DNA of 64,000 nucleotides from Gordonia malaquae NBRC 108250 (GTDB lineage Bacteria; Actinomycetota; Actinomycetes; Mycobacteriales; Mycobacteriaceae): contig NZ_BAOP01000005.1 of assembly GCF_000344135.1 (NCBI RefSeq), positions 1 to 64,000 on the forward strand. The letters are read 5' to 3'. The position numbers and the translations under genes are program-made. This document shows, one piece after another, positions 1 through 64,000 of this stretch. The stretch's first letter is position 1; each line of letters opens with the position of its first letter. Under the pieces are notes generated by a model. It did no database searches. It saw only the letters and a list, made by a program, of their open reading frames with translations, and was not told the origin of the DNA.

Positions 1-22
1 GTACTCCGATTCTCCTTGCTGA

Positions 23-154
23 GACTCGGAACGGAACCCAGGGCGCTTCAACGCACCCCACGTCGTCGCCCTCGTCCGAGCCGGCAAGACCTTCGAGAAA
101 GGCAAACTCGTCGAATCCGACACCCCATCAACATCGCAAGAGGAGGCCGCCTGA
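23..154 (+). pseudogene. 3' remnant of a transposase (partial)
   Basis: A 43-codon open stretch follows an in-frame stop at 20-22 and ends in TGA at 152-154. It contains the string RFNAPHVVALVRAG followed by KTFEKGKLVES, which I recall from C-terminal tails of actinobacterial IS transposases; the family is not certain. The preceding in-frame stop means the visible part is either frameshifted or only a tail. The bases after the stop, up to about 188, probably include the end of the insertion sequence, because the next gene loses its N-terminus exactly here. This is a remnant and not a working gene. Confidence 0.4.
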
Positions 155-155
155 A

Positions 156-608
156 ACAACCTCATCCACAGGTCTTGACAATATCTCCGATACGAAGGCG
201 CCATTTGCACTGACAATTGAGACCGCGCTCCTCGTGGGAGTTATCACGCTGTCGGGCGAGGGGCGGGTGCTCCATGACCTTGGGGGCTGGGCCGTAGTCT
301 GGTACGTCGTTGGCATCCTCCTCTTAGTAGCTAGCGTCCTATGTGCGGCCTGGGTTGTGCGTCCCCGGCTACGGGCCTCCAACCTCGAGGTTGAGGCGCC
401 GGACAACTTTGTCTATTTCGGACACCTGCGGCACCTGACGCCCGAAGCCGTTCAGGATCGGCTCGAGGGCCCGACTCTTCTTCCGGTACTGTCGAAACAG
501 CTCGTGGAGATGAGCAAGATAGCGTGGACAAAGCACCGGCTTGTGCAGTTGTCTATGAGTCTTTCTCCGATTGGCGTTATGGCACTTGGCATATGTGCGA
601 CATGCTGA
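156..608 (+). pseudogene. 5'-truncated Pycsar-type (PycTM, DUF5706-like) membrane effector
   Basis: The frame is open from the window edge to a stop at 608, with no convincing start codon. The recognisable part begins near 189 with DTKAPFALTIETALL, has two hydrophobic segments (about 219-270 and 279-345), then a soluble helix region with NFVYFGHLRHLTPEAV and LSKQLVEMSKIAWTKHRLVQ, and a last hydrophobic helix. This layout and these strings match the PycTM effector family of Pycsar anti-phage systems, where cyclic CMP or UMP triggers membrane disruption. The N-terminal residues before the DTKA motif appear to be replaced by insertion-sequence DNA, and no nucleotide cyclase lies downstream, so this looks like an orphan relic. 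A partner upstream of the window cannot be excluded. Family call from memory of related sequences. Confidence 0.6.
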
Positions 609-874
609 CTTGTGTGAGGCGATGCTCGGTCGTCAGAGCAGAGGGGTTGCCGCTGCATGGGCGCCGCAAGAGATCGATCTACGCCAAATGTTCGCCGAAA
701 GTGACTTGGATGGCCGACCACATGGAGAATCAAAATTGACACGACTCATCGAGGCACGCATGTTCTGTCAGACTTCCGGGGGTAGCGCTGCTAATCTCCG
801 CTGCATCTCGACAACTGTCCTCTCGCGCCAGGAGTGGTGACTCGACGGCAGTGGGACAGCGCGAAGCTACATCT
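609..874. other. Gap with no supported gene
   Basis: About 265 bases between the effector relic and the operator region. Short open frames exist (for example 571-840), but none has a ribosome site, a plausible codon pattern or a recognisable domain. The base composition is visibly less GC-rich than the core genes, in line with an acquired or decayed segment. Confidence 0.5.
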
Positions 875-918
875 AGTTACATAGATCCTTGTAACTTACA
901 TCAGCGTGTATGTAAGTT
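875..918. promoter_or_regulatory. Two overlapping palindromes, probable operator of the next gene
   Basis: AGTTACA at 875-881 pairs with TGTAACT at 890-896, and AACTTACAT at 893-901 pairs perfectly with ATGTAAGTT at 910-918. Both have 8-base spacers and they share the TAACT half site, so the arrangement looks like three regularly spaced half sites. It ends 7 bases before the ATG at 925. This is typical of a negatively autoregulated transcription factor, and the following gene carries winged-helix-like C-terminal segments. A binding protein is inferred, not shown. Confidence 0.6.
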
Positions 919-924
919 CGTGTC

Positions 925-2370
925 ATGATTGACTCCCCTGAAGGTCTGCACGATCTGATCGAGGATCTCCGTCACCAGCAGGGAGACACCACTGACTGCG
1001 AGGTGAAGCGGGGTCGCGACGTCGAGTTGCAGATGCTCCAGGATCGCCAGCGGCAGGCCGCTCTAGACACGACTATGTGGGTGCGCGACGACGTTCGTCA
1101 TGTTCCCGATTCTGGTATCGACGATCTCGACTCGGTCTATGTGGACACGCTGCTGCGAAACGCGCGGAACGCGTCGCCATTCCATCGCGACAAGAGCGAC
1201 GAGGTCCTTCTGCGGAATCTAGGAGTGGTGGCGAAGAACGGGCTTCTGACGGTCGCGGGGGCATATGTTCTCGCCGAGTACCCTCAGCGTTTCCTGCCGT
1301 CGTGGTCCGCAACTGCGGCGGTTCAGCTGCCCACTGGAGCGGGCTCGCGGAACCGCGACTTGCAGCACTTCGAGGGACCACTGCCGGTGATGTTCGCAGA
1401 GATCAGAGACTGGGTGGGACGGAACATGCACACCACGATCGGCTATCGGTCCGACGGTGATGCGGTAGACGAATCCGAACTGCCTTCCGTGACGGTCCGT
1501 GAACTGATCGGCAATGCGCTCGTTCACCGCGATTTGAGTCCGCACTCGCACGGCAAGAGAGTCGAGGTTCGTCTGACCGGAGACCGGCTCACGGTGTCGA
1601 ATCCGGGAGGCCTCCGTGGAATCACCACAGCTCAACTAGGGCACCTCGGCGGCAAGCATGCGGTCAATGAAACTGTCTACGCGTTGTGTCAGAAGTTGAC
1701 GCTTCCCGATGGCGGACGAGTGATCGAAGGCGAGGGTGGAGGTATTCGCGAGGCGCGAGAGCGAATGCGAGCCGCAGGCCTCAAACCGCTGAAATTCCAT
1801 GACTCCGGGGTGTCTTTCACCGCCGTCGTGTCGCGTCGGCGTCTCCTTTCGGATCGTGATCTGAGCTGGTTGACCACGGCGGTGGCCGGACACAGGCTCA
1901 CCGAAGAACAACGAGTCATTCTCGCATCGATGCACCACGGCCAAGAGTGGACGAATCGCATGGTGCGGCAAGAGTTCGATCAGATCGACTCGCGAGAGGC
2001 GACGTCGCTTCTGCAGGATCTCGTCAGCAGAGGTCTCGCTGTTGTCGCAGGCGAACGTGGCGGTGCACGATATCGACTCTCCGGCACGCTGGATCTCTCC
2101 CCGGACGATGTACTCGACGTCGCTGTCGTCTCCGATCAGAGTGAAGCCGCGGCACAACCAGAGTCGAGTCAGCAGAGTGCTGTACCGAACGGCGACGAGG
2201 TGGTCGCTCTACTCAGTGACTCTGCTGCCGGTCTCACGGTGGCCGAACTGATTGCTGCGAGCACCTTGACTGAGCGGCAAGTCCGGTACGCGCTCAGTCA
2301 ACTCAGTGCTGTCGGTGCTGTCTCCGGGCGCGGACATCGGCCGGTGAGGTGGACCGTCGCCTCGCGCTGA
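925..2370 (+). CDS. AlbA/RecG-like ATP-binding putative transcriptional regulator with a shortened AlbA domain
   Basis: A 481-residue protein of the COG2865 type (AlbA_2/Schlafen-like domain plus HATPase_c_4). Residues 186-230 carry the HATPase signature ELIGNALVHRD with N197 and a following VSNPGGL; GEGGGIREARERM near 275 is the family's usual extension. Residues 310-480 look like two winged-helix segments. The N-terminal AlbA domain is unusually short: CEVKRGRD at 25-32 runs almost directly into LQDRQRQAALD at 38-48, where family members normally have roughly 100 more residues. Composition is less GC-rich than in the core genes. The tandem palindrome just upstream suggests autoregulation. 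The biological target is unknown; relatives often sit in defence or mobile islands. Confidence 0.7.
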   Translation: MIDSPEGLHDLIEDLRHQQGDTTDCEVKRGRDVELQMLQDRQRQAALDTTMWVRDDVRHVPDSGIDDLDSVYVDTLLRNARNASPFHRDKSDEVLLRNLGVVAKNGLLTVAGAYVLAEYPQRFLPSWSATAAVQLPTGAGSRNRDLQHFEGPLPVMFAEIRDWVGRNMHTTIGYRSDGDAVDESELPSVTVRELIGNALVHRDLSPHSHGKRVEVRLTGDRLTVSNPGGLRGITTAQLGHLGGKHAVNETVYALCQKLTLPDGGRVIEGEGGGIREARERMRAAGLKPLKFHDSGVSFTAVVSRRRLLSDRDLSWLTTAVAGHRLTEEQRVILASMHHGQEWTNRMVRQEFDQIDSREATSLLQDLVSRGLAVVAGERGGARYRLSGTLDLSPDDVLDVAVVSDQSEAAAQPESSQQSAVPNGDEVVALLSDSAAGLTVAELIAASTLTERQVRYALSQLSAVGAVSGRGHRPVRWTVASR

Positions 2371-2418
2371 TATCTATCTATCGAAGATCGCGGATATGGC
2401 TCGGGCTGAGGGGCTTGG

Positions 2419-3351
2419 TCATGAGGCGCGTTTGAGCTGACCCCTGCGGCCGATGCGTTGCAACACCAGCAGGACTACGACTCCGGCGGCGACGATCCCG
2501 ATCAGATTCACGCTGAGCTGACCGAAAGAGCTCAGCGCGACGTTCCACTTACCGGCGAACATCGCGACGACCGCCAGGCCTGCGGCGGGAACCGTCGTCA
2601 CTGAGATGAACACTCCGACCAGCACGGTGGAGGTGCTGGTGACGAGAGCCAACATTCCCGCCGCTCCCGCCAGCAGTGCTACTACCAGCGAGAACGGCCC
2701 GACCTCGTAGATGAAGTCGAATGCGCGTGCGTTCTCGACATCGCCTGTGCCGATCCACCCGAGGCGTATCCACAGCATGGTGGCCAGTGCAGTGACCACC
2801 ATCGCTACGGGGAACGAGATGGCCAACGTCCGTGCGGCGCTCCGCATGAGCTCGGCGTCTCGTCGGACGATGCCGACCGCCAGCGCTGCCAGCGGCCGGA
2901 ACTCGGGCCCAACGACCATCGCGCCGACAAGGGTGAGCTGAGAGGCTGTCGCCATGCCGACCGCTGACAACAGGAACGCAATCGTCAAGAAGACCATGAA
3001 CACGGGCGTCAGTCGGGCACCTGCGCGCATGTGGGCGAGCAGCTGATCCCACACCACCGCTTCGTCCGAGCGCGTGCGCGATGCGCGGTCAGCTCGGTCC
3101 GCGGCGTCAGAGAGAACGGTGCCGGTGGGCTCGATAGTGATGCTGCCCGTTCTTGCGATGTCCAACTCCGTCAACGCACTCAGGACGTCGTTGGCGCAGC
3201 CGCGTGTCACATCAGCCTCGATGACGTCACCGGCCGGGTCGACCGAGACGCCGACGGCCAGCGTCACGTGTGTGGCGCCGCGTTCCTCGGTGAGTATGCG
3301 CAGAACATGCGATGAGCGGTCACTCGGAGAGGTGACGCGCAGGTGCAACAT
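2419..3351 (-). CDS. DUF389 family multi-pass membrane protein
   Basis: About 310 residues starting at MLHLRVTS, chosen because a GGAGGAG ribosome site lies just upstream; a longer in-frame start at 3468 lacks such a site. The soluble N-terminal 110 residues form the typical regulatory domain, followed by hydrophobic helices with the family string GAMVVGPEFRPLAALAVGI. DUF389 proteins (TIGR00341-like) are inner-membrane proteins of unknown substrate. It is convergent with the AlbA-like gene and separate from the cupin gene, which is read the other way from about 190 bases upstream. Confidence 0.8.
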   Translation of the reverse strand: MLHLRVTSPSDRSSHVLRILTEERGATHVTLAVGVSVDPAGDVIEADVTRGCANDVLSALTELDIARTGSITIEPTGTVLSDAADRADRASRTRSDEAVVWDQLLAHMRAGARLTPVFMVFLTIAFLLSAVGMATASQLTLVGAMVVGPEFRPLAALAVGIVRRDAELMRSAARTLAISFPVAMVVTALATMLWIRLGWIGTGDVENARAFDFIYEVGPFSLVVALLAGAAGMLALVTSTSTVLVGVFISVTTVPAAGLAVVAMFAGKWNVALSSFGQLSVNLIGIVAAGVVVLLVLQRIGRRGQLKRAS

Positions 3352-3537
3352 CGTACGTTCTCCTCCGGTCGGGCGGCGGCGTGACCAGAAGGCACTCCAT
3401 CGCCCGACAATCGTAGCGAGGTCCGGTATCCGGAGGCGGCCGGAGTGGTAGCCGGCGACCGACGTCAACGACCCTCGCCAGGAATGGGCCGTACGCTGGA
3501 CCCGGACTGCGCTTCATCGAGCAAGGAGTGAGATCTC

Positions 3538-3849
3538 GTGCGTTTTTATGCCTCCGCCGAATTCACCGCCGATCGTCCGTGGGGTGCGCTCGACCTTGCG
3601 GACATCGGTTCTGCCACGGTCCGGTTGCATTGGACCGATCAGCCGTATGTGTGGCATGTGAACGACGGACCCGAGGTATTCGTTGTCCTCGACGGCGCGG
3701 TGGAAATGCATTACCGGGTGGACGGCGACGAGCATGTCGAACGGCTGACTCCGGGAACGGTGTGCTGCGTCGAGGTCGGAGACGAGCACATCGCGCATCC
3801 CGCACCGGAAGCGCGGATTCTTGTGGTCGAGCAGGCAGGTAGCGTCTGA
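3538..3849 (+). CDS. Small cupin-domain protein
   Basis: A 103-residue protein starting at GTG with AAGGAG about 10 bases upstream. It is a single beta-barrel cupin: HVNDGPEVFVVLDGAVEMHYRV matches cupin motif 1, though with few metal-ligand histidines (H38 position region), and LTPGTVCCVEVGDEHIAHP matches motif 2. Members of this group are often sugar or small-molecule binding or of unknown role. It stands alone, divergent from the DUF389 gene, and its substrate cannot be told from the sequence. Confidence 0.7.
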   Translation: MRFYASAEFTADRPWGALDLADIGSATVRLHWTDQPYVWHVNDGPEVFVVLDGAVEMHYRVDGDEHVERLTPGTVCCVEVGDEHIAHPAPEARILVVEQAGSV

Positions 3850-3895
3850 GCGTCGCTTACCGCATCGATGAGCCAATGTGCGGGTCGCCCGGGGA

Positions 3896-4258
3896 TCAGT
3901 CCGCAGTGGGAGTGCCGTCTGGGTCCTGCTTATCGCGCAGTTCGCGGCCCTTGCGGCGCTGTTCTTCCGCTCGTTCGCGGATCGATCGGAGGAACTCCTC
4001 GTCGTCGTCCGGGTTGGACGGCGCCGACCTGCCCGGCCGTTCGTACTCGGGGTAACCCGTGGTCCGGGCGGCTGCGGGGGCGCCTTCCGGGCGGCCGACG
4101 AGGAACCACACGAGGGAACCGACGAGCGGCAGCAGGATCACGATGATGAGCCACGCGATCTTCGGCAGATGCCGGACGCGGTACTCCTCGGCCACGACGA
4201 CGTCGATGAGCGCTATCGCCCAGACCACCAGCACGATCAGACCGAAGTACGGCACCAC
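3896..4258 (-). CDS. PLDc_N-domain small membrane protein
   Basis: About 120 residues from tandem GTG codons (4258 or 4255). Two hydrophobic helices (FGLIVLVVWAIALIDVV and IAWLIIVILLPLVGSLVWFLVGRP) form the PLDc_N/phospholipase-D-nuclease N-terminal domain seen in many small actinobacterial proteins. The C-terminal half is a charged, Arg/Glu-rich cytoplasmic tail. No catalytic HKD motif is present, so it is not a phospholipase. A longer open frame upstream to 4510 is not hydrophobic and is unlikely to be translated. The 220 bases between it and the next gene show nothing else. Confidence 0.7.
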   Translation of the reverse strand: MVPYFGLIVLVVWAIALIDVVVAEEYRVRHLPKIAWLIIVILLPLVGSLVWFLVGRPEGAPAAARTTGYPEYERPGRSAPSNPDDDEEFLRSIRERAEEQRRKGRELRDKQDPDGTPTAD

Positions 4259-4478
4259 ACACCCCCAGAAGAGACTCTCCCGTCCGATAGTGCCACGTAT
4301 GCCGGGAACAGGGCGACTCCTGCGCTCACCACGGCGTGGTTCTCCCACCCAGCAGGACCACGCATGGATGTCGACTCGGTGCGTGCGATGCTCGAGGAAA
4401 CAGTCCGCGATCGGGGAGTGAGTACATGTCCGACCTTGTCCGCCATGATTCGTCAGCGTCGATTCTCGGAGCGATCTG

Positions 4479-5360
4479 ATGTTCGTCGGTCTCGGTCTCC
4501 CCGTTGTCACCGCCTATCCGCCGACCACACAAGTCTGGGAGGCCGGTTCGGGCATCGCCGAGTTGGCGACTGTGACGAAAGCTGCTGACCAACTCGGTTA
4601 TCACCACGTGACGTGCAGTGAACACGTGGCGGTGCCGGTCGACGTCGCCGCCGAACGGGGCGGCGTCTATTGGGATCCGCTCGCGACGTTCGGATATCTG
4701 GCCGCAGTCACCGACCGCATTCGATTCGCCACCAGCGTGTTGGTCCTCGGTTATCACCATCCGCTCGAGGTCGCGAAACGCTACGGCACCCTCGACCAGG
4801 TGTCCGGTGGACGACTGGTCCTCGGCGTCGGCGTCGGCAGCCTGCGCGAGGAGTTCGAGCTCCTTGACATGCCCTTCGACGACCGCGGCGCCCGTGCCGA
4901 CGATGCGCTCGCGGCAATCCGGTCGGCGTTCTCCACCGGTACCCCGACGCACGACGGTCCGTTCTACGCGTACGACGACGTGATGGTGGAGCCGCACGCC
5001 GTGCAGGACTCGGTCCCGGTCTGGGTCGGTGGACGCACCCGTCGGGCGCTCCGCCGAGCTGTTGACCTGGGTGACGGGTTCAGCCCGTTCGCCTTGACGC
5101 CGGAGCAGGTGTCCCAGATGCTGTCGAGCGTCGACCTTCCCGATGGTTTCGACGTCGTCCTCACGAGCGGACTGCTCGATCCGCTCGGTGATCCCGAGGA
5201 CACCCGCCGCCGGTTGGAGAGTCTGCGCGATGCGGGAGCGACGATCATCACGGCGTCGCTCACCGCATCGAGCCTCGCGCACTACACCGATCAGCTCGCC
5301 GAGCTACGGGCCGTCGCCGAATCGACCGGTGCGTGCTTCGACGCGCCTACAGCGCCTTGA
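4479..5360 (+). CDS. LLM-class F420-dependent oxidoreductase
   Basis: A 293-residue luciferase-like TIM-barrel protein with an ATG at 4479. The N-terminal MFVGLGLPV, the SEHVAVP stretch, IRFATSVLVLGYHHPLEVAKRY, SGGRLVLGVGVGSLREEFELL and VPVWVGGRTRRALRRAVDLGDGF strings are those of the TIGR03619-type F420-dependent family abundant in mycobacteria and Gordonia. It should reduce or oxidise a small organic substrate with coenzyme F420; the substrate is not evident. Its last 14 bases overlap the end of the convergent SnoaL-like gene. Confidence 0.8.
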   Translation: MFVGLGLPVVTAYPPTTQVWEAGSGIAELATVTKAADQLGYHHVTCSEHVAVPVDVAAERGGVYWDPLATFGYLAAVTDRIRFATSVLVLGYHHPLEVAKRYGTLDQVSGGRLVLGVGVGSLREEFELLDMPFDDRGARADDALAAIRSAFSTGTPTHDGPFYAYDDVMVEPHAVQDSVPVWVGGRTRRALRRAVDLGDGFSPFALTPEQVSQMLSSVDLPDGFDVVLTSGLLDPLGDPEDTRRRLESLRDAGATIITASLTASSLAHYTDQLAELRAVAESTGACFDAPTAP

Positions 5361-5862
5361 CGTAGTCGAAGTAGTTCGGAGTCGTGTCTTCGCGGAGGCG
5401 ACTGAGCCGGCGGTAGCTGATCAGCCAGCGACCGTTCTCCTTGCGGTACTCCTCGTGGTAGTGGCCATATCCGTGGAGATGCTCCTCGTGATCGCCGTTG
5501 GTCCACCAGAGCTTGTCCTCCATCGCCCAGATGCCGCGGGCGGTGGTGTCCGACGTCAGTTCGATCTCCGGCATGTGGCCGTGATGCACCGTCGTCACTT
5601 TGACGTCGCCGTCGAGGAAGCTGCTGATCGCGGCGGTCAACTTGTCCTTTCCGACGATGCGATTCGACGTGTCACCGGTTTTCGGCTGCTTGTCGGCCGG
5701 CAGCCCTCCCCAGGTCTCGGAGACCACATCGTCGGTGTGCAGCGTCGGATAGATCTCCCACTGCTTGTTGTCCATGCAGCGGAGTCGGGCGCAGAACGCC
5801 CGCTTGATCTCCTCGATTGCCATGAGCTGGTCGGCGGTGCTGAGAGTGAGTTGAGCAGTCAT
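5347..5862 (-). CDS. SnoaL-like/NTF2-superfamily protein
   Basis: A 171-residue protein starting at MTAQLTLS. IEEIKRAFCARLRCMDNKQWE is the usual opening helix of SnoaL_4-type domains, followed by the DDVV, VTTVHHGHMPEIELTS, GIWAMEDKLWW and GYGHYHEEYRKENGRWLIS strands. Members act as small cyclases, isomerases or dehydratases, including in steroid and aromatic catabolism; H and D residues in the pocket are present, but the substrate is unknown. It is convergent with, and overlaps by 14 bases, the F420-type oxidoreductase gene. Confidence 0.75.
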   Translation of the reverse strand: MTAQLTLSTADQLMAIEEIKRAFCARLRCMDNKQWEIYPTLHTDDVVSETWGGLPADKQPKTGDTSNRIVGKDKLTAAISSFLDGDVKVTTVHHGHMPEIELTSDTTARGIWAMEDKLWWTNGDHEEHLHGYGHYHEEYRKENGRWLISYRRLSRLREDTTPNYFDYVKAL

Positions 5863-5977
5863 GGTTTCAACGTGGCAGTGGTGGCTTGCTGCAACAAGCA
5901 GTAGTTCCATTCACTGGAAGCGGGCTGAGATGGAGTCCGGAGTCCTGCGAGCATGGCGGTGTCCCCGCCTGACCAGC

Positions 5978-7486
5978 TCAGGCGGGGTTCCGCACCACGT
6001 CGACCCCGGGTGGGGCCGGCGGTCCCGGTGGTGGTGCCGGGATCCGGCAGGAGAGCCACTTCTCGACAGCCGATCCGGACTGGGTTGCCCGGATGGCCGG
6101 GAGGAGCTTTTCCGGCTGGAGCGAGTGGTTGACTTTCCACGGCTGGTTCGAGCCGGTGGGCCGCCATCCGACCCGGCCCTTGAACGGGCCAGAGGTGAGG
6201 ACGGTGGTCTCCCATCCGCCGAGTGTCGTCGCAACACTCCGGTTGTGAGGACCGCAGGCCCCACCCAAATGATCGATATCGGTGGGTCCACCGTCTTGCC
6301 AGTCAGGCATGTGATGCGCCTGCGTCCGTGACCACGGGGTGGTGCATCCGGGTGCGGTGCATCCGCGGTCCCGACCGAACAACGCGAGCCGCTGAGCCAG
6401 CGATGCCAGACGCTTGCCGCGACCCAGGAACAGGATCTGCGAGGACTGATCCTCGAACACTTCAAGCCACGGCGTCGCATCGGCGGCGATGTCGACCAGA
6501 TCGGCCACGGGCAGACGGGTGCCAGTCGCGGTGACCGCGACACCCGCGCGGTCTTCTAGGTCCTCGAGCGAGGCCGTCACGACCAGGTGGGCGGGGAGGG
6601 CGACGGAGTCGCCGAGCGCGCCGTTCGCCAAAAGGTGGTCGAGCATCGCTTCGAGCGCGTCGTGGTTGCGCTGGGACTGCGACCGCACGTCGCGCTCACG
6701 CGCGGCGGCGAGAGCTTCCGCATCTGCACCGTAGGCCGCGCCGCGGGGTGATTCCGGGTCGTCCGGGTTGTTCATCCCTGGCTCTGCCCAGAGGGTGAGG
6801 ATTGCTTCGAGTTTTGCTCGAAGCGACGGCGACAGTTGCGCCCGGATCTTGGACATCAGCCGCTTGTCCTGCGGTTGGATCGCAAATCCGCGGGTGCGTG
6901 CGCGGTCTGCGTCGTCGGTCAGCGACCCGTCGGGGTCGAGGTGTGCCAGGATGCGGCGGCCGACTTCCCGGGTCCCCTCCGGGGTCAACTGCCGGGACAG
7001 TTCGGCGAGCTCCTGCTCAGCACGGGCCTTGTCTTCGGCGGGGATGGCGGCGGGGATCTCGTCGATCACGGCGACGATCTCATTGACGTGGTCGACCGAC
7101 AGGTCGCCATCGGCAACGGCGATGGCGGTGGCCGGCAGGGTCGGGTCGAGCTGATCGCCGGAGTAGTTGTACATCGAGGTGAGTGCCAATGCTGCGGCGA
7201 CGCGGCGCTTGCTGGCGCCGAGGCCCAGGCGCAGGGTGGCGGTGAGGTACTTGCCCGGCGTCTGGACGCCGGCTTTGCGGTTGGCGCCGCGGGTGGACAC
7301 CTCCGCGTACAGGCGGGCGCCGATGCCGTCGGACCGGCGATTGGAACGTTCGAAGACCTCGGACATGTCGAGCACGTCGTCGTCGGTCATCGGAGTCAGT
7401 GACACCGCGGACAGTTTCACTGATACTGCGTCTTGCAGGCGGGCGAGCTCTAGAGGCGAATCGGGGAGGTCGAAGGTGGTGGTCAT
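5978..7486 (-). CDS. DUF222/13E12-repeat family HNH endonuclease-like protein
   Basis: About 502 residues, with the start at MTTTFDLPD placed by a strong AAAGGAGGCG ribosome site; an upstream in-frame start at 7555 lacks one. The N-terminal 300 residues are the DUF222 helical domain (13E12 repeat family, present in many copies in mycobacterial relatives). The C-terminal HNH nuclease part has RDRGCTAPGC, the HH of TQAHHMPDWQDGGPTDIDHL and the final PHN, so the zinc and catalytic residues look intact. These genes behave as selfish or repeat-like elements with no proven cellular role. It stands alone between the SnoaL-like gene and the MMPL gene. Confidence 0.85.
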   Translation of the reverse strand: MTTTFDLPDSPLELARLQDAVSVKLSAVSLTPMTDDDVLDMSEVFERSNRRSDGIGARLYAEVSTRGANRKAGVQTPGKYLTATLRLGLGASKRRVAAALALTSMYNYSGDQLDPTLPATAIAVADGDLSVDHVNEIVAVIDEIPAAIPAEDKARAEQELAELSRQLTPEGTREVGRRILAHLDPDGSLTDDADRARTRGFAIQPQDKRLMSKIRAQLSPSLRAKLEAILTLWAEPGMNNPDDPESPRGAAYGADAEALAAARERDVRSQSQRNHDALEAMLDHLLANGALGDSVALPAHLVVTASLEDLEDRAGVAVTATGTRLPVADLVDIAADATPWLEVFEDQSSQILFLGRGKRLASLAQRLALFGRDRGCTAPGCTTPWSRTQAHHMPDWQDGGPTDIDHLGGACGPHNRSVATTLGGWETTVLTSGPFKGRVGWRPTGSNQPWKVNHSLQPEKLLPAIRATQSGSAVEKWLSCRIPAPPPGPPAPPGVDVVRNPA

Positions 7487-7600
7487 GGGGTTCGCCTCCT
7501 TTCGATCCGCCCTGTTTGTTATCTCCAATATACAGGAGCGTGTCTGATCACACAATACTTTCGCCTGTGTGTTCTATGGGATTGCTGTATGTGCGGACGC

Positions 7601-7659
7601 TTCGACTCGCTTCGCGGGTCTTGAGCGAGCCTGCGAGACGAAAGGCGCTCAACGAGCAG
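7601..7659. repeat. Intergenic repeat, copy A (TTCGACTCGCTTCGC family)
   Basis: TTCGACTCGCTTCGC at 7601-7615 is identical to 34181-34195, and CGCTCAACGAGCAG at 7646-7659 matches the end of the second copy with one change. Within copy A, TTCGACTCGC and GCGAGACGAA (7633-7642) form an imperfect hairpin. It lies in the 225-base gap between the HNH gene and the MMPL gene and is probably one member of a dispersed genomic repeat family. Confidence 0.6.
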
Positions 7660-7711
7660 GGGGAGGCGCCGTCGCTCAACGATGAGGACGGTTGGGCTCC
7701 GGAGCCATGTC

Positions 7712-9874
7712 CTACGAGCGGGGAGCCTTGGGGCTTTGCTCGGAACGGCTTAGGGGGCTGGGCCACCAGACCTTCTGTCCGATGTCGTGCACCAGGGCCG
7801 GGACCAGCAGGGTCCGGACGATCAGGGCGTCGAGCAGCACTCCGAACGCGACGATGAAGGCGATCTGCGCGAGGAAGATCAGCGGAATCACCGAGAGCGC
7901 GGAGAAGGTGGCGGCGAGGACGACGCCTGCCGACGTGATCACTCCACCGGTCACGGTCAACGCCTTGATGATTCCCTGGCGCGTCCCGATCTCGAGGGCC
8001 TCCTCGCGTGCCCGCGTCATCAGGAAGATGTTGTAGTCGATCCCGAGGGCCACCAGGAACACGAAGGCGAACAGCGGGACGACGGGATCCGCACCGGGGA
8101 ACCCGAGGATGTGGTTGAACACGATCGACGAGATCCCGAGTGTGGCCGCGAACGAGAGGATCACCGTCGCCATCAGGATCAACGGCGCGAGGATCGAGCG
8201 GAGCAGCAGACACAGGATCAGCAGGACGACCAGGCTCACGACGGGAATGATCAGATTCTTGTCGTGTGTTGCGGTGGTCTTCGTGTCCAAGTCGACGGCT
8301 GTCGAACCGCCGACAAGGGCATCGGAGCCGTCGACGGACTGGACGGCGTCGCGGAGGCGGACGACGGTGTCCTCTGCGGCGAGCGAATCTGCCGGGTCGG
8401 TGAGTTCGGCTCGCAGTGCGGAGCGGCCGTCCACACTCTTGGGAGCACCGCCGGCGTCGCTGACCGGGGTCACGGCGGCGACTCCGTCGACGCCTGCCGC
8501 AGCTTTCTGAACTGCGGCGACTGTTTCCGAGCTCGTGATGATGAGCGCGGGGGACCCGGCGTCCGCGTTGAAATGCGCTGAGAGGACTTCCTGACCTCGT
8601 TGTGAGTCGACGGTGACGAGGAACGTGTCCGACTGGGCGACGCCGTCGGCCTTGAAGGACGGCATGAGGGCGGCGAAAATGCCGAGCAGAAGCGCGCAGG
8701 CCACCCAGATCGTGCGCGGACGGCGCGAGACCTGCCGCGCGAGCGCTGCCCAGATGCGGTGAGACTGCTCGGCATCGGCAGGTCGTGACACCGTGTGGAC
8801 AGGAGTCCGCGGCCAGAAGGCGCGCTGTCCGATGAGCGCGAGGACCGCGGGCAGGAATGTCATCGACGCGATCAGCGACGCCGCGATTCCGATGGCGGCG
8901 ACCGGCCCGAGGCTGCGGTTCGAGTTCAGATCCGACAGCAGCAGACACAGAACGCCGGCGATCACGGTGCCCGCTGACGCGGCGACCGGTTCGATGGTCG
9001 CCCGCCATGCGGTGCGCATCGCGTCGTACTTGTCGTCCGTTGTGGAGAGTTCCTCCCGGTAACGGGCGACGAGCAGGAGTGCGTAATCGGTCGCGGCGCC
9101 GAACACCAGGATGAAGAGGATGCCCTGGCTCTGGCCGTTGAGCGTGATCGTGTCGGTGGACGCGAGCCAGTACACGACCGCACTGGCCAGAGCGAGCGCA
9201 AAGATCGCCGACAGGATGACGACGAACGGAAGGATGGGACTCCGGTACACGACGATGAGGATCAGGATCACGACGATGCCTGCCACGAGCAGGAGGAGCC
9301 CGTCGATTCCGCCGAACGCTTCGGTCAGGTCTGCGGCGGTTCCCGCGGGGCCGGTCACATACATGGACAAGCCGTCGGGCGCGCCCGTGGCGAGCACCTC
9401 GCGCAACTCTTCGACGACGGCCGCGACGTCGCTCGTCGAATCGATCGGAACGACGACTCGCGCGGCTGCGCCGTCCTGCGACTGCACGGCGGCTGAGGCG
9501 GCTCGAACGGCTTGGTTCGCGTCGGCTGCGCCGGCGGTCGCCGTCTGTAGGAAGTCGATGTCGGCGGGGGTGACTCCAGAATCGCGTGACGCGGCGATGA
9601 TCGCCGGGACGCTGGTGCTGTCGATGAATGACGATTCGAGCTCCGCCACCTCGGTTGCTTCTGCAGACGCAGGTAGAAATGACGAGTTGTCGTTGGTCTG
9701 AACGTCGCCGAGGCGGCCGGCGAACTGTCCGCCCATCGATCCGACGATGAGCCAAACGATGATCAAGAGTGCGGGGATGAGCCATCGTTTGCGACTCGTC
9801 GGCTGTTCTGTGTCTGCGAGGTCGGGCACGGAGTCCTCCGAGATCGTCGTGGGGCCGCGATGTGTCGTGCTCAC
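7712..9874 (-). CDS. MMPL-family (RND superfamily) exporter
   Basis: About 720 residues with 12 predicted helices in two halves: helix 1 (IPALLIIVWLIVG) near residue 35, a large periplasmic domain, helices 2-6 around residues 180-320, and the mirrored second half with its loop at about 390-520. LNGQSQGILFILVFGAATDYALLLVARYREEL and ALGIDYNIFLMTRAREE carry the membrane-embedded Asp-Tyr pairs that conduct protons in MmpL proteins. Substrates in this group are lipids, siderophores or drugs. The start is uncertain: GTG at 9874, or TTG at 9883. It is divergent from a MarR-type gene with a palindrome between them, so it is probably repressed by that regulator. Confidence 0.85.
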   Translation of the reverse strand: MSTTHRGPTTISEDSVPDLADTEQPTSRKRWLIPALLIIVWLIVGSMGGQFAGRLGDVQTNDNSSFLPASAEATEVAELESSFIDSTSVPAIIAASRDSGVTPADIDFLQTATAGAADANQAVRAASAAVQSQDGAAARVVVPIDSTSDVAAVVEELREVLATGAPDGLSMYVTGPAGTAADLTEAFGGIDGLLLLVAGIVVILILIVVYRSPILPFVVILSAIFALALASAVVYWLASTDTITLNGQSQGILFILVFGAATDYALLLVARYREELSTTDDKYDAMRTAWRATIEPVAASAGTVIAGVLCLLLSDLNSNRSLGPVAAIGIAASLIASMTFLPAVLALIGQRAFWPRTPVHTVSRPADAEQSHRIWAALARQVSRRPRTIWVACALLLGIFAALMPSFKADGVAQSDTFLVTVDSQRGQEVLSAHFNADAGSPALIITSSETVAAVQKAAAGVDGVAAVTPVSDAGGAPKSVDGRSALRAELTDPADSLAAEDTVVRLRDAVQSVDGSDALVGGSTAVDLDTKTTATHDKNLIIPVVSLVVLLILCLLLRSILAPLILMATVILSFAATLGISSIVFNHILGFPGADPVVPLFAFVFLVALGIDYNIFLMTRAREEALEIGTRQGIIKALTVTGGVITSAGVVLAATFSALSVIPLIFLAQIAFIVAFGVLLDALIVRTLLVPALVHDIGQKVWWPSPLSRSEQSPKAPRS

Positions 9875-9889
9875 GTACCGCAATTAAAG

Positions 9890-9903
9890 CTCAGTCTACT
9901 GAG
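9890..9903. promoter_or_regulatory. Palindromic operator between MMPL and MarR genes
   Basis: CTCAG-TCTA-CTGAG is a perfect 5-base inverted repeat with a 4-base spacer, 16-29 bases upstream of the MMPL start and within the MarR promoter region. The surrounding TAAAG...AATTCA is locally AT-rich, which suits a promoter. The binding protein is inferred from the divergent layout. Confidence 0.45.
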
Positions 9904-9952
9904 TAATTCAACGGTCCGAATCCCGCGCCCGTTCGGAGGTAGGTTGATCGGC

Positions 9953-10387
9953 GTGAACGATGGATACGCAGGGTGGCCGACCGGGCGGTTGCTCTCGATG
10001 GCGGCGCGCCTGGTGGAGCACGAATGGGAGAGTGTGCTCCGCGAGTACGACATGTCGAGCGCCGGCCTCGTGGTGTTGCACACCGTCGCCGCCGGGCCGT
10101 CTTCGCAGCGTGAGATCGCGCGGGCCGCCAGGGTGACCGACCAGACCGCGAGCCACACGATCGAACGGCTCGTGCGCAGTGGATACGTCACGCGGGAAGT
10201 CGATCCCGGGGATCATCGTCGCAGGGTTGTCGCCGCGACTGCCGCGGGCCGCACTGTCTACGAGTCGCTGGTGGAACGGGAACGCACGGATCCTCGCCTG
10301 ATCGCCGCGATCGGCGACTCCAAGGCGGAACTCCGCGCGATACTGCTCAAGCTCATCGAGATGCAGAGTGAGGGTGAATCGCCCTAG
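9953..10387 (+). CDS. MarR-family transcriptional regulator
   Basis: A 144-residue winged-helix protein starting at GTG with GGAGGT upstream. REIARAARVTDQTASHTIERLVRSGYVTREVDPGDHRRRVV is the DNA-recognition helix and wing with the conserved D-x-R-R-R. It has no obvious redox cysteine, so a small-molecule ligand is more likely. Being divergent from the MMPL exporter, it most likely represses that gene and itself, the common arrangement for multidrug efflux control. Confidence 0.85.
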   Translation: MNDGYAGWPTGRLLSMAARLVEHEWESVLREYDMSSAGLVVLHTVAAGPSSQREIARAARVTDQTASHTIERLVRSGYVTREVDPGDHRRRVVAATAAGRTVYESLVERERTDPRLIAAIGDSKAELRAILLKLIEMQSEGESP

Positions 10388-10397
10388 GGCGATCCGC

Positions 10398-10424
10398 CGA
10401 ACGGCCGAATTCATGCCGTTCGGT
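10398..10424 (+). terminator. Stem-loop after the MarR gene
   Basis: CCGAACGGC at 10398-10406 pairs perfectly with GCCGTTCGG at 10416-10424 across a 9-base loop, 11 bases past the MarR stop codon. There is no T run, so it would be an atypical terminator of the kind common in high-GC actinobacteria. Confidence 0.4.
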
Positions 10425-10501
10425 GGACATCGTCGCCGCCCGCCGCCTACGGTACCCACCAGTTGATCGATCGATCGATTGGCTGTTCGCCTCATAGGCG
10501 T

Positions 10502-10546
10502 CGGCCGGTGACTCGGGTCCGTGGGGGGCCCGAGTCATCGTCGGCC
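10502..10546. other. Nested hairpin in the MarR-SDR gap
   Basis: GACTCGGG at 10510-10517 pairs with CCCGAGTC at 10529-10536, and CGGCCG copies at 10502 and 10541 flank it, giving a two-level inverted repeat. It lies 37-81 bases upstream of the SDR start and could be a leader structure or operator. A GATCGATCGATCGATT run sits just before it, near 10465. Confidence 0.3.
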
Positions 10547-10582
10547 GATGACAGGCGTCGCGATGAGTGATAGCAAGGATTG

Positions 10583-11473
10583 ATGACCAGCGATGCGATG
10601 ACGTGGACATCCGACGACCTTCCCGACTTCACCGGTCGGACGGTGATCGTCACCGGCGCGAACAGTGGGCTGGGTCTGGTGGCGGCTCGGGAGTTCGCGC
10701 GAGTCGGTGCGCACGTAGTCCTCGCTGTCCGTGACACGACCAAAGGCGAGAAGGCCGCGGCATCTCTGAGCGGACACACCGACGTCCGACGCCTCGACCT
10801 CGCGGACCTTTCGTCGATCCGCGACTTCGCGCGCGACTGGAGCGGCGACATCGCCGTCCTGGCGAACAATGCGGGTGTGATGAATGTGCCCGAGTCGCGG
10901 ACCGCGGACGGGTTCGAGATGCAGATCGGCACCAACCACCTGGGTCATTTCGCCCTCACGAATCTGCTGCTTCCGCACGTCACAGACCGAGTCGTCACGA
11001 TGTCGTCGATGATGCACCGCAGTGGCCGAATCGACCTCGCCGATCTCAACTGGGAACGGCGCGGCTACAACAGGGCGACCGCGTACGGGCAGTCGAAACT
11101 CGCCAACCTGCTGTTCTCGCTCGAGTTGCAGCGCAAGCTGACCGCCGCCGGGTCGACGGTCCGATCGATTGCCGCCCATCCCGGCTACGCGGCCACCAAC
11201 CTGCAGACCCGCACCGGTAATCCGGTGTTCGACTGGGGTGGACGGATCGGCAACAAGGTGATCGCACAGTCGGCTGAGGCGGGGACGTGGCCGATGCTGT
11301 TCGCCGCGAGCCAGGACCTGCCGGGCGGATCGTACGTCGGACCCGACGGGCTCAACGAGATGCGCGGTCACCCGGCGCTCGCGGGCCGCACCGCCCGCGC
11401 GAGCGACCTCGATCTCGCGACGAAGTTGTGGGACCTGTCGGCGGAGCTGACCGGCGTCTCGTTCGCCCTCTGA
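10583..11473 (+). CDS. Short-chain dehydrogenase/reductase (retinol-dehydrogenase-like)
   Basis: A 296-residue classical SDR with ATG at 10583 and AAGGA upstream. TVIVTGANSGLGLVAAREFAR is the NAD(P) Rossmann motif, LANNAGVM the central strand, SSMMHRS the active-site Ser region and YGQSKLANLL the Tyr-Lys pair. Sequence style matches the protochlorophyllide-reductase/retinol-dehydrogenase-like group common in mycobacteria, whose substrate is usually unknown. It is convergent with the VOC gene, with only 4 bases between. Confidence 0.8.
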   Translation: MTSDAMTWTSDDLPDFTGRTVIVTGANSGLGLVAAREFARVGAHVVLAVRDTTKGEKAAASLSGHTDVRRLDLADLSSIRDFARDWSGDIAVLANNAGVMNVPESRTADGFEMQIGTNHLGHFALTNLLLPHVTDRVVTMSSMMHRSGRIDLADLNWERRGYNRATAYGQSKLANLLFSLELQRKLTAAGSTVRSIAAHPGYAATNLQTRTGNPVFDWGGRIGNKVIAQSAEAGTWPMLFAASQDLPGGSYVGPDGLNEMRGHPALAGRTARASDLDLATKLWDLSAELTGVSFAL

Positions 11474-11477
11474 CGCC

Positions 11478-12080
11478 CTATACCCAGGCGAAGCCGTCGG
11501 GGTCGGTGAACGCGCCGGCGTCGGACGACACGAGGAGGCGATGGGACCCGTTGCCGTCAGCGGGCACGCCGGCGTTCTTGGCGGTGGCCTTGCGGCTCTG
11601 CAGTGCGAGGGTGATCTGTCCGTCGCCCTTCTCGAATTCGACGTACTTGCGGCCGAAGCTCTTCGCGACGGTCAGGCCCTTGTCGACGTAGAACGCCTTC
11701 GTGGCCGCCACATCGGACGCGCCGAGCAGCAGGACGATCGAGTCGACGACGCCCAGAGGCGCTCCGGTGGCCTTCTTCGTCGACGATGCGAGCGTCCACA
11801 CGGTGCCGTCGGGCGCCTCGAGGGTCGCGCCGTACCCCCAGAGGGACTTCGACGCGGGCTTGACGATCTTCGCCCCTGCGGCGACGGCGGCGTCGAAGAA
11901 CCCGTCGACCACGCCGGCGTCGGCGACGACGAGGGAGACTGCGAAGCCGCGGAAGCCCGATGACGGTTCGTCGGAGTGCTCGACGCGGAGCAGGTCGCCG
12001 AGGCCGAAGGCCGAGTTGTAGAAGGTCCGCGTCGCGTCGACGTCGGATGCGGTGATGGTGAGTGTGTTGATCGATGTCAT
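11478..12080 (-). CDS. Two-domain VOC (glyoxalase/bleomycin-resistance-like) protein
   Basis: A 200-residue protein starting at MTSINTLTITASD. It holds two beta-alpha-beta-beta-beta VOC modules: residues about 5-110 (TRTFYNSAFGL, EAPDGTVWTLAS) and about 120-200 (TKAFYVDKGL, DPDGFAWV). Members bind a metal or sequester small molecules; the repeated ending DPDGF/APDGT is typical of actinobacterial 'glyoxalase' proteins of unknown substrate. It is convergent with the SDR gene. Confidence 0.75.
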   Translation of the reverse strand: MTSINTLTITASDVDATRTFYNSAFGLGDLLRVEHSDEPSSGFRGFAVSLVVADAGVVDGFFDAAVAAGAKIVKPASKSLWGYGATLEAPDGTVWTLASSTKKATGAPLGVVDSIVLLLGASDVAATKAFYVDKGLTVAKSFGRKYVEFEKGDGQITLALQSRKATAKNAGVPADGNGSHRLLVSSDAGAFTDPDGFAWV

Positions 12081-12312
12081 GGGAAGAACGCTACGGCGGT
12101 CTGCGCGACTCCCGCTTCTCGAAAACTGATCGATGCGGGCTGCAGTTTCGTGACGCTCGACGCCGCTCTCTGGCACAGATTTGCCGTTAGTCCGAACAGA
12201 TGATTAATTTCGTGTCGAAACTGCCGTCTCATTGCGCAGAACGGTCCTCGGCGTGGCTAGATACAGAGCGGTCGCGTGCTTGCCGCACGCTGGTGAGTCG
12301 GGAGAACTTCAC

Positions 12313-13782
12313 GTGATTACGTTCGGTAAGACGGCACGCGCACGGGCGCTGCGAATCGGAACAGCCGCGATGGTGTGCGGACTGTTGGTGGTCGGCACCA
12401 CGCAGAGCACGGGCGGCGTTCCGTCGGCGTCGGACCGCGCCTCGGTGATCGACCTTCCTGAGCAGATTCCGGTCGACAGGGCGACCACAGCCGATGAGGA
12501 ATCCGATGCGCCGACGTCGCCCCGGAAGACACGTCCGACGGTGACGTCCCCGGACGGTACCGTGTGCGCGCCCGGCCGGTCGGCGACCCTCGGCGTCGTC
12601 TTCAGCGCGGTGTTCGACTCGTTCCTTCCGCAGATACCCGCGCAGCATCGTGCCGCGGCACAGGCGGCGAAGACGAACGCGCTGTCCGGCCTGCATCAGA
12701 TGACGATCTCCGATCTCGCGATCTCGATGCACCCCTCGGACCTCGGTGCGTCCGACGATGCGCCGATCAACACCTATCGCGATCCGATCTCGCAGTGGAT
12801 CGTGACGCAGCTGATGAACGTCAAGGACGGCGACGCCGGTCGGCCGATTCGCGTCGACAACCTCACGGTGTCGCAGGCGGTGGAGACGGCGTGGTTGTAC
12901 TTCTACCTGACCGCCGTCATCCCGCTGACGATGGCCAAGGACACGATGCCGACGTTCTACTCAGTCGGCCCGACGTCGCTCGGCACCCTGATCACCCTTC
13001 CGATCACCATCGGCACGGCCGGAATGAAGCTGTTCTACAAGGCGATCAGCAATGCGGTGGTCGACCGCTGCACCGCGCAGATGACCCCGGCGCAGATCGA
13101 ACAGGCGGGCAGGCCCGACCCCGACCTGGCCTTCACCTCGCAGGTTCCGTCGATCATCGCCGACATCGCAGGTCAGGTGTCGATCGCCGAACCCGGAACG
13201 TGTCCCGCCGTCGCCGACATGTCCCTGGGGCGCGTCGTCGAACGGACCTCCGAGTACCTCCAGGCGGTCGCGCCGAACCGCGGCACGGCAGCCGAGGTCA
13301 AGAACCGGATCCGCGGCCTGAAGCAGTTCATGAAGACCACGCTGGTGCCCCACAACCTGATCCCCGCGGATCCCGCAGACTTCTCGACAGTCGAGACCCT
13401 GCTGTCGTACGGGCTCGGCGTGGCGCCGTACGCGGGCGGTGCGCTCACCGACATGCTCGTCGGGTTGGCACACAATCTCGCGAAGGGCGACAAGCCCGGT
13501 GAGATGGTCCCGATGTGGGACCTGACGGTCACCAAATCGCTCACGGCCGCGTACTTCGCGTACGCGCTGACCACTCAGGTGATCTCACTGATTCAGGATC
13601 AGGTCGCGTCGGGACTCGCCGCGACCATGGGCGGCGTCGACCTGATGCCGCGGATCAAGGGTGTGATCAACGCTCCGAACACGTACGGACTGGTCGTCTT
13701 CCACAACGTCCTGCGGTCGATCTGTCTCGACGAGGATCGGACGACCGTCGCCGGTACCGCTGTGTCGGCCACGCGGTGGTGA
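12313..13782 (+). CDS. Large secreted protein of unknown function, paralog A
   Basis: 489 residues from GTG at 12313, with GGGAGAA upstream. A basic start and a hydrophobic stretch (AAMVCGLLVVGTT) form a signal peptide or anchor; a Pro/Ser/Thr-rich linker follows to about residue 80, then a largely helical conserved domain. Blocks DPISQWIVTQLMNVKDG and VSQAVETAWLYFYLT are nearly identical in the gene at 15104-16603, and four cysteines (in GTVCAP, VDRCTA, GTCPAV and SICLDE) are conserved between the two, suggesting two disulfides outside the membrane. I recognise no family. It lies just upstream of a HerA-like ATPase gene and in the same direction. Confidence 0.75.
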   Translation: MITFGKTARARALRIGTAAMVCGLLVVGTTQSTGGVPSASDRASVIDLPEQIPVDRATTADEESDAPTSPRKTRPTVTSPDGTVCAPGRSATLGVVFSAVFDSFLPQIPAQHRAAAQAAKTNALSGLHQMTISDLAISMHPSDLGASDDAPINTYRDPISQWIVTQLMNVKDGDAGRPIRVDNLTVSQAVETAWLYFYLTAVIPLTMAKDTMPTFYSVGPTSLGTLITLPITIGTAGMKLFYKAISNAVVDRCTAQMTPAQIEQAGRPDPDLAFTSQVPSIIADIAGQVSIAEPGTCPAVADMSLGRVVERTSEYLQAVAPNRGTAAEVKNRIRGLKQFMKTTLVPHNLIPADPADFSTVETLLSYGLGVAPYAGGALTDMLVGLAHNLAKGDKPGEMVPMWDLTVTKSLTAAYFAYALTTQVISLIQDQVASGLAATMGGVDLMPRIKGVINAPNTYGLVVFHNVLRSICLDEDRTTVAGTAVSATRW

Positions 13783-13830
13783 ACTGAGCGGACGGCCCCT
13801 AGGCGGCGCGACGAACGCTACGATCCCGGC

Positions 13831-14913
13831 ATGTCGACTCATCTCCCGATCGGAACCCACCTCGACTCCGAGACCGCCGCGTCGCTGCTGGCTCACCGGT
13901 TGAATCGGCACACCTTCTGGTGTGGCCAGAGCGGTTCAGGAAAGACGTACGCGCTCGGTGTGCTCCTCGAGCAGGTGATGCTTCACACCGAGTTGCCGAT
14001 CGTCGTTCTGGACCCGAACTCCGACTTCACCGAACTCGGCTCCGTCCGCGCTGACGCCCCGGAGGATGCGTCGGCGGAACTGGCCCGACGCACCGTCCGA
14101 GTGCTCCGGCCGGGTGACGGCGCGGAGAACCCGCTGAAGGTCCGGTTCGTGGACATGGACATCAGGTCGCGGTCGGCGATCCTTCAACTCGACCCGATCC
14201 GGGACGCGGACGAGTTCAACACGATGATCAGATCGGCCGCCGCAGGTCTGCCCGACATGGACGAACCGCTCGTCGAGTGGCTGCGGAGAAGCGGGGACGA
14301 GCAGTTTCTGCGAATCGCGGTCCGTTTGGAGAACCTCGGCGTGGCCGACTGGGACCTGTGGGCGTGGGGGCAGCCGGACGTCACCGATGCGATCGCGGAA
14401 CGGGCTGATGCGACCGTTGTCGACCTCGGATCGTTCGGGACGCCAGAGGAGTCGCAGGCGACCGCGCTGGCCGTCTTGGACAACCTGTGGGCGCACCGCG
14501 GTCAGCGTGTGGGCCGACTAGTCGTGATCGACGAAGCGCACAATCTCTGCATGCCCAACCCGTCAACGCCGCTGGAGAGGCTGCTCACCGACCGGATCGT
14601 GCAGATAGCCGCCGAGGGCCGCAAGTACGGGATCTGGCTGCTTCTCTCGACGCAGCGCCCGTCGAAGGTCCATCCGAACGCCCTGTCGCAGTGCGACAAC
14701 CTCGGGTTGATGAAGATGAGCTCGGCGCTCGACCTCGCTGAGTTGGGGCAGGTCTTCGGTTACGCCCCGCCGACCCTCCTCGATCGTTCGCCGTCGTTCG
14801 GCCAGGGACAGGTGCTCTTCGCCGGCGGGTTCGCGCCGACTCCCCAGATCGTCCAGGTCGGTGCTCGTCTCACTCACGAGGGCGGATCGGATGTCGCGGT
14901 CCCACTGCGGTGA
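13831..14913 (+). CDS. HerA/VirB4-like P-loop ATPase (DUF87)
   Basis: A 360-residue ATPase with Walker A GQSGSGKT at 32-39 and Walker B LVVIDEAHNL near residue 228, followed by ILLSTQRPSKV-type sensor sequence (LLSTQRPSKVHPNALSQCDNL). It has the FtsK/HerA fold used to pump DNA or protein. At 360 residues it is shorter than HerA with its NurA-linked barrel, and no nurA gene is adjacent. It starts 49 bases after paralog A and is followed 190 bases later by paralog B, so a functional link to these secreted proteins is possible but unproven. Confidence 0.8.
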   Translation: MSTHLPIGTHLDSETAASLLAHRLNRHTFWCGQSGSGKTYALGVLLEQVMLHTELPIVVLDPNSDFTELGSVRADAPEDASAELARRTVRVLRPGDGAENPLKVRFVDMDIRSRSAILQLDPIRDADEFNTMIRSAAAGLPDMDEPLVEWLRRSGDEQFLRIAVRLENLGVADWDLWAWGQPDVTDAIAERADATVVDLGSFGTPEESQATALAVLDNLWAHRGQRVGRLVVIDEAHNLCMPNPSTPLERLLTDRIVQIAAEGRKYGIWLLLSTQRPSKVHPNALSQCDNLGLMKMSSALDLAELGQVFGYAPPTLLDRSPSFGQGQVLFAGGFAPTPQIVQVGARLTHEGGSDVAVPLR

Positions 14914-15103
14914 CCACTGGGATGACTATGTGAGACCCGCGCGGCGGTCGACGGCACGATTTCGACCGGCCGACGCCAGACTCGGGCCGTGTGTGTGTCA
15001 GCACTGAGCCGCAGGCGTTGTGATCGACGTAACTCGTGGCTGAATGTACTCGTGGACGTCGCATGGTCATGCGTGACGTCGTGAGTAGAGGGTTTGTAGT
15101 CCA

Positions 15104-16603
15104 GTGGCAATTAGTCGTCTCCTGTCGTCGCGGGTGATCCGCGTCGGCGGCGCCCTTCTCGCGAGTTCCGTCATCGTCATGAGCGTCGGGCAGAGCAATC
15201 CGGTGCCCGCTCGTGATCTGACGGCGTCCGTGGAGACGGCAGCGGCCGCGATGGAGGAGAGCCCGGCCGCTGTCACCACCCCCGGCGGGGTCGACACGCT
15301 CACCAAGCAGCACGCGGCGGAGGACGGCGAGCCCACGTCGCCGACGCACCCGGCGAAGCCGGACGCCGGGAGCTCGGGCACCGGATCGTCCGACACCGGC
15401 TCGACGGGCACCGGGTCGTCTGACAACAGCACGTCCGACCAGAGCTGTGTCGGCGCGGAGACTGCGACCTTCGGTGCTGTGGTCCGAGCGGTGTTCGACT
15501 CGTTCACGCCGTTCCTTCCGCCCGCGCAGCGTGCCGAAGCCGAGACGGTCCGGGCGTCGGTGCTCGCCGATCTGCGCAGCATGGAGATCTCGACGCTCGC
15601 GGTGTCGACGCATCCGAGGGGCCTCGGCGCGTCGGAATCGGCCCCCATGAACACGCATCGGGACCCGATCTCCCAGTGGCTCGTGACGCAGCTGATGAAC
15701 GTCAAGGAGGGCCGGTACGCTCAGCCGATCACGCTCGACAATCTGACGATCAGCCAGGCAGTCGAGACCGCGTGGCTGTACTTCTACCTGACCGTGTTGA
15801 TTCCGTCGTCGGTGCTCAACGACATCGCGCCGGTCCTGCTGGCGGCCGGCCCGGCGAGCAGCATCACCCTGATCACGATGCCGTTGTCACTCGGCGCACA
15901 GGGCATGTCGCTGCTGTACTCGAAGGTCAGCGACGCGATCATCGGCCGGTGTCTGGTGAAGATGACGCCGGACGAGATCTCCCGCGCGGGCAAACCCGAC
16001 CCGGACCTGCAGTTCACCACCGAGGTCCCGGCGATCATCCAGTCGATCGCCGACCAACTCGCGATCGCCGAGCCGTCCACCTGCCCGTCGGTCTCCGACC
16101 TCTCGCTCGGTCGGATCGTCTCGCTCACGTCGAAGTTGCTGCAGGCCAACGCCCGCGACGAGAAGACAGCGAACCGGATCGCGACGGTCACTCGCGGCCT
16201 GGAGAGGTTCCTCGGCGCCACCCGGGTTCCCGAAGGAACCGACCCCGGGCCGTCGGAACTCGAGAAGATCATCGACATCGGCTTGGAGAACGGCTCGTCG
16301 GACAATCCTGAGCTCGCCGAGATCCTCGGGGTCGCGAAGCTCCTGGGCCGCGGCGTCGGTCTGGCGCAGACGATCACCCTCGCTGACGTGACGGTGGCGA
16401 GTGCAAAGCTCGCTGCCGACATCGCGGCGCAGGTGATCACGTTCGTCCTCACCACGATCGACGACGCGACGGTGTCGCCCCTGTTCTCGTCGGCGCTCGG
16501 CATCGAGCTGCTGCCGCACGTCGGTGGATTCCTCACCACGTACGGGCTGAACGTTCTGCTCAACCTGATGTCGTCGCTGTGTCTGGAGATCGAGCGTTCC
16601 TGA
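15104..16603 (+). CDS. Large secreted protein of unknown function, paralog B
   Basis: 499 residues from GTG at 15104. A hydrophobic segment (VGGALLASSVIVMSVG) near the N-terminus is followed by a low-complexity linker with repeated GTGSSDTGS motifs around residues 85-115, then the same helical domain as the gene at 12313. Shared blocks include DPISQWLVTQLMNVKEG, ISQAVETAWLYFYLT and AGKPDPDL, and the four cysteines are kept (DQSCVG, GRCLVK, STCPSV, SLCLEI). The duplication around an ATPase gene is the main clue to function. No known family recognised. Confidence 0.75.
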   Translation: MAISRLLSSRVIRVGGALLASSVIVMSVGQSNPVPARDLTASVETAAAAMEESPAAVTTPGGVDTLTKQHAAEDGEPTSPTHPAKPDAGSSGTGSSDTGSTGTGSSDNSTSDQSCVGAETATFGAVVRAVFDSFTPFLPPAQRAEAETVRASVLADLRSMEISTLAVSTHPRGLGASESAPMNTHRDPISQWLVTQLMNVKEGRYAQPITLDNLTISQAVETAWLYFYLTVLIPSSVLNDIAPVLLAAGPASSITLITMPLSLGAQGMSLLYSKVSDAIIGRCLVKMTPDEISRAGKPDPDLQFTTEVPAIIQSIADQLAIAEPSTCPSVSDLSLGRIVSLTSKLLQANARDEKTANRIATVTRGLERFLGATRVPEGTDPGPSELEKIIDIGLENGSSDNPELAEILGVAKLLGRGVGLAQTITLADVTVASAKLAADIAAQVITFVLTTIDDATVSPLFSSALGIELLPHVGGFLTTYGLNVLLNLMSSLCLEIERS

Positions 16604-16635
16604 TCGTTCTCGCTTCAACCGATTCGGCGGTGCTC

Positions 16636-17352
16636 TCACGCGGCGTCGTGGAAGACGAGGGCGAGGGTGTGGCGCTCGCCGGATCGGACGGCGGACACTC
16701 CGTGGCGGACCGGTGCCGCGGACCATCCGCGGGCCGATCTCACTGGGCGGTCGCGTGTGGTGAACACGTATCCGTGCCCTAGCGGAAGTTGCGTGCTGGT
16801 GCCTCGCGACTGTGCGCGGGGTCGTTGTTCGACGAGCAGGAACTCGCCGCCGGTGTGGTCCACGCCGGGCTCGTTGAGGTTGATCACCACTTGCAGCGGG
16901 AACACGAGGTCGCCGTAGAGGTCGCGGTGCAGTGCGTTCCAGTCACCGCGCCCGTACCGCAGGACGATCGCCGTCGACTTCGTCTGACCGGCGTCGTGGC
17001 ACTGCGTGAGCCATTCGTCGAGGGTGTCCGGCCACGGTGTGGGTCGCCCTAGCCGGGTCCACCAATCACGGGCGATCGGCAGCAGCCGCGGGTACAACGC
17101 CTGCTTGAGCTGCTCGACGGGCTCCGGATAGGGGGACTTCAAGTACCGGTACTGGCCGTCGCCGAATCGGTGCCGTGCCATGTCGACGGTGCTGCGAAAG
17201 AGTCCGTCCTCGACGTACAGGTCGCGGATCCCAGCCGCTTCCTCGCGGGTGAGCAGTTGGGGAAGGAGTGCGCCGCCGAACTCGTCGAGTTCGGCGGCGA
17301 CGGCGTCCCAGTCCGCCGAGTCGACCCGCTCGCCCCAGGTCTGGGAGCTCAT
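16636..17352 (-). CDS. 2OG-Fe(II) dioxygenase in an alkylation-repair-like operon
   Basis: A 238-residue double-stranded beta-helix oxygenase. The Fe(II) facial triad is visible as H142-x-D144 (ALHRDLYGD) and distal H217 (PVRHGVS), with R227 or nearby arginine for 2-oxoglutarate. The start at MSSQTWG overlaps the ogt stop by 4 bases (ATGA), so the two are translationally coupled. Context with a methyltransferase that repairs O6-alkylguanine suggests oxidative dealkylation or another repair reaction, AlkB-like in role though the sequence is closer to prolyl-hydroxylase-type enzymes. The substrate is inference. Confidence 0.75.
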   Translation of the reverse strand: MSSQTWGERVDSADWDAVAAELDEFGGALLPQLLTREEAAGIRDLYVEDGLFRSTVDMARHRFGDGQYRYLKSPYPEPVEQLKQALYPRLLPIARDWWTRLGRPTPWPDTLDEWLTQCHDAGQTKSTAIVLRYGRGDWNALHRDLYGDLVFPLQVVINLNEPGVDHTGGEFLLVEQRPRAQSRGTSTQLPLGHGYVFTTRDRPVRSARGWSAAPVRHGVSAVRSGERHTLALVFHDAA

Positions 17353-17960
17353 GCTGCCGCCTCCATCTCCAGGAGCGTCGTCTTCGCTTCCAGACCACCG
17401 ATGTATCCGCCGAGCGAGCCGTCGGTGCGCAGCACCCGGTGGCACGGGACGACCACCGGCAGCGGGTTGGTCGCGCACGCTGTGCCGACCGCCCGGACGG
17501 CGTTCGGGTTGCCGACCATCAGCGCCATCTCCTTGTAGCTGCGGGTTTGGCCGTAGTCGATGTCGGGAAGGTGCTGCTGCACGAGTCTGCGGAATCCGCT
17601 CGACAACGACAGGTCCAAGGGCAGGTCGAACCGGTGGCGGCGGCCTGCGAAGTACTCGTCGAGTTCGCGGGCGGCCGGGTCGAGACGGGCCGGGGCCCGC
17701 ATGATCCGTGGGCTGACCTTCTCCGCGAGCGCGGTCAGCACCGCGTCGTGATCCTCAACGGCGAACGCCACCCGCACCAGGCCGGTCGGTGTCGCGGCCA
17801 GCAGCAGGTCGCCCACCGGGGAGTCGACGACGGTGTAAGCGACATCGAGAAGTCCTTCAGCGGCCGCGTCTGCCTCCAGTCGGGAGTGCAGTCGTGCCAG
17901 TAGGTCGGCGGTGATCGGCGCGCTTGCGGCGGCGACGGCGTCGTGGTCGGTGTTGTTCAT
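17349..17960 (-). CDS. ogt: Methylated-DNA--[protein]-cysteine S-methyltransferase
   Basis: A 203-residue suicide repair enzyme that takes methyl groups from O6-methylguanine onto its own cysteine. The active site PCHR is intact in VVPCHRVLRTDGSLGGYIGGL near residue 170, with the helix-turn-helix part (YKEMALMVGNPNAVRAVGTAC) ahead of it. Good ribosome site GAAAGGAGC before ATG at 17960. Its start overlaps the sigma-factor stop by 4 bases and its stop overlaps the oxygenase start by 4 bases, so all three are one translationally coupled operon. Confidence 0.9.
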   Translation of the reverse strand: MNNTDHDAVAAASAPITADLLARLHSRLEADAAAEGLLDVAYTVVDSPVGDLLLAATPTGLVRVAFAVEDHDAVLTALAEKVSPRIMRAPARLDPAARELDEYFAGRRHRFDLPLDLSLSSGFRRLVQQHLPDIDYGQTRSYKEMALMVGNPNAVRAVGTACATNPLPVVVPCHRVLRTDGSLGGYIGGLEAKTTLLEMEAAA

Positions 17961-18460
17961 GATCGTGCTCCTTTCACGGTCGCGCCCGGATAGGTCTTTC
18001 GCAGCTTCTTCATGCCATCGGCCGAGGCTCGGCGGGCGGCGTCGACGGTGCCGCCGATGACGGCGGCGATCTCGGCGTATGACATACCCGCCAGATAGCG
18101 CAGGGTGATCGCTCGACGTTGCCGATCCGGCAGTCGTCCGACGTGCTCCCACACCTCGCCGTCGACCGCTCCGGGGACACCGAGTGCAGTCGGCGCGTCG
18201 GGGAGTTCCTCGGCGGGTACCGGGTTGCGTGCGGCGGCGCGGTGGACGTCGATCGACTTGCGCCTGGCGATCGTGACCAGCCACGCCTCGACGTTCGCGG
18301 TGTCGGGCAGGTCGGGGTAGGCGCACATCGCGGACAGGAACGTCTCCGACCAGGCGTCATCGGCGTCGTGGAGCCCGAGGATCGACCGGCACACTCGTAG
18401 GACGGTCTCCCCGTGCTGCTGCACGACTTCCTCGAACGGCTTCTTCATCGTGAATGTCAT
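17957..18460 (-). CDS. ECF-type RNA polymerase sigma factor
   Basis: 167 residues with sigma region 2 (VVQQHGETVLRVCRSILG, DDAWSETFLSAM, EAWLVTIARRKSIDVHR) and region 4 (LPDRQRRAITLRYLAGMSYAEIAAVIGGTVDAARR). No anti-sigma gene is adjacent; instead it is coupled to ogt by an ATGA overlap. This suggests it drives its own operon in response to alkylation or another stress, possibly sensed through the downstream methyltransferase. The trigger is not visible in the sequence. Confidence 0.85.
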   Translation of the reverse strand: MTFTMKKPFEEVVQQHGETVLRVCRSILGLHDADDAWSETFLSAMCAYPDLPDTANVEAWLVTIARRKSIDVHRAAARNPVPAEELPDAPTALGVPGAVDGEVWEHVGRLPDRQRRAITLRYLAGMSYAEIAAVIGGTVDAARRASADGMKKLRKTYPGATVKGARS

Positions 18461-18468
18461 TCTCGTCG

Positions 18469-18645
18469 TCAGAACAGATGTCCGGCAACGGCCGACGCGG
18501 GCCCGTCCAACTCCACCAGCGCCTGCTTACGCTCGAGTCCGCCCGCGTACCCGGTCAACGACGTGGTCGTCTCCCCTCGCGGAACGTCGGCGACGATCGT
18601 GACCTGCCCGAGAGACGTGCTCGACTCGATGTGTCGAATGCTCAT
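18469..18645 (-). pseudogene. Internally deleted ogt relic
   Basis: A 58-codon frame, ATG at 18645 with AAGGGA upstream. Its first 20 residues (MSIRHIESSTSLGQVTIVAD) resemble the start of Ogt proteins, and residues 27-48 (SLTGYAGGLERKQALVEL) resemble their very end, after the active site. The roughly 100 or more residues between, including PCHR, are missing. It lies 8 bases upstream of the sigma-factor gene in the same direction, so it heads the operon. It may be a dead duplicate, or a short leader peptide kept for translation of the sigma gene. Confidence 0.6.
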
Positions 18646-18913
18646 CGCTGGTCCCTTCATCGTGGTTTCTACTCGGTAGACGGACGCCGGCGACCGAATG
18701 TGAGATCGGCTCAGGCCAATACATGGAGCGTTCCTGAACGTTCTATGACAAAAACAGATCGTCAGTCTCAATGAATCGGACTGTGACCTACGGTGGCCGC
18801 CACTACGTTTGACGATGACGTGGTGCACCAATCCGCCGCGGCATGCTCCCGACGCTCCCTGCCGAACCCTTCACGGGGCGTCGCACGACGATGATCAAAG
18901 GAACACCGATCCG

Positions 18914-21900
18914 ATGACCACCCAGAACTTCGCCAAAGTCCTCGTCGCCAACCGCGGCGAGATCGCGATCCGCGCCTTCCGCGCCTCCTACGAACTCGGC
19001 ATCAAGACTGTGGCCGTGTTCCCGTACGAGGACCGCAACTCCGGACACCGGACCAAGGCCGACGAGTCGTACCAGATCGGCGAACCCGGCCATCCCGTCC
19101 GCAACTACCTGGACATCGGTCTCATCATCGATGCGGCCAAACAGGCCGGCGCAGATGCAATCTACCCGGGATACGGCTTCCTGTCGGAGAACCCCGACCT
19201 CGCCGCGGCATGTGAGGCCGAGGGCATCACCTTCGTCGGGCCGCCGCGCGAGGTGCTCGAACTGACCGGCAACAAGGCACGGGCGATCGCCGCCGCGAAG
19301 GCGGCCGGACTCCCGGTGCTGCCGTCGTCCGAGCCGTCGACCGACGTCGACGAGCTGCTGCGTGTCGCCGAGACCATGACGTTCCCGATCTTCGTCAAGG
19401 CCGTCGCAGGCGGTGGCGGACGCGGGATGCGTCGTGTGGAGAAGTTGTCCGGACTCCGTGAGGCCATCGAGGCCGCATCGCGCGAGGCGGAGTCGGCGTT
19501 CGGTGACGCGACGGTGTTCCTGGAGCAGGCCGTCATCAACCCGCGGCACATCGAGGTGCAGATCCTCGCCGACACCCACGGCGACGTCATCCACCTCTTC
19601 GAACGCGACTGCTCGGTGCAGCGACGTCATCAGAAGGTCGTCGAGCTGGCGCCTGCGCCGAACCTCGATCCGGCACTGCGCGAGAAGATCTGCGCCGACG
19701 CCGTCGCCTTCGCCAGGCAGATCGGCTACAGCTGCGCGGGCACCGTCGAATTCCTCGTCGACGAGCGTGGTCACCACATGTTCATCGAGATGAACCCGCG
19801 CATCCAGGTGGAGCACACGGTCACCGAGGAGATCACCGACGTCGACCTCGTGCAGTCGCAGCTGCGCGTGGCCGCGGGCGCGACCCTCGCCGAACTCGGT
19901 CTGACGCAGGAGTCGATCGTGATCCGCGGCGCCGCACTGCAGTGCCGCATCACCACGGAAGACCCGGCGAACGGATTCCGACCGGACACCGGGCGCATCA
20001 CCGCCTACCGCAGCCCCGGCGGCGGCGGCATCCGCCTGGACGGCGGGTCCGCACTGGGCGCGGAGGTCGGGGCCTACTTCGACTCGATGCTCGTCAAACT
20101 CACCTGCCGCGGTCGTGACTTCGAATCGGCCGTCGCCCACGCGCGTCGCGCCGTCACCGAGTTCCGTATTCGCGGCGTCTCCACCAACATCCCGTTCCTG
20201 CAGGCACTGCTCGACGATCCCGACTTCCGAGCAGGTCACGTCACGACGTCGTTCATCGAGGAACGCCCGCACCTGCTGACGTTGAACGCGTCGGCCGACC
20301 GGGCGTCGAAGATCCTGTCGTACCTCGCCGACGTGACCGTGAACCTGCCCGACGGTCCCCGTCCGAAGACCGGCCGGTCCACGGAGAAGCTTCCTGCCGT
20401 GGATCTCACGGTCGAACCGCCTGCCGGTTCCCGGCAGCGACTCCTGGAACTCGGCCCGGAGGGCTTCGCGAAAGCACTGCGCGAGCAGTCGGCACTCGCG
20501 GTCACCGACACCACGTTCCGCGACGCGCACCAGTCGCTGCTCGCGACGCGGGTCCGGACGTCGAGCCTGACCGCGGTCGCGCCGCACGTGGCACGACTGA
20601 CGCCGGAACTGCTGTCGATCGAGGCGTGGGGCGGCGCGACGTACGACGTCGCTCTCCGCTTCCTGAAGGAGGACCCGTGGGACCGGCTCGCGCAGCTGCG
20701 TGAGGCCGTCCCGAACATCTGCCTGCAGATGCTGCTCCGCGGCCGCAACACCGTCGGGTACACGCCGTACCCGGAGTCGGTGACGCGTGCGTTCGTCGCC
20801 GAGGCTGCGTCCACCGGCATCGACATCTTCCGCATCTTCGACGCCCTCAACAACGTCGACCAGATGCGACCCGCGATCGACGCGGTCCGCGAGACGGGTA
20901 CGACGATCGCGGAGGTCGCCATGAGCTACACCGGTGACCTCGCGGATCCCGACGAGAAGCTCTACACGCTCGACTACTACCTGCGCCTGGCGGAGCAGAT
21001 CGTCGACGCGGGCGCGCATGTCCTCGCCATCAAGGACATGGCGGGACTTCTGCGCCCGACGGCCGCGACGAAGCTGGTCACTGCGCTGCGGTCGGAGTTC
21101 GATCTGCCGATTCACGTTCACACGCACGACACTCCCGGCGGTCAGCTCGCGACGTACCTCGCCGCGTGGCAGGCGGGCGCCGACGCGGTCGACGGCGCGA
21201 GTGCCCCGATGTCGGGCACCACGAGCCAGCCGTCGCTGTCGGCGATCGTCGCGGCAGCGGCGCACAGTGACCGCGACACGGGTATCAGCCTGGACGCGGT
21301 CTGCGACCTCGAGCCGTACTGGGAGGCGCTGCGCAAGGTGTACGTGCCGTTCGAGTCGGGTGTCCCGTCGCCCACCGGTCGCGTGTACACGCACGAGATC
21401 CCCGGCGGTCAGCTGTCGAACCTGCGGACGCAGGCCGCGGCGCTCGGCCTGGCCGACCGGTTCGAGGAGGTCGAAGCCAAGTACGCGGCCGCCGACCGTC
21501 TCCTCGGCCGCCTGGTGAAGGTGACGCCGTCGTCGAAGGTGGTCGGTGACCTCGCCCTGGCGCTTGTCGGATCGGGCGTCAGCGTCGACGACTTCGCCGC
21601 CGACCCGGCACGCTACGACATCCCCGATTCGGTGATCGGCTTTCTGCGCGGTGAGCTCGGCACCCCGGTCGGCGGCTGGCCGGAACCGTTCCGCACTCGC
21701 GCACTCGCCGGTCGCAGCGAGGCCAAGCCGCAGACCGAGCTGACGGCCGAGGACGAGGCCGGCTTGGCAGGTGACTCGGCGACACGCCGCGCGACGCTCA
21801 ACCGGCTGCTGTTCCCCGGCCCGACCAAGGAATACCTCGCGCACGTGGAGCAGTTCGGCGACACGTCGCGTCTGTCGGCGGGGCAGTTCTTCTACGGTCT

Positions 21901-22315
21901 GCGCAGTGGCCAGGAGAGTCGCGTCGAACTGTCGAAGGGTGTGAACCTGCTGATCGGCCTCGAGGCGATCTCGGAACCGGACGAGCACGGGATGCGAACG
22001 GTGATGTGCATCCTGAACGGTCAGCTCCGGCCGGTCGCCGCACGCGACCGGTCCGTCGCCGCCGACATCCCGGCCGCCGAGAAGGCCGACAAGAACGATC
22101 CCGGCCACGTCGCCGCGCCGTTCGCCGGCGTGGTCACGCTGTCGGTCGCAGAAGGCGACACTGTGGAGGCCGGTGGCCAGATCGGCACCATCGAGGCGAT
22201 GAAGATGGAGGCCGCGATCACCGCCCCGCGTGGTGGTGTGGTCAGCCGCACCGCGATCACCAAGGTGGCGCAGGTGGAGGCGGGCGACCTGCTCGTCGCA
22301 CTCCGCGATGAGTGA
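18914..22315 (+). CDS. pyc: Pyruvate carboxylase
   Basis: 1133 residues, the full length of single-chain pyruvate carboxylase, which makes oxaloacetate from pyruvate and bicarbonate with ATP. The biotin carboxylase domain (1-455) has KVLVANRGEIAIRAFRA, the ATP-grasp loop GGGGRGMR and ERDCSVQRRHQK; the carboxyltransferase domain (about 525-790) has TDTTFRDAHQSLLATR and AIKDMAGLLRP; and the biotin carrier domain ends with EAMKMEA, biotin lysine about K1097. ATG at 18914 has AAAGGA upstream; an upstream in-frame start lacks support. Its stop overlaps the next SDR start. Main anaplerotic role in this lineage. Confidence 0.95.
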   Translation: MTTQNFAKVLVANRGEIAIRAFRASYELGIKTVAVFPYEDRNSGHRTKADESYQIGEPGHPVRNYLDIGLIIDAAKQAGADAIYPGYGFLSENPDLAAACEAEGITFVGPPREVLELTGNKARAIAAAKAAGLPVLPSSEPSTDVDELLRVAETMTFPIFVKAVAGGGGRGMRRVEKLSGLREAIEAASREAESAFGDATVFLEQAVINPRHIEVQILADTHGDVIHLFERDCSVQRRHQKVVELAPAPNLDPALREKICADAVAFARQIGYSCAGTVEFLVDERGHHMFIEMNPRIQVEHTVTEEITDVDLVQSQLRVAAGATLAELGLTQESIVIRGAALQCRITTEDPANGFRPDTGRITAYRSPGGGGIRLDGGSALGAEVGAYFDSMLVKLTCRGRDFESAVAHARRAVTEFRIRGVSTNIPFLQALLDDPDFRAGHVTTSFIEERPHLLTLNASADRASKILSYLADVTVNLPDGPRPKTGRSTEKLPAVDLTVEPPAGSRQRLLELGPEGFAKALREQSALAVTDTTFRDAHQSLLATRVRTSSLTAVAPHVARLTPELLSIEAWGGATYDVALRFLKEDPWDRLAQLREAVPNICLQMLLRGRNTVGYTPYPESVTRAFVAEAASTGIDIFRIFDALNNVDQMRPAIDAVRETGTTIAEVAMSYTGDLADPDEKLYTLDYYLRLAEQIVDAGAHVLAIKDMAGLLRPTAATKLVTALRSEFDLPIHVHTHDTPGGQLATYLAAWQAGADAVDGASAPMSGTTSQPSLSAIVAAAAHSDRDTGISLDAVCDLEPYWEALRKVYVPFESGVPSPTGRVYTHEIPGGQLSNLRTQAAALGLADRFEEVEAKYAAADRLLGRLVKVTPSSKVVGDLALALVGSGVSVDDFAADPARYDIPDSVIGFLRGELGTPVGGWPEPFRTRALAGRSEAKPQTELTAEDEAGLAGDSATRRATLNRLLFPGPTKEYLAHVEQFGDTSRLSAGQFFYGLRSGQESRVELSKGVNLLIGLEAISEPDEHGMRTVMCILNGQLRPVAARDRSVAADIPAAEKADKNDPGHVAAPFAGVVTLSVAEGDTVEAGGQIGTIEAMKMEAAITAPRGGVVSRTAITKVAQVEAGDLLVALRDE

Positions 22316-23073
22316 ACGCCCACGTCGACTTGATCGTCGTCGGTCGGTCGACCACCAAGCTCGCCGCGGTGGCCGACCAGACCGGCGCGGCCGTGCTCAG
22401 CGCCGACTTCTGTGTGCTCGACGACGTGCGTCGTCTCGCGGCGGACATCGTCGAGCGGACCGACTCGATCGACGTGCTCCTGAACAACGCGGGCGGCACG
22501 TTCCACCCCGGTGACCGCACCGCCGACGGATTCGAACCGAACTTCCAGGTGAATCATCTCGCCGGTTATCTGCTGACGAATCTGCTGCATGGGCGGCTGG
22601 CGGCGGCGTCGGCTGGTGCGCTGGTGGTCAACACCTCGAGCATCGGGAATCTATGGGGGAGGGTTGATCTCACCGATCTCGACGGACGCCGGCGACAGAT
22701 CGGCCAGCCACGGGCGTACGGCAGCAGCAAGCTGATGAACATCTTGTTCGCGCGGGGGATCGCCCAACGGTGGGCGGGCGATGCGATCGTGGCGGCCGCC
22801 GTCCACCCCGGCGCCGTCGCGACGAGCTTCGGTCGGGACTCGAAGTGGGTCGATCTCGCCTACCGTTCACCGTTGCGGCATCTGGGGCCGATCACGCCGG
22901 AGAAGGGCGCGCAGCCGCTGATCGCGTTGGCGAGGCGGGGCGCGGACCCGGTGGTCAACGGCGTGTACTTCCATCGAAACCGCCCGAACGGGCCGCAGTC
23001 ACGTCAAACGCGGAACCAGCGCCTGGTGGACGGGCTGTGGGAGGAGTCGAGCGAGTTGGTCGGACTTCGCTGA
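22312..23073 (+). CDS. SDR-family protein lacking its N-terminal nucleotide-binding motif
   Basis: 253 residues from GTG at 22312, overlapping the pyc stop by 4 bases (GTGA). It aligns with short-chain dehydrogenases from the second strand onwards: VDLIVVGRSTTKL, LLNNAGGTFHPGDRT, VNTSSIGNLWG, YGSSKLMNILFA and HPGAVATSFGR. The first roughly 28 residues, with the TGxxxGxG dinucleotide loop, are absent and their place is taken by the end of pyc. Ser, Tyr and Lys catalytic positions are kept. Either it is a decayed fragment joined to pyc, or a coupled gene with altered cofactor binding. No frameshifted N-terminus was found in pyc's end. Confidence 0.65.
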   Translation: MNAHVDLIVVGRSTTKLAAVADQTGAAVLSADFCVLDDVRRLAADIVERTDSIDVLLNNAGGTFHPGDRTADGFEPNFQVNHLAGYLLTNLLHGRLAAASAGALVVNTSSIGNLWGRVDLTDLDGRRRQIGQPRAYGSSKLMNILFARGIAQRWAGDAIVAAAVHPGAVATSFGRDSKWVDLAYRSPLRHLGPITPEKGAQPLIALARRGADPVVNGVYFHRNRPNGPQSRQTRNQRLVDGLWEESSELVGLR

Positions 23074-23091
23074 TCGGACGGGTCGGGACGC

Positions 23092-23108
23092 CTCCCGCTG
23101 GACGGGAG
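23092..23108 (+). terminator. Small stem-loop after the truncated SDR
   Basis: CTCCCG-CTGGA-CGGGAG, a 6-base stem with a 5-base loop followed by ATTCTG, 19 bases past the stop codon. Weak, with no proper T run, but placed where a terminator for the pyc operon would be expected. Confidence 0.3.
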
Positions 23109-23185
23109 ATTCTGCGACGGTGTGCGCGCTTCTGGGCGAGACTTGGCGTCCACGCACGTTGCCTCAGCCGTAGAAGGAGCCCACC

Positions 23186-23986
23186 ATGTCCGCAGTTGTT
23201 CCCGCCCGTTTCGACGGTCGCCGAGTTGTCATCACCGGGGCCGGATCCGGGATCGGTCAGGCGACGGTGCTCCGCGTCCTCGCCGAGGGCGGCTCCGTCG
23301 TCGCCGCCGACGTCAGCGAAGCGGGTCTCGCGGACACCGTCGCCAAGGCGGGCGACGCCGCAGGCCGTCTCACCACCGTGGTCATCGACGTCTCCGACGA
23401 GGCGTCGGTGACCGCAGGTGTCGCCGCCGCCCGCGAGGCGCTCGGAGGCATCGACGCCCTGGTCAACGCCGCGGGCATCCTCCGGTCCTCGCACACGCAC
23501 GAGACGTCGCTCGCGGACTTCGAGCTGGTGCTGCGAGTGAATCTCGTCGGCACCTTCCTGATGATCCGGGAGTCGCTGCCCGCTCTGATCGAGTCGGACG
23601 ACGCTGCTGTGGTCAACTTCAGTTCCACGTCGGCCATGTTCGCGCACCCCTACATGTCGGCGTACGCGGCGTCGAAGGGCGGAATCCAGTCGATGACGCA
23701 TGCACTCGCAGCCGAGTACGCGAAGCAGGGAGTCCGCTTCACCGCGGTCCAGCCGGGATCGATCTCGTCGGGCATGACCGACGGCAGTGGTGAGAGCGGC
23801 GCAAGCCGTGGCCCGGGACTGCCGGAGGACGCGGACATGATGCTCTTCGCGAAGCTCGCTCCGGCCCTCGGCCAGGGGTTCGCCGGACCCGAGACCGTCG
23901 CAGGTGTGGTGGCTATGCTCGCGAGCTCCGACGGTGCGTTCATCACCGGCACCGAGGTGCGTGTCGACGGAGGCACACACTTCTGA
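23186..23986 (+). CDS. Short-chain dehydrogenase/reductase (3-oxoacyl-ACP-reductase-like)
   Basis: A 266-residue classical SDR with ATG preceded by GAAGGAG. VVITGAGSGIGQATV gives the complete TGxxxGIG loop, VNAAGIL the NAG-type strand, NFSSTSAMFAHPYMSAYAASKGG the Ser-Tyr-Lys triad, and the C-terminal GAFITGTEVRVDGGTHF is the FabG-like ending. An Asp after the second strand (VVAADVSEAGL) favours NAD(H). Substrate is probably a hydroxyacyl or alcohol compound, not determinable here. Convergent with the MarR-type gene. Confidence 0.8.
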   Translation: MSAVVPARFDGRRVVITGAGSGIGQATVLRVLAEGGSVVAADVSEAGLADTVAKAGDAAGRLTTVVIDVSDEASVTAGVAAAREALGGIDALVNAAGILRSSHTHETSLADFELVLRVNLVGTFLMIRESLPALIESDDAAVVNFSSTSAMFAHPYMSAYAASKGGIQSMTHALAAEYAKQGVRFTAVQPGSISSGMTDGSGESGASRGPGLPEDADMMLFAKLAPALGQGFAGPETVAGVVAMLASSDGAFITGTEVRVDGGTHF

Positions 23987-23998
23987 CCGGGCAGAACG

Positions 23999-24454
23999 TC
24001 AGGCGCCGTCCGCACGCAGGGCGGCGGCGTTGACCTTGGTGAGAACGGCGTGCAGCTCTTCGAGGTCGGACAGGTCGACGCCGAGTGCGTCGACCACCTG
24101 TCCGGGGATGCTCAGTGCTTGTTCTCGTAGGGCCGCGCCCGCGTCGGTGAGAAGGATCTCGACGATTCGCTCGTCGTCGACGTTGCGTCGACGAGTGATC
24201 AGTCCGCCGGCCTCGAGGCGTTTGAGCAGGGGAGACAGTGTCGCCGAGTCGAGCTGCAGGAGGCGGCCGATGTCCTTGACCGGAAGCGGCGAGTCCTCCC
24301 ACAGTGCCAGCATCACCAGGTACTGGGGGTGTGTGAGTCCGAGGGGGTCGAGGACCCGGCGGTAGATCTTGAGCACCGACCGATTGGCGACGGCGAGCGC
24401 GAAGCAGACCTGCCGATGCAGTTCGAGGGGATTGCCGTCGATCACAGTGCTCAT
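23999..24454 (-). CDS. OhrR-like MarR-family peroxide-sensing regulator
   Basis: 151 residues from ATG at 24454. It keeps the OhrR opening LELHRQVCFALAVANRSV with Cys17 at the position of the peroxide-sensing cysteine, then YLVMLALWEDSPLPVKDIGRLLQLDSATLSPLLKRLEAGGLI and RRRNVDDERIVEILLT, the winged helix with the D-E-R motif. OhrR repressors release DNA when organic hydroperoxides oxidise the cysteine. Usually the target is an ohr gene; here the divergent neighbour is a DUF5313 gene, with a large palindrome between. The assignment as OhrR subfamily is fairly good, the target is inference. Confidence 0.75.
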   Translation of the reverse strand: MSTVIDGNPLELHRQVCFALAVANRSVLKIYRRVLDPLGLTHPQYLVMLALWEDSPLPVKDIGRLLQLDSATLSPLLKRLEAGGLITRRRNVDDERIVEILLTDAGAALREQALSIPGQVVDALGVDLSDLEELHAVLTKVNAAALRADGA

Positions 24455-24479
24455 GGACACAGAGTAGCCCCAATCGATC

Positions 24480-24527
24480 GTGCGCTATTGAATCGCGCAT
24501 TGATTCGTGCAATATTCAATAGCGCAC
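24480..24527. promoter_or_regulatory. Large perfect inverted repeat, probable OhrR-like operator
   Basis: GTGCGCTATTGAAT at 24480-24493 pairs perfectly with ATTCAATAGCGCAC at 24514-24527 across 20 bases. The spacer itself holds further related AT-rich half sites (TTGATTCG, CAATATTC), so several overlapping sites of the TTGAAT/ATTCAA type are present. It fills the space between the divergent MarR-type and DUF5313 starts, 25 and 31 bases away. Strong candidate for a shared operator. Confidence 0.7.
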
Positions 24528-24558
24528 TACTTGAATCGACGTCTGTGAGGACCCGGAG

Positions 24559-24948
24559 ATGAGCGCTCGCCCGAACCCGCTGCAGTGGATCGCCTACGCG
24601 TACGGAGCGAAGCTCCCCGAGGCGCAGCACGAGTGGGTCCGCAACGATCTCACCGGCCGGTTCGCCACCCCGCGGCACCTGATCCGCGCTCAGTTCTGCT
24701 TCCTCCCGATCTACCTCGCGTTCTACTTCGGGTTCGGCGGCGACTGGTGGATACGGGCGCTGATGGTGCTGCTCGCCGCGATTCTCGCGTTCGTCTACTC
24801 GGTGTCGTACAAGGACCAGAACCGCGTGCGCAGGCTCCAGCAGCACGGGCTCGGGAACTCGCCGCTCACCCAGCGGCAGCTCGCCGACGCCGCCCTCGCC
24901 AAGCAGAAGTACGAGGCCGCCTACGCGGCTCGCCGAGAGGCGCCCTGA
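24559..24948 (+). CDS. DUF5313-like small membrane protein
   Basis: 129 residues. NPLQWIAYAYGAKLPEAQHEWVRNDLTGRFATPRHLIRA is the conserved opening of DUF5313 proteins of mycobacteria and relatives; two membrane helices follow (FCFLPIYLAFYFGFG and IRALMVLLAAILAFVYSV), then a basic/Ala-rich tail. Function unknown. It is divergent from the OhrR-like gene with the large inverted repeat in between, so it may respond to hydroperoxides. It is convergent with the TetR gene. Confidence 0.75.
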   Translation: MSARPNPLQWIAYAYGAKLPEAQHEWVRNDLTGRFATPRHLIRAQFCFLPIYLAFYFGFGGDWWIRALMVLLAAILAFVYSVSYKDQNRVRRLQQHGLGNSPLTQRQLADAALAKQKYEAAYAARREAP

Positions 24949-24959
24949 GTCGATGCCGG

Positions 24960-25610
24960 TCACGTACGGGCATCGCCCCCGTCATCGCGGTCGTGGAGCC
25001 CGGCGAGAATCAATCGGTGCATCACCTCGACGGTGTCGGCCGTCGACGTCGTGAGGGCGGCAGGCCACTTCGATATCTGTTCGGACGTGTGGAATACGAA
25101 CATGTGCAGTATGCGAGGGTCGATGTCGGACCGGATCTCTCCGGACTCGACAGCGTCGTGGACCAGGGCGGCCCAGAACTCGGAGAACCGCTCCAGAGAT
25201 GGGCGGAGACGGTCGCGCATCTCCTTCGGGACGTCCCGATAGTTGCGGATGTGGGCGGCCGACAAGTTGCCGACCTCGATTCGGGCCCGGATGAAGCTGC
25301 GGACAGCAGTCGACAGCCGCTCACCCGGCGTTGCGGTCTCCGGCAGGTCGTCGACGGCGCTGTAGACGGCTCGGTGGATCAGCGCGCCCGCCTCGCCGAG
25401 AGCGGCCTCCACCAGTTCGTCCTTGGACCCGAAGTAGTAGTAGAGACTGCCGATCTGCATGCCTGCCTCGTCGGCGATGGCCGACAGTCGGGTGTGCCCG
25501 AACCCGGTCTCGGCGAGGACCTTCGCGGCCGCGGTGATGATGCGAGCGCGAGTGGCCTCCGACTTCGACTGCCGACGTCCGGCCGTCCCGACGGGATCAG
25601 TGGTCGGCAT
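24960..25610 (-). CDS. TetR-family transcriptional regulator
   Basis: 216 residues. The DNA-binding domain is residues about 15-62: SKSEATRARIITAAAKVLAETGFGHTRLSAIADEAGMQIGSLYYYFGSKDELV. The C-terminal ligand domain resembles KstR2-like or fatty-acid-responsive regulators only in general layout. Its start overlaps the end of the acyl-CoA dehydrogenase frame by 14 bases, so the two are cotranscribed and it may control acyl-CoA catabolism. Confidence 0.85.
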   Translation of the reverse strand: MPTTDPVGTAGRRQSKSEATRARIITAAAKVLAETGFGHTRLSAIADEAGMQIGSLYYYFGSKDELVEAALGEAGALIHRAVYSAVDDLPETATPGERLSTAVRSFIRARIEVGNLSAAHIRNYRDVPKEMRDRLRPSLERFSEFWAALVHDAVESGEIRSDIDPRILHMFVFHTSEQISKWPAALTTSTADTVEVMHRLILAGLHDRDDGGDART

Positions 25611-26794
25611 GCATCTCCAGCAGGCGACGTCCGATGATCATGCGCTGGATGTCGGCGGTGCCTTCTCCGATCAGCAGCATCGGCGCCTCGCGGTAGAGGC
25701 GTTCGATCTCGTACTCCTTCGCGAAGCCGTAGCCGCCGTGGATTCGAAACGCGTCCTCGACCACGTCGCGGCAGTACTCCGATGCGAGGTACTTCGCCAT
25801 GCCCGCTTCGAGATCGTTGCGCTCACCTGTGTCTTTGATGCGGGCGGCCCGGACCACCATCTGATGTGCGGCCTCGACCTTGGTGCCCATCTCGGCGATG
25901 CGGAACAGGACGGCCTGATGCTGGGCGATCGGTTTGCCGAACGTCTCGCGCTGCTGGGCCGTACGACGTCCCGAGTTCGAACGCCCGGTGCGCGACCCCG
26001 ACGGCCCGCGCCGCGACGTTGACGCGCCCCACCTCGACGCCGTCCATCATCTGATAGAAACCTCGCCCCGGTTCGCCGCCGAGGATCTCGGCCGCGTCGA
26101 TCGAGTAGCCGTCGAAGAGGAGTTCGGTGGTGTCGACACCCTTGTATCCCATCTTCTCGATCTTTCCCGGGATGGTGAGTCCGGGCGCGACCTCGCCGAA
26201 GCCGGGAGTCTTCTCGATCAGGAAGGTCGTCAAGTTCTGGTGCGGGCGGTCCTTGCCCTCGGGGGTGCGGACGAGCACGGCGACGAGGGACGACGTGCCG
26301 CCGTTGGTGAGCCACATCTTCTGGCCGTTGATCGTGTACCCACCGCCGTCGTCCGGGATGGCGGAGGTCGTGATCGCGGCGACGTCGGACCCGAGACCCG
26401 GCTCCGACATCGAGAACGCGCCGGTGAGTTCACCCGCCGCGAGGCGCGGAAGATACTTGTCCTTCTGCTCCTGCGTACCGTGCTGCTGCAGCAGGTAGGC
26501 GACGATGAAGTGGGTGTTGATGATGCCGCTGACGCTCATCCACCCGCGGGAGATCTCCTCGACCACCAGCGCGTATGTCAGCAGTGATTCGCCGAGCCCG
26601 CCGTACTGTTCGTCGATGGTCAGCCCGAAGATGCCTATCTCCTTCATCGTCGCGACGATGTCGGCCGGGTACTCGTCGGCGTGCTCCAACTCGGTCGCGA
26701 CCGGCAGGATCTGACTGTCGACGAAGTGTCGGACGGTGGACAGGATGTCGCGCTGAACGTCGGTCAGGTCGGCTGTTGCGCACAGTGTGCTCAT
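25597..26794 (-). pseudogene. Acyl-CoA dehydrogenase with a single-base frameshift
   Basis: The first frame runs from ATG at 26794 (MSTLCATADLTDVQRDI) through FIVAYLLQQHG, GAFSMSEPGLGSDVAAI, QKMWLTNGG and VNVAARAVGVAHRAFELG, then goes out of frame near 25960. The second frame continues the family sequence (QQRETFGKPIAQHQAV, then MGTKVEAAHQMVVRAARI, FRIHGGYGFAKEYEIERLYREAP, EGTADIQRMIIGRRL). One extra C on the plus strand at about 25959-25961 explains the break. Apart from this the roughly 390-residue protein is complete, with the catalytic Glu region near YREAP-EGT. It could be a real recent mutation or a sequencing error. It overlaps TetR. Confidence 0.75.
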
Positions 26795-26987
26795 GAGGCT
26801 CCTCGCGTGACTCCGATGCGATCGGAAGGCCCGTCCACAAATCTGCAAAACCTTTAGAAAATCGACTCTACATACGCCCCGGCGGCGGTGGCGTGACCTC
26901 CGCCACCGTAAATCTGACAACGTCTGTTCGCACACTCTACGGCCGGTCTGAATCGTGACCTGGACGTTTGAGCACTAGTCTCCAGGC

Positions 26988-27686
26988 ATGACCATCGCTG
27001 ACCAGCCAGCAGTCGTCGCCCGGGGGATCACACAACGAGGGCCGTGGGGACCGGTCTACGGGCCGATCGACCTCGACATCCCCACGGGCGGGCTCACCGT
27101 GCTGCGTGGACCTGCAGGATCGGGCCGCACCGCCCTGCAGATGACGCTTGCGGGTCGAATGAAGATCAAGGGCGGCGAGCTGTCGGTGTTCGGGCGCTCG
27201 GGGGCGAAGCAGATCTTCCGGATCGCCGGACTGGCGGCTGTCGACGAACTCGACGCCGTGTACAACGCGGTGCGCGTGGTGGACCTGATCACCGAGCAGA
27301 TCCGGTGGGATGCACCGTGGTACCGACTGATCGGCAAAGCCGGGGCCGACGACCTCGAACGTCTCGGCCGCCCGGTGTTCGGCGACCTGCCGCTTCCCGA
27401 CCTCGACGAATACGTCGACGACCTGTCCGAGCTCGACCGGATGCTCCTGCGGATCGCGCTCGCGAACACGAAGCGTCCGCCGTTGTTGGTGGTCGGAAGC
27501 ATCGACCAGGTGACCAGCGATGTGAACCAGCGGGTCCTGGTGCGACGTCTCGCTCACCTCGGTGAAGCACAGACGGTGATCACGTCGACCGTCAACCCGC
27601 TGCCCGACGACCTCGGCCATCGCCTCGTCATCGATGTCCCGAACTTGACGCACGACGAACTCACCTCCGGGGAAGGGAAGCGCTGA
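26988..27686 (+). CDS. Degenerate ABC-type ATPase paired with YhgE
   Basis: 232 residues with a clear Walker A GPAGSGRT at 41-48 after VLR. The later motifs depart from the family: the signature position reads DDLSELDRMLLRIALAN instead of LSGGQ, the Walker B strand is LLVVGSIDQV without the usual Asp-Glu, and the switch region TVITSTVN lacks His. It may bind ATP but hydrolyse it poorly. The stop and the next ATG overlap (TGATG), so it is coupled to the YhgE/Pip gene and probably drives or gates it. Confidence 0.7.
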   Translation: MTIADQPAVVARGITQRGPWGPVYGPIDLDIPTGGLTVLRGPAGSGRTALQMTLAGRMKIKGGELSVFGRSGAKQIFRIAGLAAVDELDAVYNAVRVVDLITEQIRWDAPWYRLIGKAGADDLERLGRPVFGDLPLPDLDEYVDDLSELDRMLLRIALANTKRPPLLVVGSIDQVTSDVNQRVLVRRLAHLGEAQTVITSTVNPLPDDLGHRLVIDVPNLTHDELTSGEGKR

Positions 27687-29695
27687 TGTTGGCTGGAATG
27701 TCCCTCGGGACCGAGCTCAAGCGGTATTCGAAAGGCGCGATGCCCCGCATCGCGATCGTCACCGTCATCCTGATGCCGCTGCTGTACGGCGCCATGTACC
27801 TGTGGGTGTTCTGGAATCCGTTCGACGAAGTCGCCAAGGTCCCTGTCGCGCTGGTCAACGAGGATGCCGGGGCGTCTGCCCAGGGTAAGACGTTGAACGC
27901 GGGCGAGCAGGTGGAGACCGAGCTCGTCGCGTCGGGCAAGCTCGGCGTCAATGTGACCGATGCGGCGGACGCCGCGGACGGTCTGGCCCACGGCCGTTAC
28001 TACTTCACGATCACCATTCCGAAGGACTTCAGCTCGTCGATCGCCTCGGCGACCACGAAGAATCCGCACAAGGCGCAGGTCGACTTCCAGTTCAACGACG
28101 CCAACAGTTACCTGGCCGGGATCATCGGTCAGAACGCGGCGGCGCAGGTCACCGCGACGCTCAACGACAAGATCGGCCAGCAGGCCGTCGACCAGGTGCT
28201 CGTTGGGCTCACCACCGCCGGTGCCGGTCTGACCAGGGCCGCCGACGGTGCGGACCAACTCGCCACAGGTCTCAAGACGGCGGACGACGGTGCCCAGAAG
28301 CTGGCCTCCGGCGCCGACGAACTGGCCACCAACATGGTGACCGCGCGCGACGGTTCGGCCAAGCTCGCGGACGGCGCCGGTCAGCTCGCCGACGGCATCA
28401 ACTCGGCTGCAGGGCCGTTGAAGGCCACGCTTGCGCAGGTGGCGAGCTCGGGGATCAAACCCACGCAGTACGCGGCCGACGCCGCTCGTCTGACTCGGGA
28501 CATGTCGAGTGTGCTCGACGTCGTCGGACAGGTCGGCGCAGGGCAGTCGCAGGCCGAGCAGGTGCTCACCGGGGTGATGACCCAGCTGCGCAACAGCAGG
28601 GACCCGAACGCCCGCGCCCTCGCGAACTCGCTGAAGCCGGTGCAGACGTTCCTCAAGACACAGGGTGTCGATCCGTCCACCACGCAACGCGTCGACAATC
28701 TGTCGCAGCAGTCGCGCGCGCTGTCGCGGCAGTTGGGTGACAAGAACTCCGGGCTCTACGGGATGCTGGCGATGCTCGAGAACGGTCAGCTCGCGGGCAA
28801 GTTGGGGCAGCTCACCGACGGTGCGAATCAGCTGAAGGACGGGTCGGCCGCGCTCAATTCCGGTCTGATCCAGCTCACCGACGGAAGCAACCGACTGGCG
28901 ACGGGGGCCGCACAGCTCGCGGAGGGCACGCCGAAGCTCTCGGCGGGCGCGGATGAGCTGTCGAAGGGGCTGTCGGACGGCGTCAAGCAGATCCCCGACT
29001 TCGGTGACGACGCGCAGCGTCAGAAGACGGCGGCGAATCTGTCCCAGCCCGTTGCGTTGAACGAGTTCACCCACAACAAGGCTCCGACGTTCGGCGCTGG
29101 TTTCGCGCCGTTCTTCCTGCCGCTCGCCATGTTCATCGGCACCATCATCATCTGGATGATGATCAAGCCGCTGCAGGCGCGTCCGGTGGTCAACGGCCTC
29201 GGCGGCCTCCGCGCGATCCTCGCGTCGTACTGGCCTGCCGTACTGATCGCGATCGCGCAGGTGGTCGTCATGTTCCTGGTCGCGCACTTCGCGGTCGGCC
29301 TCGACCCCGCACACCCGCTGGGGATGGTCGGTTTCATGCTCCTCGTCTCCGCCGCGTTCCTGGCGCTGATACAGATGTTCAACTCGGTGCTCGGCGTCGC
29401 CGTCGGACGCGTGGTGTCCTTGGCCTTCCTGATGGTGCAGATCGTCGCGTCCGGCGGCATATATCCGGTGGAGACGACGGCGAAACCCGCGCAGATCCTG
29501 CACCCGTACGACCCGATGGGGTACGCCGTCACCGGTATGCGACAGCTGATCTCCGGCGGCGTCGACTACCGCCTCGGCATCAGCGTCGCCGTCCTAGCGG
29601 CCGTGATGCTCGGCAGCCTGGCCATCAGCTCCTGGGCCGCGAGACGAAACCGGCAGTACACCATGGAACAGCTCTACCCGCCGATCCAGGTGTAG
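27686..29695 (+). CDS. YhgE/Pip-domain membrane protein
   Basis: 669 residues. Helix 1 (MPRIAIVTVILMPLLYGAMYL) is followed by the YhgE N-terminal domain (VPVALVNEDAGA, RYYFTITIPKDFSSSIAS), a long extracellular coiled region with repeated ADGADQLATG, ASGADELAT, ADGAGQLADG modules of about 7-11 residues, and five C-terminal helices starting at FAPFFLPLAMFIGTIIIWMMI. Relatives include phage infection protein Pip and ESX-associated proteins, and the C-terminal part is ABC-2-like. Coupled to the degenerate ATPase upstream; the substrate is unknown. Confidence 0.85.
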   Translation: MLAGMSLGTELKRYSKGAMPRIAIVTVILMPLLYGAMYLWVFWNPFDEVAKVPVALVNEDAGASAQGKTLNAGEQVETELVASGKLGVNVTDAADAADGLAHGRYYFTITIPKDFSSSIASATTKNPHKAQVDFQFNDANSYLAGIIGQNAAAQVTATLNDKIGQQAVDQVLVGLTTAGAGLTRAADGADQLATGLKTADDGAQKLASGADELATNMVTARDGSAKLADGAGQLADGINSAAGPLKATLAQVASSGIKPTQYAADAARLTRDMSSVLDVVGQVGAGQSQAEQVLTGVMTQLRNSRDPNARALANSLKPVQTFLKTQGVDPSTTQRVDNLSQQSRALSRQLGDKNSGLYGMLAMLENGQLAGKLGQLTDGANQLKDGSAALNSGLIQLTDGSNRLATGAAQLAEGTPKLSAGADELSKGLSDGVKQIPDFGDDAQRQKTAANLSQPVALNEFTHNKAPTFGAGFAPFFLPLAMFIGTIIIWMMIKPLQARPVVNGLGGLRAILASYWPAVLIAIAQVVVMFLVAHFAVGLDPAHPLGMVGFMLLVSAAFLALIQMFNSVLGVAVGRVVSLAFLMVQIVASGGIYPVETTAKPAQILHPYDPMGYAVTGMRQLISGGVDYRLGISVAVLAAVMLGSLAISSWAARRNRQYTMEQLYPPIQV

Positions 29696-29701
29696 ACCCT
29701 T

Positions 29702-29744
29702 AACCTGTCGTTTGGTGTCGGCCTGTGCCACCAAACGACAGGTT
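29702..29744. repeat. Hairpin repeat, left copy (AACCTGTCGTTTGGTG family)
   Basis: Perfect 16-base arms (29702-29717 and 29729-29744) with an 11-base spacer, 6 bases past the YhgE stop. A near copy follows the next gene at 30739-30777. It may work as a terminator for the upstream operon or as one end of a mobile cassette; both copies share the CCTGYCGTTTGGTGTC core and an 11-base spacer. Confidence 0.7.
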
Positions 29745-29811
29745 CGTCGGCGACGCCGTACCTGTGGACAACGGTGTTTACCGATTGGCCCTTATTTGCC
29801 ACGATTCGGGC

Positions 29812-30738
29812 GTGGCCACGACCGCCGATCTGAACGTCGCCGATGTCCTCTCGATGCAGGACGGCGTCATCGCGCGCCGACAAGCCATCAAATGCGGCTA
29901 CACGCCGAACGACATCCGTCGTCTTGTTCGGCGTCGTGATTGGACAGTGGTTTTCGCAGGCGTCTACGTCAATCACACCGGACCGCTCACGTGGCGTCAG
30001 CGCGCGTGGGCGGCTGTGCTCGATCTGTACCCGGCCGCGCTCGGCTACACGTCGGTTCTCCCGAATGCAGGCGCGACAATCCACGTTGTGGTCGCCGACG
30101 ATCGGAAGTTCACGAAGCGACCGGGTGTTGTGGTCCATCGCCGATCGAACCTCGAGGAGGCTGTCGCGTGGAATCTGCAGCCGCCTCGGCTGCGTGTCGA
30201 AGAGGCGGTTCTCGACGTCGCATCGGCTGCGGCGTCGGAGATCGACACGATTGCGGTGCTCGCCGATGCGGTGAACGCTCGCGTCACGACCGCTCAACGA
30301 CTTCTCGCTTGTCTCGCTAAACGAGGCCGCTATCGTCGCCGCGCTTTCGTTCGTGACGTGCTGACAGACATCGCTGCCGGCACGTGCTCGGTGCTTGAGC
30401 ATCGCTACCTCACCGACGTGGAAAGGCCGCACGGCCTTCCGGCTGCGATCCGGCAGGCCCCGACGACGTCCGGGCGAAAAGGCTACCGGGATCTGGACTA
30501 TCCGGACGCTGGAGTCGTCGTCGAACTTGACGGATGGCGCTTCCACAACAGTGCACGCGACCGGGACGCAGATATGGAACGGGACCTAGACGCCGCCGTC
30601 AGTGCGAACCGTCTCACCTTGAGGCTTGGTACAGGGCAGGTTATCGGGCGGCCGTGCTCCACGGCCGCCAAGGTGGCTCGTGCGCTGTCCGAACGCAGCG
30701 CTCTGACATCGTTCCACAAGTGCCCGAAGTGCCGCTGA
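29812..30738 (+). CDS. AbiEi-type winged-helix plus DUF559-like nuclease-fold protein
   Basis: About 308 residues from GTG at 29812; a longer frame from 29725 would run through the left hairpin and is less likely. Residues 5-55 (DVLSMQDGVIARRQAIKCGYTPNDIRRLVRRRDW) form the AbiEi_4 winged-helix domain of type IV antitoxin-like proteins, followed by VFAGVYVNHTGPLTWRQRAWAA. The C-terminal part (DLDYPDAGVVVELDGWRFHNSARDRDADMERD) resembles the DUF559/Vsr-like endonuclease fold with the E-x-D and D/E core. Such proteins are numerous in actinobacteria and have no proven role. No AbiEii partner is beside it. The flanking hairpins make it look like a unit that moves as a cassette. Confidence 0.75.
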   Translation: MATTADLNVADVLSMQDGVIARRQAIKCGYTPNDIRRLVRRRDWTVVFAGVYVNHTGPLTWRQRAWAAVLDLYPAALGYTSVLPNAGATIHVVVADDRKFTKRPGVVVHRRSNLEEAVAWNLQPPRLRVEEAVLDVASAAASEIDTIAVLADAVNARVTTAQRLLACLAKRGRYRRRAFVRDVLTDIAAGTCSVLEHRYLTDVERPHGLPAAIRQAPTTSGRKGYRDLDYPDAGVVVELDGWRFHNSARDRDADMERDLDAAVSANRLTLRLGTGQVIGRPCSTAAKVARALSERSALTSFHKCPKCR

Positions 30739-30777
30739 CCTGCCGTTTGGTGTCATCTGGTGGCACCAAACGGCAGG
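30739..30777. repeat. Hairpin repeat, right copy, between converging genes
   Basis: CCTGCCGTTTGGTG at 30739-30752 pairs perfectly with CACCAAACGGCAGG at 30764-30777 over an 11-base loop; it differs from the left copy at 29702 by one base pair in the shared stem. It begins directly after the stop codon of the AbiEi-like gene and lies 22 bases before the end of rnhA, so it could act as a two-way terminator. Confidence 0.7.
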
Positions 30778-30798
30778 CAAGGTGCGTTGAAGCGCTGG

Positions 30799-31257
30799 TC
30801 ACCCCTTAAGAGCGCGGGCGGCGGAGGTGGCGAGGGTGTCGGCGATCTCGTTGTACTTGTCGCCTGCGTGGCCCTTGACCCAGCGCCATTCGACGGTGTG
30901 CTTGTCCTCGGCGTCGATGAGGTCCTGCCACAGGTCGGCGTTCTTGACGGGCTGCTTGGACGCCGTCTTCCAACCGTTGCGGACCCAGCCCGCGACCCAC
31001 TTGGTGATGCCGTTCCGGACATAACTGGAGTCGGTGTAGAGGATCACCGTCGACGGGCGAGTGAGAGCGTTCAGTGCCTTGATCGCCGCCATCAGCTCCA
31101 TGCGATTGTTGGTCGTGTCGGGCTCCGAGCCGGAGATCTCCTTCTCGACGTCGCCGTACCGGAGGATCGCACCCCAACCGCCAGGGCCGGGGTTACCGAG
31201 GCACGCACCGTCGGTGGAGATCTCGACGGTCTTCGCGGAGGAGTCGGGTGCGCTCAT
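30799..31257 (-). CDS. rnhA: Ribonuclease HI
   Basis: 152 residues from ATG at 31257. The catalytic acids are present in order: Asp in [19 protein letters not shown], Glu in [12 protein letters not shown], Asp in [10 protein letters not shown] and the final Asp in YNEIADTLA, with His in [11 protein letters not shown]. It degrades the RNA strand of RNA-DNA hybrids in the cytoplasm. It is the last gene of a leftward run with DUF202 and DUF1697 genes, ending at the right-hand hairpin. Confidence 0.92.
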
Positions 31258-31279
31258 GATGGACCAGATTACCGGGCGG

Positions 31280-31612
31280 TCATCGAGCGACCGCGAACAC
31301 GACCGCCAGCACCACGAAGGCGCCGACGAGCACCCAGATCCCGACTGGTCCAGGCATCGGCCCGCCGTCGGAAAGGGCACGCGTGACCCGCTGCCATCTC
31401 CACGCGCCGAGGGCCGCCGACGCGCCGCCGAGCAGTACCAGCGACACTCCGAGCGTCGTCTGCAGGACAGGGGAGGCGAAGTCGCCGACCACGTGCAACA
31501 CGGCGACGCCGGCGGCGAGGAGCCCGAGCGCGGTCCGCAACCAGGCGAGCAGGGTCCGTTCGGCGGCCATCGTGAACCGGGCGTCGACCGACCCCGGCGG
31601 CTGCTCGGTCAC
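31280..31612 (-). CDS. DUF202 family small membrane protein (YidH-like)
   Basis: 110 residues from GTG at 31612, overlapping the DUF1697 stop by 4 bases. [30 protein letters not shown] is the conserved DUF202 opening with the NERTxLAWxRT-like motif; two further helices follow. Function unknown in the family. Its position between DUF1697 and rnhA suggests joint transcription only. Confidence 0.8.
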
Positions 31613-32136
31613 GCCCGCGCCCGTTCGACGAGCGTCGCAGTGGTCCGGAGGTTCCGGCCGGTCCCGGTGACGCCCAACAGTTTCGCGATCTTCGCCGGCG
31701 TGAGCTTCGTGGCGCCCGCACCCTCCGGGTAGTCGATGTGCAGGTCGGCGCCGATCACCGCGAACCGTTCCCCGCCGCCGAAGTCGGTCGCGCAGAACGC
31801 CTCCGCCGCGTCGGCGTCAGGCACGCCGGTCAGGAAGTAGATGTGCGCATGCTTGCCGCCGGTGAACGGAGATGCGGCGAGAGCCGCGGCGACCTCGTCC
31901 GGCGTCCGACTGATCACTTCGCGGAAGTACCCGAACTCGTCGGAGATCGCCTGTTCGAGGGCACGGTCGAAGGAGTCCGGATCACCCGGCGGAGTGCACA
32001 ACAGGTTGCCGGACGCGATGTACGTCGACACGTCCGTGGCGCCGAGGTCGGATGCGATCGTGCGAAGCCGTTCCATCGGGAGCTTCGCGCCGCCGACGTT
32101 CACGGCGCGGAGCAGGACGATGCGCGATGCGGGCAT
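31609..32136 (-). CDS. DUF1697 family protein
   Basis: 175 residues from ATG at 32136. RIVLLRAVNVGGAKLPMERLRTIASDLGATDVSTYIASGNLL is the diagnostic DUF1697 opening, and the C-terminal KLTPAKIAKLLGVTGTGRNLRTTATL is the matching ending. A small cytoplasmic protein of unknown function found widely in bacteria. Coupled by GTGA overlap to the DUF202 gene downstream. Adjacent, in the same direction, to the LysR gene 15 bases upstream. Confidence 0.85.
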   Translation of the reverse strand: MPASRIVLLRAVNVGGAKLPMERLRTIASDLGATDVSTYIASGNLLCTPPGDPDSFDRALEQAISDEFGYFREVISRTPDEVAAALAASPFTGGKHAHIYFLTGVPDADAAEAFCATDFGGGERFAVIGADLHIDYPEGAGATKLTPAKIAKLLGVTGTGRNLRTTATLVERARA

Positions 32137-32150
32137 GCCTCGACGGTAGT

Positions 32151-33044
32151 TCACCCGCGGGCGGCGTGTGCCAGCGCGGACCGGAAAGCACGGATCGACG
32201 GATGACCCGATCGCCCGGCCCGAGCAGCCGTGTACAGACGGCGGTGGGGATTGCCGGGCAGCGACGCGAGCCGTGTTCCGTGCAGGTGGGCGTCGGCGAT
32301 GAGCGACGGCAGCAAGGCGACGGCGTGACCACTGCGAACCAGATGCGCCTGGAGGAGCGGATCCGGTGTGTCGAAGCGGACGTCGGGCTCGAAGCCCGCC
32401 GATCGGCACACGTCGCGCGACCACGCCCCCATCGCCAGATCCGCGGGGTCGAGTGCCCACGGGGCGTCGGCCAACTGCGTCACGTCGGCCGGCAGGTCGG
32501 CGAGCGGGCCGTGGGACGGCATCGCCAAGAGCAGCGGATCGCGGAGGAGATCCTCACGGTCGATTCCGGAGCGGATCTCATGGGGTCCACCCGGGAACTC
32601 CTCGCCGAGGACGACGTCGAACTCGTGCGCGAGGAGTCCGCTGCTGCCGAGAACTTCGTCGCGTTGCGTGATCTCGACCTGCAGCAGCGGATGCCGCTCG
32701 GCGAGGAGAGTGAGCGCTGCGGGGGCCAGCTCGAGAACAACCGACTGGAACGACGCCACCCGCAGGACTCCTCTCACCTCGGGCTGTGCCGCCGCCAACT
32801 CCGACTCCGCGAGCTCGAGGCGCGCGAGAATCGCCTCCGTGTGACCGACCAGGGTGATCGCCTGATCGGTCAGCCGGACGCCGCGCCCGACCTTCTCGAG
32901 CAGTTGGACCCCGGCCTCCTTCTCGAGTTGGGACAACTGCTGAGAGACGGCCGACGGTGTGTACGACAGGGCGTCGGCGACCGCGGCGAGAGTTCCGCGC
33001 AGGTGCAGTTCGCGGAGCACTCGGAGGCGTGCGACGTTCAGCAT
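32151..33044 (-). CDS. LysR-family transcriptional regulator
   Basis: 297 residues. The N-terminal winged helix (VLRELHLRGTLAAVADALSYTPSAVSQQLSQLEKEAGVQLLEK) is followed by the long linker helix and the two-lobed effector domain. The divergent EamA transporter begins 83 bases away, the normal arrangement for a LysR-controlled exporter, so it probably activates that gene when an amino acid or similar metabolite accumulates. The ligand is not evident. Confidence 0.87.
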   Translation of the reverse strand: MLNVARLRVLRELHLRGTLAAVADALSYTPSAVSQQLSQLEKEAGVQLLEKVGRGVRLTDQAITLVGHTEAILARLELAESELAAAQPEVRGVLRVASFQSVVLELAPAALTLLAERHPLLQVEITQRDEVLGSSGLLAHEFDVVLGEEFPGGPHEIRSGIDREDLLRDPLLLAMPSHGPLADLPADVTQLADAPWALDPADLAMGAWSRDVCRSAGFEPDVRFDTPDPLLQAHLVRSGHAVALLPSLIADAHLHGTRLASLPGNPHRRLYTAARAGRSGHPSIRAFRSALAHAARG

Positions 33045-33126
33045 TTCGGGCCCTTCAACACATCAGAACTGCTAACCATTATCCGCCAGAGACATTCGCT
33101 GGACTGATCGTATCGTCGGGCGAAGA

Positions 33127-34161
33127 GTGGATCTCGTGAACATGAAGGTTGGCGAGGCTCGCACGGGCGCGGCGGTGGCGATGATCATCGGCTCATGCGT
33201 GTCGCTGCAGTTCGGAGCAGCGATGGCCGTGCACCTCTTCGACGACGTCGGCTCATGGGGCGCCACGCAGTTGCGGCTGACGATCGCGGCGCTCGTGCTG
33301 GCCGCGATCACCCGACCGAGAGTCCTCCGGTGGGACAGATCCCAGTGGCGTGCGGTGGCCGCGTTCGGCGCGGTGCTCGCCGCTATGAACGGCTCATTCT
33401 ACGCCGCCATCGACCGCATCCCACTCGGCACCGCCGTCGCCATCGAATTCCTCGGCCCGCTGATCCTGTCGGCGGTCCTGTCGCGCCGCCGCACCGATCT
33501 GCTGTGGGTCGGTCTGGCGTTCGTCGGCATGATGCTGCTCGGTGTGGACAGTGTGCTCGGCGCGACGTCGCTCGACCCGATCGGTGTGCTGTTCGCGTTG
33601 CTCGCCGGCCTCTTCTGGGCCGGCTACATCCTCGCGGGCGCCAAAGTGAGCGCCCGCGTACCGGGTACGGGTGGTCTGGCCGCGGCCCTGGTGATCTCAT
33701 CGATCGTGCTGCTGCCCATGGGAGGAGCCGCCGCGGCACCCGCAGTCGGCGACTGGCGTCTGCTCGCGCTCGCCGCGGGCACCGCGCTCCTGGGCTCGCT
33801 CATCCCGTACTCGCTGGAACTGAGCGCCCTGCGCCGCCTGCCGAAGAACGTGTTCGGCGTCCTGCTGAGCCTGGAACCCGCGATCGCCGCCGTCGCAGGC
33901 TTCGTGCTGCTTCACCAACCGATCGGCGTCCTCCCATCGCTAGCCATCGCGGCGGTCATAGCCGCCAGCGTAGGAACGACGATGAGCGCGGAAACAGGAA
34001 CGAGCGGAACAGACAGCACCATGACGAGAGGGGAACGACGCAACCGGAAGAAGACACCACAACGAGGTCAGCGGGCGGAGACGTCCGCGGAGCCCTCCGC
34101 AGCGCGCGAGCCGATAGGCGAGCCCGCGAGGACTGCCGAGGCGGACGTCTCCGCCCGCTGA
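33127..34161 (+). CDS. EamA/DMT-family transporter (RhtA-like) with repeat-derived C-terminus
   Basis: 344 residues with ten membrane helices in two EamA halves (ATQLRLTIAALVLAAI, IPLGTAVAIEFLGPL, YILAGAKV, VFGVLLSLEPAIAAVAGFVLLHQP). The second-half string LEPAIAAVAG and the pairing with LysR resemble RhtA-type amino-acid or homoserine exporters. The start may be GTG 33127, GTG 33136 or ATG 33142. The last 50 or so residues after the last helix are charged and low in complexity, and the final 30 are encoded by an inverted/direct repeat (34066-34263), so this tail is probably recent and dispensable. Confidence 0.82.
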   Translation: MDLVNMKVGEARTGAAVAMIIGSCVSLQFGAAMAVHLFDDVGSWGATQLRLTIAALVLAAITRPRVLRWDRSQWRAVAAFGAVLAAMNGSFYAAIDRIPLGTAVAIEFLGPLILSAVLSRRRTDLLWVGLAFVGMMLLGVDSVLGATSLDPIGVLFALLAGLFWAGYILAGAKVSARVPGTGGLAAALVISSIVLLPMGGAAAAPAVGDWRLLALAAGTALLGSLIPYSLELSALRRLPKNVFGVLLSLEPAIAAVAGFVLLHQPIGVLPSLAIAAVIAASVGTTMSAETGTSGTDSTMTRGERRNRKKTPQRGQRAETSAEPSAAREPIGEPARTAEADVSAR

Positions 34162-34263
34162 CCGGGGGAAGGGGACGCCTTTCGACTCGCTTCGCTCGCT
34201 CAAGGAGCAGTTGGGCGAGCCCGCGAGGACTGCCGAGGCGGACGTCTCCGCCCGCTGACCGGG
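34066..34263. repeat. Inverted and direct repeat cluster at the EamA 3' end
   Basis: A 23-base sequence at 34066-34088 (GGTCAGCGGGCGGAGACG...) reappears as a perfect reverse complement at 34141-34163 and again at 34238-34260. In addition, a 50-base block at 34117-34166 (GGCGAGCCCGCGAGGACTGC...) is repeated directly and exactly at 34214-34263, 97 bases further on. The first part lies inside the EamA coding frame, which stops at 34161. Between the direct copies lies the dispersed repeat copy B. Confidence 0.85.
34181..34210. repeat. Intergenic repeat, copy B (TTCGACTCGCTTCGC family)
   Basis: TTCGACTCGCTTCGC at 34181-34195 is identical to copy A at 7601-7615, and CGCTCAAGGAGCAG follows as in copy A with one change, but the middle part is missing. 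It sits between the two 50-base direct repeats. Confidence 0.6.
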
Positions 34264-34272
34264 TGGGACGGG

Positions 34273-36192
34273 TCAGGTGACGGCGGCGGAGAACTGGGCG
34301 GAGTAGAGGCGGAAGTAGGCGCCTTCGGCTTCGAGGAGCGACTCGTGTGAGCCCTGCTCCACGATGTGTCCGTCCTCCATGACCACGATGACGTCGGCGT
34401 CGCGGATCGTGGAGAGGCGGTGCGCGATGACGAAACTGGTGCGGTCGGCACGCAGGTTGGCCATCGCCTTGCCGATCAGGAGTTCCGTGCGGGTGTCGAC
34501 GGAGCTCGTCGCCTCATCGAGGATCAGCACCGTCGGCTTGGCGAGGAAGGCGCGTGCGATCGTGATGAGCTGCCGTTCACCCGCGGAGACGCCGCCGCCC
34601 TCGTCGTCGAGCACGGTGTCGTACCCGTCGGGCAGCGTTTTCACGAAGTGGTCGACGTGACTGATCCTGGCCGCCTCGAGGACCTCCTCGCGGCTGGCGG
34701 TCGGGTCGCCGTAGGCGATGTTGTCGTAGATGGTCCCGCCGAACAGCCACGAGTCCTGCAGCACCATTCCGGTGCGTTCGCGGAGGTCGTCGCGCGACAT
34801 GTGCGAGGCGTCGACGCCGTCGATCCAGATGGTCCCCTCATCCACCTCGTAGAAGCGCATGATCAGGTTCACGAGAGTGGTTTTGCCCGCGCCGGTCGGG
34901 CCGACGATGGCGACGGTGTCGCCCGCTTCGGCGGTCAGGGACAGGTTCTCGATCAGCGGGCGGTCGTCGACGTACCGGAACGAGACGTCGTCGAACACGA
35001 TGCGGCCTCGGCTGGCCTCCGGCGACTCCGGCTTCTCGGGATCCGGGGCCTCTTCGGGCTCGTCGAGGACGGAGAAGATGCGTTCGGCCGACGCGACACC
35101 GGACTGCATCAGGTTGAACATCGACCCGATCTGGGTGAGCGGCTGCGTGAACTGCCGTGAGTACTGGATGAACGCCTGCACTTCGCCGAGGCTGAGTTGG
35201 CCGGACGCCACGCGCAGGCCGCCGACGACGGCGACGGCGACGTAGTTCAGGTTCCCCAGGAACATGATCGTCGGCATGATGATGCCGGAGATGAACTGGG
35301 CACGCCACGACGATTCGTAGAGCGCGGTGTTGCGTTCGTCGAAGTCGGCTTCGACGGCTTCCCGACGACCGAACGCCTTGACGAGCTCGTGGCCGGTGAA
35401 TGCCTCTTCGATCTGTGCGTTGAGCGCGCCGGTGGACGACCACTGGCCGATGAAGTGCGGTTTGGAGCGCTTTGCGATCATGCCGGTCGCGATAGCCGCG
35501 ATCGGGACGGTGGCGAGGGCGATCAGCGACAGCAGCGGGGAGATGCTCAGCATCATCGCGAGGATCGCGATCACCATGAGCACAGAGTTGAGCAACTGGC
35601 TGATCGTCTGCTGCAGCGACTGCGAGAGGTTGTCGAGATCGTTCGTCACGCGGCTGAGGAGGTCGCCGCGCTTGGACTCGTCGTAGAACGACAACGGCAG
35701 GCGATGGATCTTGGCCTCGATGCGGCCGCGCAGGTCGGTGATCGTGGAGACGACGACCTTGTTCAGCAGGTACGCGCCGAGCCAACCGAACAGCGCCGAC
35801 GCCACGTACAGCGCGAGAACGATCGCGAGGATCCGTCCGACGGCACTGAAGTCGACTCCGTGTCCCGGCACGACGTCCATCGCGGAGACCATGTCGGCGA
35901 ACGTGTCGTGGCCCGACTGGCGGAGCCCGTCGACGGCCTCGTCCTTGGTGAGTCCGGCAGGCAACTGCGATCCGATGACACCCGAGAACAGTTCGTCGGT
36001 GGCGTCGCCGAGGACCCTCGGCGAGTAGGCGTTGAGTGCGACGGAACCGATGATCGACACGACGATCACGGTCATCATCGTCCGGTACGCGCCGAGGTGG
36101 CGCACGAGCCGCTTCAGCGATGGTCCGAACGAGTCGGCCTTCTCCATCGACGGCGTCATTCCGGGCGGGCCGGCTGCTCCGGGGCGAGTCAC
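34273..36192 (-). CDS. ABC exporter half-transporter, catalytically complete subunit
   Basis: 639 residues from GTG at 36192, overlapping the previous stop by 4 bases. The six-helix membrane domain (about 30-330) is followed by the nucleotide-binding domain with Walker A GPTGAGKTT, signature VSAGERQLITIARA, Walker B VLILDEATSSVD and the switch AHRLSTI. With the gene before it this makes a heterodimeric exporter of the BmrCD/TM287-288 type, for drugs, lipids or peptides. An extra 50-residue loop near the N-terminus (VIGSQLPAGLTKDEAVDGLRQ) sits outside the membrane. Confidence 0.88.
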   Translation of the reverse strand: MTRPGAAGPPGMTPSMEKADSFGPSLKRLVRHLGAYRTMMTVIVVSIIGSVALNAYSPRVLGDATDELFSGVIGSQLPAGLTKDEAVDGLRQSGHDTFADMVSAMDVVPGHGVDFSAVGRILAIVLALYVASALFGWLGAYLLNKVVVSTITDLRGRIEAKIHRLPLSFYDESKRGDLLSRVTNDLDNLSQSLQQTISQLLNSVLMVIAILAMMLSISPLLSLIALATVPIAAIATGMIAKRSKPHFIGQWSSTGALNAQIEEAFTGHELVKAFGRREAVEADFDERNTALYESSWRAQFISGIIMPTIMFLGNLNYVAVAVVGGLRVASGQLSLGEVQAFIQYSRQFTQPLTQIGSMFNLMQSGVASAERIFSVLDEPEEAPDPEKPESPEASRGRIVFDDVSFRYVDDRPLIENLSLTAEAGDTVAIVGPTGAGKTTLVNLIMRFYEVDEGTIWIDGVDASHMSRDDLRERTGMVLQDSWLFGGTIYDNIAYGDPTASREEVLEAARISHVDHFVKTLPDGYDTVLDDEGGGVSAGERQLITIARAFLAKPTVLILDEATSSVDTRTELLIGKAMANLRADRTSFVIAHRLSTIRDADVIVVMEDGHIVEQGSHESLLEAEGAYFRLYSAQFSAAVT

Positions 36193-37940
36193 TGTGCGGC
36201 TCCGATCGACAGCTGAGATTCGGCTATCTCAGCGTAGGTGGGACACGATTCGAGCAGTTCGTCGTGCGTTCCGATGCCGACGACGGTGCCTGCGTCGAGG
36301 ACGACGATCTGGTCGGCTCCGGTGATGGTCGAGATGCGCTGCGCGACGACGATCATCGCGGAGTCGCGAGTGGCGGGCGCCAGGGCGGCGCGCAGTCGGG
36401 CGTCGGTCGTCAGGTCGAGGGCCGAGAACGAGTCGTCGAACACGTAGACGGCAGGACGGCGGACGAGGGCGCGTGCGATCGCCAACCGCTGTCGTTGCCC
36501 GCCCGACACGGTGGTGCCGCCTTGCGAGATCGCGGTGTCGAGACCGTCGGGCATCGCCCTGACGAAGTCTGCGGCCTGCGCGACTGTCAGCGCCTCCCAC
36601 AATTCGTCGTCGGTGGCGTCGGGCTTGCCGTGCCGGAGGTTGGTGGCGACTGTCCCGGAGAAGAGATACGGCCGCTGGGGGACGACGCCGATGCCCGACC
36701 GCAGCAGGTCGGGATCCTGATCGCGGACGTCGACGCCGCCGATGCGCAGCACTCCGCCGGTCGTGTCGAGCAGGCGCGGGATCAGGTTCACCAGAGTCGT
36801 CTTGCCTGATCCGGTGGAGCCGACGATCGCCGTCGTGGTGCCCGGCGCGGTCGTGAACGACACCCCGCACAGGACGGGTTCGGCAGCGCCCGGGTACCGG
36901 AACTCGACGTCGTCGAACTCGACGATCGCCGCGTCGGCGGTCTGCTCCTCCCCCACTGCGGGCGAGTGCACCGACGACTCGGTGTCGAGGACCTCGCAGA
37001 TGCGTTCAGCGCACACCCCGGCACGCGGGGCCATCATCGCGAGGAACGACGCCATCATCACCGACATCATGATCTGCATGACGTAGCTGATCATCGCCGT
37101 GAGTGATCCGATCTCGACGGACCCGTCGTCGACGGCGTGTCCACCGAACCAGAGGACGGCGATCAACGTCAGGTTGGTGATCAGCATGACGGCGGGGAAC
37201 ATCAACGCCGTCATCCGCCCGACCTTCAGCGTCGCCTCGGCGAGTTCGTCGTTGGCGACGCCGAACCGCTGGGTCTCGTACCGTTCGCGGACGAACGCCC
37301 GGACCACGCGGATGCCGGTGATCTGTTCGCGCATCACGCGGTTCACGTTGTCGATGCGTTCCTGCATCGAACGGAACGCCGGGATCATCCGGCCGATGAT
37401 CAGACCCATCGTGATGCCGAGGACGGGCACGGCCACGACGAGGACCCACGAGATCGGGAGCGCGACGTGCATGCCCATCGCGATGCCGCCGATGCCCATG
37501 ATCGGCGCGGTCACCAGGATGGAGATCGACATGACGGCGAGAAGCTGCACCTGCTGCACGTCGTTCGTGGTGCGGGTGATCAACGACGGCGCGCCGAACC
37601 GTCCGACCTCGCGTGCGGAGAACTCGTTGACCCGATGCAGGAGGTCGTGGCGCATGTCGCGGCCTGCGCCGAGGGCTGCCTTCGCACCGAAGTACATCGC
37701 GGCCACCGAGCACACGATCTGAACGAGCGACACGAGCAGCATCCACCCGCCGGTCGACAGGATGTAACCGGTGTCGCCTGCCGCGACTCCGCGGTCGATG
37801 ATGTCGGCGTTCAAGGTGGGGAGATAGAGCATCGCCGCGGTCGCCACCAGTTGGAGGGCGATCACGGCGATGATCAGACTGCGGTACTTCGTCAGGTACA
37901 TGCGAAGGAGTCGGATCAGCACCCGATCGACCCTACGCAC
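36189..37940 (-). CDS. ABC exporter half-transporter, degenerate-site subunit
   Basis: 583 residues from GTG at 37940. Membrane domain followed by Walker A GSTGSGKTT, signature VSGGQRQRLAIARA and a Walker B reading VYVFDDSFSALD, where the catalytic Glu is replaced by Asp; the switch is Gln-containing (VVAQRISTI) in place of His. This is the usual picture of the non-canonical half of a heterodimeric exporter, whose partner is the coupled gene downstream with an intact site. Confidence 0.88.
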   Translation of the reverse strand: MRRVDRVLIRLLRMYLTKYRSLIIAVIALQLVATAAMLYLPTLNADIIDRGVAAGDTGYILSTGGWMLLVSLVQIVCSVAAMYFGAKAALGAGRDMRHDLLHRVNEFSAREVGRFGAPSLITRTTNDVQQVQLLAVMSISILVTAPIMGIGGIAMGMHVALPISWVLVVAVPVLGITMGLIIGRMIPAFRSMQERIDNVNRVMREQITGIRVVRAFVRERYETQRFGVANDELAEATLKVGRMTALMFPAVMLITNLTLIAVLWFGGHAVDDGSVEIGSLTAMISYVMQIMMSVMMASFLAMMAPRAGVCAERICEVLDTESSVHSPAVGEEQTADAAIVEFDDVEFRYPGAAEPVLCGVSFTTAPGTTTAIVGSTGSGKTTLVNLIPRLLDTTGGVLRIGGVDVRDQDPDLLRSGIGVVPQRPYLFSGTVATNLRHGKPDATDDELWEALTVAQAADFVRAMPDGLDTAISQGGTTVSGGQRQRLAIARALVRRPAVYVFDDSFSALDLTTDARLRAALAPATRDSAMIVVAQRISTITGADQIVVLDAGTVVGIGTHDELLESCPTYAEIAESQLSIGAAQ

Positions 37941-37974
37941 TCCTCGGCGTCACGGCACCTCGAATACCGCGCCG

Positions 37975-38766
37975 TCAGGTGAGCGCGACGGCCGCCTCAT
38001 CGGTGTAGTTCAAGTAGGTGAACGACTCGGTGAAGTACAGGTTGACCACATCGGCGTCGTGCGAGTCGTAACCGATGGACACGTCCTGGCCGATGGTCAG
38101 CTCAAAATCGCCGCCGCGAGTCGACACCAGGTAGCCGCCGCTGATGGCGGGAGCCCACACGATCTCGCCGTCGACGAGGAGCCGCCGCAGGTGCTCGCGG
38201 ATCGGGTAACCGTGGTTCGACGTCTCGTTGACCAGCGCGAACAGGTCCGCCGACAGGGCGAGAGAGTACGGGCCGTCGACGGATGCGAGACGCAGCGCGT
38301 TGATCGCCTGGCTGAGGGCCTCCGGGTAGTCGCGGACGTCCTCGGGAAGTGCGATCTTGGTGGCGCCTGCGGCCATTCCGGCGATGCTCGCCGCCGAGTA
38401 GCCGGAGAAGATCGCCCGGTCCTCGGCGTGTGCGAGGTCGCGAGCCGCGTTGACCACCGGGTCCCAGTCGGAGTCGGCAGCACCGCGCTCCACGTCGTCG
38501 ATCGCTTCGCGGGTGATGGTGAACGGCACCTTCAGTTCAACGAGCGGCTGCGCGTTGCGCAGGTACGCCTGGATGCCGTCAGCGGGTGCGTCGATCTTGG
38601 TGCGATGGCCGATGGTCACCGAGTCGGTGTCGAGGCCGAGCGGGCCCTTCACATCGACGAGCCGACGTCCGGCCACGTTCCGCTTGAACGAGCGGGTGGC
38701 CTCCTCCTCGATCTCGGCCCAGGCGGCGCTGGAGATCGGCGCGAGCTCGCGGTGCAGATTGGTCAT
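37975..38766 (-). CDS. Encapsulin (family 1) nanocompartment shell protein
   Basis: 263 residues with the HK97-like capsid fold sequence: LHRELAPISSAAWAEIEEEATRSFKRNVAGRRLVDV, IQAYLRNAQPLVELKVPFTITREAIDDVERGAADSDWDPV, and IGYDSHDADVVNLYFTESFTYLN at the end. These self-assemble, usually 60 copies, into a cage that holds cargo carrying a short C-terminal signal. The gene directly upstream in the operon (39 bases away) is a DyP peroxidase with exactly such a signal, so it is the cargo. Confidence 0.95.
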   Translation of the reverse strand: MTNLHRELAPISSAAWAEIEEEATRSFKRNVAGRRLVDVKGPLGLDTDSVTIGHRTKIDAPADGIQAYLRNAQPLVELKVPFTITREAIDDVERGAADSDWDPVVNAARDLAHAEDRAIFSGYSAASIAGMAAGATKIALPEDVRDYPEALSQAINALRLASVDGPYSLALSADLFALVNETSNHGYPIREHLRRLLVDGEIVWAPAISGGYLVSTRGGDFELTIGQDVSIGYDSHDADVVNLYFTESFTYLNYTDEAAVALT

Positions 38767-38805
38767 GGGTGGTGTCCTTTCAATCCGTCGTTCACTTCGG
38801 TGGGG

Positions 38806-39813
38806 TCAGCGGAGCGATCCGATGCCGAGCGATCCGTCGGACGGTCCGACAGTTGTCGGTTGTTCGGCTGGTTCGGTCTCGGGAGCGGGCGGCAGGTCGG
38901 CCAGGAACTCGGCCGTCGGGGCGAAGAACTGGGTTCCGGTGACCGCTGTGGTGAAGTCGAGCAGCCGGTCATGGTTGCCGGGCGGGTCGCCGAGGAACAT
39001 GTGGCGCAGCATCTCCTCCGTGATCGCCGGGGTCTTCGAGTATGCGATGAAGTAGGTGCCCTTCACGCCGTCGCCTGCGATGTCGCCGTACGGCATGTTG
39101 TCGCGGACGATGTCCTGCGGCTTGCCGTCGACGTCGGGGAGGTTCGTCAGTGCAGTGTGAGCGTTCGACGGTTTGGTGTCGTCGTCCATCTCGACGTTCT
39201 CGAGCTTGCTCCGTCCGATCGCGTCCTCCTGATCGGAGGTCGGCAGCGCATTCCATTCCGAGAACTCGGTGACGTACCGCTGCACGGCGACGTAACTGCC
39301 GCCCGCGAAGTCGGGATCCTGATCGGGGTCGACGGTGATCGCGGAGACGGCGTCCGGACCGTTGGGGTTCTCGGTGCCGTCGACGAACCCGATCAGGTCG
39401 CGCATGTCGAAGTACCGGAAGCCGTGAGTCTCGTCGACGGTGGTGACGGCGTCGCCGAGCTGTGTCGTCCAGAGCCGTCCGACCTCGTAGGCGAGGTCGG
39501 CGCGGTCGGACTTGATGTGAAGAAGCAGATCGCCCGGGGTCGCGGGCGCGGTGTGGACCTCGCCCGTCAGTTCCACGAACGGGTGCAGCTCTGCCGGACG
39601 AGGTCCCGAGAAGAGCCGGTCCCACGCATCCGACCCGATCGCGACGACCGCGCACAGTGTGGCGTCCGGAACGCGCGACGACACGGTGGTCACGATGCCG
39701 GCGAGGCCTTCGAGTGCATCACGTGCGGCCTGCTCGCCACCGTCGTCGACGGTCACCACCAGGAACACCGCCGTCGGCGTTTTACTCGTCAGAATGTGCT
39801 GTCCGGTACCCAC
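38806..39813 (-). CDS. Dye-decolorizing (DyP) peroxidase, encapsulin cargo
   Basis: 335 residues from GTG at 39813. FVDGTENP carries the catalytic Asp of the GxxDG motif, and the haem-ligand His and distal Arg regions follow (SYVAVQRYVTEFSEWNAL, MPYGDIAGDGVKGTYFIAYSKTP). The last ten residues, DGSLGIGSLR, form the encapsulin-targeting peptide, joined by a flexible Pro/Glu/Thr linker. It uses peroxide to oxidise dyes, phenols or lignin-like compounds, here inside the nanocompartment made by the downstream gene. Confidence 0.95.
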   Translation of the reverse strand: MGTGQHILTSKTPTAVFLVVTVDDGGEQAARDALEGLAGIVTTVSSRVPDATLCAVVAIGSDAWDRLFSGPRPAELHPFVELTGEVHTAPATPGDLLLHIKSDRADLAYEVGRLWTTQLGDAVTTVDETHGFRYFDMRDLIGFVDGTENPNGPDAVSAITVDPDQDPDFAGGSYVAVQRYVTEFSEWNALPTSDQEDAIGRSKLENVEMDDDTKPSNAHTALTNLPDVDGKPQDIVRDNMPYGDIAGDGVKGTYFIAYSKTPAITEEMLRHMFLGDPPGNHDRLLDFTTAVTGTQFFAPTAEFLADLPPAPETEPAEQPTTVGPSDGSLGIGSLR

Positions 39814-39857
39814 TCGTCCACCCTAGCTCGGCCTGCTGACTCCAGTGCTGACACGCC

Positions 39858-39891
39858 GACGGCCGGCGACCCACGAGGGGTGCCGGCCGTC
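39858..39891 (-). terminator. Stem-loop after the mycolyltransferase gene
   Basis: GACGGCCGGC at 39858-39867 and GCCGGCCGTC at 39882-39891 are perfect 10-base arms with a 14-base loop, placed 27 bases past the mycolyltransferase stop codon and before the DyP gene. No T run follows, as often in this group. Confidence 0.55.
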
Positions 39892-39917
39892 AGGTTCCGC
39901 TCGACGAGCGGAGAGGA

Positions 39918-40880
39918 TCAGAAGAAGGCGGGGCGGAAGGTCGAGGCCCACGACTCCTTGAAGCGTGCCTGCCAGTAGTCCCACCAGTGCGCGCCGTCGG
40001 GCGAGATGTGCGTGGTGAGGCGGACGCCCGGGACCGTCGCGAGACGCGCGATGTACAGCTGCGAGCTGGTCGACGCGGCGACCTCGAGCGGAACCATCTG
40101 AGCGAACTTGGTCGCGTTGAAGTTCGGGCTGCCCGGGGTGAGCGACGAGTCGTACTTGGAGCCGACGCCGGTGCCCGACGACACGTACACGCGGTGGCCT
40201 GCGAGGTTGCCTGCAGTCAGGAACGGGTCGTTGGCGGCCCACTCGCCTGCGGGCCAGACACCCCACATGTTGACCGGGTTGCCGCCCATCTCCATGACGG
40301 AGGCCTGGATGCCCTGGCCGAAGCCGGGCATCGTGACGGTCGGGTAGCCCGAGTACGAGGCGACGGCCTTGTAGAAGTTCGGGTGGCGCGATGCGAGGTT
40401 CAGCGCCGCGGTGCCCGACATCGACAGGCCGGCGACACCGTTGCGGCGGTTGTCACTGCCGTGGTTCTTCTTCATGTACGCCGGGAGCTCCCGGGTGAGG
40501 AAGGTCTCCCACTTGTTGAGGCCGAGCTTCGGGTCGCGACGCTCCCAGTTGGTGTAGAAGCTGCCGCCGCCGCCGAACGGGATCGCGACATTGGTGCCCT
40601 TGCCGACCATGAACTGGTCGACGTTGGTCTCGATGAGCCAGCCGCTGTTGTGCTTGGGGGCGCGCAGGCCGTCCAGCAGGTAGAGGGTCGGCTTCGACTT
40701 GCCTGCGCCGCCGTCGATGATCTTGACGGGGACGCTGCGGTGCATCGCGGCGGACCAGACGTTCTCGACGACGCCCGCGGCCTGAGCCTGCGGTGCGGGG
40801 GTGACGACGACGGCAGCGGTGGCAGCCGTGGCCAGTGCGAGCACACCGGCAGTCAAGCGCTTACGGGCGCTGGAGAGCAT
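39918..40880 (-). CDS. Antigen-85-type mycolyltransferase (secreted esterase)
   Basis: 320 residues from ATG at 40880, with AAAGGAAAA upstream. A signal peptide with the AQA-AG cleavage site near residue 35 is followed by the esterase D/antigen 85 alpha/beta-hydrolase fold. S153 in GLSMSGTAAL is the nucleophile, and H in HISPDGAHWWDYW belongs to the triad. It transfers mycolic acids between trehalose mycolates and the arabinogalactan or trehalose outside the cell. It follows DUF3068 and AarF genes in the same direction, about 190 bases from DUF3068. Confidence 0.9.
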   Translation of the reverse strand: MLSSARKRLTAGVLALATAATAAVVVTPAPQAQAAGVVENVWSAAMHRSVPVKIIDGGAGKSKPTLYLLDGLRAPKHNSGWLIETNVDQFMVGKGTNVAIPFGGGGSFYTNWERRDPKLGLNKWETFLTRELPAYMKKNHGSDNRRNGVAGLSMSGTAALNLASRHPNFYKAVASYSGYPTVTMPGFGQGIQASVMEMGGNPVNMWGVWPAGEWAANDPFLTAGNLAGHRVYVSSGTGVGSKYDSSLTPGSPNFNATKFAQMVPLEVAASTSSQLYIARLATVPGVRLTTHISPDGAHWWDYWQARFKESWASTFRPAFF

Positions 40881-41067
40881 TCGGTTTTCCTTTTCGTCTG
40901 CGACGGCCGAAGCCGCCGGAAGATCGTAATCAAGGGACTGAGACCGGCCCGATCCCCCGTTCGGTCGTTCAGCGTAATCGAATCGTGATGGTGTGTCCAA
41001 AGCAGAGACATGGCTCGCCACCTGCCTTTGTCGGACGTTCCTCCGGTAGTTCACGCTGCTCGCGCCG

Positions 41068-42675
41068 CTACCGATCGCGGTTCTGGTCGGGGTTGGGCAT
41101 CGGTCGGGTGGGGTCGGCGAACGGCGACCGGAACGCTCCGGTGTCCGTGTCGTCGAGGGGGCTCGGCGCCACGTGGCCTGGCGTCTGGGCGTCGGGTGCC
41201 TCGTGGCGAGGTTGCCACTCCGACTCCTGGGGGACGGCGCGCTGCCACTGCGACTGATCCGGGAGCACCGTGGTCTCGGGGGCGTCCGGCTCCACAGAGG
41301 GGATGACCGTCGTGTCCGGCGCAGGCGCGTACGGTGCCGCGAACGTCGGCCGCTGATGGTTCGGATCGCCGAACGACGACGGGTCGTACGTGTACGCGCC
41401 GTCGGTGACCGCGTACGACGTGGTCGGCGTCTCGTCTGCGGGGGCCTTGTCGAGGGCGACGGCGGGCGGAGCGCCGCTTGTCGGCTCGTCGAGGGTCGGC
41501 TGGTCCTGCGGGTCCTGGGGATCGTCGCCTGAGGTGGCGGGCTTCTTGCGACCGCGCCAGACGAGGAACACCCACGCGAGGAGCAGGAGACCGCCGAGGA
41601 CACCCAAGATGATCGGCACGTACGTGCCGCCCCACTTGAGGAGGTTCACGTAGTGCTTCGCGCGGTCGGTCTGCTGCGCGACCGTCTCGTCGGACCACTG
41701 GAACGTCGCCTTCAAGGCGTCCATGCGGAACTCGCGGATGGCGCGAGGGGTCTCCGAGCTGTCGTCGGGCGACTTGAAGTACTGGTGCTGCTCCTCGAAG
41801 CCGGACACGATCGTGCCGGTCACCGGCTCCACGTACACGTGGCGAGTCGCGGCGCCGTAGCGGTGCATCTCGACCATGTCCTTGGCCTTGACGCCCCGGC
41901 CGGTGATGCCCCACCAGCTGGCGGGCATGTTCAGGATCGTGCCGAGCGCGGCGTCGCCCTGCGGGTTCGGCAGGTCGGACAGGTCCTTCTCGGGCACGTC
42001 GGCCTCGAAGTGATAGGTCTTGACGCCGTTGATGACCTTCTCCTCCACGAACTTCGCCGGGGAGTCCTGGCGCGTGTTCGTGTCGAAGTAGTAGTACTCG
42101 CGCTTCTGCACGTTGAAGCCGAATTTGTACTGGAAGCCCTTGCGGTCGTCGAGACGGACCGAGGCGTCTTCGACGTTGCCGCCCTCAGGGACCGACTCGA
42201 GCTGCAGCGAACTGACAACACCGTTCGGGACAGAGGTCTTGCGGTTCACCGACACGCGGTCGACTGTCGCCGTGAGCAACGCGTCGTCGCAGGCTCGCTC
42301 GCCGTCCGTCGACATCGTCAGGTCGCGTTCGGTGCCCGCGGAGTCGCGGACGCGGTCGATGCGCACGGTCTGCGCCGACTGAAGGGTGGCCTGGTCGGCG
42401 TCGGACGGATCGACGATCACCGAACGGCGCTGCTGAGTCAGGTGCGCGTCGAACTGCGCCGCCTTCTTCTTGGTCACCGAACAACGGTCGAAGATGACTG
42501 CCGGGAAGCGGTCGCCGGTCTCGCCCTGGGCCGGGACGGTCGTCGCGACCGACGTGATGTCGAGGTCGAGCGGCACCACCTTCAGCTTCGGCACCAGGTA
42601 GATGGGAATGACGACGGCTGCCGCGATGAACGCGACGCCGAAGAACGCGGTGAAGGCCAGTAGGACGCGCTTCAT
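41068..42675 (-). CDS. DUF3068 (PorA-family) cell-envelope protein
   Basis: 535 residues. N-terminal helix (FFGVAFIAAAVVIPIYLV), a long external beta-rich DUF3068 domain (residues about 30-330, ending NMPASWWGITGRGVKAKDMVEMHRY), a second helix (YVPIILGVLGGLLLLAWVFLV), then a 150-residue Pro/Asp-rich cytoplasmic tail. The family is annotated PorA after a nocardial/corynebacterial channel protein. Its start overlaps the AarF stop by 4 bases, so the two are coupled. Confidence 0.85.
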   Translation of the reverse strand: MKRVLLAFTAFFGVAFIAAAVVIPIYLVPKLKVVPLDLDITSVATTVPAQGETGDRFPAVIFDRCSVTKKKAAQFDAHLTQQRRSVIVDPSDADQATLQSAQTVRIDRVRDSAGTERDLTMSTDGERACDDALLTATVDRVSVNRKTSVPNGVVSSLQLESVPEGGNVEDASVRLDDRKGFQYKFGFNVQKREYYYFDTNTRQDSPAKFVEEKVINGVKTYHFEADVPEKDLSDLPNPQGDAALGTILNMPASWWGITGRGVKAKDMVEMHRYGAATRHVYVEPVTGTIVSGFEEQHQYFKSPDDSSETPRAIREFRMDALKATFQWSDETVAQQTDRAKHYVNLLKWGGTYVPIILGVLGGLLLLAWVFLVWRGRKKPATSGDDPQDPQDQPTLDEPTSGAPPAVALDKAPADETPTTSYAVTDGAYTYDPSSFGDPNHQRPTFAAPYAPAPDTTVIPSVEPDAPETTVLPDQSQWQRAVPQESEWQPRHEAPDAQTPGHVAPSPLDDTDTGAFRSPFADPTRPMPNPDQNRDR

Positions 42676-44063
42676 TTCAGACGGCTCCTTCGATCACGTT
42701 CGGCTTCCTTCATGATCCCGGCCATGTAGCCGTAGATCTCTCGGTCGCTGATCGCCTTCCATCGAGGCGCAAGCAGCTTCATGTACTTCTCAACGTAGAG
42801 CAGTTGCTTCCCGACGAGCACGAGCTCGCGTGGCAACCGCGCGTCGTGCGCCTTCGCCACGGCCGCGAGCTGCCTGCCGAGGTCGGTGTAGCTCATCGAT
42901 CCGAGTTCGGTCGTCGACAACGGCGAGGTGACCTTGCGCAGGTCGTCGCCGCCCTTGGACGTCGAACCCGGATTGTGGACCGCGCCGAGCAGGAAGATCG
43001 CGCGGCCCGCGGAGTCGTAGTCCTGTTTCACGATCAGGTCGACGACGAGTTGTCGGAGGATGCGGCGAGTGCGGGCGTCGAAGCGTCCGACGATGCCGAA
43101 GTCGAGGAGGACCAGCTTGCCGTCGTCGTCGACGAGGACGTTGCCCGCGTGCAGATCGCCGTGGAAGAGACCGCCGTGGAACGCCGAGTCGAGAAGCGAC
43201 AGCAGCAGATTGCGGACGAGCGCCTCCCCGTCGTGACCCGCCGCGCGGACGGCGGCTGCGTCGTCGATGCGGGTGGCGTAGATGCGTTCCATCGTCATGA
43301 CACGCCGGGTCGTCAGTTCGGGGTGGACGCGAGGGACGCGAACGCGGTCCCCGAAGGGACCGGGCTGCAGACACTCGAACCACTCGGCCATCGTCGCGGC
43401 CTCATTGCGGAAGTCGAGTTCGGCGCCCAGGCCTTCTGCGAAGTCCTCGACGACGTGGCGGGCCGACAGCATGCGGCCGTACTCGGAGATCTCGACTAGA
43501 CCCGCGAGTCGCTCGAGGATCGCGACGTCGGGTGCGAGGCGCCCGGCGATGCCGGGCCGCTGGATCTTGACGACCACCTCGTCGCCGTTGTGCAGCGTGG
43601 CGGTGTGGACCTGGGCGATGGACGCCGACGCGATCGGCGTCTCGTCGAACGTCGCGAACACCTCGTCGGGTGCCGCCCCGAGGTCTTCGACGAAGAGGGC
43701 CTTGACCTGGGCGAAGTCGAGGGGTCGAACCTGATCGAGGAGAGTCTCGAACTCATTGGAAAGCGTTGGACCGAACACGCCGGGACTGGACGCGATGAGC
43801 TGTCCGAGCTTCACGTACGTGGGGCCGAGGTGCTCGAAGGTGCGTCGGACCTCGCGGGCCACATCCGCCGCGCCGGGCGTCTGACCACGGAACAGGCCGC
43901 CGATGGCGCCGACGGCGAGCCGCCCCACTCCGGCCGCCGCGTGTACGGAGGTCGACGTGAAGCGGCCGACTTCGCTGATCGGCGACACGGCGGGCAGGGC
44001 GCCTCGGCCGGAGTCCGGATCGGGTTCGACGGTCGTCACGCCTGAGGAGTCTAGTTGCTTCAT
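42672..44063 (-). CDS. ABC1/AarF/UbiB family kinase-like protein
   Basis: 463 residues. It has the family's Ala-rich nucleotide loop (IASASIAQVHTATL), VVVKIQRPGI with the invariant Lys, LFHGDLHAGNVLVDDDGKLVLLDFGIVGRF with catalytic HxDxxxxN and DFG. UbiB-type proteins are atypical kinases/ATPases linked to isoprenoid-quinone or lipid metabolism. Translationally coupled to the DUF3068 gene and near a mycolyltransferase, it may serve envelope lipid handling. It is divergent from nadB. Confidence 0.85.
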   Translation of the reverse strand: MKQLDSSGVTTVEPDPDSGRGALPAVSPISEVGRFTSTSVHAAAGVGRLAVGAIGGLFRGQTPGAADVAREVRRTFEHLGPTYVKLGQLIASSPGVFGPTLSNEFETLLDQVRPLDFAQVKALFVEDLGAAPDEVFATFDETPIASASIAQVHTATLHNGDEVVVKIQRPGIAGRLAPDVAILERLAGLVEISEYGRMLSARHVVEDFAEGLGAELDFRNEAATMAEWFECLQPGPFGDRVRVPRVHPELTTRRVMTMERIYATRIDDAAAVRAAGHDGEALVRNLLLSLLDSAFHGGLFHGDLHAGNVLVDDDGKLVLLDFGIVGRFDARTRRILRQLVVDLIVKQDYDSAGRAIFLLGAVHNPGSTSKGGDDLRKVTSPLSTTELGSMSYTDLGRQLAAVAKAHDARLPRELVLVGKQLLYVEKYMKLLAPRWKAISDREIYGYMAGIMKEAERDRRSRLK

Positions 44064-44177
44064 GGCCCCGCGTCCGATTCGTCATTGCCTCACGCCGCGC
44101 GCAGGACTACCGTCGAGCTGAGTTTTCGATTCTGAGTCGATAACTGGTTCGTGGTTGGAATCGGGCAGGAGCATGTC

Positions 44178-45767
44178 ATGGGTGCACGCACGGAACGTCG
44201 TGCCGACCTCGTTGTGATCGGTGCGGGAATCGCCGGACTCACGGCCGCATTGTCGGCGGTCGACGCAGGGCTGGACGTCGTCGTCCTCAACAAGGGCCAG
44301 CGGTGGAACCCCGGCGACGCTGAGCACCCGACCTCGACCTTCTACGCGCAGGGCGGGATCGCCGTCGTCGATCCCGCCATCGGCGACGACTCGATCGACC
44401 TGCACGTCACCGACACGCTGAACGCCGGCGCGGGTCTCACCGATCCGACGTCCACCAGGCCGATTCTGACGGACGGCTGGCCTGCGGTGAGCCAGCTCGT
44501 CGACCGGGGCGCGCACTTCGACACCGACGCTCAAGGGCGATTCCTGCGCACCCGCGAGGGTGGCCACAGCGTCCGCCGCATCATCCATGCGGGCGGTGAC
44601 GCGACCGGCGCGCGCGTGCAGCAGGCCCTCGGGGAGGCCGCCGGGCACGCTGGGCTCACCGTGCTGGACGACACGTGGGCGTCGGACGTCCTCGTGCACG
44701 ACGGCGAAGTGGTCGGTGCGGCGTACGTGACGGCGGGTGTGCCGGGTGTCGCCTGGGCGCCGACGGTCCTGCTCGCGACCGGAGGGGTGGGCCACGTGTA
44801 TGCCGCCACCACAAATCCGGCGGGTGCCACCGGAGACGGCATTGCGCTCGCGCTCCGAGCCGGTGCGGCCGTCGCCGACCTCGAGTTCGTGCAGTTCCAC
44901 CCGACCATGCTGTTCGTCCCGGGAGCTCGTGGACGCCGGACGCTCGTCAGCGAGGCGGTTCGCGGTGAAGGGGGCAGGCTCGTCGACGTGAACGGCCAGT
45001 CGGTCACCGCCGGGGTGCACCCGCTCGGTGATCTCGCCCCGCGTGACGTGGTCGCTCGCGCCGTCGCCGCGGCGATGGAGCGGACGGGCGCGGACTGCGT
45101 CCACCTGGACATCACCGGTGTCGCCGACTTCGCCGACCGCTTCCCGACGGTCACCGCGGGCGTCCGTGCGTCGGGTCTCGACGTGACCGGCGGTTATCTT
45201 CCGGTGGTTCCCGGTGCGCATTACCTGTGCGGCGGTGTCGCCACCGACGGCGACGGCCGGACCGATGTGCCGGGACTCCTCGCCGCGGGTGAGACCGCCC
45301 GCACCGGACTGCACGGTGCGAACCGGCTCGCGTCCAACAGCCTTCTCGAAGGTCTTGTGATGGGTCGACGCAGCGCGGTCGAGGCGGCCGCCAGGGTCGG
45401 CAGGCGTGTGGTCGAGGTCGACGTGCCCGAGTCGGGTGCGGCCAGAGTCTGCGACCGGACGGCCCTCCAGGACGCGATGTCGCACGACGTCGCCCTCGAC
45501 CGTGACGCTGGTGGGCTTGAATCGGTCGCCGCGCTGCTCGACGGTTCGCCGTTGCGTCCGAGGACCGATCTGCGGTCCGCGGAAGACGCCGCGCTCACGC
45601 TCACCGCCCGTGCGATCGTCGCCGCGGCGCTGCATCGTGAGGAATCGCGTGGTTGCCACCAACGTGCTGATCACCCGGCGACGTCGGCGGATCCGGTGTC
45701 GCGGCAGTTCGTGCTGGACGGCGATCGGCTGGTCGCGGCGCGCGAACGCGCCGTGCCAACCTCCTAG
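44178..45767 (+). CDS. nadB: L-aspartate oxidase
   Basis: 529 residues from ATG at 44178 with CAGGAG upstream; an upstream in-frame GTG is less likely. FAD-binding VVIGAGIAGLTAAL, the substrate-loop STFYAQGGIAVV, EFVQFHPTMLF, ERSEAVRGEGG-like SEAVRGEGGRLVD and HYLCGGVATDGDGRTDVPGLLAAGE-TARTGLHGANRLASNSLLEGLV are those of NadB, which makes iminoaspartate for NAD synthesis. The usual nadA and nadC partners are not in the window next to it. Confidence 0.88.
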   Translation: MGARTERRADLVVIGAGIAGLTAALSAVDAGLDVVVLNKGQRWNPGDAEHPTSTFYAQGGIAVVDPAIGDDSIDLHVTDTLNAGAGLTDPTSTRPILTDGWPAVSQLVDRGAHFDTDAQGRFLRTREGGHSVRRIIHAGGDATGARVQQALGEAAGHAGLTVLDDTWASDVLVHDGEVVGAAYVTAGVPGVAWAPTVLLATGGVGHVYAATTNPAGATGDGIALALRAGAAVADLEFVQFHPTMLFVPGARGRRTLVSEAVRGEGGRLVDVNGQSVTAGVHPLGDLAPRDVVARAVAAAMERTGADCVHLDITGVADFADRFPTVTAGVRASGLDVTGGYLPVVPGAHYLCGGVATDGDGRTDVPGLLAAGETARTGLHGANRLASNSLLEGLVMGRRSAVEAAARVGRRVVEVDVPESGAARVCDRTALQDAMSHDVALDRDAGGLESVAALLDGSPLRPRTDLRSAEDAALTLTARAIVAAALHREESRGCHQRADHPATSADPVSRQFVLDGDRLVAARERAVPTS

Positions 45768-45825
45768 ATACCGCCCGGCAACCTCCGTACACTGCACACA
45801 GCAGCAGCCGGGAAGGGGTGTGTCC

Positions 45826-47115
45826 ATGAGTGGTGGACGATGCTGGTCGTCGATCGTCGCCACGTCGGACGAACGCGCCGCCCTCAGTCTCGGACCCGAC
45901 GCCGAGTGGCTCATCGGATGTGTCCTCTACGAAGGCCATCCCGGCGCCCACGCATCGGACGGTGACCAGCCGCATCACGGTCGTCGCCGATGGCTGGTCT
46001 GGGGCGACTTCGCGCGCGGCGCGCAGATGCTCCGCGATGAGGATCCCTGCCCGATGGCGGGCGTCGACGGTTCGCCGTGTCGCTTCTACCGGGGCCACAG
46101 CGGACCGCACAGTGTGGCCGCTCCCGCCGCACCGCCGGTCATGGAGGCTCCGCGGGTCGATCCGGCGTCGCCGATGGACCGCAGGCCCGCCGCAGCTGCG
46201 GCGTATGTGCCGCCGAGCCGCCCTTCGTTCCCGCCGACTGCGCCCTGGCCTGCGCCGTCCGCATTCGACATGGATCCCGACCCGCCGACCGAGACGTTCG
46301 CGCCGCTGCCCACCCCTCCCGGGTGGCCGCACGTCGTCGACTCCAGGACGGCGATGGACCGTCTCTTCGCCGACCTCCCGTCGCTCCGCCCCGAAGATGC
46401 GCCGTTCGTTCCTCCGTCGCCGGACGGCACCTGGCGCACCTTCGGGGACGCGCCGCCCACCCCGGTCGCCGCGATTCCGACCGATCCGGTCCCGGCTGAG
46501 CCCGCGGAGGTCGACGTCGTCGATGTTGAGGTCGTGGACGTCGACGAGGTGGACGTCGTGGACCCGCCGTCGGGCCCGGTCGACGACGTCCCGCCGATCG
46601 AGGTTCCCGACGGCGCAGTCGCCGTTCATCCGGAGCCGGTGATCATCACCTCCGAGGAGTCGGTCACCTCCGGTCCAGCGAAGTTCGTGCCCGCGGACGA
46701 CCGGTCGGGCAAGCGGCAGAAGCACAAGCGCAAGAAGGTCGACAACACCTACGAGCCGTCGCTCGGCGACGACGCGCCGGGCGGCGCGACGACAGTCGTC
46801 TTCCGGGACGACCCCGACGCCACGCTGATGGAAGTCCGACCGACGTCCGACGCGGTCCTCACCACGTCGATCCTGCAGGTTATCGCCTCGAACGATGATC
46901 CTCTGCGGATGGGGGTGCCGACGACGCTGCGGCGTGCCGCCACTGCGACGCCCGAACTCACCGGCGCCGATCTCAAGGCGATGACCGCAGCTGTTCGCGG
47001 CGCCGCCGACCGCCTGCGCGACGAGGCGGCCGCCGACGATGCCAGGGAACTCCGCGAGGCGCTCAGGGATGTCGCCGGCACCATCGCCGAGATCGCGTCT
47101 CGACTCCCGGAGTGA
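45826..47115 (+). CDS. Protein of unknown function with tandem C-x5-H-x3-H motifs
   Basis: 429 residues, ATG at 45826 with GGAAGGGG upstream. The first 100 residues hold two copies of the same spacing, C32-x5-H38-x3-H42 (CVLYEGHPGAH) and C85-x5-H91-x3-H95 (CRFYRGHSGPH), which look like small metal-binding knuckles. A Pro-rich part follows, then an acidic V-D-V repeat around residues 225-245 (VDVVDVEVVDVDEVDVVD), a Lys-rich patch (KRQKHKRKK) and a helical C-terminal 130 residues. I recognise no full-length family. It is a single gene between nadB and csoR. Confidence 0.7.
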   Translation: MSGGRCWSSIVATSDERAALSLGPDAEWLIGCVLYEGHPGAHASDGDQPHHGRRRWLVWGDFARGAQMLRDEDPCPMAGVDGSPCRFYRGHSGPHSVAAPAAPPVMEAPRVDPASPMDRRPAAAAAYVPPSRPSFPPTAPWPAPSAFDMDPDPPTETFAPLPTPPGWPHVVDSRTAMDRLFADLPSLRPEDAPFVPPSPDGTWRTFGDAPPTPVAAIPTDPVPAEPAEVDVVDVEVVDVDEVDVVDPPSGPVDDVPPIEVPDGAVAVHPEPVIITSEESVTSGPAKFVPADDRSGKRQKHKRKKVDNTYEPSLGDDAPGGATTVVFRDDPDATLMEVRPTSDAVLTTSILQVIASNDDPLRMGVPTTLRRAATATPELTGADLKAMTAAVRGAADRLRDEAAADDARELREALRDVAGTIAEIASRLPE

Positions 47116-47125
47116 CGTCGTCCGA

Positions 47126-47140
47126 TACCCCGCAGGGGTA
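47126..47140. promoter_or_regulatory. CsoR-type operator, distal
   Basis: TACCCC-GCA-GGGGTA, a perfect 6-base palindrome with 3-base spacer, just downstream of the preceding stop and 65-79 bases before the CsoR start. G-rich/C-rich arms with TA ends are typical of CsoR boxes. Confidence 0.65.
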
Positions 47141-47169
47141 GACGAAATCATCCCGAGCGGGTACAACTG

Positions 47170-47187
47170 ATACCAGCGGGGGGGTAT
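47170..47187. promoter_or_regulatory. CsoR-type operator, proximal
   Basis: ATACC-AGCGGGGG-GGTAT, imperfect copy of the CsoR box with a G run in its middle, 18 bases before the CsoR start. Together with the distal site it suggests copper-controlled autoregulation. Confidence 0.6.
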
Positions 47188-47204
47188 AGGCGAAAGGGTG
47201 GGCC

Positions 47205-47525
47205 ATGTGCGCACACGACAACACTGACGAAGCCGACCACGGGCACCACGGCTACATCGGCAATCAGGCCGGATACGTCCGTCGTCTGAAGCTGATCGAG
47301 GGACAGGCGCGCGGCCTCCAGCGGATGGTTGAAGAAGAGGCGTACTGCATCGACATCCTCACGCAGGTGTCGGCGATGACGAAGGCGCTCGAGGCAGTGA
47401 GTCTCGGACTGCTGTCGGACCACATGAATCACTGTGTGGTGTCCGCCGCCCGCGAGAGCGACGAGGCGGCCGACGAGAAGATCGCCGAGGCGATGAAGGC
47501 GATCACGCGCCTGGTCAAGTCCTGA
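47205..47525 (+). CDS. csoR: CsoR-family copper-sensing repressor
   Basis: 106 residues. The Cu(I) ligands are C48, H73 and C77 (AYCIDILTQVSA and SDHMNHCV), with the same 25- and 4-residue spacing as mycobacterial CsoR. The N-terminal HDNTDEADHGHHGY stretch adds further His. VRRLKLIEGQARGLQRMVEE is the conserved first helix. Copper binding releases DNA. Two palindromes upstream fit autoregulation, but no copZ or copper ATPase gene lies next to it, so targets are elsewhere or missing. Confidence 0.88.
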   Translation: MCAHDNTDEADHGHHGYIGNQAGYVRRLKLIEGQARGLQRMVEEEAYCIDILTQVSAMTKALEAVSLGLLSDHMNHCVVSAARESDEAADEKIAEAMKAITRLVKS

Positions 47526-47587
47526 CCCTCGTCAAATGTGCACGTGAGCGGTGTGACGGGTGACCCCATCCGCTCCTTTCCGCTCCA

Positions 47588-47692
47588 TCCGCTCCCTTCA
47601 ACGACATCCGCTCCCTCCGCGAAGGGAGCGGATGTCGCTGGAGGGAGCGGATTGCGTTTGTGGGGAGCGGATGTCGTTGAAGGGAGCGGATT
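47588..47692. repeat. Perfect 29-bp inverted repeat within a GGGAGCGGAT repeat cluster
   Basis: The 29 bases at 47588-47616 (ATCCGCTCCCTTCAACGACA...) are the exact reverse complement of 47664-47692. The 47-base centre holds two more GGGAGCGGAT copies (near 47624 and 47644) and further related CCGCTCC units lie just upstream (47569-47587). In all, the 8-base unit GGAGCGGA or its complement occurs about seven times in 125 bases after csoR. RNA from either strand would form a long stem. No coding frame fits. Confidence 0.85.
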
Positions 47693-47795
47693 CGGGGGCC
47701 ATTGTCGGTCGCCGACTGATCGGGGTCTACCGATCGGGGCCGCGGGCGCGCAGACTTGAACGAGGCCGGGAACCCGAAGTCACGAGAGGTCCGTC

Positions 47796-48329
47796 ATGAA
47801 CGTTCGGAAGTCTTTGTCGATGGTCGCGGCCGGATGTGCGGCGACCATCGCGCTGGTCGCAGCCCCCGCGCCGGCGGATGCCGCTCCGAGGTGCCCGTCG
47901 ACGGTCACCGCGGCGACGTCGAAGGCCGCGACGGTCTCGGCGCTGCGGAACACGTGCAGTCAGGCGGGTGTCGACCGACTGTTCCGCGCGGCGCAGGCGG
48001 GTGCTCTGCCGGTCGGCGTCTACAACGGACAGGCACGGCCGATCGGAGGCCCGAACAGCGGGGCGTCGTCGGCGATCGGCGGTGTGTGGGCGGGCAAGCG
48101 CTTCTACCGCGGATGGCTCACCAACCGGGTGCTCGGCGGAGAGGCGTTGCCGGCGAACGTCTATTACGGGCGTTCGGCGCTCGACGGGAAGCGCGTGATC
48201 CGCATCGACTACGCGCGCAGTGGCCTCGGAGGCCTGCACGACGAGATCCGCAGGCTCGGCAACGGTGTGTATCTCGGATACGGGTTCGACGGTCCGCGCC
48301 GCATCGTCACGTTCTGGGTCTGGCGGTAG
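47796..48329 (+). CDS. Small secreted protein of unknown function
   Basis: 177 residues with a signal peptide (KSLSMVAAGCAATIALVAAPAPADA-A, cleavage near residue 29; shown in part). The mature part has two cysteines near its start (RCPST, NTCSQ) that may pair, and a Gly/Arg-rich body (GVWAGKRFYRGWLTNRVLGGEALPANVYYGRSALDGKRVIRIDYA) ending VTFWVWR. No family recognised with confidence. It is convergent with, and directly abuts, the hydrolase gene. Confidence 0.7.
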   Translation: MNVRKSLSMVAAGCAATIALVAAPAPADAAPRCPSTVTAATSKAATVSALRNTCSQAGVDRLFRAAQAGALPVGVYNGQARPIGGPNSGASSAIGGVWAGKRFYRGWLTNRVLGGEALPANVYYGRSALDGKRVIRIDYARSGLGGLHDEIRRLGNGVYLGYGFDGPRRIVTFWVWR

Positions 48330-49286
48330 TCAGAGCCCGTCGAGGAAGTCGACGAGGATCCGATTGACCTCGCCTGCGGCCTCCATCTGCACGAAGTGGC
48401 CGGCGCCGGGGATCACGTGCGTCGACTGCAATCCGGGCACACGGTCGGCGGTCTGGGCGAGGGGATCGGCGCCCATCATCTGCAGGACGGGATCCTGCGC
48501 GCCGACGATGAACGTTGTCGGCACGGCTACGGGGGTGTCGTGGAGGCCCGCGTTCTGCTCCCACACCAGATCTTCCGCGCGGTACCAATTGAGGCCGCCG
48601 GTGAAACCGGTGCGCGCGAACTCGTCGACGTACACGTCGAACTCCGCCTCCGACAGCCACGACCACGGGAGGGCGGGCGGCTCCGGCAGCACGTCGAGAT
48701 ACCCGTTGCCGTCTGACGGGAATCCCCAGCAGTCGAGGTAGCGGCCGTCACCGCTGAGGGCGTGGAACAGCTTCGCCAGGAACTCGCGGGGGCGGGCGTC
48801 GAGTTCGGCCTCGGCGACGCCTGGCCGCTGGAAGTAGTGCAGATGCAGAAAGTGCTGCTTGGCCATGTACTCGAACGCGACGCTGGGCCGCACCGGCATC
48901 CGTGCGACGCGCGGAACACTGAACTGCGCCAGTGCGACGACGCGGTCGGGTGCCCGCGCGGGCAGGTCCCACACCAGGTGAGCGCCGAAGTCGTGGCCGC
49001 CGAACACCGCTCGGTCGATGTCGAGGGCGTCGAGCAGGCCCACCATGTCGGCGACAGTGTGCGTGCGGTCGTAGACGCGGACGTCGGTCGGGGCCGAGCT
49101 CGCGCCGTAGCCGCGCATATCGGGTGCGATCGCGCGGTAGCCGGCGTCGGCGAGTGCCTGCATCTGGTGTCTCCAGCTGTAGCCGAGGCCGGGGAAGCCG
49201 TGGCACAGCACGATCGGATCGCCTTCGCCCTGTTCGGCGACGTGCATCGTGATGTCGCCGACGTCCACCGTGTGGTGTCTGATCAT
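48330..49286 (-). CDS. Epoxide-hydrolase-like alpha/beta hydrolase
   Basis: 318 residues from ATG at 49286 with GAGAGGAG upstream. Oxyanion loop HGFPG at 29-33, nucleophile Asp99 in GGHDFGAHL (GGHDWG is usual), lid domain, acid VGAQDPV and His in GAGHFVQ. An Asp nucleophile in this motif points to an epoxide hydrolase or dehalogenase and not an esterase. It is divergent from the ketosteroid-dehydrogenase-like gene across a KstR box, so it is likely part of steroid or sterol breakdown. Confidence 0.8.
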   Translation of the reverse strand: MIRHHTVDVGDITMHVAEQGEGDPIVLCHGFPGLGYSWRHQMQALADAGYRAIAPDMRGYGASSAPTDVRVYDRTHTVADMVGLLDALDIDRAVFGGHDFGAHLVWDLPARAPDRVVALAQFSVPRVARMPVRPSVAFEYMAKQHFLHLHYFQRPGVAEAELDARPREFLAKLFHALSGDGRYLDCWGFPSDGNGYLDVLPEPPALPWSWLSEAEFDVYVDEFARTGFTGGLNWYRAEDLVWEQNAGLHDTPVAVPTTFIVGAQDPVLQMMGADPLAQTADRVPGLQSTHVIPGAGHFVQMEAAGEVNRILVDFLDGL

Positions 49287-49319
49287 CGCGACTCCTCTCG
49301 GTACGAGTTCCCGTGACAC

Positions 49320-49345
49320 TAGAACATGTTCTAGAACATCGTCTA
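49320..49345. promoter_or_regulatory. KstR-type operator
   Basis: TAGAACATGTTCTA at 49320-49333 is a perfect palindrome and matches the published KstR consensus TnnAACnnGTTnnA at every fixed position. An overlapping degenerate copy (TAGAACATCGTCTA, 49332-49345) follows. It lies between the two divergent starts, 34 and 12-24 bases away. KstR is the TetR repressor of cholesterol catabolism in mycobacteria and rhodococci; no kstR gene is in the window. Confidence 0.8.
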
Positions 49346-49356
49346 GGCTGGCGTCC

Positions 49357-50814
49357 ATGAGTGGCTTGGACATTCCGGAAACAGTCGATGCGAACGATGT
49401 CGCGGAGTACACGGACGACGTGGACGTGCTGGTTCTCGGTGCGGGGATCGGTGGATGCTGCGCGGCGGTCGAAGCGGCAGCGGCGGGCGCGAGTGTCATC
49501 GTGCTCGAACGCTCGGCTGCGGCAGGCGGCACCAGCTGCATGGCGGGCGGACACTTCTATCTCGGCGGCGGAACTGCGGTCCAGCAGGCCACCGGGCACG
49601 AGGACAGCGCCGACGAGATGGTCAAGTACCTGACGGCGGTCTCCCGCGATCCCGAGCCCGACAAGATTCGCGCCTACTGCGACGACAGCGTCGAGCACTT
49701 CGGTTGGCTCGAGAACCTCGGATTCGAGTTCGAGCGCTCGTACTACCCGGAGAAGGCCGTCATCCAGCCGCAGACGCAGGGGCTGATGTTCACCGGCAAC
49801 GAGAAGGTGTGGCCGTACAAGGATCAGGCGATCCCGGCGCCCCGTGGCCACAAGGTTCCGGTCCCCGGCGACACCGGCGGCGCGGGCATGGTGATCGGTC
49901 TGCTCGTCGACCGCCTCGGCGAGCTCGGCGTCCCGATCCGCTACGAAGTGGGCGGCCGCGCGCTCATCGTCGACGACTCCGGCGCGGTGGTCGGCGCCCG
50001 CTTCAAGGACGGCGCGACTGAAGGTTTCATCAAAGCCAAGTCGGTGATCATCGCGGCGGGCGGATTTGTGATGAACCCCGACATGGTCGCCGAATACGTT
50101 CCGCAGCTCGCCGAGAAGCCGTTCACGCTCGGCAGCACCTACGACGACGGTCTCGGCATCCGCATGGGCGTCTCGGTGGGCGCGAAGCTCAAGCACATGG
50201 ACCAGGCGTTCATCACCGCACCCGTGTATCCGCCGTCGATTCTGTTGACCGGTCTGGCTGTCAACAAGGAGGGAAAGCGGTTCGTCGCAGAGGATTCTTA
50301 TCACTCCCGCACATCGGGATTCGTGATGGACCAGACCGATCGATCCGCGTATCTGATCGTGGACGAAGCGCACATGCAGCGGCCGGAGTTCCCGCTGTGC
50401 CCGTTCATCGACGGATGGGAGACGGTGGAGGAGATGGCCGACGGTCTCGGTCTGGATCGGGACACCCTCGTTTCGACTCTGGACCGGTACAACACCTATG
50501 CTGCAAACGGCGAGGATCCCGACTTCCACAAGAGCCCCGAGTTCCTCGCCCCGCAGGATCGCGGGCCCTGGGCGGCCTTCGACATGAGCCTCGGCAAGGC
50601 GCTGTACGCCGGTTTCACCATCGGCGGAATGGCGACCACCGTCGACGGCGCGGTTCTGCACGAGGACGGTTCGGTAATCCCGGGCCTGTACGCCGCCGGA
50701 GCCTGCGCAGCCAATCTTGCGCAGGACGGCAAGGGCTACGCTTCGGGCACTCAGCTCGGAGAAGGCTCCTACTTCGGTCGGCGTGCCGGCGCATCCGCCG
50801 CAGCACACATCTAG
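49357..50814 (+). CDS. 3-ketosteroid dehydrogenase-like flavoprotein, probably the delta4-(5alpha) type
   Basis: 485 residues with the FAD loop GAGIGG at 28-33, AAGGTSCMAGGHFYLGGGTAVQQ near 55-77, and the ending GLYAAGACAANLAQDGKGYASGTQLGEGSYFGRRAG. Tyr315 (AEDSYHSRT), Tyr461 and Ser463 (GYASG) fall, with an offset of 4-5, on the Tyr319, Tyr466 and Ser468 that I recall as catalytic in rhodococcal 3-ketosteroid delta4-(5alpha)-dehydrogenase. That residue match plus the KstR box favours that enzyme over delta1-KstD or a fumarate-reductase relative. Residue numbers are from memory. Confidence 0.7.
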   Translation: MSGLDIPETVDANDVAEYTDDVDVLVLGAGIGGCCAAVEAAAAGASVIVLERSAAAGGTSCMAGGHFYLGGGTAVQQATGHEDSADEMVKYLTAVSRDPEPDKIRAYCDDSVEHFGWLENLGFEFERSYYPEKAVIQPQTQGLMFTGNEKVWPYKDQAIPAPRGHKVPVPGDTGGAGMVIGLLVDRLGELGVPIRYEVGGRALIVDDSGAVVGARFKDGATEGFIKAKSVIIAAGGFVMNPDMVAEYVPQLAEKPFTLGSTYDDGLGIRMGVSVGAKLKHMDQAFITAPVYPPSILLTGLAVNKEGKRFVAEDSYHSRTSGFVMDQTDRSAYLIVDEAHMQRPEFPLCPFIDGWETVEEMADGLGLDRDTLVSTLDRYNTYAANGEDPDFHKSPEFLAPQDRGPWAAFDMSLGKALYAGFTIGGMATTVDGAVLHEDGSVIPGLYAAGACAANLAQDGKGYASGTQLGEGSYFGRRAGASAAAHI

Positions 50815-51077
50815 CAGTGCTGTGATCTGACTTACAGGCACTCTTGGGTGATTCTTACCCCGTGCTAAGTTCGTCCCACGTTTTCCATCATGCGGGTTAC
50901 CCCACGTTTCCTGCAGCATCGCGCGAGTTCGATGAAGCACTTGCCGGTCACTATGGAACCGTTCTCCGGAGCGGGAGCTCCTGGCGTTGACCTGTACCTT
51001 GTGCCCGTCGATCTCGTCTGATGCGGCGATCAGATCAAGGTGAGAACAACAGATATGAATGCAGGAGAGGCATCGAC

Positions 51078-52610
51078 ATGCTGATCGGCATCCCTCAGGA
51101 GTCCAAGACAGGCGAGACGCTCGTCGCTGCCACCGCCAAGACGGTCGGCCAGCTGCAGCAGCTCGGATACGACGTCCTCGTCGAGGCCGGTGCGGGTTCG
51201 CTCTCGGAGCAGCCTGACGCGGCGTTCACCGAGGCGGGCGCACGGGTCGGTTCAACCGACGACGTGTGGGCCGCCGACGTGGTCGTCAAGGTGAACGCCC
51301 CGACCGACGCCGAGATCGCTCGCATGCGCCGTGGCGCTGTGCTGATCTCGATGATGGCCCCGGCGCGCAATCCGGAACTCGTCGAGAAACTGACGAACGC
51401 AGGCGTCACCGCGCTCGCCATGGACGCTGTCCCGCGCATCTCGCGCGCACAGTCCATGGACGTGCTGTCGTCGATGGCGAACGTCGCGGGCTACCGTGCC
51501 GTCGTCGAGGCCGCGCACGAGTTCGGCCGCATGTTCACCGGTCAGGTGACCGCAGCGGGAAAGATCCCGCCGGCTCGCGTGTTCGTCGTCGGCGCCGGTG
51601 TGGCCGGTCTGGCCGCGATCGGCGCCGCGTCCGCGATGGGCGCCGTGGTGCGTGCGTTCGACGTGCGTCCCGAGGTCGCCGAGCAGGTCGAGTCGATGGG
51701 CGCGGAGTTCGTGCACGTCGATTTCGAGGCGGAGAAGTCTGAGGACGGCTACGCCAAGGAGATGACCGCCGAGCAGGAGGCGGCCACCGCGTCGATGTAC
51801 GACGAGGAGGCGCGCGCCGCCGACATCGTCATCACGACTGCGCTGATCCCCGGCCGTCCGGCTCCGAAGCTGCTGTCGCCCGAGACCGTCGCCGGCATGA
51901 AGCACGGCTCCGTGATCGTCGACATGGCAGCTGCCAACGGCGGCAACGCCGCGGGCACCGTCACCGACGAGAAGGTCGTCACCGACAACGGTGTGACGAT
52001 CCTCGGTTACACCGACCTGGCCGGCCGTCTGGCCGCTCAGACGTCGCAGCTGTACGGCACCAACATCGTCAACCTGCTCAAGCTCCTCACCCCGTCGAAG
52101 GACGGTGAGCTGACGCTCGACATGGACGACGTCGTCCAGCGCGGCATCACGGTGACGCGTGACGGCGAAGGCATGTGGCCGCCGCCGCCCGTTCAGGTGT
52201 CCGCAGCTCCGAAGGCCGCCGCGGCCGAGCCCGCGCCGGTCGCCGAGCCCAAGGCTCCGATGTCGGCAGGCAAGAAGGTCGCGCTCGTCCTCGCGGGCAT
52301 CGTCCTGTACGGCCTGGTCGTCGCCGTCGCTCCCGACCCGATCCCGCAGCACTTCACGGTGCTCATGCTGGCGATCGTCATCGGCTACTACGTCATCGGC
52401 AAGGTCGCGCACGCCCTGCACACGCCGCTGATGTCGGTCACCAACGCCATCTCAGGTGTTGTCGTGGTCGGCGCGCTGCTGCAGATCGCCACCGACAACA
52501 CCACGATTCGCGTGCTCTCCGCGATCGCGATCCTGCTCGCCTCCATCAACATCTTCGGTGGCTTCGCAGTGACCCGACGCATGCTCGCCATGTTCAGCAA
52601 GGGGGCCTGA
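51078..52610 (+). CDS. pntA: NAD(P) transhydrogenase subunit alpha (fused alpha1-alpha2)
   Basis: 510 residues from ATG at 51078 with GCAGGAG upstream; a longer frame starts at 51021. N-terminal [36 protein letters not shown] and the NAD loop [22 protein letters not shown] form the NAD(H)-binding domain; the C-terminal 110 residues hold the membrane helices of the alpha2 part ([19 protein letters not shown] onwards). The enzyme couples the proton gradient to NADPH formation. A 263-base leader lies before it, with a possible TTGGGT-16 nt-TAAGTT promoter at 50844-50871. Confidence 0.92.
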
Positions 52611-52615
52611 CGTCC

Positions 52616-54055
52616 ATGGACATCAATTCGATCACTGTTGCGGCGTACATCGTCGCGTCGCTCCTGTTCATCCTGTCGCTGGCCGGATTGAGCAAGCACG
52701 AGTCCGCCAAGAGCGGCCTCACGTACGGCATGGTCGGCATGGCCGTCGCGATCATCGCGACGATCGCCCTCGCCGTCGACAACATGACCAACCTCGACGG
52801 CAAGTGGATCTCCATCGGCCTGATGGGCGGCGCCGTTGTCATCGGCGCCCTGATCGGCCTCTGGCGCGCCAAGATCGTCGAGATGACGGGCATGCCCGAG
52901 CTGATCGCTCTGCTGCACTCGTTCGTCGGTCTCGCCGCCGTCCTCATCGGCTGGAACGGCGCCATCACCGGCGCACACCTCGAGCATGTCGCCGATGACG
53001 ACCGCGGAGCCCTCATCGGCATCCACGGTGCCGAGGTCGCGATCGGCATCTTCATCGGCGCCGTGACCTTCACCGGTTCGATCGTCGCCAACCTGAAGCT
53101 GTCGGCGAAGATCAAGTCTGCACCGCTGATGCTGCCCGGCAAGAACTTCATCAACGTCGGCTCGCTCGTCGTGTTCGCGGTCCTCACCGGCATCTACGTG
53201 GCACGCGACCTCAAGGACGACACCACCGGTTACGTCCTGCTCGCCGTCATCACCGCCCTGGCGCTATTCCTCGGCTGGCACCTGGTGGCCTCGATCGGCG
53301 GCGGCGACATGCCGGTCGTCGTGTCGATGCTGAACTCGTACTCCGGTTGGGCCGCGGCCGCATCGGGCTTCCTGCTCAGCAACGACCTGCTCATCGTCAC
53401 CGGTGCGCTCGTCGGCTCCTCGGGTGCGTACCTGTCGTACATCATGTGCAAGGCGATGAACCGCTCGTTCATCTCCGTCATCGCGGGCGGCTTCGGCATC
53501 GAAGCCGGCCCGGCCGAGGACAAGGACTACGGCGAACACCGCGAGATCCAGGCCGACGCCGCAGCCGAGCTTCTCGCCGGCGCATCGTCCGTCGTGATCA
53601 CGCCGGGTTACGGCATGGCCGTCGCACAGGCGCAGTACCCGGTGGCCGACCTGACCGCCAAGCTGCGCGCCAAGGGCGTCGACGTCCGCTTCGGCATCCA
53701 CCCCGTCGCCGGTCGTCTGCCCGGTCACATGAACGTGCTGCTCGCCGAGGCGAAGGTGCCGTACGACGTTGTTCTGGAAATGGACGAGATCAACGACGAC
53801 TTCCCGGACACCGACGTCGTCCTGGTCATCGGCGCCAACGACACCGTGAACCCGGCGGCGTCGGAGGATCCGAGCTCGCCGATCGCAGGCATGCCGGTTC
53901 TCGAGGTCTGGAACGCCAAGGACGTCATCGTGTTCAAGCGTTCGATGGCCGCCGGTTACGCCGGTGTCCAGAACCCGCTGTTTTTCCGCGAGAACACGCA
54001 GATGCTGTTCGGTGACGCGAAGGACCGCGTGGAAGACATCATCTCCGCTCTGTAA
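52616..54055 (+). CDS. pntB: NAD(P) transhydrogenase subunit beta
   Basis: 479 residues, 5 bases after pntA. Eight or nine membrane helices ([16 protein letters not shown] onwards) followed by the NADP(H)-binding domain with [62 protein letters not shown] and [19 protein letters not shown]. With PntA it forms the proton-translocating transhydrogenase. A strong stem-loop closes the operon. Confidence 0.95.
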
Positions 54056-54069
54056 GAGTCTCTTCACCA

Positions 54070-54110
54070 CGATCGCCCCGCGAACCCTCGGTCCGCGGGG
54101 CGATCGCTTT
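54070..54110 (+). terminator. Rho-independent terminator of pntAB
   Basis: CGATCGCCCCGCG at 54070-54082 and CGCGGGGCGATCG at 54094-54106 are perfect 13-base arms with an 11-base loop, followed by CTTTT. It begins 15 bases past the pntB stop. The clearest intrinsic terminator in the window. Confidence 0.85.
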
Positions 54111-54313
54111 TGGTCGTCGGGGAGCAGTTCCCTGGAATCGCAGGGAGCACGAAACTCACGACCTGGCCGGAAGGTAACACCGAGGTGTGTTTCGTACACC
54201 ACCCTTATGTGACTTTTGCGGCACAGTGTTCACGACGGTGCGACTCGGGTCGTCAGCACCTCGGTACCGATCAGGCAGGCGACTGAGGACATGCGTGAAC
54301 GTACGATCGACGC

Positions 54314-56086
54314 ATGGATGACGCCAGTGTGTTCGACGTCGAACTGAGTGCGTTGATCGACGTGCTCGGGACCAACCTCTACACGGGGCCGGGCGTGTAC
54401 GTCCGTGAGCTGCTGCAGAACGCGATCGATGCGCAGGCGGAGGCTGGTCGGGCGGACGCGCCGATCGAGATCACCACGGACGGGGCAGTCTTCGAGGTCG
54501 CCGACCAGGGTGTCGGCATGACCGGCGACACCATCGCGCGTCTGCTGGGGACCATCGGCGCCAGCTCCAAGCGCGACCCGTTCGGGTTCGGGTCGACCTC
54601 GCAGATCGGTCAGTTCGGTGTCGGCCTCCTCAGCGGATTCCTCGTCGGCGACCGCATCGAAGTCACTTCCCGTGCGGACGACGCCGATGCCGTCGTCTGG
54701 TCGGGTTCGTCATCGGGAGCGGTTGAACTCTCATCCGGCGACCGCGAGGCCACCGGCACCACCGTCCGCATCATCGCTCGCCCGGACACTCGCTCATGGC
54801 TCGCGCCGGAGAAGGTCCGGACGCTGGCCGCCGAGTACACCGCCATGCATCCGACCCCGGTGCTGGTGAACGGCGAGCGCGTCAACGGAGGCGCAGGCCT
54901 GTTCGGTGATCCGTCCGGCGGCCGGGATGCGGCGCGCGTCGCGTTCAGCCAGGACGAGCTCGGTTTCACGCCGTTGGAGATGTTCGACGTCGACGTCCCG
55001 GAGGCGGGCCTGCGCGGAGTGGCGTTCGTGCGGCCGAGCGGCGGCGACCTCGTCGCCAGGGCGACCCATCGCGTGTACGTGAAGGGCCTCCTCGTGGGGG
55101 ATGTCCCCGCACTGGTCCCGGAATGGGCGTACTTCGTGCGGCTCGTCGTCGACTCGACCGGTCTGAAGCCGACGGCGTCGCGGGAGGGACTCGTCCGCGA
55201 CGACCTGTTCGACGCAGTGTCGGTCTCACTCGGTGAGCAGATATCCGCGTGGCTGACGGGCCTCGGCTCGCGTCCGGTGGTGCGAGAGAGATTCCTGAAC
55301 GTGCACGAGCAGGGAGTCAAAGCCCTCGCCGCTCACCGACCGGAACTGCTGGGCTTCGTCGACAAGCACTGTGTCTTCGACACCAACGTCGGTCCCATGC
55401 CGCTTGCCACGTTCCGCGCTCGATTCGACACGATCCGCTACGCGGGGAGCGTCGACGACTATCGGGTGCTCGCCGACATCCTCGCCGGGCGGGGGATCGG
55501 TCTGGTGAACGCCGGACACGCGTTCGAGACCGCCGTCATCCGCGCGCTGATCGCCGCGGACCCGCAGCGCAGGTGCGAACCCATCGGACAGCAGTTCCTG
55601 CTGTCTGCCCTGTCGACGCCGAGCGCCGAACTGCGCACCGAGTTCGACGCCGCAGTCCACCTGGCTCGGCGCGCGGTCTCACCCTTCGACTGCGAGGTGA
55701 GCCTGCGCGAGTTCGATCCGGACGGGATCTCCGCACTGTTGTTGACCGACGACTCGGCCCGCATCGCGCAGGACCGGACCGAGATGCTGTCGGAGGCGGC
55801 GGGCGAACCGGACGCGTGGCTCGCCGCGCTCGCCGCGCTCGACGACGGCGACGTCCCCCCGACTCGGCCGGTGCTGGTCCTCAATGCGACCAACGCTCTG
55901 GTCAAACGTCTCCCGACCCTGGGCGACGACGTCGTCGCAGGAGCACTCATCCGGGTGATCTACAGCCAGGCGATGCTCCGAGCGCGGCGTTCGGTGCGAG
56001 TGGCCGCGGCGTCCGAACTCGACTCGGCGATCACCCTGCTCGCCGATCTCGCGACCCGCGACAGCATCGAAGGAGACGTGGAATGA
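54314..56086 (+). CDS. HSP90-family ATPase (HtpG-like) coupled to a TPR-like protein
   Basis: 590 residues. The GHKL ATP site is intact: YVRELLQNAIDA at about 35-46, VADQGVGM about 64-71, LLGTIGASSK and IGQFGVGLLSGFLV (FGVG as in Hsp90 with the GxFGVGxxS loop). The middle domain has HRVYVKGLLVGD and PTASREGLVRDD; the C-terminal part is short and divergent compared with E. coli HtpG (about 625 residues), and no charged linker is visible. It ends ATGA with the next gene. Matching 'HSP90 family' genes exist in streptomycetes. The client is unknown. Confidence 0.82.
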   Translation: MDDASVFDVELSALIDVLGTNLYTGPGVYVRELLQNAIDAQAEAGRADAPIEITTDGAVFEVADQGVGMTGDTIARLLGTIGASSKRDPFGFGSTSQIGQFGVGLLSGFLVGDRIEVTSRADDADAVVWSGSSSGAVELSSGDREATGTTVRIIARPDTRSWLAPEKVRTLAAEYTAMHPTPVLVNGERVNGGAGLFGDPSGGRDAARVAFSQDELGFTPLEMFDVDVPEAGLRGVAFVRPSGGDLVARATHRVYVKGLLVGDVPALVPEWAYFVRLVVDSTGLKPTASREGLVRDDLFDAVSVSLGEQISAWLTGLGSRPVVRERFLNVHEQGVKALAAHRPELLGFVDKHCVFDTNVGPMPLATFRARFDTIRYAGSVDDYRVLADILAGRGIGLVNAGHAFETAVIRALIAADPQRRCEPIGQQFLLSALSTPSAELRTEFDAAVHLARRAVSPFDCEVSLREFDPDGISALLLTDDSARIAQDRTEMLSEAAGEPDAWLAALAALDDGDVPPTRPVLVLNATNALVKRLPTLGDDVVAGALIRVIYSQAMLRARRSVRVAAASELDSAITLLADLATRDSIEGDVE

Positions 56087-58917
56087 GCGGACCGCACATC
56101 GACCCGACGATCGGCGAGATCCTCGACGACCTGTGGATGGCACGACACGGCGACCCGCGATTCGGGCACGAGGACTTCGCTCCGTTCCCCTCGCTGATCG
56201 CACGCGCCGACGAGACCGGCGACCTCGACCTGCGCATCCTCACTCGGCTCGAAGGCGCGTACTCCGCACTGTGGGCAGGCCGCACCACCGACGTGCTGAC
56301 ACTCGTCGCCTGGCTGTATCGGACGCAGGACGCCCACGGCGCCGACGTCGAACTCGACGACTGGCAGATGGAGCAGTTCCAGACGACCGTCGTCGACCTG
56401 CTCGACTCACTCACCGGAATCCCCGAGTTGTCCCTGGACCAGATCCGCGGCATCACCGACGACTGGTCGCGGCGGGTCAAAGGCACCGTGTACTACGCGC
56501 CTGCCGTTGAGGCTGCCGTTCACGCCGACATCGCGGTCCACCAGGGACGGTCGGACGAGGCTGTCCGCATTCTCGACGGGTGCGTCGACTACCGCCCGCC
56601 CGCCGGGACCTGCGGCCCGGGGACGCGTGCGACCGTGGGCGCGGTCTACGTCGCGGCGGGCGCCTACTCCCAAGCCGAGGCGCTGTCGACTCCCGATCTC
56701 GACGGTGATCCGGCGGAACGGTGTGGCTTCTATCCGGCGGAGACGTACGGCGCACTGATCGAGGCGTGGGGTCGCGCCGGACGTCGGGACGACGTGATCA
56801 GAGCGGCGCGGTCGCTGGAGGAGACGTACAGTCCGGTTCATCTGTACGGCCACATCGCTGACGCGATGGTCGCACTCCTGCGGGTCGACGCGCTCGCCGA
56901 AGCGCTGCCGATGGCGCTGCGCCATGCGGACGTCGTCGACCAGTGCCCCAACCCCTTGGCGGCGGCACAGTTGGCCGCGGCGCTGTCGGCGACCTTCGCA
57001 TCGGCCGCGGACAGCGACGCCGACACCGTCGTCGTCCGACACGACGAGGACGGGGCGCCCGGGCCGGTCGCGGCGTCGCAGGTTGCCGCCGAACTCGCCG
57101 ACTACGTCCGGGTGACGGCAGGTCGGTTCGACGTGCGCAATGCGTCGAACGCCGTGTCGGCGGGGCTCGAGGAGGTGTTGGCGGTCCGTGCGACCACCGC
57201 GCTGCAGACCAAGGCCGACACCCGGGTGACGCCGATCGCGAACCGGACGGCTGCGGAACTGGTGTCGGGCCTGTCGGCGTTCGCCTCCTCGTCGCCGCGG
57301 CGCGCCGAACAGTGCGCGGACGCGCTGCGGCCACGGGTCGAGGAGCTGTCCGGCCGGACCCGCATCCGAGCACGGCACATGTTGGCATGGGATCGACGCC
57401 GTACCGATCCGCACGGGGCCGTCGAGGAGCTCCGCGCCGCGGCAGACTCGAGCCGGTCGGACTATCCGGCATGGTCGGCCCAGTCGGATCTGCTCGCGGC
57501 GCTGCTCGAGGTGCACAGCGGCGGAGCATCCCCCGAACTCCTCACCGGTTGGCGCGACGCGGATCCCGAATGGAGTGCGGGCGCACGCGCCAACTTCGCA
57601 CGACTTCTCGGCATGGCTCTCGCCCCGTTCGACCCGACCCGCGCGCTCGCAGCAGTCGACGAGGGTCTCGCCGTGCTCGACCGGGTGGACGCCGGGGAGA
57701 TTCCCCTCCTGGACGATCCGGAGGCACTCGCGGCGACCGGTTCGGTCGACGCCGACGCCGCAGCGTCGCGGTCCGCGCTGCACCGTCTGCGGGTGGACGT
57801 GCTCGGTGAACTCGCCCGCGGATCCGACGGTTTCGACCCGTCCCGCGAGGTGGACGCGGCCTTGGTGTCGGCGCGGCGCGCAGCCGACCTCGCGAGTGAT
57901 CCCGATCAGGCATTGCTGTACAGATCGGAACTCGTCGGGGCGTTGCAGCTGGCCGCAGGCGTGGCCGCACGGACGGACGGCGCCGCTGCACTCCTCCTGC
58001 TCGGTGAGGCCGAGACCGTCGCGCGGTACTCCTTGCTGGCAGAGGTCTTGGCGTCACGATCGGCGCTGCGGCTCGACCTCGACGACATCGACGTCGCACG
58101 GGACGACGCCGAACGGGCGCTCGCGGTGTGGATGGTCGAAGGTGACGACGCGGCCGCCGACGTGGCGCGCTTCGACCTCGGGCACATCATGCTCATGCGC
58201 GAGGAGGACCCGCTCGCCGTGATCGAACTCGTGGAGTCCGCGGTGGCGACGATGGAGACGCGCGGCGACATCGGGGCTCAGATGCAGGGCATGCAGGTCC
58301 TGGCACGGGCGCAGTCCGCCGCAGGACGGTCCGGCGATTCCGTCGAGTCGTACACCAGGGTGATCGACGCGTACACCGACCACGTGCCGCCGGTCGTCCA
58401 GGCGCAGTTGCACGCCGCGCGGGCCGTCGAACTCGCCGACCAGCAGCAGTTCCCCGAAGCTCTCGCCGACCTGGACGCCGCCGTCACCTGGTACTCGGAG
58501 TCGGGTGCGGGATTCGATGCGGCGGACTGCCTCCGCACGGCCGCCCTCACGGCGTACTTCGCGGGTGATCATGACGGCGCCAATGCCTACCTCGCGCGTG
58601 CCGACCAGGCGTACGAGGAACTCGCGACGGCTGCACCCGTCGACTTCGAACGAGCCCGGCTCGACTTCGCGCGCGCCGACATCGTGCGGGTGTCGGATCC
58701 GGAACGTTCCACCGCATTGCTGGTGGACGTGGCCGCACGAGCCCGGGCCGCGAATTGGATCGGCCTGTTGATACCGGTTCTGCACCTGTCCGCGACCATC
58801 GCCGCCGACGACGGTCTGACTGCCGACGCCCTCGCACTGGTGCAGGAGGCGTTGCGTCACGCACCCGACCACCCGGCGCTGCTCGACCTGCTCAGCGAGT
58901 TGGAGTTTCCCGGCTGA
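56083..58917 (+). CDS. Large TPR-like protein, presumed partner of the HSP90-family ATPase
   Basis: 944 residues from ATG at 56083, overlapping the HSP90 stop by 4 bases. The sequence is almost entirely amphipathic helices with Ala-rich TPR/SEL1-style repeats, clearest in 640-944 (for example ALLLLGEAETVARYSLLAEVLASRSALRL, AQLHAARAVELADQQQFPEALADLDAAVTWY, ANAYLARADQAYEELATA). No enzyme domain and no signal peptide, so it is cytoplasmic. Eukaryotic Hsp90 uses TPR co-chaperones; here the tight coupling suggests an analogous pairing evolved separately, or a client-binding scaffold. No literature function is known to me. Confidence 0.75.
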   Translation: MSGPHIDPTIGEILDDLWMARHGDPRFGHEDFAPFPSLIARADETGDLDLRILTRLEGAYSALWAGRTTDVLTLVAWLYRTQDAHGADVELDDWQMEQFQTTVVDLLDSLTGIPELSLDQIRGITDDWSRRVKGTVYYAPAVEAAVHADIAVHQGRSDEAVRILDGCVDYRPPAGTCGPGTRATVGAVYVAAGAYSQAEALSTPDLDGDPAERCGFYPAETYGALIEAWGRAGRRDDVIRAARSLEETYSPVHLYGHIADAMVALLRVDALAEALPMALRHADVVDQCPNPLAAAQLAAALSATFASAADSDADTVVVRHDEDGAPGPVAASQVAAELADYVRVTAGRFDVRNASNAVSAGLEEVLAVRATTALQTKADTRVTPIANRTAAELVSGLSAFASSSPRRAEQCADALRPRVEELSGRTRIRARHMLAWDRRRTDPHGAVEELRAAADSSRSDYPAWSAQSDLLAALLEVHSGGASPELLTGWRDADPEWSAGARANFARLLGMALAPFDPTRALAAVDEGLAVLDRVDAGEIPLLDDPEALAATGSVDADAAASRSALHRLRVDVLGELARGSDGFDPSREVDAALVSARRAADLASDPDQALLYRSELVGALQLAAGVAARTDGAAALLLLGEAETVARYSLLAEVLASRSALRLDLDDIDVARDDAERALAVWMVEGDDAAADVARFDLGHIMLMREEDPLAVIELVESAVATMETRGDIGAQMQGMQVLARAQSAAGRSGDSVESYTRVIDAYTDHVPPVVQAQLHAARAVELADQQQFPEALADLDAAVTWYSESGAGFDAADCLRTAALTAYFAGDHDGANAYLARADQAYEELATAAPVDFERARLDFARADIVRVSDPERSTALLVDVAARARAANWIGLLIPVLHLSATIAADDGLTADALALVQEALRHAPDHPALLDLLSELEFPG

Positions 58918-59556
58918 TCAGTCCTGCAGATACGCGAGCACGGCGAGCACTCGACGGTGGCCTCCGTCGGACGGCGACAGTCCGAGCTTGGCGAAGATGT
59001 TCCCGATGTGCTTGCTGACGGCCGTGTCGCTCACCACCAGTCGCCCGGCGATCGTCTGGTTGTCGAGTCCCTCGGCCATCAGGCCGAGGACTTCGCGTTC
59101 CCTCGGGGTCAGCGTGCGAATCGGGTCGCCCGTCGCTCTCCTGCTCATCAGCTGAGACACCACTTCGGGGTCCATCACAGTGCCGCCTGCAGCCACTCTG
59201 CGGAGGGCGTCGACAAAAGCGCCGACGTCGCCCACGCGTTCCTTCAGCAGGTATCCCAGGCCGTCGGCCCCCTCGGCGACGAGTTGTCCGGCGTACCTGT
59301 CCTCGACATACGCCGACAGCACGAGCACGGGGAAGCCTGGCCGGCGTCGCCGTGCCTCACGAGCGGCCTCGAGCCCTTCGATGGTGAACGTCGGCGGCAT
59401 CCGCACGTCGAGGACGGCGGCGTCGGCGTCGTCGAGCATGCCGAGGAACGCCTCACCGGTGTCGACGGCCGCGACGACGTCGAAACCCTCGCTCCGCAAC
59501 AACAGAGCCAGCCCCTCCCTCAGGAGGGTGTCGTCTTCGGCTATCACGATCCGCAT
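58918..59556 (-). CDS. NarL/LuxR-family response regulator
   Basis: 212 residues. Receiver domain with MRIVIAEDDTLLREGLALLLRSEGFDVV, phospho-acceptor Asp in ADAAVLDVRMPPT and Lys in YLLKERVGD; LuxR-type helix-turn-helix with LTPREREVLGLMAEGLDNQTIAGRLVVSDTAVSKHIGNIFAKLGL. Its start overlaps the end of the sensor kinase gene by 13 bases. It probably controls the divergent ABC/FtsX transporter. Confidence 0.92.
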   Translation of the reverse strand: MRIVIAEDDTLLREGLALLLRSEGFDVVAAVDTGEAFLGMLDDADAAVLDVRMPPTFTIEGLEAAREARRRRPGFPVLVLSAYVEDRYAGQLVAEGADGLGYLLKERVGDVGAFVDALRRVAAGGTVMDPEVVSQLMSRRATGDPIRTLTPREREVLGLMAEGLDNQTIAGRLVVSDTAVSKHIGNIFAKLGLSPSDGGHRRVLAVLAYLQD

Positions 59557-60797
59557 GGCAGTTCCGTTCTGACAACGGTGGGGCCGCCCACCGGGCTGGA
59601 CAAGGTCATGGTCCCCTCGAACGCCTGGACCCGCCGAGTGATCCCCTCGAGGCCTCCGTCGGGCCGGATCGAAGCACCTCCGACACCGTCGTCGACCACC
59701 TCGACGACAAGGCGGTCAGTGGGCCGGTCGTGTGTCAGGCAGATCTGCGCGTGTGTGGCGTTCGAGTACTTGGCGACGTTGTTCAGCGACTCCGCGACGA
59801 CGAAGTACACCGCGGCCTCCACCGCGGCCGGCACTCGCGGAATGTCGTCGGCCCGCAGGTCGCACGGCACGGCGCTGCGTCCGGCGACCGCGGACAGTGC
59901 ACCGGACAGTCCGAGGTCGGCGAGCACCGGGGGATAGATGTCGTGGACTGTCGAGCGGAGTCCACTCAGAGCGTCGGACGCGGCTTGCTGCGCTCGTTCG
60001 ACGTAGTCGACGGCGGCGGGGTCGCCGGAATCGAGGGCCCTTTTCGCCAGCCCGAGCATCATGACGACGCCGACGAGCCGGTTCTGCGCGCCGTCGTGCA
60101 GGTCGCGTTCGATACGGCGGAGTTCGGTGGTGTGAGCGTCGAGCGCCGCGGCCCTGCTGAGGGTCAGCGAGTCGACGCGAGCCGACAGTTCGGAGCGGTG
60201 GGACGGGGTCAGAGTCCTGTCGGTGGTCCGCGCGAACATCGCTGCGACTGCGGGGACGAGCCACCATGCGAGGAGTCCGTACCCGAGGGCCACCACTGGC
60301 GCCCACGCCGCCTGCGCCCACGAGGTGACGGTGAACGGGCCGATGAGAGGCTCGCCCTCGGGGGCGTACTGCCAGCGGATCAACACCGACAGTGACGACA
60401 CCACCCCAAGCGGCACCGCCACGGTGATCAGCCCGATGAGCAGGGCGGGGAGTCCGTGCAGCACAAGCCACCAGAGTTCCCGCCCGGTAGTCAGAGTCAG
60501 TGCGGCGCTCAGCCGCTCGCGTCTGGTGACCGACACCGCGGCCGGCGGTCGATCGGGAGTCTGCGGCCGTCCGAGAAAGGCTCGCGAGCGGGCCTGAGCT
60601 CTCCCCGCCCACCGATGGAGAACCCCGGCGAGCGCGGGAACGATGATCCAACCGCCCGTGAACAGCATGAGCGGCGACACCAGCAGGAACACCATCCCGA
60701 TCGCGGTGGAGCCCACGGCCGCAACGGTCTCACCGACGACGAACCGCAGAGCGGTCCACCACGACCGCATCGGACGGTGCGGACGCGGTCGATTCAC
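59544..60797 (-). CDS. NarL-type sensor histidine kinase
   Basis: About 417 residues; GTG at 60797 chosen, with GTG at 60833 or ATG further in as alternatives. Four to six membrane helices in the first 200 residues (GETVAAVGSTAIGMVFLLVSPLMLF and following), then HisKA_3 with the phospho-acceptor His in RRIERDLHDGAQNRLVGVVMML and an HATPase domain (VEVVDDGVGGA, GGLEGITRRVQAFEGT). Similar kinases sit beside LolD/FtsX-type transporters and sense cell-envelope or antibiotic stress. Confidence 0.88.
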   Translation of the reverse strand: MNRPRPHRPMRSWWTALRFVVGETVAAVGSTAIGMVFLLVSPLMLFTGGWIIVPALAGVLHRWAGRAQARSRAFLGRPQTPDRPPAAVSVTRRERLSAALTLTTGRELWWLVLHGLPALLIGLITVAVPLGVVSSLSVLIRWQYAPEGEPLIGPFTVTSWAQAAWAPVVALGYGLLAWWLVPAVAAMFARTTDRTLTPSHRSELSARVDSLTLSRAAALDAHTTELRRIERDLHDGAQNRLVGVVMMLGLAKRALDSGDPAAVDYVERAQQAASDALSGLRSTVHDIYPPVLADLGLSGALSAVAGRSAVPCDLRADDIPRVPAAVEAAVYFVVAESLNNVAKYSNATHAQICLTHDRPTDRLVVEVVDDGVGGASIRPDGGLEGITRRVQAFEGTMTLSSPVGGPTVVRTELPCGS

Positions 60798-60876
60798 AGA
60801 TACGAGTCTGCCGTACCCGTCGGGCGACGACACTACAGCTGGCTATACCCCGAACTCGGCAGTCTGCTGTATCGGA

Positions 60877-60892
60877 AACGATCGGAATCGTT
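60877..60892. promoter_or_regulatory. Inverted repeat between the sensor kinase and the ABC gene
   Basis: AACGAT-CGGA-ATCGTT, a perfect 6-base inverted repeat, 16-31 bases before the ABC ATPase start and in the 110-base divergent gap. It is a plausible binding site for the response regulator; the link is positional only. Confidence 0.4.
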
Positions 60893-60907
60893 CATAGCGT
60901 TGATCCC

Positions 60908-61639
60908 ATGACATCGACAGCACTGGCCGTGGAAGCGGTCGTCAAGAAGTACGGCAGGGGACGCAGCGGGGTCACCGCGTTGCGCGGCGTCGACCTGACG
61001 TTGCCGACGGGTTCGTTCACGGCGGTCATGGGCCCGTCGGGATCGGGCAAGAGCACCCTGCTGCACTGCGCCGCCGGCCTGGACACGCCGACCAGCGGAA
61101 CCGTCCGAATGGGCGCTGACACGGTGTCGCAGCTCGGAGCCAACAAGCTGACCGCGTTCCGTCGAGATCACGTCGGGTTCGTCTTCCAGTCGTACAACCT
61201 GCTGCCGACACTCACCGTCGAAGACAACATCACCCTCCCGTTGCTGCTCGGGCGCCGCGCGGTGGACCGAGACTGGCTCGACTACCTGATCGGCGCCGTT
61301 GGACTCGCCGAACGACGCAAGCACCGTCCGACCGAACTGTCCGGCGGCCAGCAGCAACGCGTGGCGATCGCCCGTGCCCTCGTCACCCGGCCTCATGTCG
61401 TGTTCGGCGACGAACCGACAGGCGCCCTCGACTCACGGACCGCCAAGCAGGTCCTCGATCTCCTGGCCTACACCGCACGCACCCTGGACCAGACGATTCT
61501 CATGGTCACCCACGATCCGGTGGCCGCGGCACACGCCGACCGCGTCGTCTTCCTCGCCGACGGGGCGGTCGTCGGGTCGATGGCGGGCGGCGACGCGCAG
61601 GCGATCGCTTCCCGCATGAGTTCACTCGGGGCGTGGTGA
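60908..61639 (+). CDS. ABC transporter ATP-binding protein (LolD/MacB type)
   Basis: 243 residues with Walker [11 protein letters not shown]-loop [22 protein letters not shown], signature [14 protein letters not shown], Walker [14 protein letters not shown] and switch VTHDP. The [11 protein letters not shown] form and the coupled FtsX-type permease put it in the MacB/LolD/BceA group, which moves lipids, peptides or antibiotics. Divergent from a two-component system, with a GTGA overlap into the permease. Confidence 0.93.
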
Positions 61640-64000
61640 CCGTGCGTCGACTCGTCATCGCCGATCTCCGGCACTCGCGCGCGAGCTTCATCGGTGTCTT
61701 CGTGGCCGTCCTCATCGCGACGGCGCTGATCACCGGACTGGGTGTCCTCTTCGAATCCGGCTTCCGCGGAGGTCTTGAACCCCAGAGACTGGCGGGCGCG
61801 CCGATCGTCGTCTCCGGCCCGCAGAGTGTCGACGTGATCGAAGACGCCGATCTGCCGTTGGCCGAACGCGCCCCGCTGCCGAAGGACACGGCGTCGCGGA
61901 TCGCAGCCATGCCGGAGGTCGAGAAGGTGATCGGGGACCGTTCGGTTCCGGTGATGGTCGGCGGGCGACCGGTGATCGCACACGGATGGCAGTCGGCTCC
62001 GATCACAGGCCTCGAGATCGTCGACGGTCGGGCGCCCACGGGCCGCGGTGAGGTGGTCGTCGCCGACGGGAGCGGGCTGTCGGTCGGCGAACGCACCGTC
62101 CTCGACCGTGCCGGACGCCGGGTGGACGTCATGGTCGTCGGGACCGTCGACGACATCGGTCGGTCCGACGACCGGCCGGCCGATGTCTACCTCGGCGACA
62201 AGATGCTGGCCTCCATCGCGCCGGGCTCGGCTCGTGTGCTCGCCGTGGTTCCACGCGAGGGGCAGTCCCCGGAGTCGGTGGCCGACCGGATCCGGAGCGC
62301 GTTCCCGGGCGTCGAGGCACGTACCGGCAGCAGTCACGGTGACACCGAGTTCCGAGATGCGGGCGCCGGGCGTGCCGCGCTGATCGGGATCAGCGCCGCT
62401 TTCGCAGGAACTTGCCTGCTCGTCGCGCTGTTCGTCGTGTCGGGCACGCTGTCGCTATCGGTGCAGTCGAGGCATCGCGACTTCGCGCTGCTCCGCGCGG
62501 TGGGCGCATCGGGCAGGCAGATCCGCGGCATCGTCACGCGCGAGGTGCTCCTGGTCGCCGCTCTCGGTGCGGCGGTGGGTGTTGCCCCCGGTTACCTGTT
62601 GGCGAGTGCGCTCCAGTGGGGCTTCGTCGAAGGCGGAGTGATCCCGTCCGACTTCGAACTCTCCGCAGGCCCGCTCCCCGCGGTCGCCGCCTGTGGATCC
62701 GTGCTGGTCGCGGCCGTCGTCGCAGGACTCATCGCCGCACGACGCCCGGCGAAGCTCGACCCCGTTGACGCGCTGCGGGACGCGGCGGCGCCGACCGCTG
62801 CGCCGCACAGGCTTCGGCTCGTGGCCGGGATTCTCGTCGGCGCAGGCGGTTTCGCCGCGTCCGCCGGGCCGATGATGGCCGAAGGCGAGGCCGCCCGGGC
62901 ATCATCCGCGGGTGCCGCGATCCTGCTGATCATCGCCGTCGCGCTGCTCGGTCCATGGTTGATGTCGGCGATGACCGCCGTTGTGGGCGTTGTGCTGCGC
63001 GGCACCAGAGCACCCGCACCCGTGCTGGCCGCGGCGTCCGCGCGGCACGACACCCGCAGGCTCGCGGCGGCGGTCACGCCACTCGCCCTCGGGATCGGGC
63101 TCGGACTCGTCCAGTTGGGGGCGCCGGCCATCACGGCGGACGCGGCGTCGGCGGAAGTCCGGGTGGGAGTGACCGCCGATCTCACGGTCCGGCACCCCGG
63201 AGGGCTTGCGCCCGAGGTGATCGACGACCTCCGCGACATTCAGGGTGTGCTGGCAGTGAATCCGTTGACGGCGACCCAGGCGGTCGCGCAGTACCGGATG
63301 GTCGACGACGACCGTGACACCCGGACCACGATGTCGCTGACCGGCGTCGATCCCGAGGCGCTGCCCGCCACCCTCGACGTCGGCGTCCGCTCGGGCCACC
63401 TCACTCGGCTCTCCGAGAAGAACACGGTGGCCGTCAGCACGGACTTCGCGTCCACCGCGAGAGTGGATGTCGGTGGTCGGCTGGTCGGGTTCTTCGGGGA
63501 CGGTGCACCGCTCGACGCGACGGTGGTCGCCGTGTACACGCGTGGCCTCGGTTTCGGCGCCACGCTGATGGCGGACCACACGGTCCGAGCACACACCGAA
63601 TCCGGAGTGAGCACGCAGGCTCTCCTGTCCACCGAACCGGGCGCCGACGTCGCGTCCAAGGTTGCGGACATGGGTCTCACCGCAGTGGCGCCGTCGGACG
63701 ATCCCGCCGATCGCGCCGAGGCGGAGCAGCAGGGCTGGGTCAACACGATCGCGCTCGTCGTGATCCTGGGCTACATCGCGGTGGCGGTGGTGAACACCCT
63801 GGTCATGGCCACCACACAGCGGCGTCGAGATTTCGCTCTTCTCCGCTTGGTCGGCGCGAAGCGACGGCAGATCCGATCGATGATGCGGATCGAATCGCTT
63901 CTCGTCGCAGGCGCGGCGCTTGTCCTCGGCTTGCTGGTGGCGGCCCCGCCGCTGATCGGTCTGAGCATCGGCATGGGCGGGTCCGCGGTGCCGACGCTGC
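61636..64000 (+). CDS. FtsX-like permease (cut by the window end)
   Basis: GTG at 61636 overlaps the ATPase stop by 4 bases; 788 codons are visible without a stop. One N-terminal helix (ASFIGVFVAVLIATALITGLGVLF), an external domain of about 200 residues, a first FtsX module (LIGISAAFAGTCLLVALFVVSG, RHRDFALLRAVGASGRQIRGIV), further helices, a second external domain and a second FtsX module (IALVVILGYIAVAVVNTLVMATTQRRRDFALLRLVGAKRRQI). Two FtsX halves in one chain match actinobacterial DUF214-type permeases. The two-component system beside it probably controls it. Confidence 0.9.
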   Translation, partial: MTVRRLVIADLRHSRASFIGVFVAVLIATALITGLGVLFESGFRGGLEPQRLAGAPIVVSGPQSVDVIEDADLPLAERAPLPKDTASRIAAMPEVEKVIGDRSVPVMVGGRPVIAHGWQSAPITGLEIVDGRAPTGRGEVVVADGSGLSVGERTVLDRAGRRVDVMVVGTVDDIGRSDDRPADVYLGDKMLASIAPGSARVLAVVPREGQSPESVADRIRSAFPGVEARTGSSHGDTEFRDAGAGRAALIGISAAFAGTCLLVALFVVSGTLSLSVQSRHRDFALLRAVGASGRQIRGIVTREVLLVAALGAAVGVAPGYLLASALQWGFVEGGVIPSDFELSAGPLPAVAACGSVLVAAVVAGLIAARRPAKLDPVDALRDAAAPTAAPHRLRLVAGILVGAGGFAASAGPMMAEGEAARASSAGAAILLIIAVALLGPWLMSAMTAVVGVVLRGTRAPAPVLAAASARHDTRRLAAAVTPLALGIGLGLVQLGAPAITADAASAEVRVGVTADLTVRHPGGLAPEVIDDLRDIQGVLAVNPLTATQAVAQYRMVDDDRDTRTTMSLTGVDPEALPATLDVGVRSGHLTRLSEKNTVAVSTDFASTARVDVGGRLVGFFGDGAPLDATVVAVYTRGLGFGATLMADHTVRAHTESGVSTQALLSTEPGADVASKVADMGLTAVAPSDDPADRAEAEQQGWVNTIALVVILGYIAVAVVNTLVMATTQRRRDFALLRLVGAKRRQIRSMMRIESLLVAGAALVLGLLVAAPPLIGLSIGMGGSAVPTL

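Follow-up and report, generated by a model that had tools for sequence, protein, structure and literature searches.

Eukaryotic Hsp90 works with TPR co-chaperones such as Hop/Sti1, and the MEEVD sequence serves as its docking tail. For bacteria, Press et al. (2013; PMC3708813) describe Hsp90 without identified obligate co-chaperones, and hsp90B and hsp90C paralogues are excluded from the analysis in that paper. Chen et al. (2006; PMC1525184) distinguish three HTPG groups, place Actinobacteria in groups A and C, and give S. coelicolor two copies from different groups, one of them of 615 aa. In the text available from these two papers, the term TPR occurs zero times and a partner protein is not described; we also found no description of such a partner in a library of open-licence papers, which omits most subscription journals.

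Here, we present an analysis of a two-gene locus in Gordonia malaquae NBRC 108250, contained in a window of 64,000 nucleotides (positions 1 to 64,000 of contig NZ_BAOP01000005.1). The first gene (ORF1) encodes a member of an already known, little-studied Hsp90 family; the new part is its genetically coupled TPR partner, which is encoded by the second gene (ORF2) and is near-obligate and deeply conserved across the genomes sampled.

Results

Layout of the locus

ORF1 and ORF2 are both on the + strand and overlap by four bases in an ATGA junction (Table 1). In the open frame of ORF1, the ATG at 54314 is the sole upstream-most start when ATG, GTG, and TTG are considered. For ORF2, a mechanical ORF list gives an alternative frame of 1222 aa from a GTG at 55249; the start of the 944-aa frame has a GGAG upstream and is consistent with the starts in close relatives. 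The 590- and 944-residue proteins and their four-base overlap, as described in an initial annotation of this DNA, were thus confirmed. The pntA and pntB genes lie 5' of ORF1, while genes for a LuxR-type response regulator and a histidine kinase lie 3' of ORF2 on the opposite strand.

A TANNAT hexamer is present 6 to 8 nt before the Hsp90 start at all nine Gordonia-clade loci, including that in the window, and was not found at L061, a locus of another clade and the tenth in the genus. TANNAT just before a start codon is the pattern expected of a leaderless transcript, and judging from its position and conservation, TACGAT at 54302-54307 is a probable promoter -10 element.

Table 1. Features of the Hsp90-partner locus, in window coordinates
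Feature	Coordinates	Strand	Description	Basis
TACGAT	54302..54307	+	Probable -10 element of leaderless promoter, 6 nt before ORF1 ATG	Conserved in clade
ORF1	54314..56086	+	HSP90 family protein (NF010683/PRK14083; probably HSP90 group C), 590 aa	479.4 bits vs cut-off of 455
VRELLQNAIDA	54401..54433	+	ATP-site motif with E32, N36, and D39	Alignment to E. coli HtpG; three residues invariant in 18 members
GQFGVG	54608..54625	+	Glycine motif of ATP site	No variation at G99, F101, G102, and G104 among 18 members
SRE	55178..55186	+	Middle-domain motif; R290 = E. coli R336	No variation at R290 and E291 among 18 members; S289 almost invariant
ORF2	56083..58917	+	TPR partner protein, 944 aa, start overlaps ORF1 stop (ATGA)	Predicted helical solenoid
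Conserved N-terminal core of partner	56083..57204	+	374 aa as aligned; FDVRN at residues 349-353	Profile match
C-terminal TPR superhelix of partner	57700..58914	+	Residues 540-944	Predicted; VIA-align to 6hc2_A

ORF1 is an Hsp90 distinct from HtpG

The family model NF010683 (PRK14083) matches residues 4-584 of ORF1 with profile positions 5-599 of 604, i.e., nearly full length, and above its curated cut-off. In the alignment to E. coli HtpG, residues E34, N38, D41, and D80 correspond to E32, N36, D39, and D64 of ORF1; G84, G121, F123, and G124 correspond to G68, G99, F101, and G102; and the middle-domain residues S335-R336-E337 correspond to S289-R290-E291. The catalytic residues of Hsp90 comprise the E, N, and D residues, the glycine motifs, and the middle-domain R. 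All of the mapped residues are present in ORF1, in agreement with the complete Hsp90 ATP site previously reported for it. ORF1 is, by sequence, an Hsp90 with an intact ATP site, and we predict that it has ATPase and chaperone activity. Pfam families above cut-off were solely those of the ATPase domain; as for a C-terminal dimerisation domain, the NF010683 match extends to residue 584 and the AlphaFold model of ORF1 has a pLDDT of only 36.

The initial annotation had used bacterial HtpG as its frame of reference. ORF1 shares the Hsp90 superfamily and the catalytic residues with canonical HtpG (hsp90A; NF003555). However, the NF003555 model gives 121 bits, under its curated cut-off of 371; the source genome encodes a separate canonical HtpG on another contig; and in a phylogenetic tree, a single branch with a support of 100/100 splits 24 NF010683 members from 12 canonical HtpGs (the 24 come from 28 NF010683 proteins, of which four near-duplicates were left out). 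Based on these three observations, we ruled out that ORF1 is HtpG. Within NF010683, the Gordonia-clade members are divergent and low-scoring, with 476-494 bits compared with 678-869 bits for nearly all other loci in the class.

NF010683 probably corresponds to group C in the HTPG classification by Chen et al. (2006), designated hsp90C in Press et al. (2013), because Actinobacteria are found in groups A and C, S. coelicolor has two copies from different groups, and the 615-aa copy matches in length the Streptomyces-like NF010683 members identified here (612-627 aa). Control searches for the Hsp90 family were also positive in Deinobacterium chartae and Corynebacterium glutamicum. For two genomes, G107 and G257, no canonical HtpG-type match was among the matches listed (for G107, scoring did not extend to all candidates), and the NF010683 protein may be their sole Hsp90.

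ORF2 is a predicted TPR-type helical solenoid with a conserved N-terminal core

No NCBIfam family matched ORF2, and its direct sequence match to TPR_12 (28.7 bits, E 1.5e-6) is under the Pfam cut-off of 30.1. An AlphaFold2 model made with four Gordonia sequences is almost all helical (mean pLDDT 70.5, pTM 0.35). Searched with this model, Foldseek returned matches that include the TPR domains of LGN, and VIA-align placed residues 540-913 on 6hc2_A (NuMA/LGN complex) with a Z score of 22.4 and an rmsd of 5.0 over 329 aligned residues; these structural matches bear on the C-terminal superhelix and barely probe the N-terminal half. Based on the model, we predict that ORF2 is a TPR-type helical solenoid. 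This agrees with the helical-repeat character proposed for it initially, solved TPR superhelices being among its nearest folds. The predicted superhelix of residues 540-944 resembles TPR solenoids of the LGN, KLC, and Rap/NprR type in fold only, and since the likeness to LGN is one of shared fold, it is no evidence of function. A Hop-type co-chaperone was not among the sequence matches of ORF2 to solved structures. In the other partner proteins scanned, only single TPR families exceeded the cut-off, i.e., TPR_8 in Listeria and TPR_19 in L089 (see below), and no NCBIfam family was matched.

The region common to the partners is the N-terminal 320-370 aa. It contains an FDxRN motif, of which the D and the R are invariant in 20 aligned cores. 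When L061 and the divergent Gordonia clade are set aside, nearly all cores also have a DCxAC motif. We recognised no counterpart of the FDxRN core among known co-chaperones. With filters off, a profile built from 20 non-Gordonia-clade partners found the window partner at E 2.2e-18 and all nine Gordonia-clade partners at E 6.3e-13 or better, while the best of 200 shuffled control sequences had E 2.2; with filters on, the window partner was not listed. A profile-profile comparison gave 99.6%. The window partner was matched weakly by a profile of Bacillota partners only (E 0.0077) and was not listed with a profile of Streptomyces-type partners only, a name that for class genomes is taken from their plasmid relatives. 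The superhelix is more variable than the core in actinobacteria other than Gordonia and is absent from three Bacillota partners. In the Gordonia clade, core and superhelix are conserved about equally, which does not help to divide labour between the two.

The Hsp90 gene and the partner gene form a conserved unit

In a sample of 394 genomes of the class, 53 Hsp90 loci in 46 genomes exceeded the NF010683 cut-off, and at 52 of these loci the partner core is encoded immediately downstream on the same strand. Eight of the 53 loci had contributed to the partner profile; when these are left out, the partner is present at 44 of 45. Counted by genome and with kinship ignored, 45 have both genes, one has only the Hsp90, four have only the partner, and 344 have neither. 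Within the genus, 10 of 59 genomes have an Hsp90 over the cut-off, and the same 10 have a partner of at least 329 bits, adjacent in every case (six of these partners were in the profile); three weak partner matches of 20-28 bits were not counted, and two further genomes have only matches in this range. In a phylum sample of 296 genomes, all 10 genomes with an Hsp90 (12 loci) have the partner; two genomes have an orphan partner, and six have weak matches of 18-25 bits that were likewise not counted. The initial annotation had called for a survey of actinobacterial co-occurrence and had stated that its reading would be refuted if homologs of the ATPase usually lacked the partner; homologs are instead usually paired, and the reading was not refuted. 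In one genome (G626), the Hsp90 gene is split into two overlapping frames (L103:7671-9790) by a frameshift or an assembly error, and the second piece, of 319 bits, was dropped so that the locus counts once.

At 21 actinobacterial loci (that in the window and 20 over the cut-off), a co-oriented ORF of 380-1019 aa lies directly downstream of the Hsp90 gene; because the longest ORF was taken, its presence alone proves nothing, and it is the profiles that place these partners in one family. Phyla other than Actinomycetota were sampled through plasmid and phage records only. Among plasmid records, the pair is present in all six with an Hsp90 match (three Streptomyces, two Listeria, and one Paenibacillus), and the Bacillota records carry a minimal partner of 324 and 322 aa in Listeria and 353 aa in Paenibacillus. 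Thirteen of 28 Hsp90/partner junctions overlap by four bases, and 27 fall within -34 to +25, the other being +87. A genome-contig search with one protein returned only three close Gordonia relatives, and of two viral-contig scans one gave two distant ATPase loci and the other nothing.

Some of these loci have unusual architectures. In Listeria monocytogenes NCTC7974 (L085:9797-11762), two minimal partners (324 and 322 aa) follow the Hsp90 gene in tandem, with an SMI1/KNR4-family gene after them; the other Listeria record has one partner copy. In G679 (L102:9806-12010), one partner gene contains two tandem core copies in a single frame. The pair is also found in one unverified phage record (L089:1915-6488), a 6.6-kb entry from human faeces labelled 'Bacteriophage sp.'; the two genes fill most of this record, which may be a fragment of bacterial DNA. 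The other two phage records with a match are Listeria phage fragments of 1.5-1.6 kb.

Altogether, the Hsp90 and its partner are a conserved unit in the genomes sampled, with an adjacency far above chance. Short gene overlaps are common in actinobacterial operons, and two functionally unrelated genes could in principle be kept together by the history of an operon. However, the adjacency extends across Actinomycetota and Bacillota, although identity between pairs drops to 25% for the Hsp90 and to 17-20% for the partner core, and none of the 20 canonical htpG loci described below has the partner family beside it; we therefore regard this explanation as very unlikely. Rather, the near-universal adjacency supports a dedicated Hsp90-TPR pair.

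Consistently, pairwise distances of the Hsp90 and of the partner core are correlated over 28 pairs (Pearson 0.96, Spearman 0.76) and over 13 representatives (Pearson 0.90), and 0 of 2000 and 0 of 5000 permutations matched the Pearson values; because linked genes share ancestry, these correlations are no proof of binding. The dN/dS ratio of both genes relative to three relatives is 0.055-0.253. In G345, a genome of the same genus, the Hsp90 is only 35% identical to that in the window and falls outside the Gordonia clade on a poorly placed long branch. Its partner of 380 aa was not found with the window partner as query and resembles other partners in the class, with E 2.5e-12 at best. It looks as if G345 gained the Hsp90 and the partner together.

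Canonical htpG loci, the exception, and orphan partners

The partner core family was found at 0 of 20 canonical htpG loci when ~5 kb downstream of each was searched, with one match of 15.7 bits (L116). At 10 of these loci, Pfam identified no TPR in the next same-strand ORF, one of which had no family at all; the 10 loci outside the Pfam scan comprise three without a same-strand ORF and seven with short or doubtful ORFs. On a Pseudanabaena plasmid (L095:4213-9795), an 877-aa Hsp90-like ATPase is encoded next to a TIR-domain gene, with a gene for a TPR protein one further; a relationship of this TPR protein to the partner core was rejected (E 0.087).

The sole class locus at which the partner core does not follow the Hsp90 gene is in G475. 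There, the Hsp90 gene is followed by a gene for a 297-aa protein that has TPR_2 and TPR_8 above cut-off and is unmatched by the partner core profile; it is in ATGA overlap with the Hsp90 gene if the given start, chosen inside a longer frame, is used. This apparent replacement argues for a binding role of the partner.

Among 59 partner matches in the class at E 1e-20 or better, seven are unpaired, comprising the tandem second copy in G679 and six orphans. There are thus at least six partner loci without an Hsp90, all actinobacterial (L091, L092, L098, L099, L100, and L101), and the count is a lower bound because scoring covered just a few candidates in each genome. Four of these six are in genomes without an NF010683 Hsp90 over the cut-off. 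L092 and L100 have a common neighbourhood, as do L091 and L101. We considered that the L091 orphan arose from loss of the Hsp90 gene via the neighbouring IS110 and rejected this because its sister locus L101 has no IS110 among the called ORFs; at L101, only 90 bases separate the partner frame from the next gene, and an Hsp90 is likewise missing. The existence of orphans indicates that the dependence is nearly one-way and that the partner can work alone.

These observations bear on the main rival to a dedicated co-chaperone pair, i.e., that the TPR protein is a dedicated client, a large helical-repeat protein that is folded or activated only with this Hsp90 and itself does the work, e.g., that of a sensor or a scaffold. 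Coupled translation and a near one-way dependence would fit a client, orphans suggest that the partner functions without the Hsp90, and a weak profile match links the partner to NprR, a TPR regulator (E 0.0022); this similarity may be one of repeats only, since a better score is reached by designed PPR repeats (E 2.8e-7). In contrast, the filling of the partner slot in G475 by a TPR protein that is negative with the core profile favours a binding role; the size of the Listeria and Paenibacillus partners, just 322-353 aa, also speaks against a client. On balance, we consider the client explanation unlikely, if still to be taken seriously, and we prefer the co-chaperone or adaptor reading.

Stress, defence, and regulation

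The initial annotation had suggested a dedicated chaperone/adaptor system and, possibly, a stress or defence module. The pairing at 52 of 53 loci is in line with the first part; the second part found no support from defence models, operator sites, or the position of the locus. Eight PADLOC models (REase_II and TmtA) match ORF1, all within residues 3-127, i.e., in the shared ATPase domain; there is no full-length defence-family match for ORF1 and no PADLOC match at all for ORF2. Using the consensus sequences of the CIRCE and HAIR operators, we found three CIRCE-like patterns in the window, fewer than in shuffled sequences and none near the pair, and zero HAIR-like patterns; thus, we rejected heat-shock control via CIRCE or HAIR. 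An uneven occurrence across genomes (46 of 394 in the class and 10 of 59 in the genus) and the presence of the pair in six records filed as plasmids, some of them chromosome-sized, would suit a stress or defence module. However, the Gordonia-clade locus keeps its position behind pntB, as seen at the eight other loci of the clade (PntB identity of 83-98% at seven and 43% at the eighth); at the G345 locus, from another clade of the genus, pntB is absent. Together with the PADLOC and operator results, this makes it very improbable that the pair belongs to a stress or anti-phage defence module.

In Listeria, the NF010683-type Hsp90 is likely lmo0942. Two Listeria papers mention this gene, one as a cloned fragment of 93 bp and the other among listed heat-resistance genes that carry single-nucleotide variants.

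Discussion

We consider it fairly probable, from the genomic evidence, that ORF1 and ORF2 form a dedicated pair of an Hsp90 and a TPR co-chaperone or adaptor, in which the partner would bind the Hsp90, regulate its ATPase, and serve its clients. The interpretation given in the initial annotation stands in part. As in the case of eukaryotic Hsp90 and Hop/Sti1, an Hsp90 is accompanied by a protein that is predicted to be a TPR solenoid. In contrast to eukaryotic Hsp90, the bacterial members have no conserved MEEVD-like tail, and the partner is encoded beside its Hsp90: the Hsp90 C-termini differ among 21 and among 18 members, and several end without acidic residues. Because the tails are not conserved, docking of the eukaryotic type is unlikely, and we rejected an MEEVD-type tail as the docking site.

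We suggest the following model for the dedicated pair. A single mRNA would encode both proteins, their translation would be coupled, and the NF010683/group C Hsp90 would be the ATP-driven chaperone of the two-gene unit. The N-terminal core of the partner may dock on the Hsp90 dimer body rather than on a C-terminal MEEVD-like tail, and the docked core could tune the ATPase cycle of the Hsp90. The C-terminal superhelix of actinobacteria, which is longer and more variable than the core, may hold or deliver one or a few specific clients.

More tentatively, we speculate that this Hsp90 lineage is one of the ancient ones of bacteria and that a near-obligate TPR co-chaperone of its own already accompanied it when Actinomycetota and Bacillota had not yet diverged, with docking that is independent of the tail and occurs via the FDxRN core, and with the partner swapped in one lineage for a TPR protein unrelated to it. 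We see this as a possibility worth raising rather than as the expected outcome.

The gene behind this Hsp90 at 52 of 53 loci is a concrete candidate for a bacterial co-chaperone, and our findings suggest that a built-in co-chaperone comes with some of the Hsp90s of bacteria. Whether bacterial Hsp90 has co-chaperones can now be tested with two purified proteins and one deletion, e.g., in Streptomyces, and the minimal partner of 322-353 aa is the version suited to structural work. If the proposed history is true, the Hsp90-TPR partnership would be a recurrent or older solution and not a eukaryotic invention.
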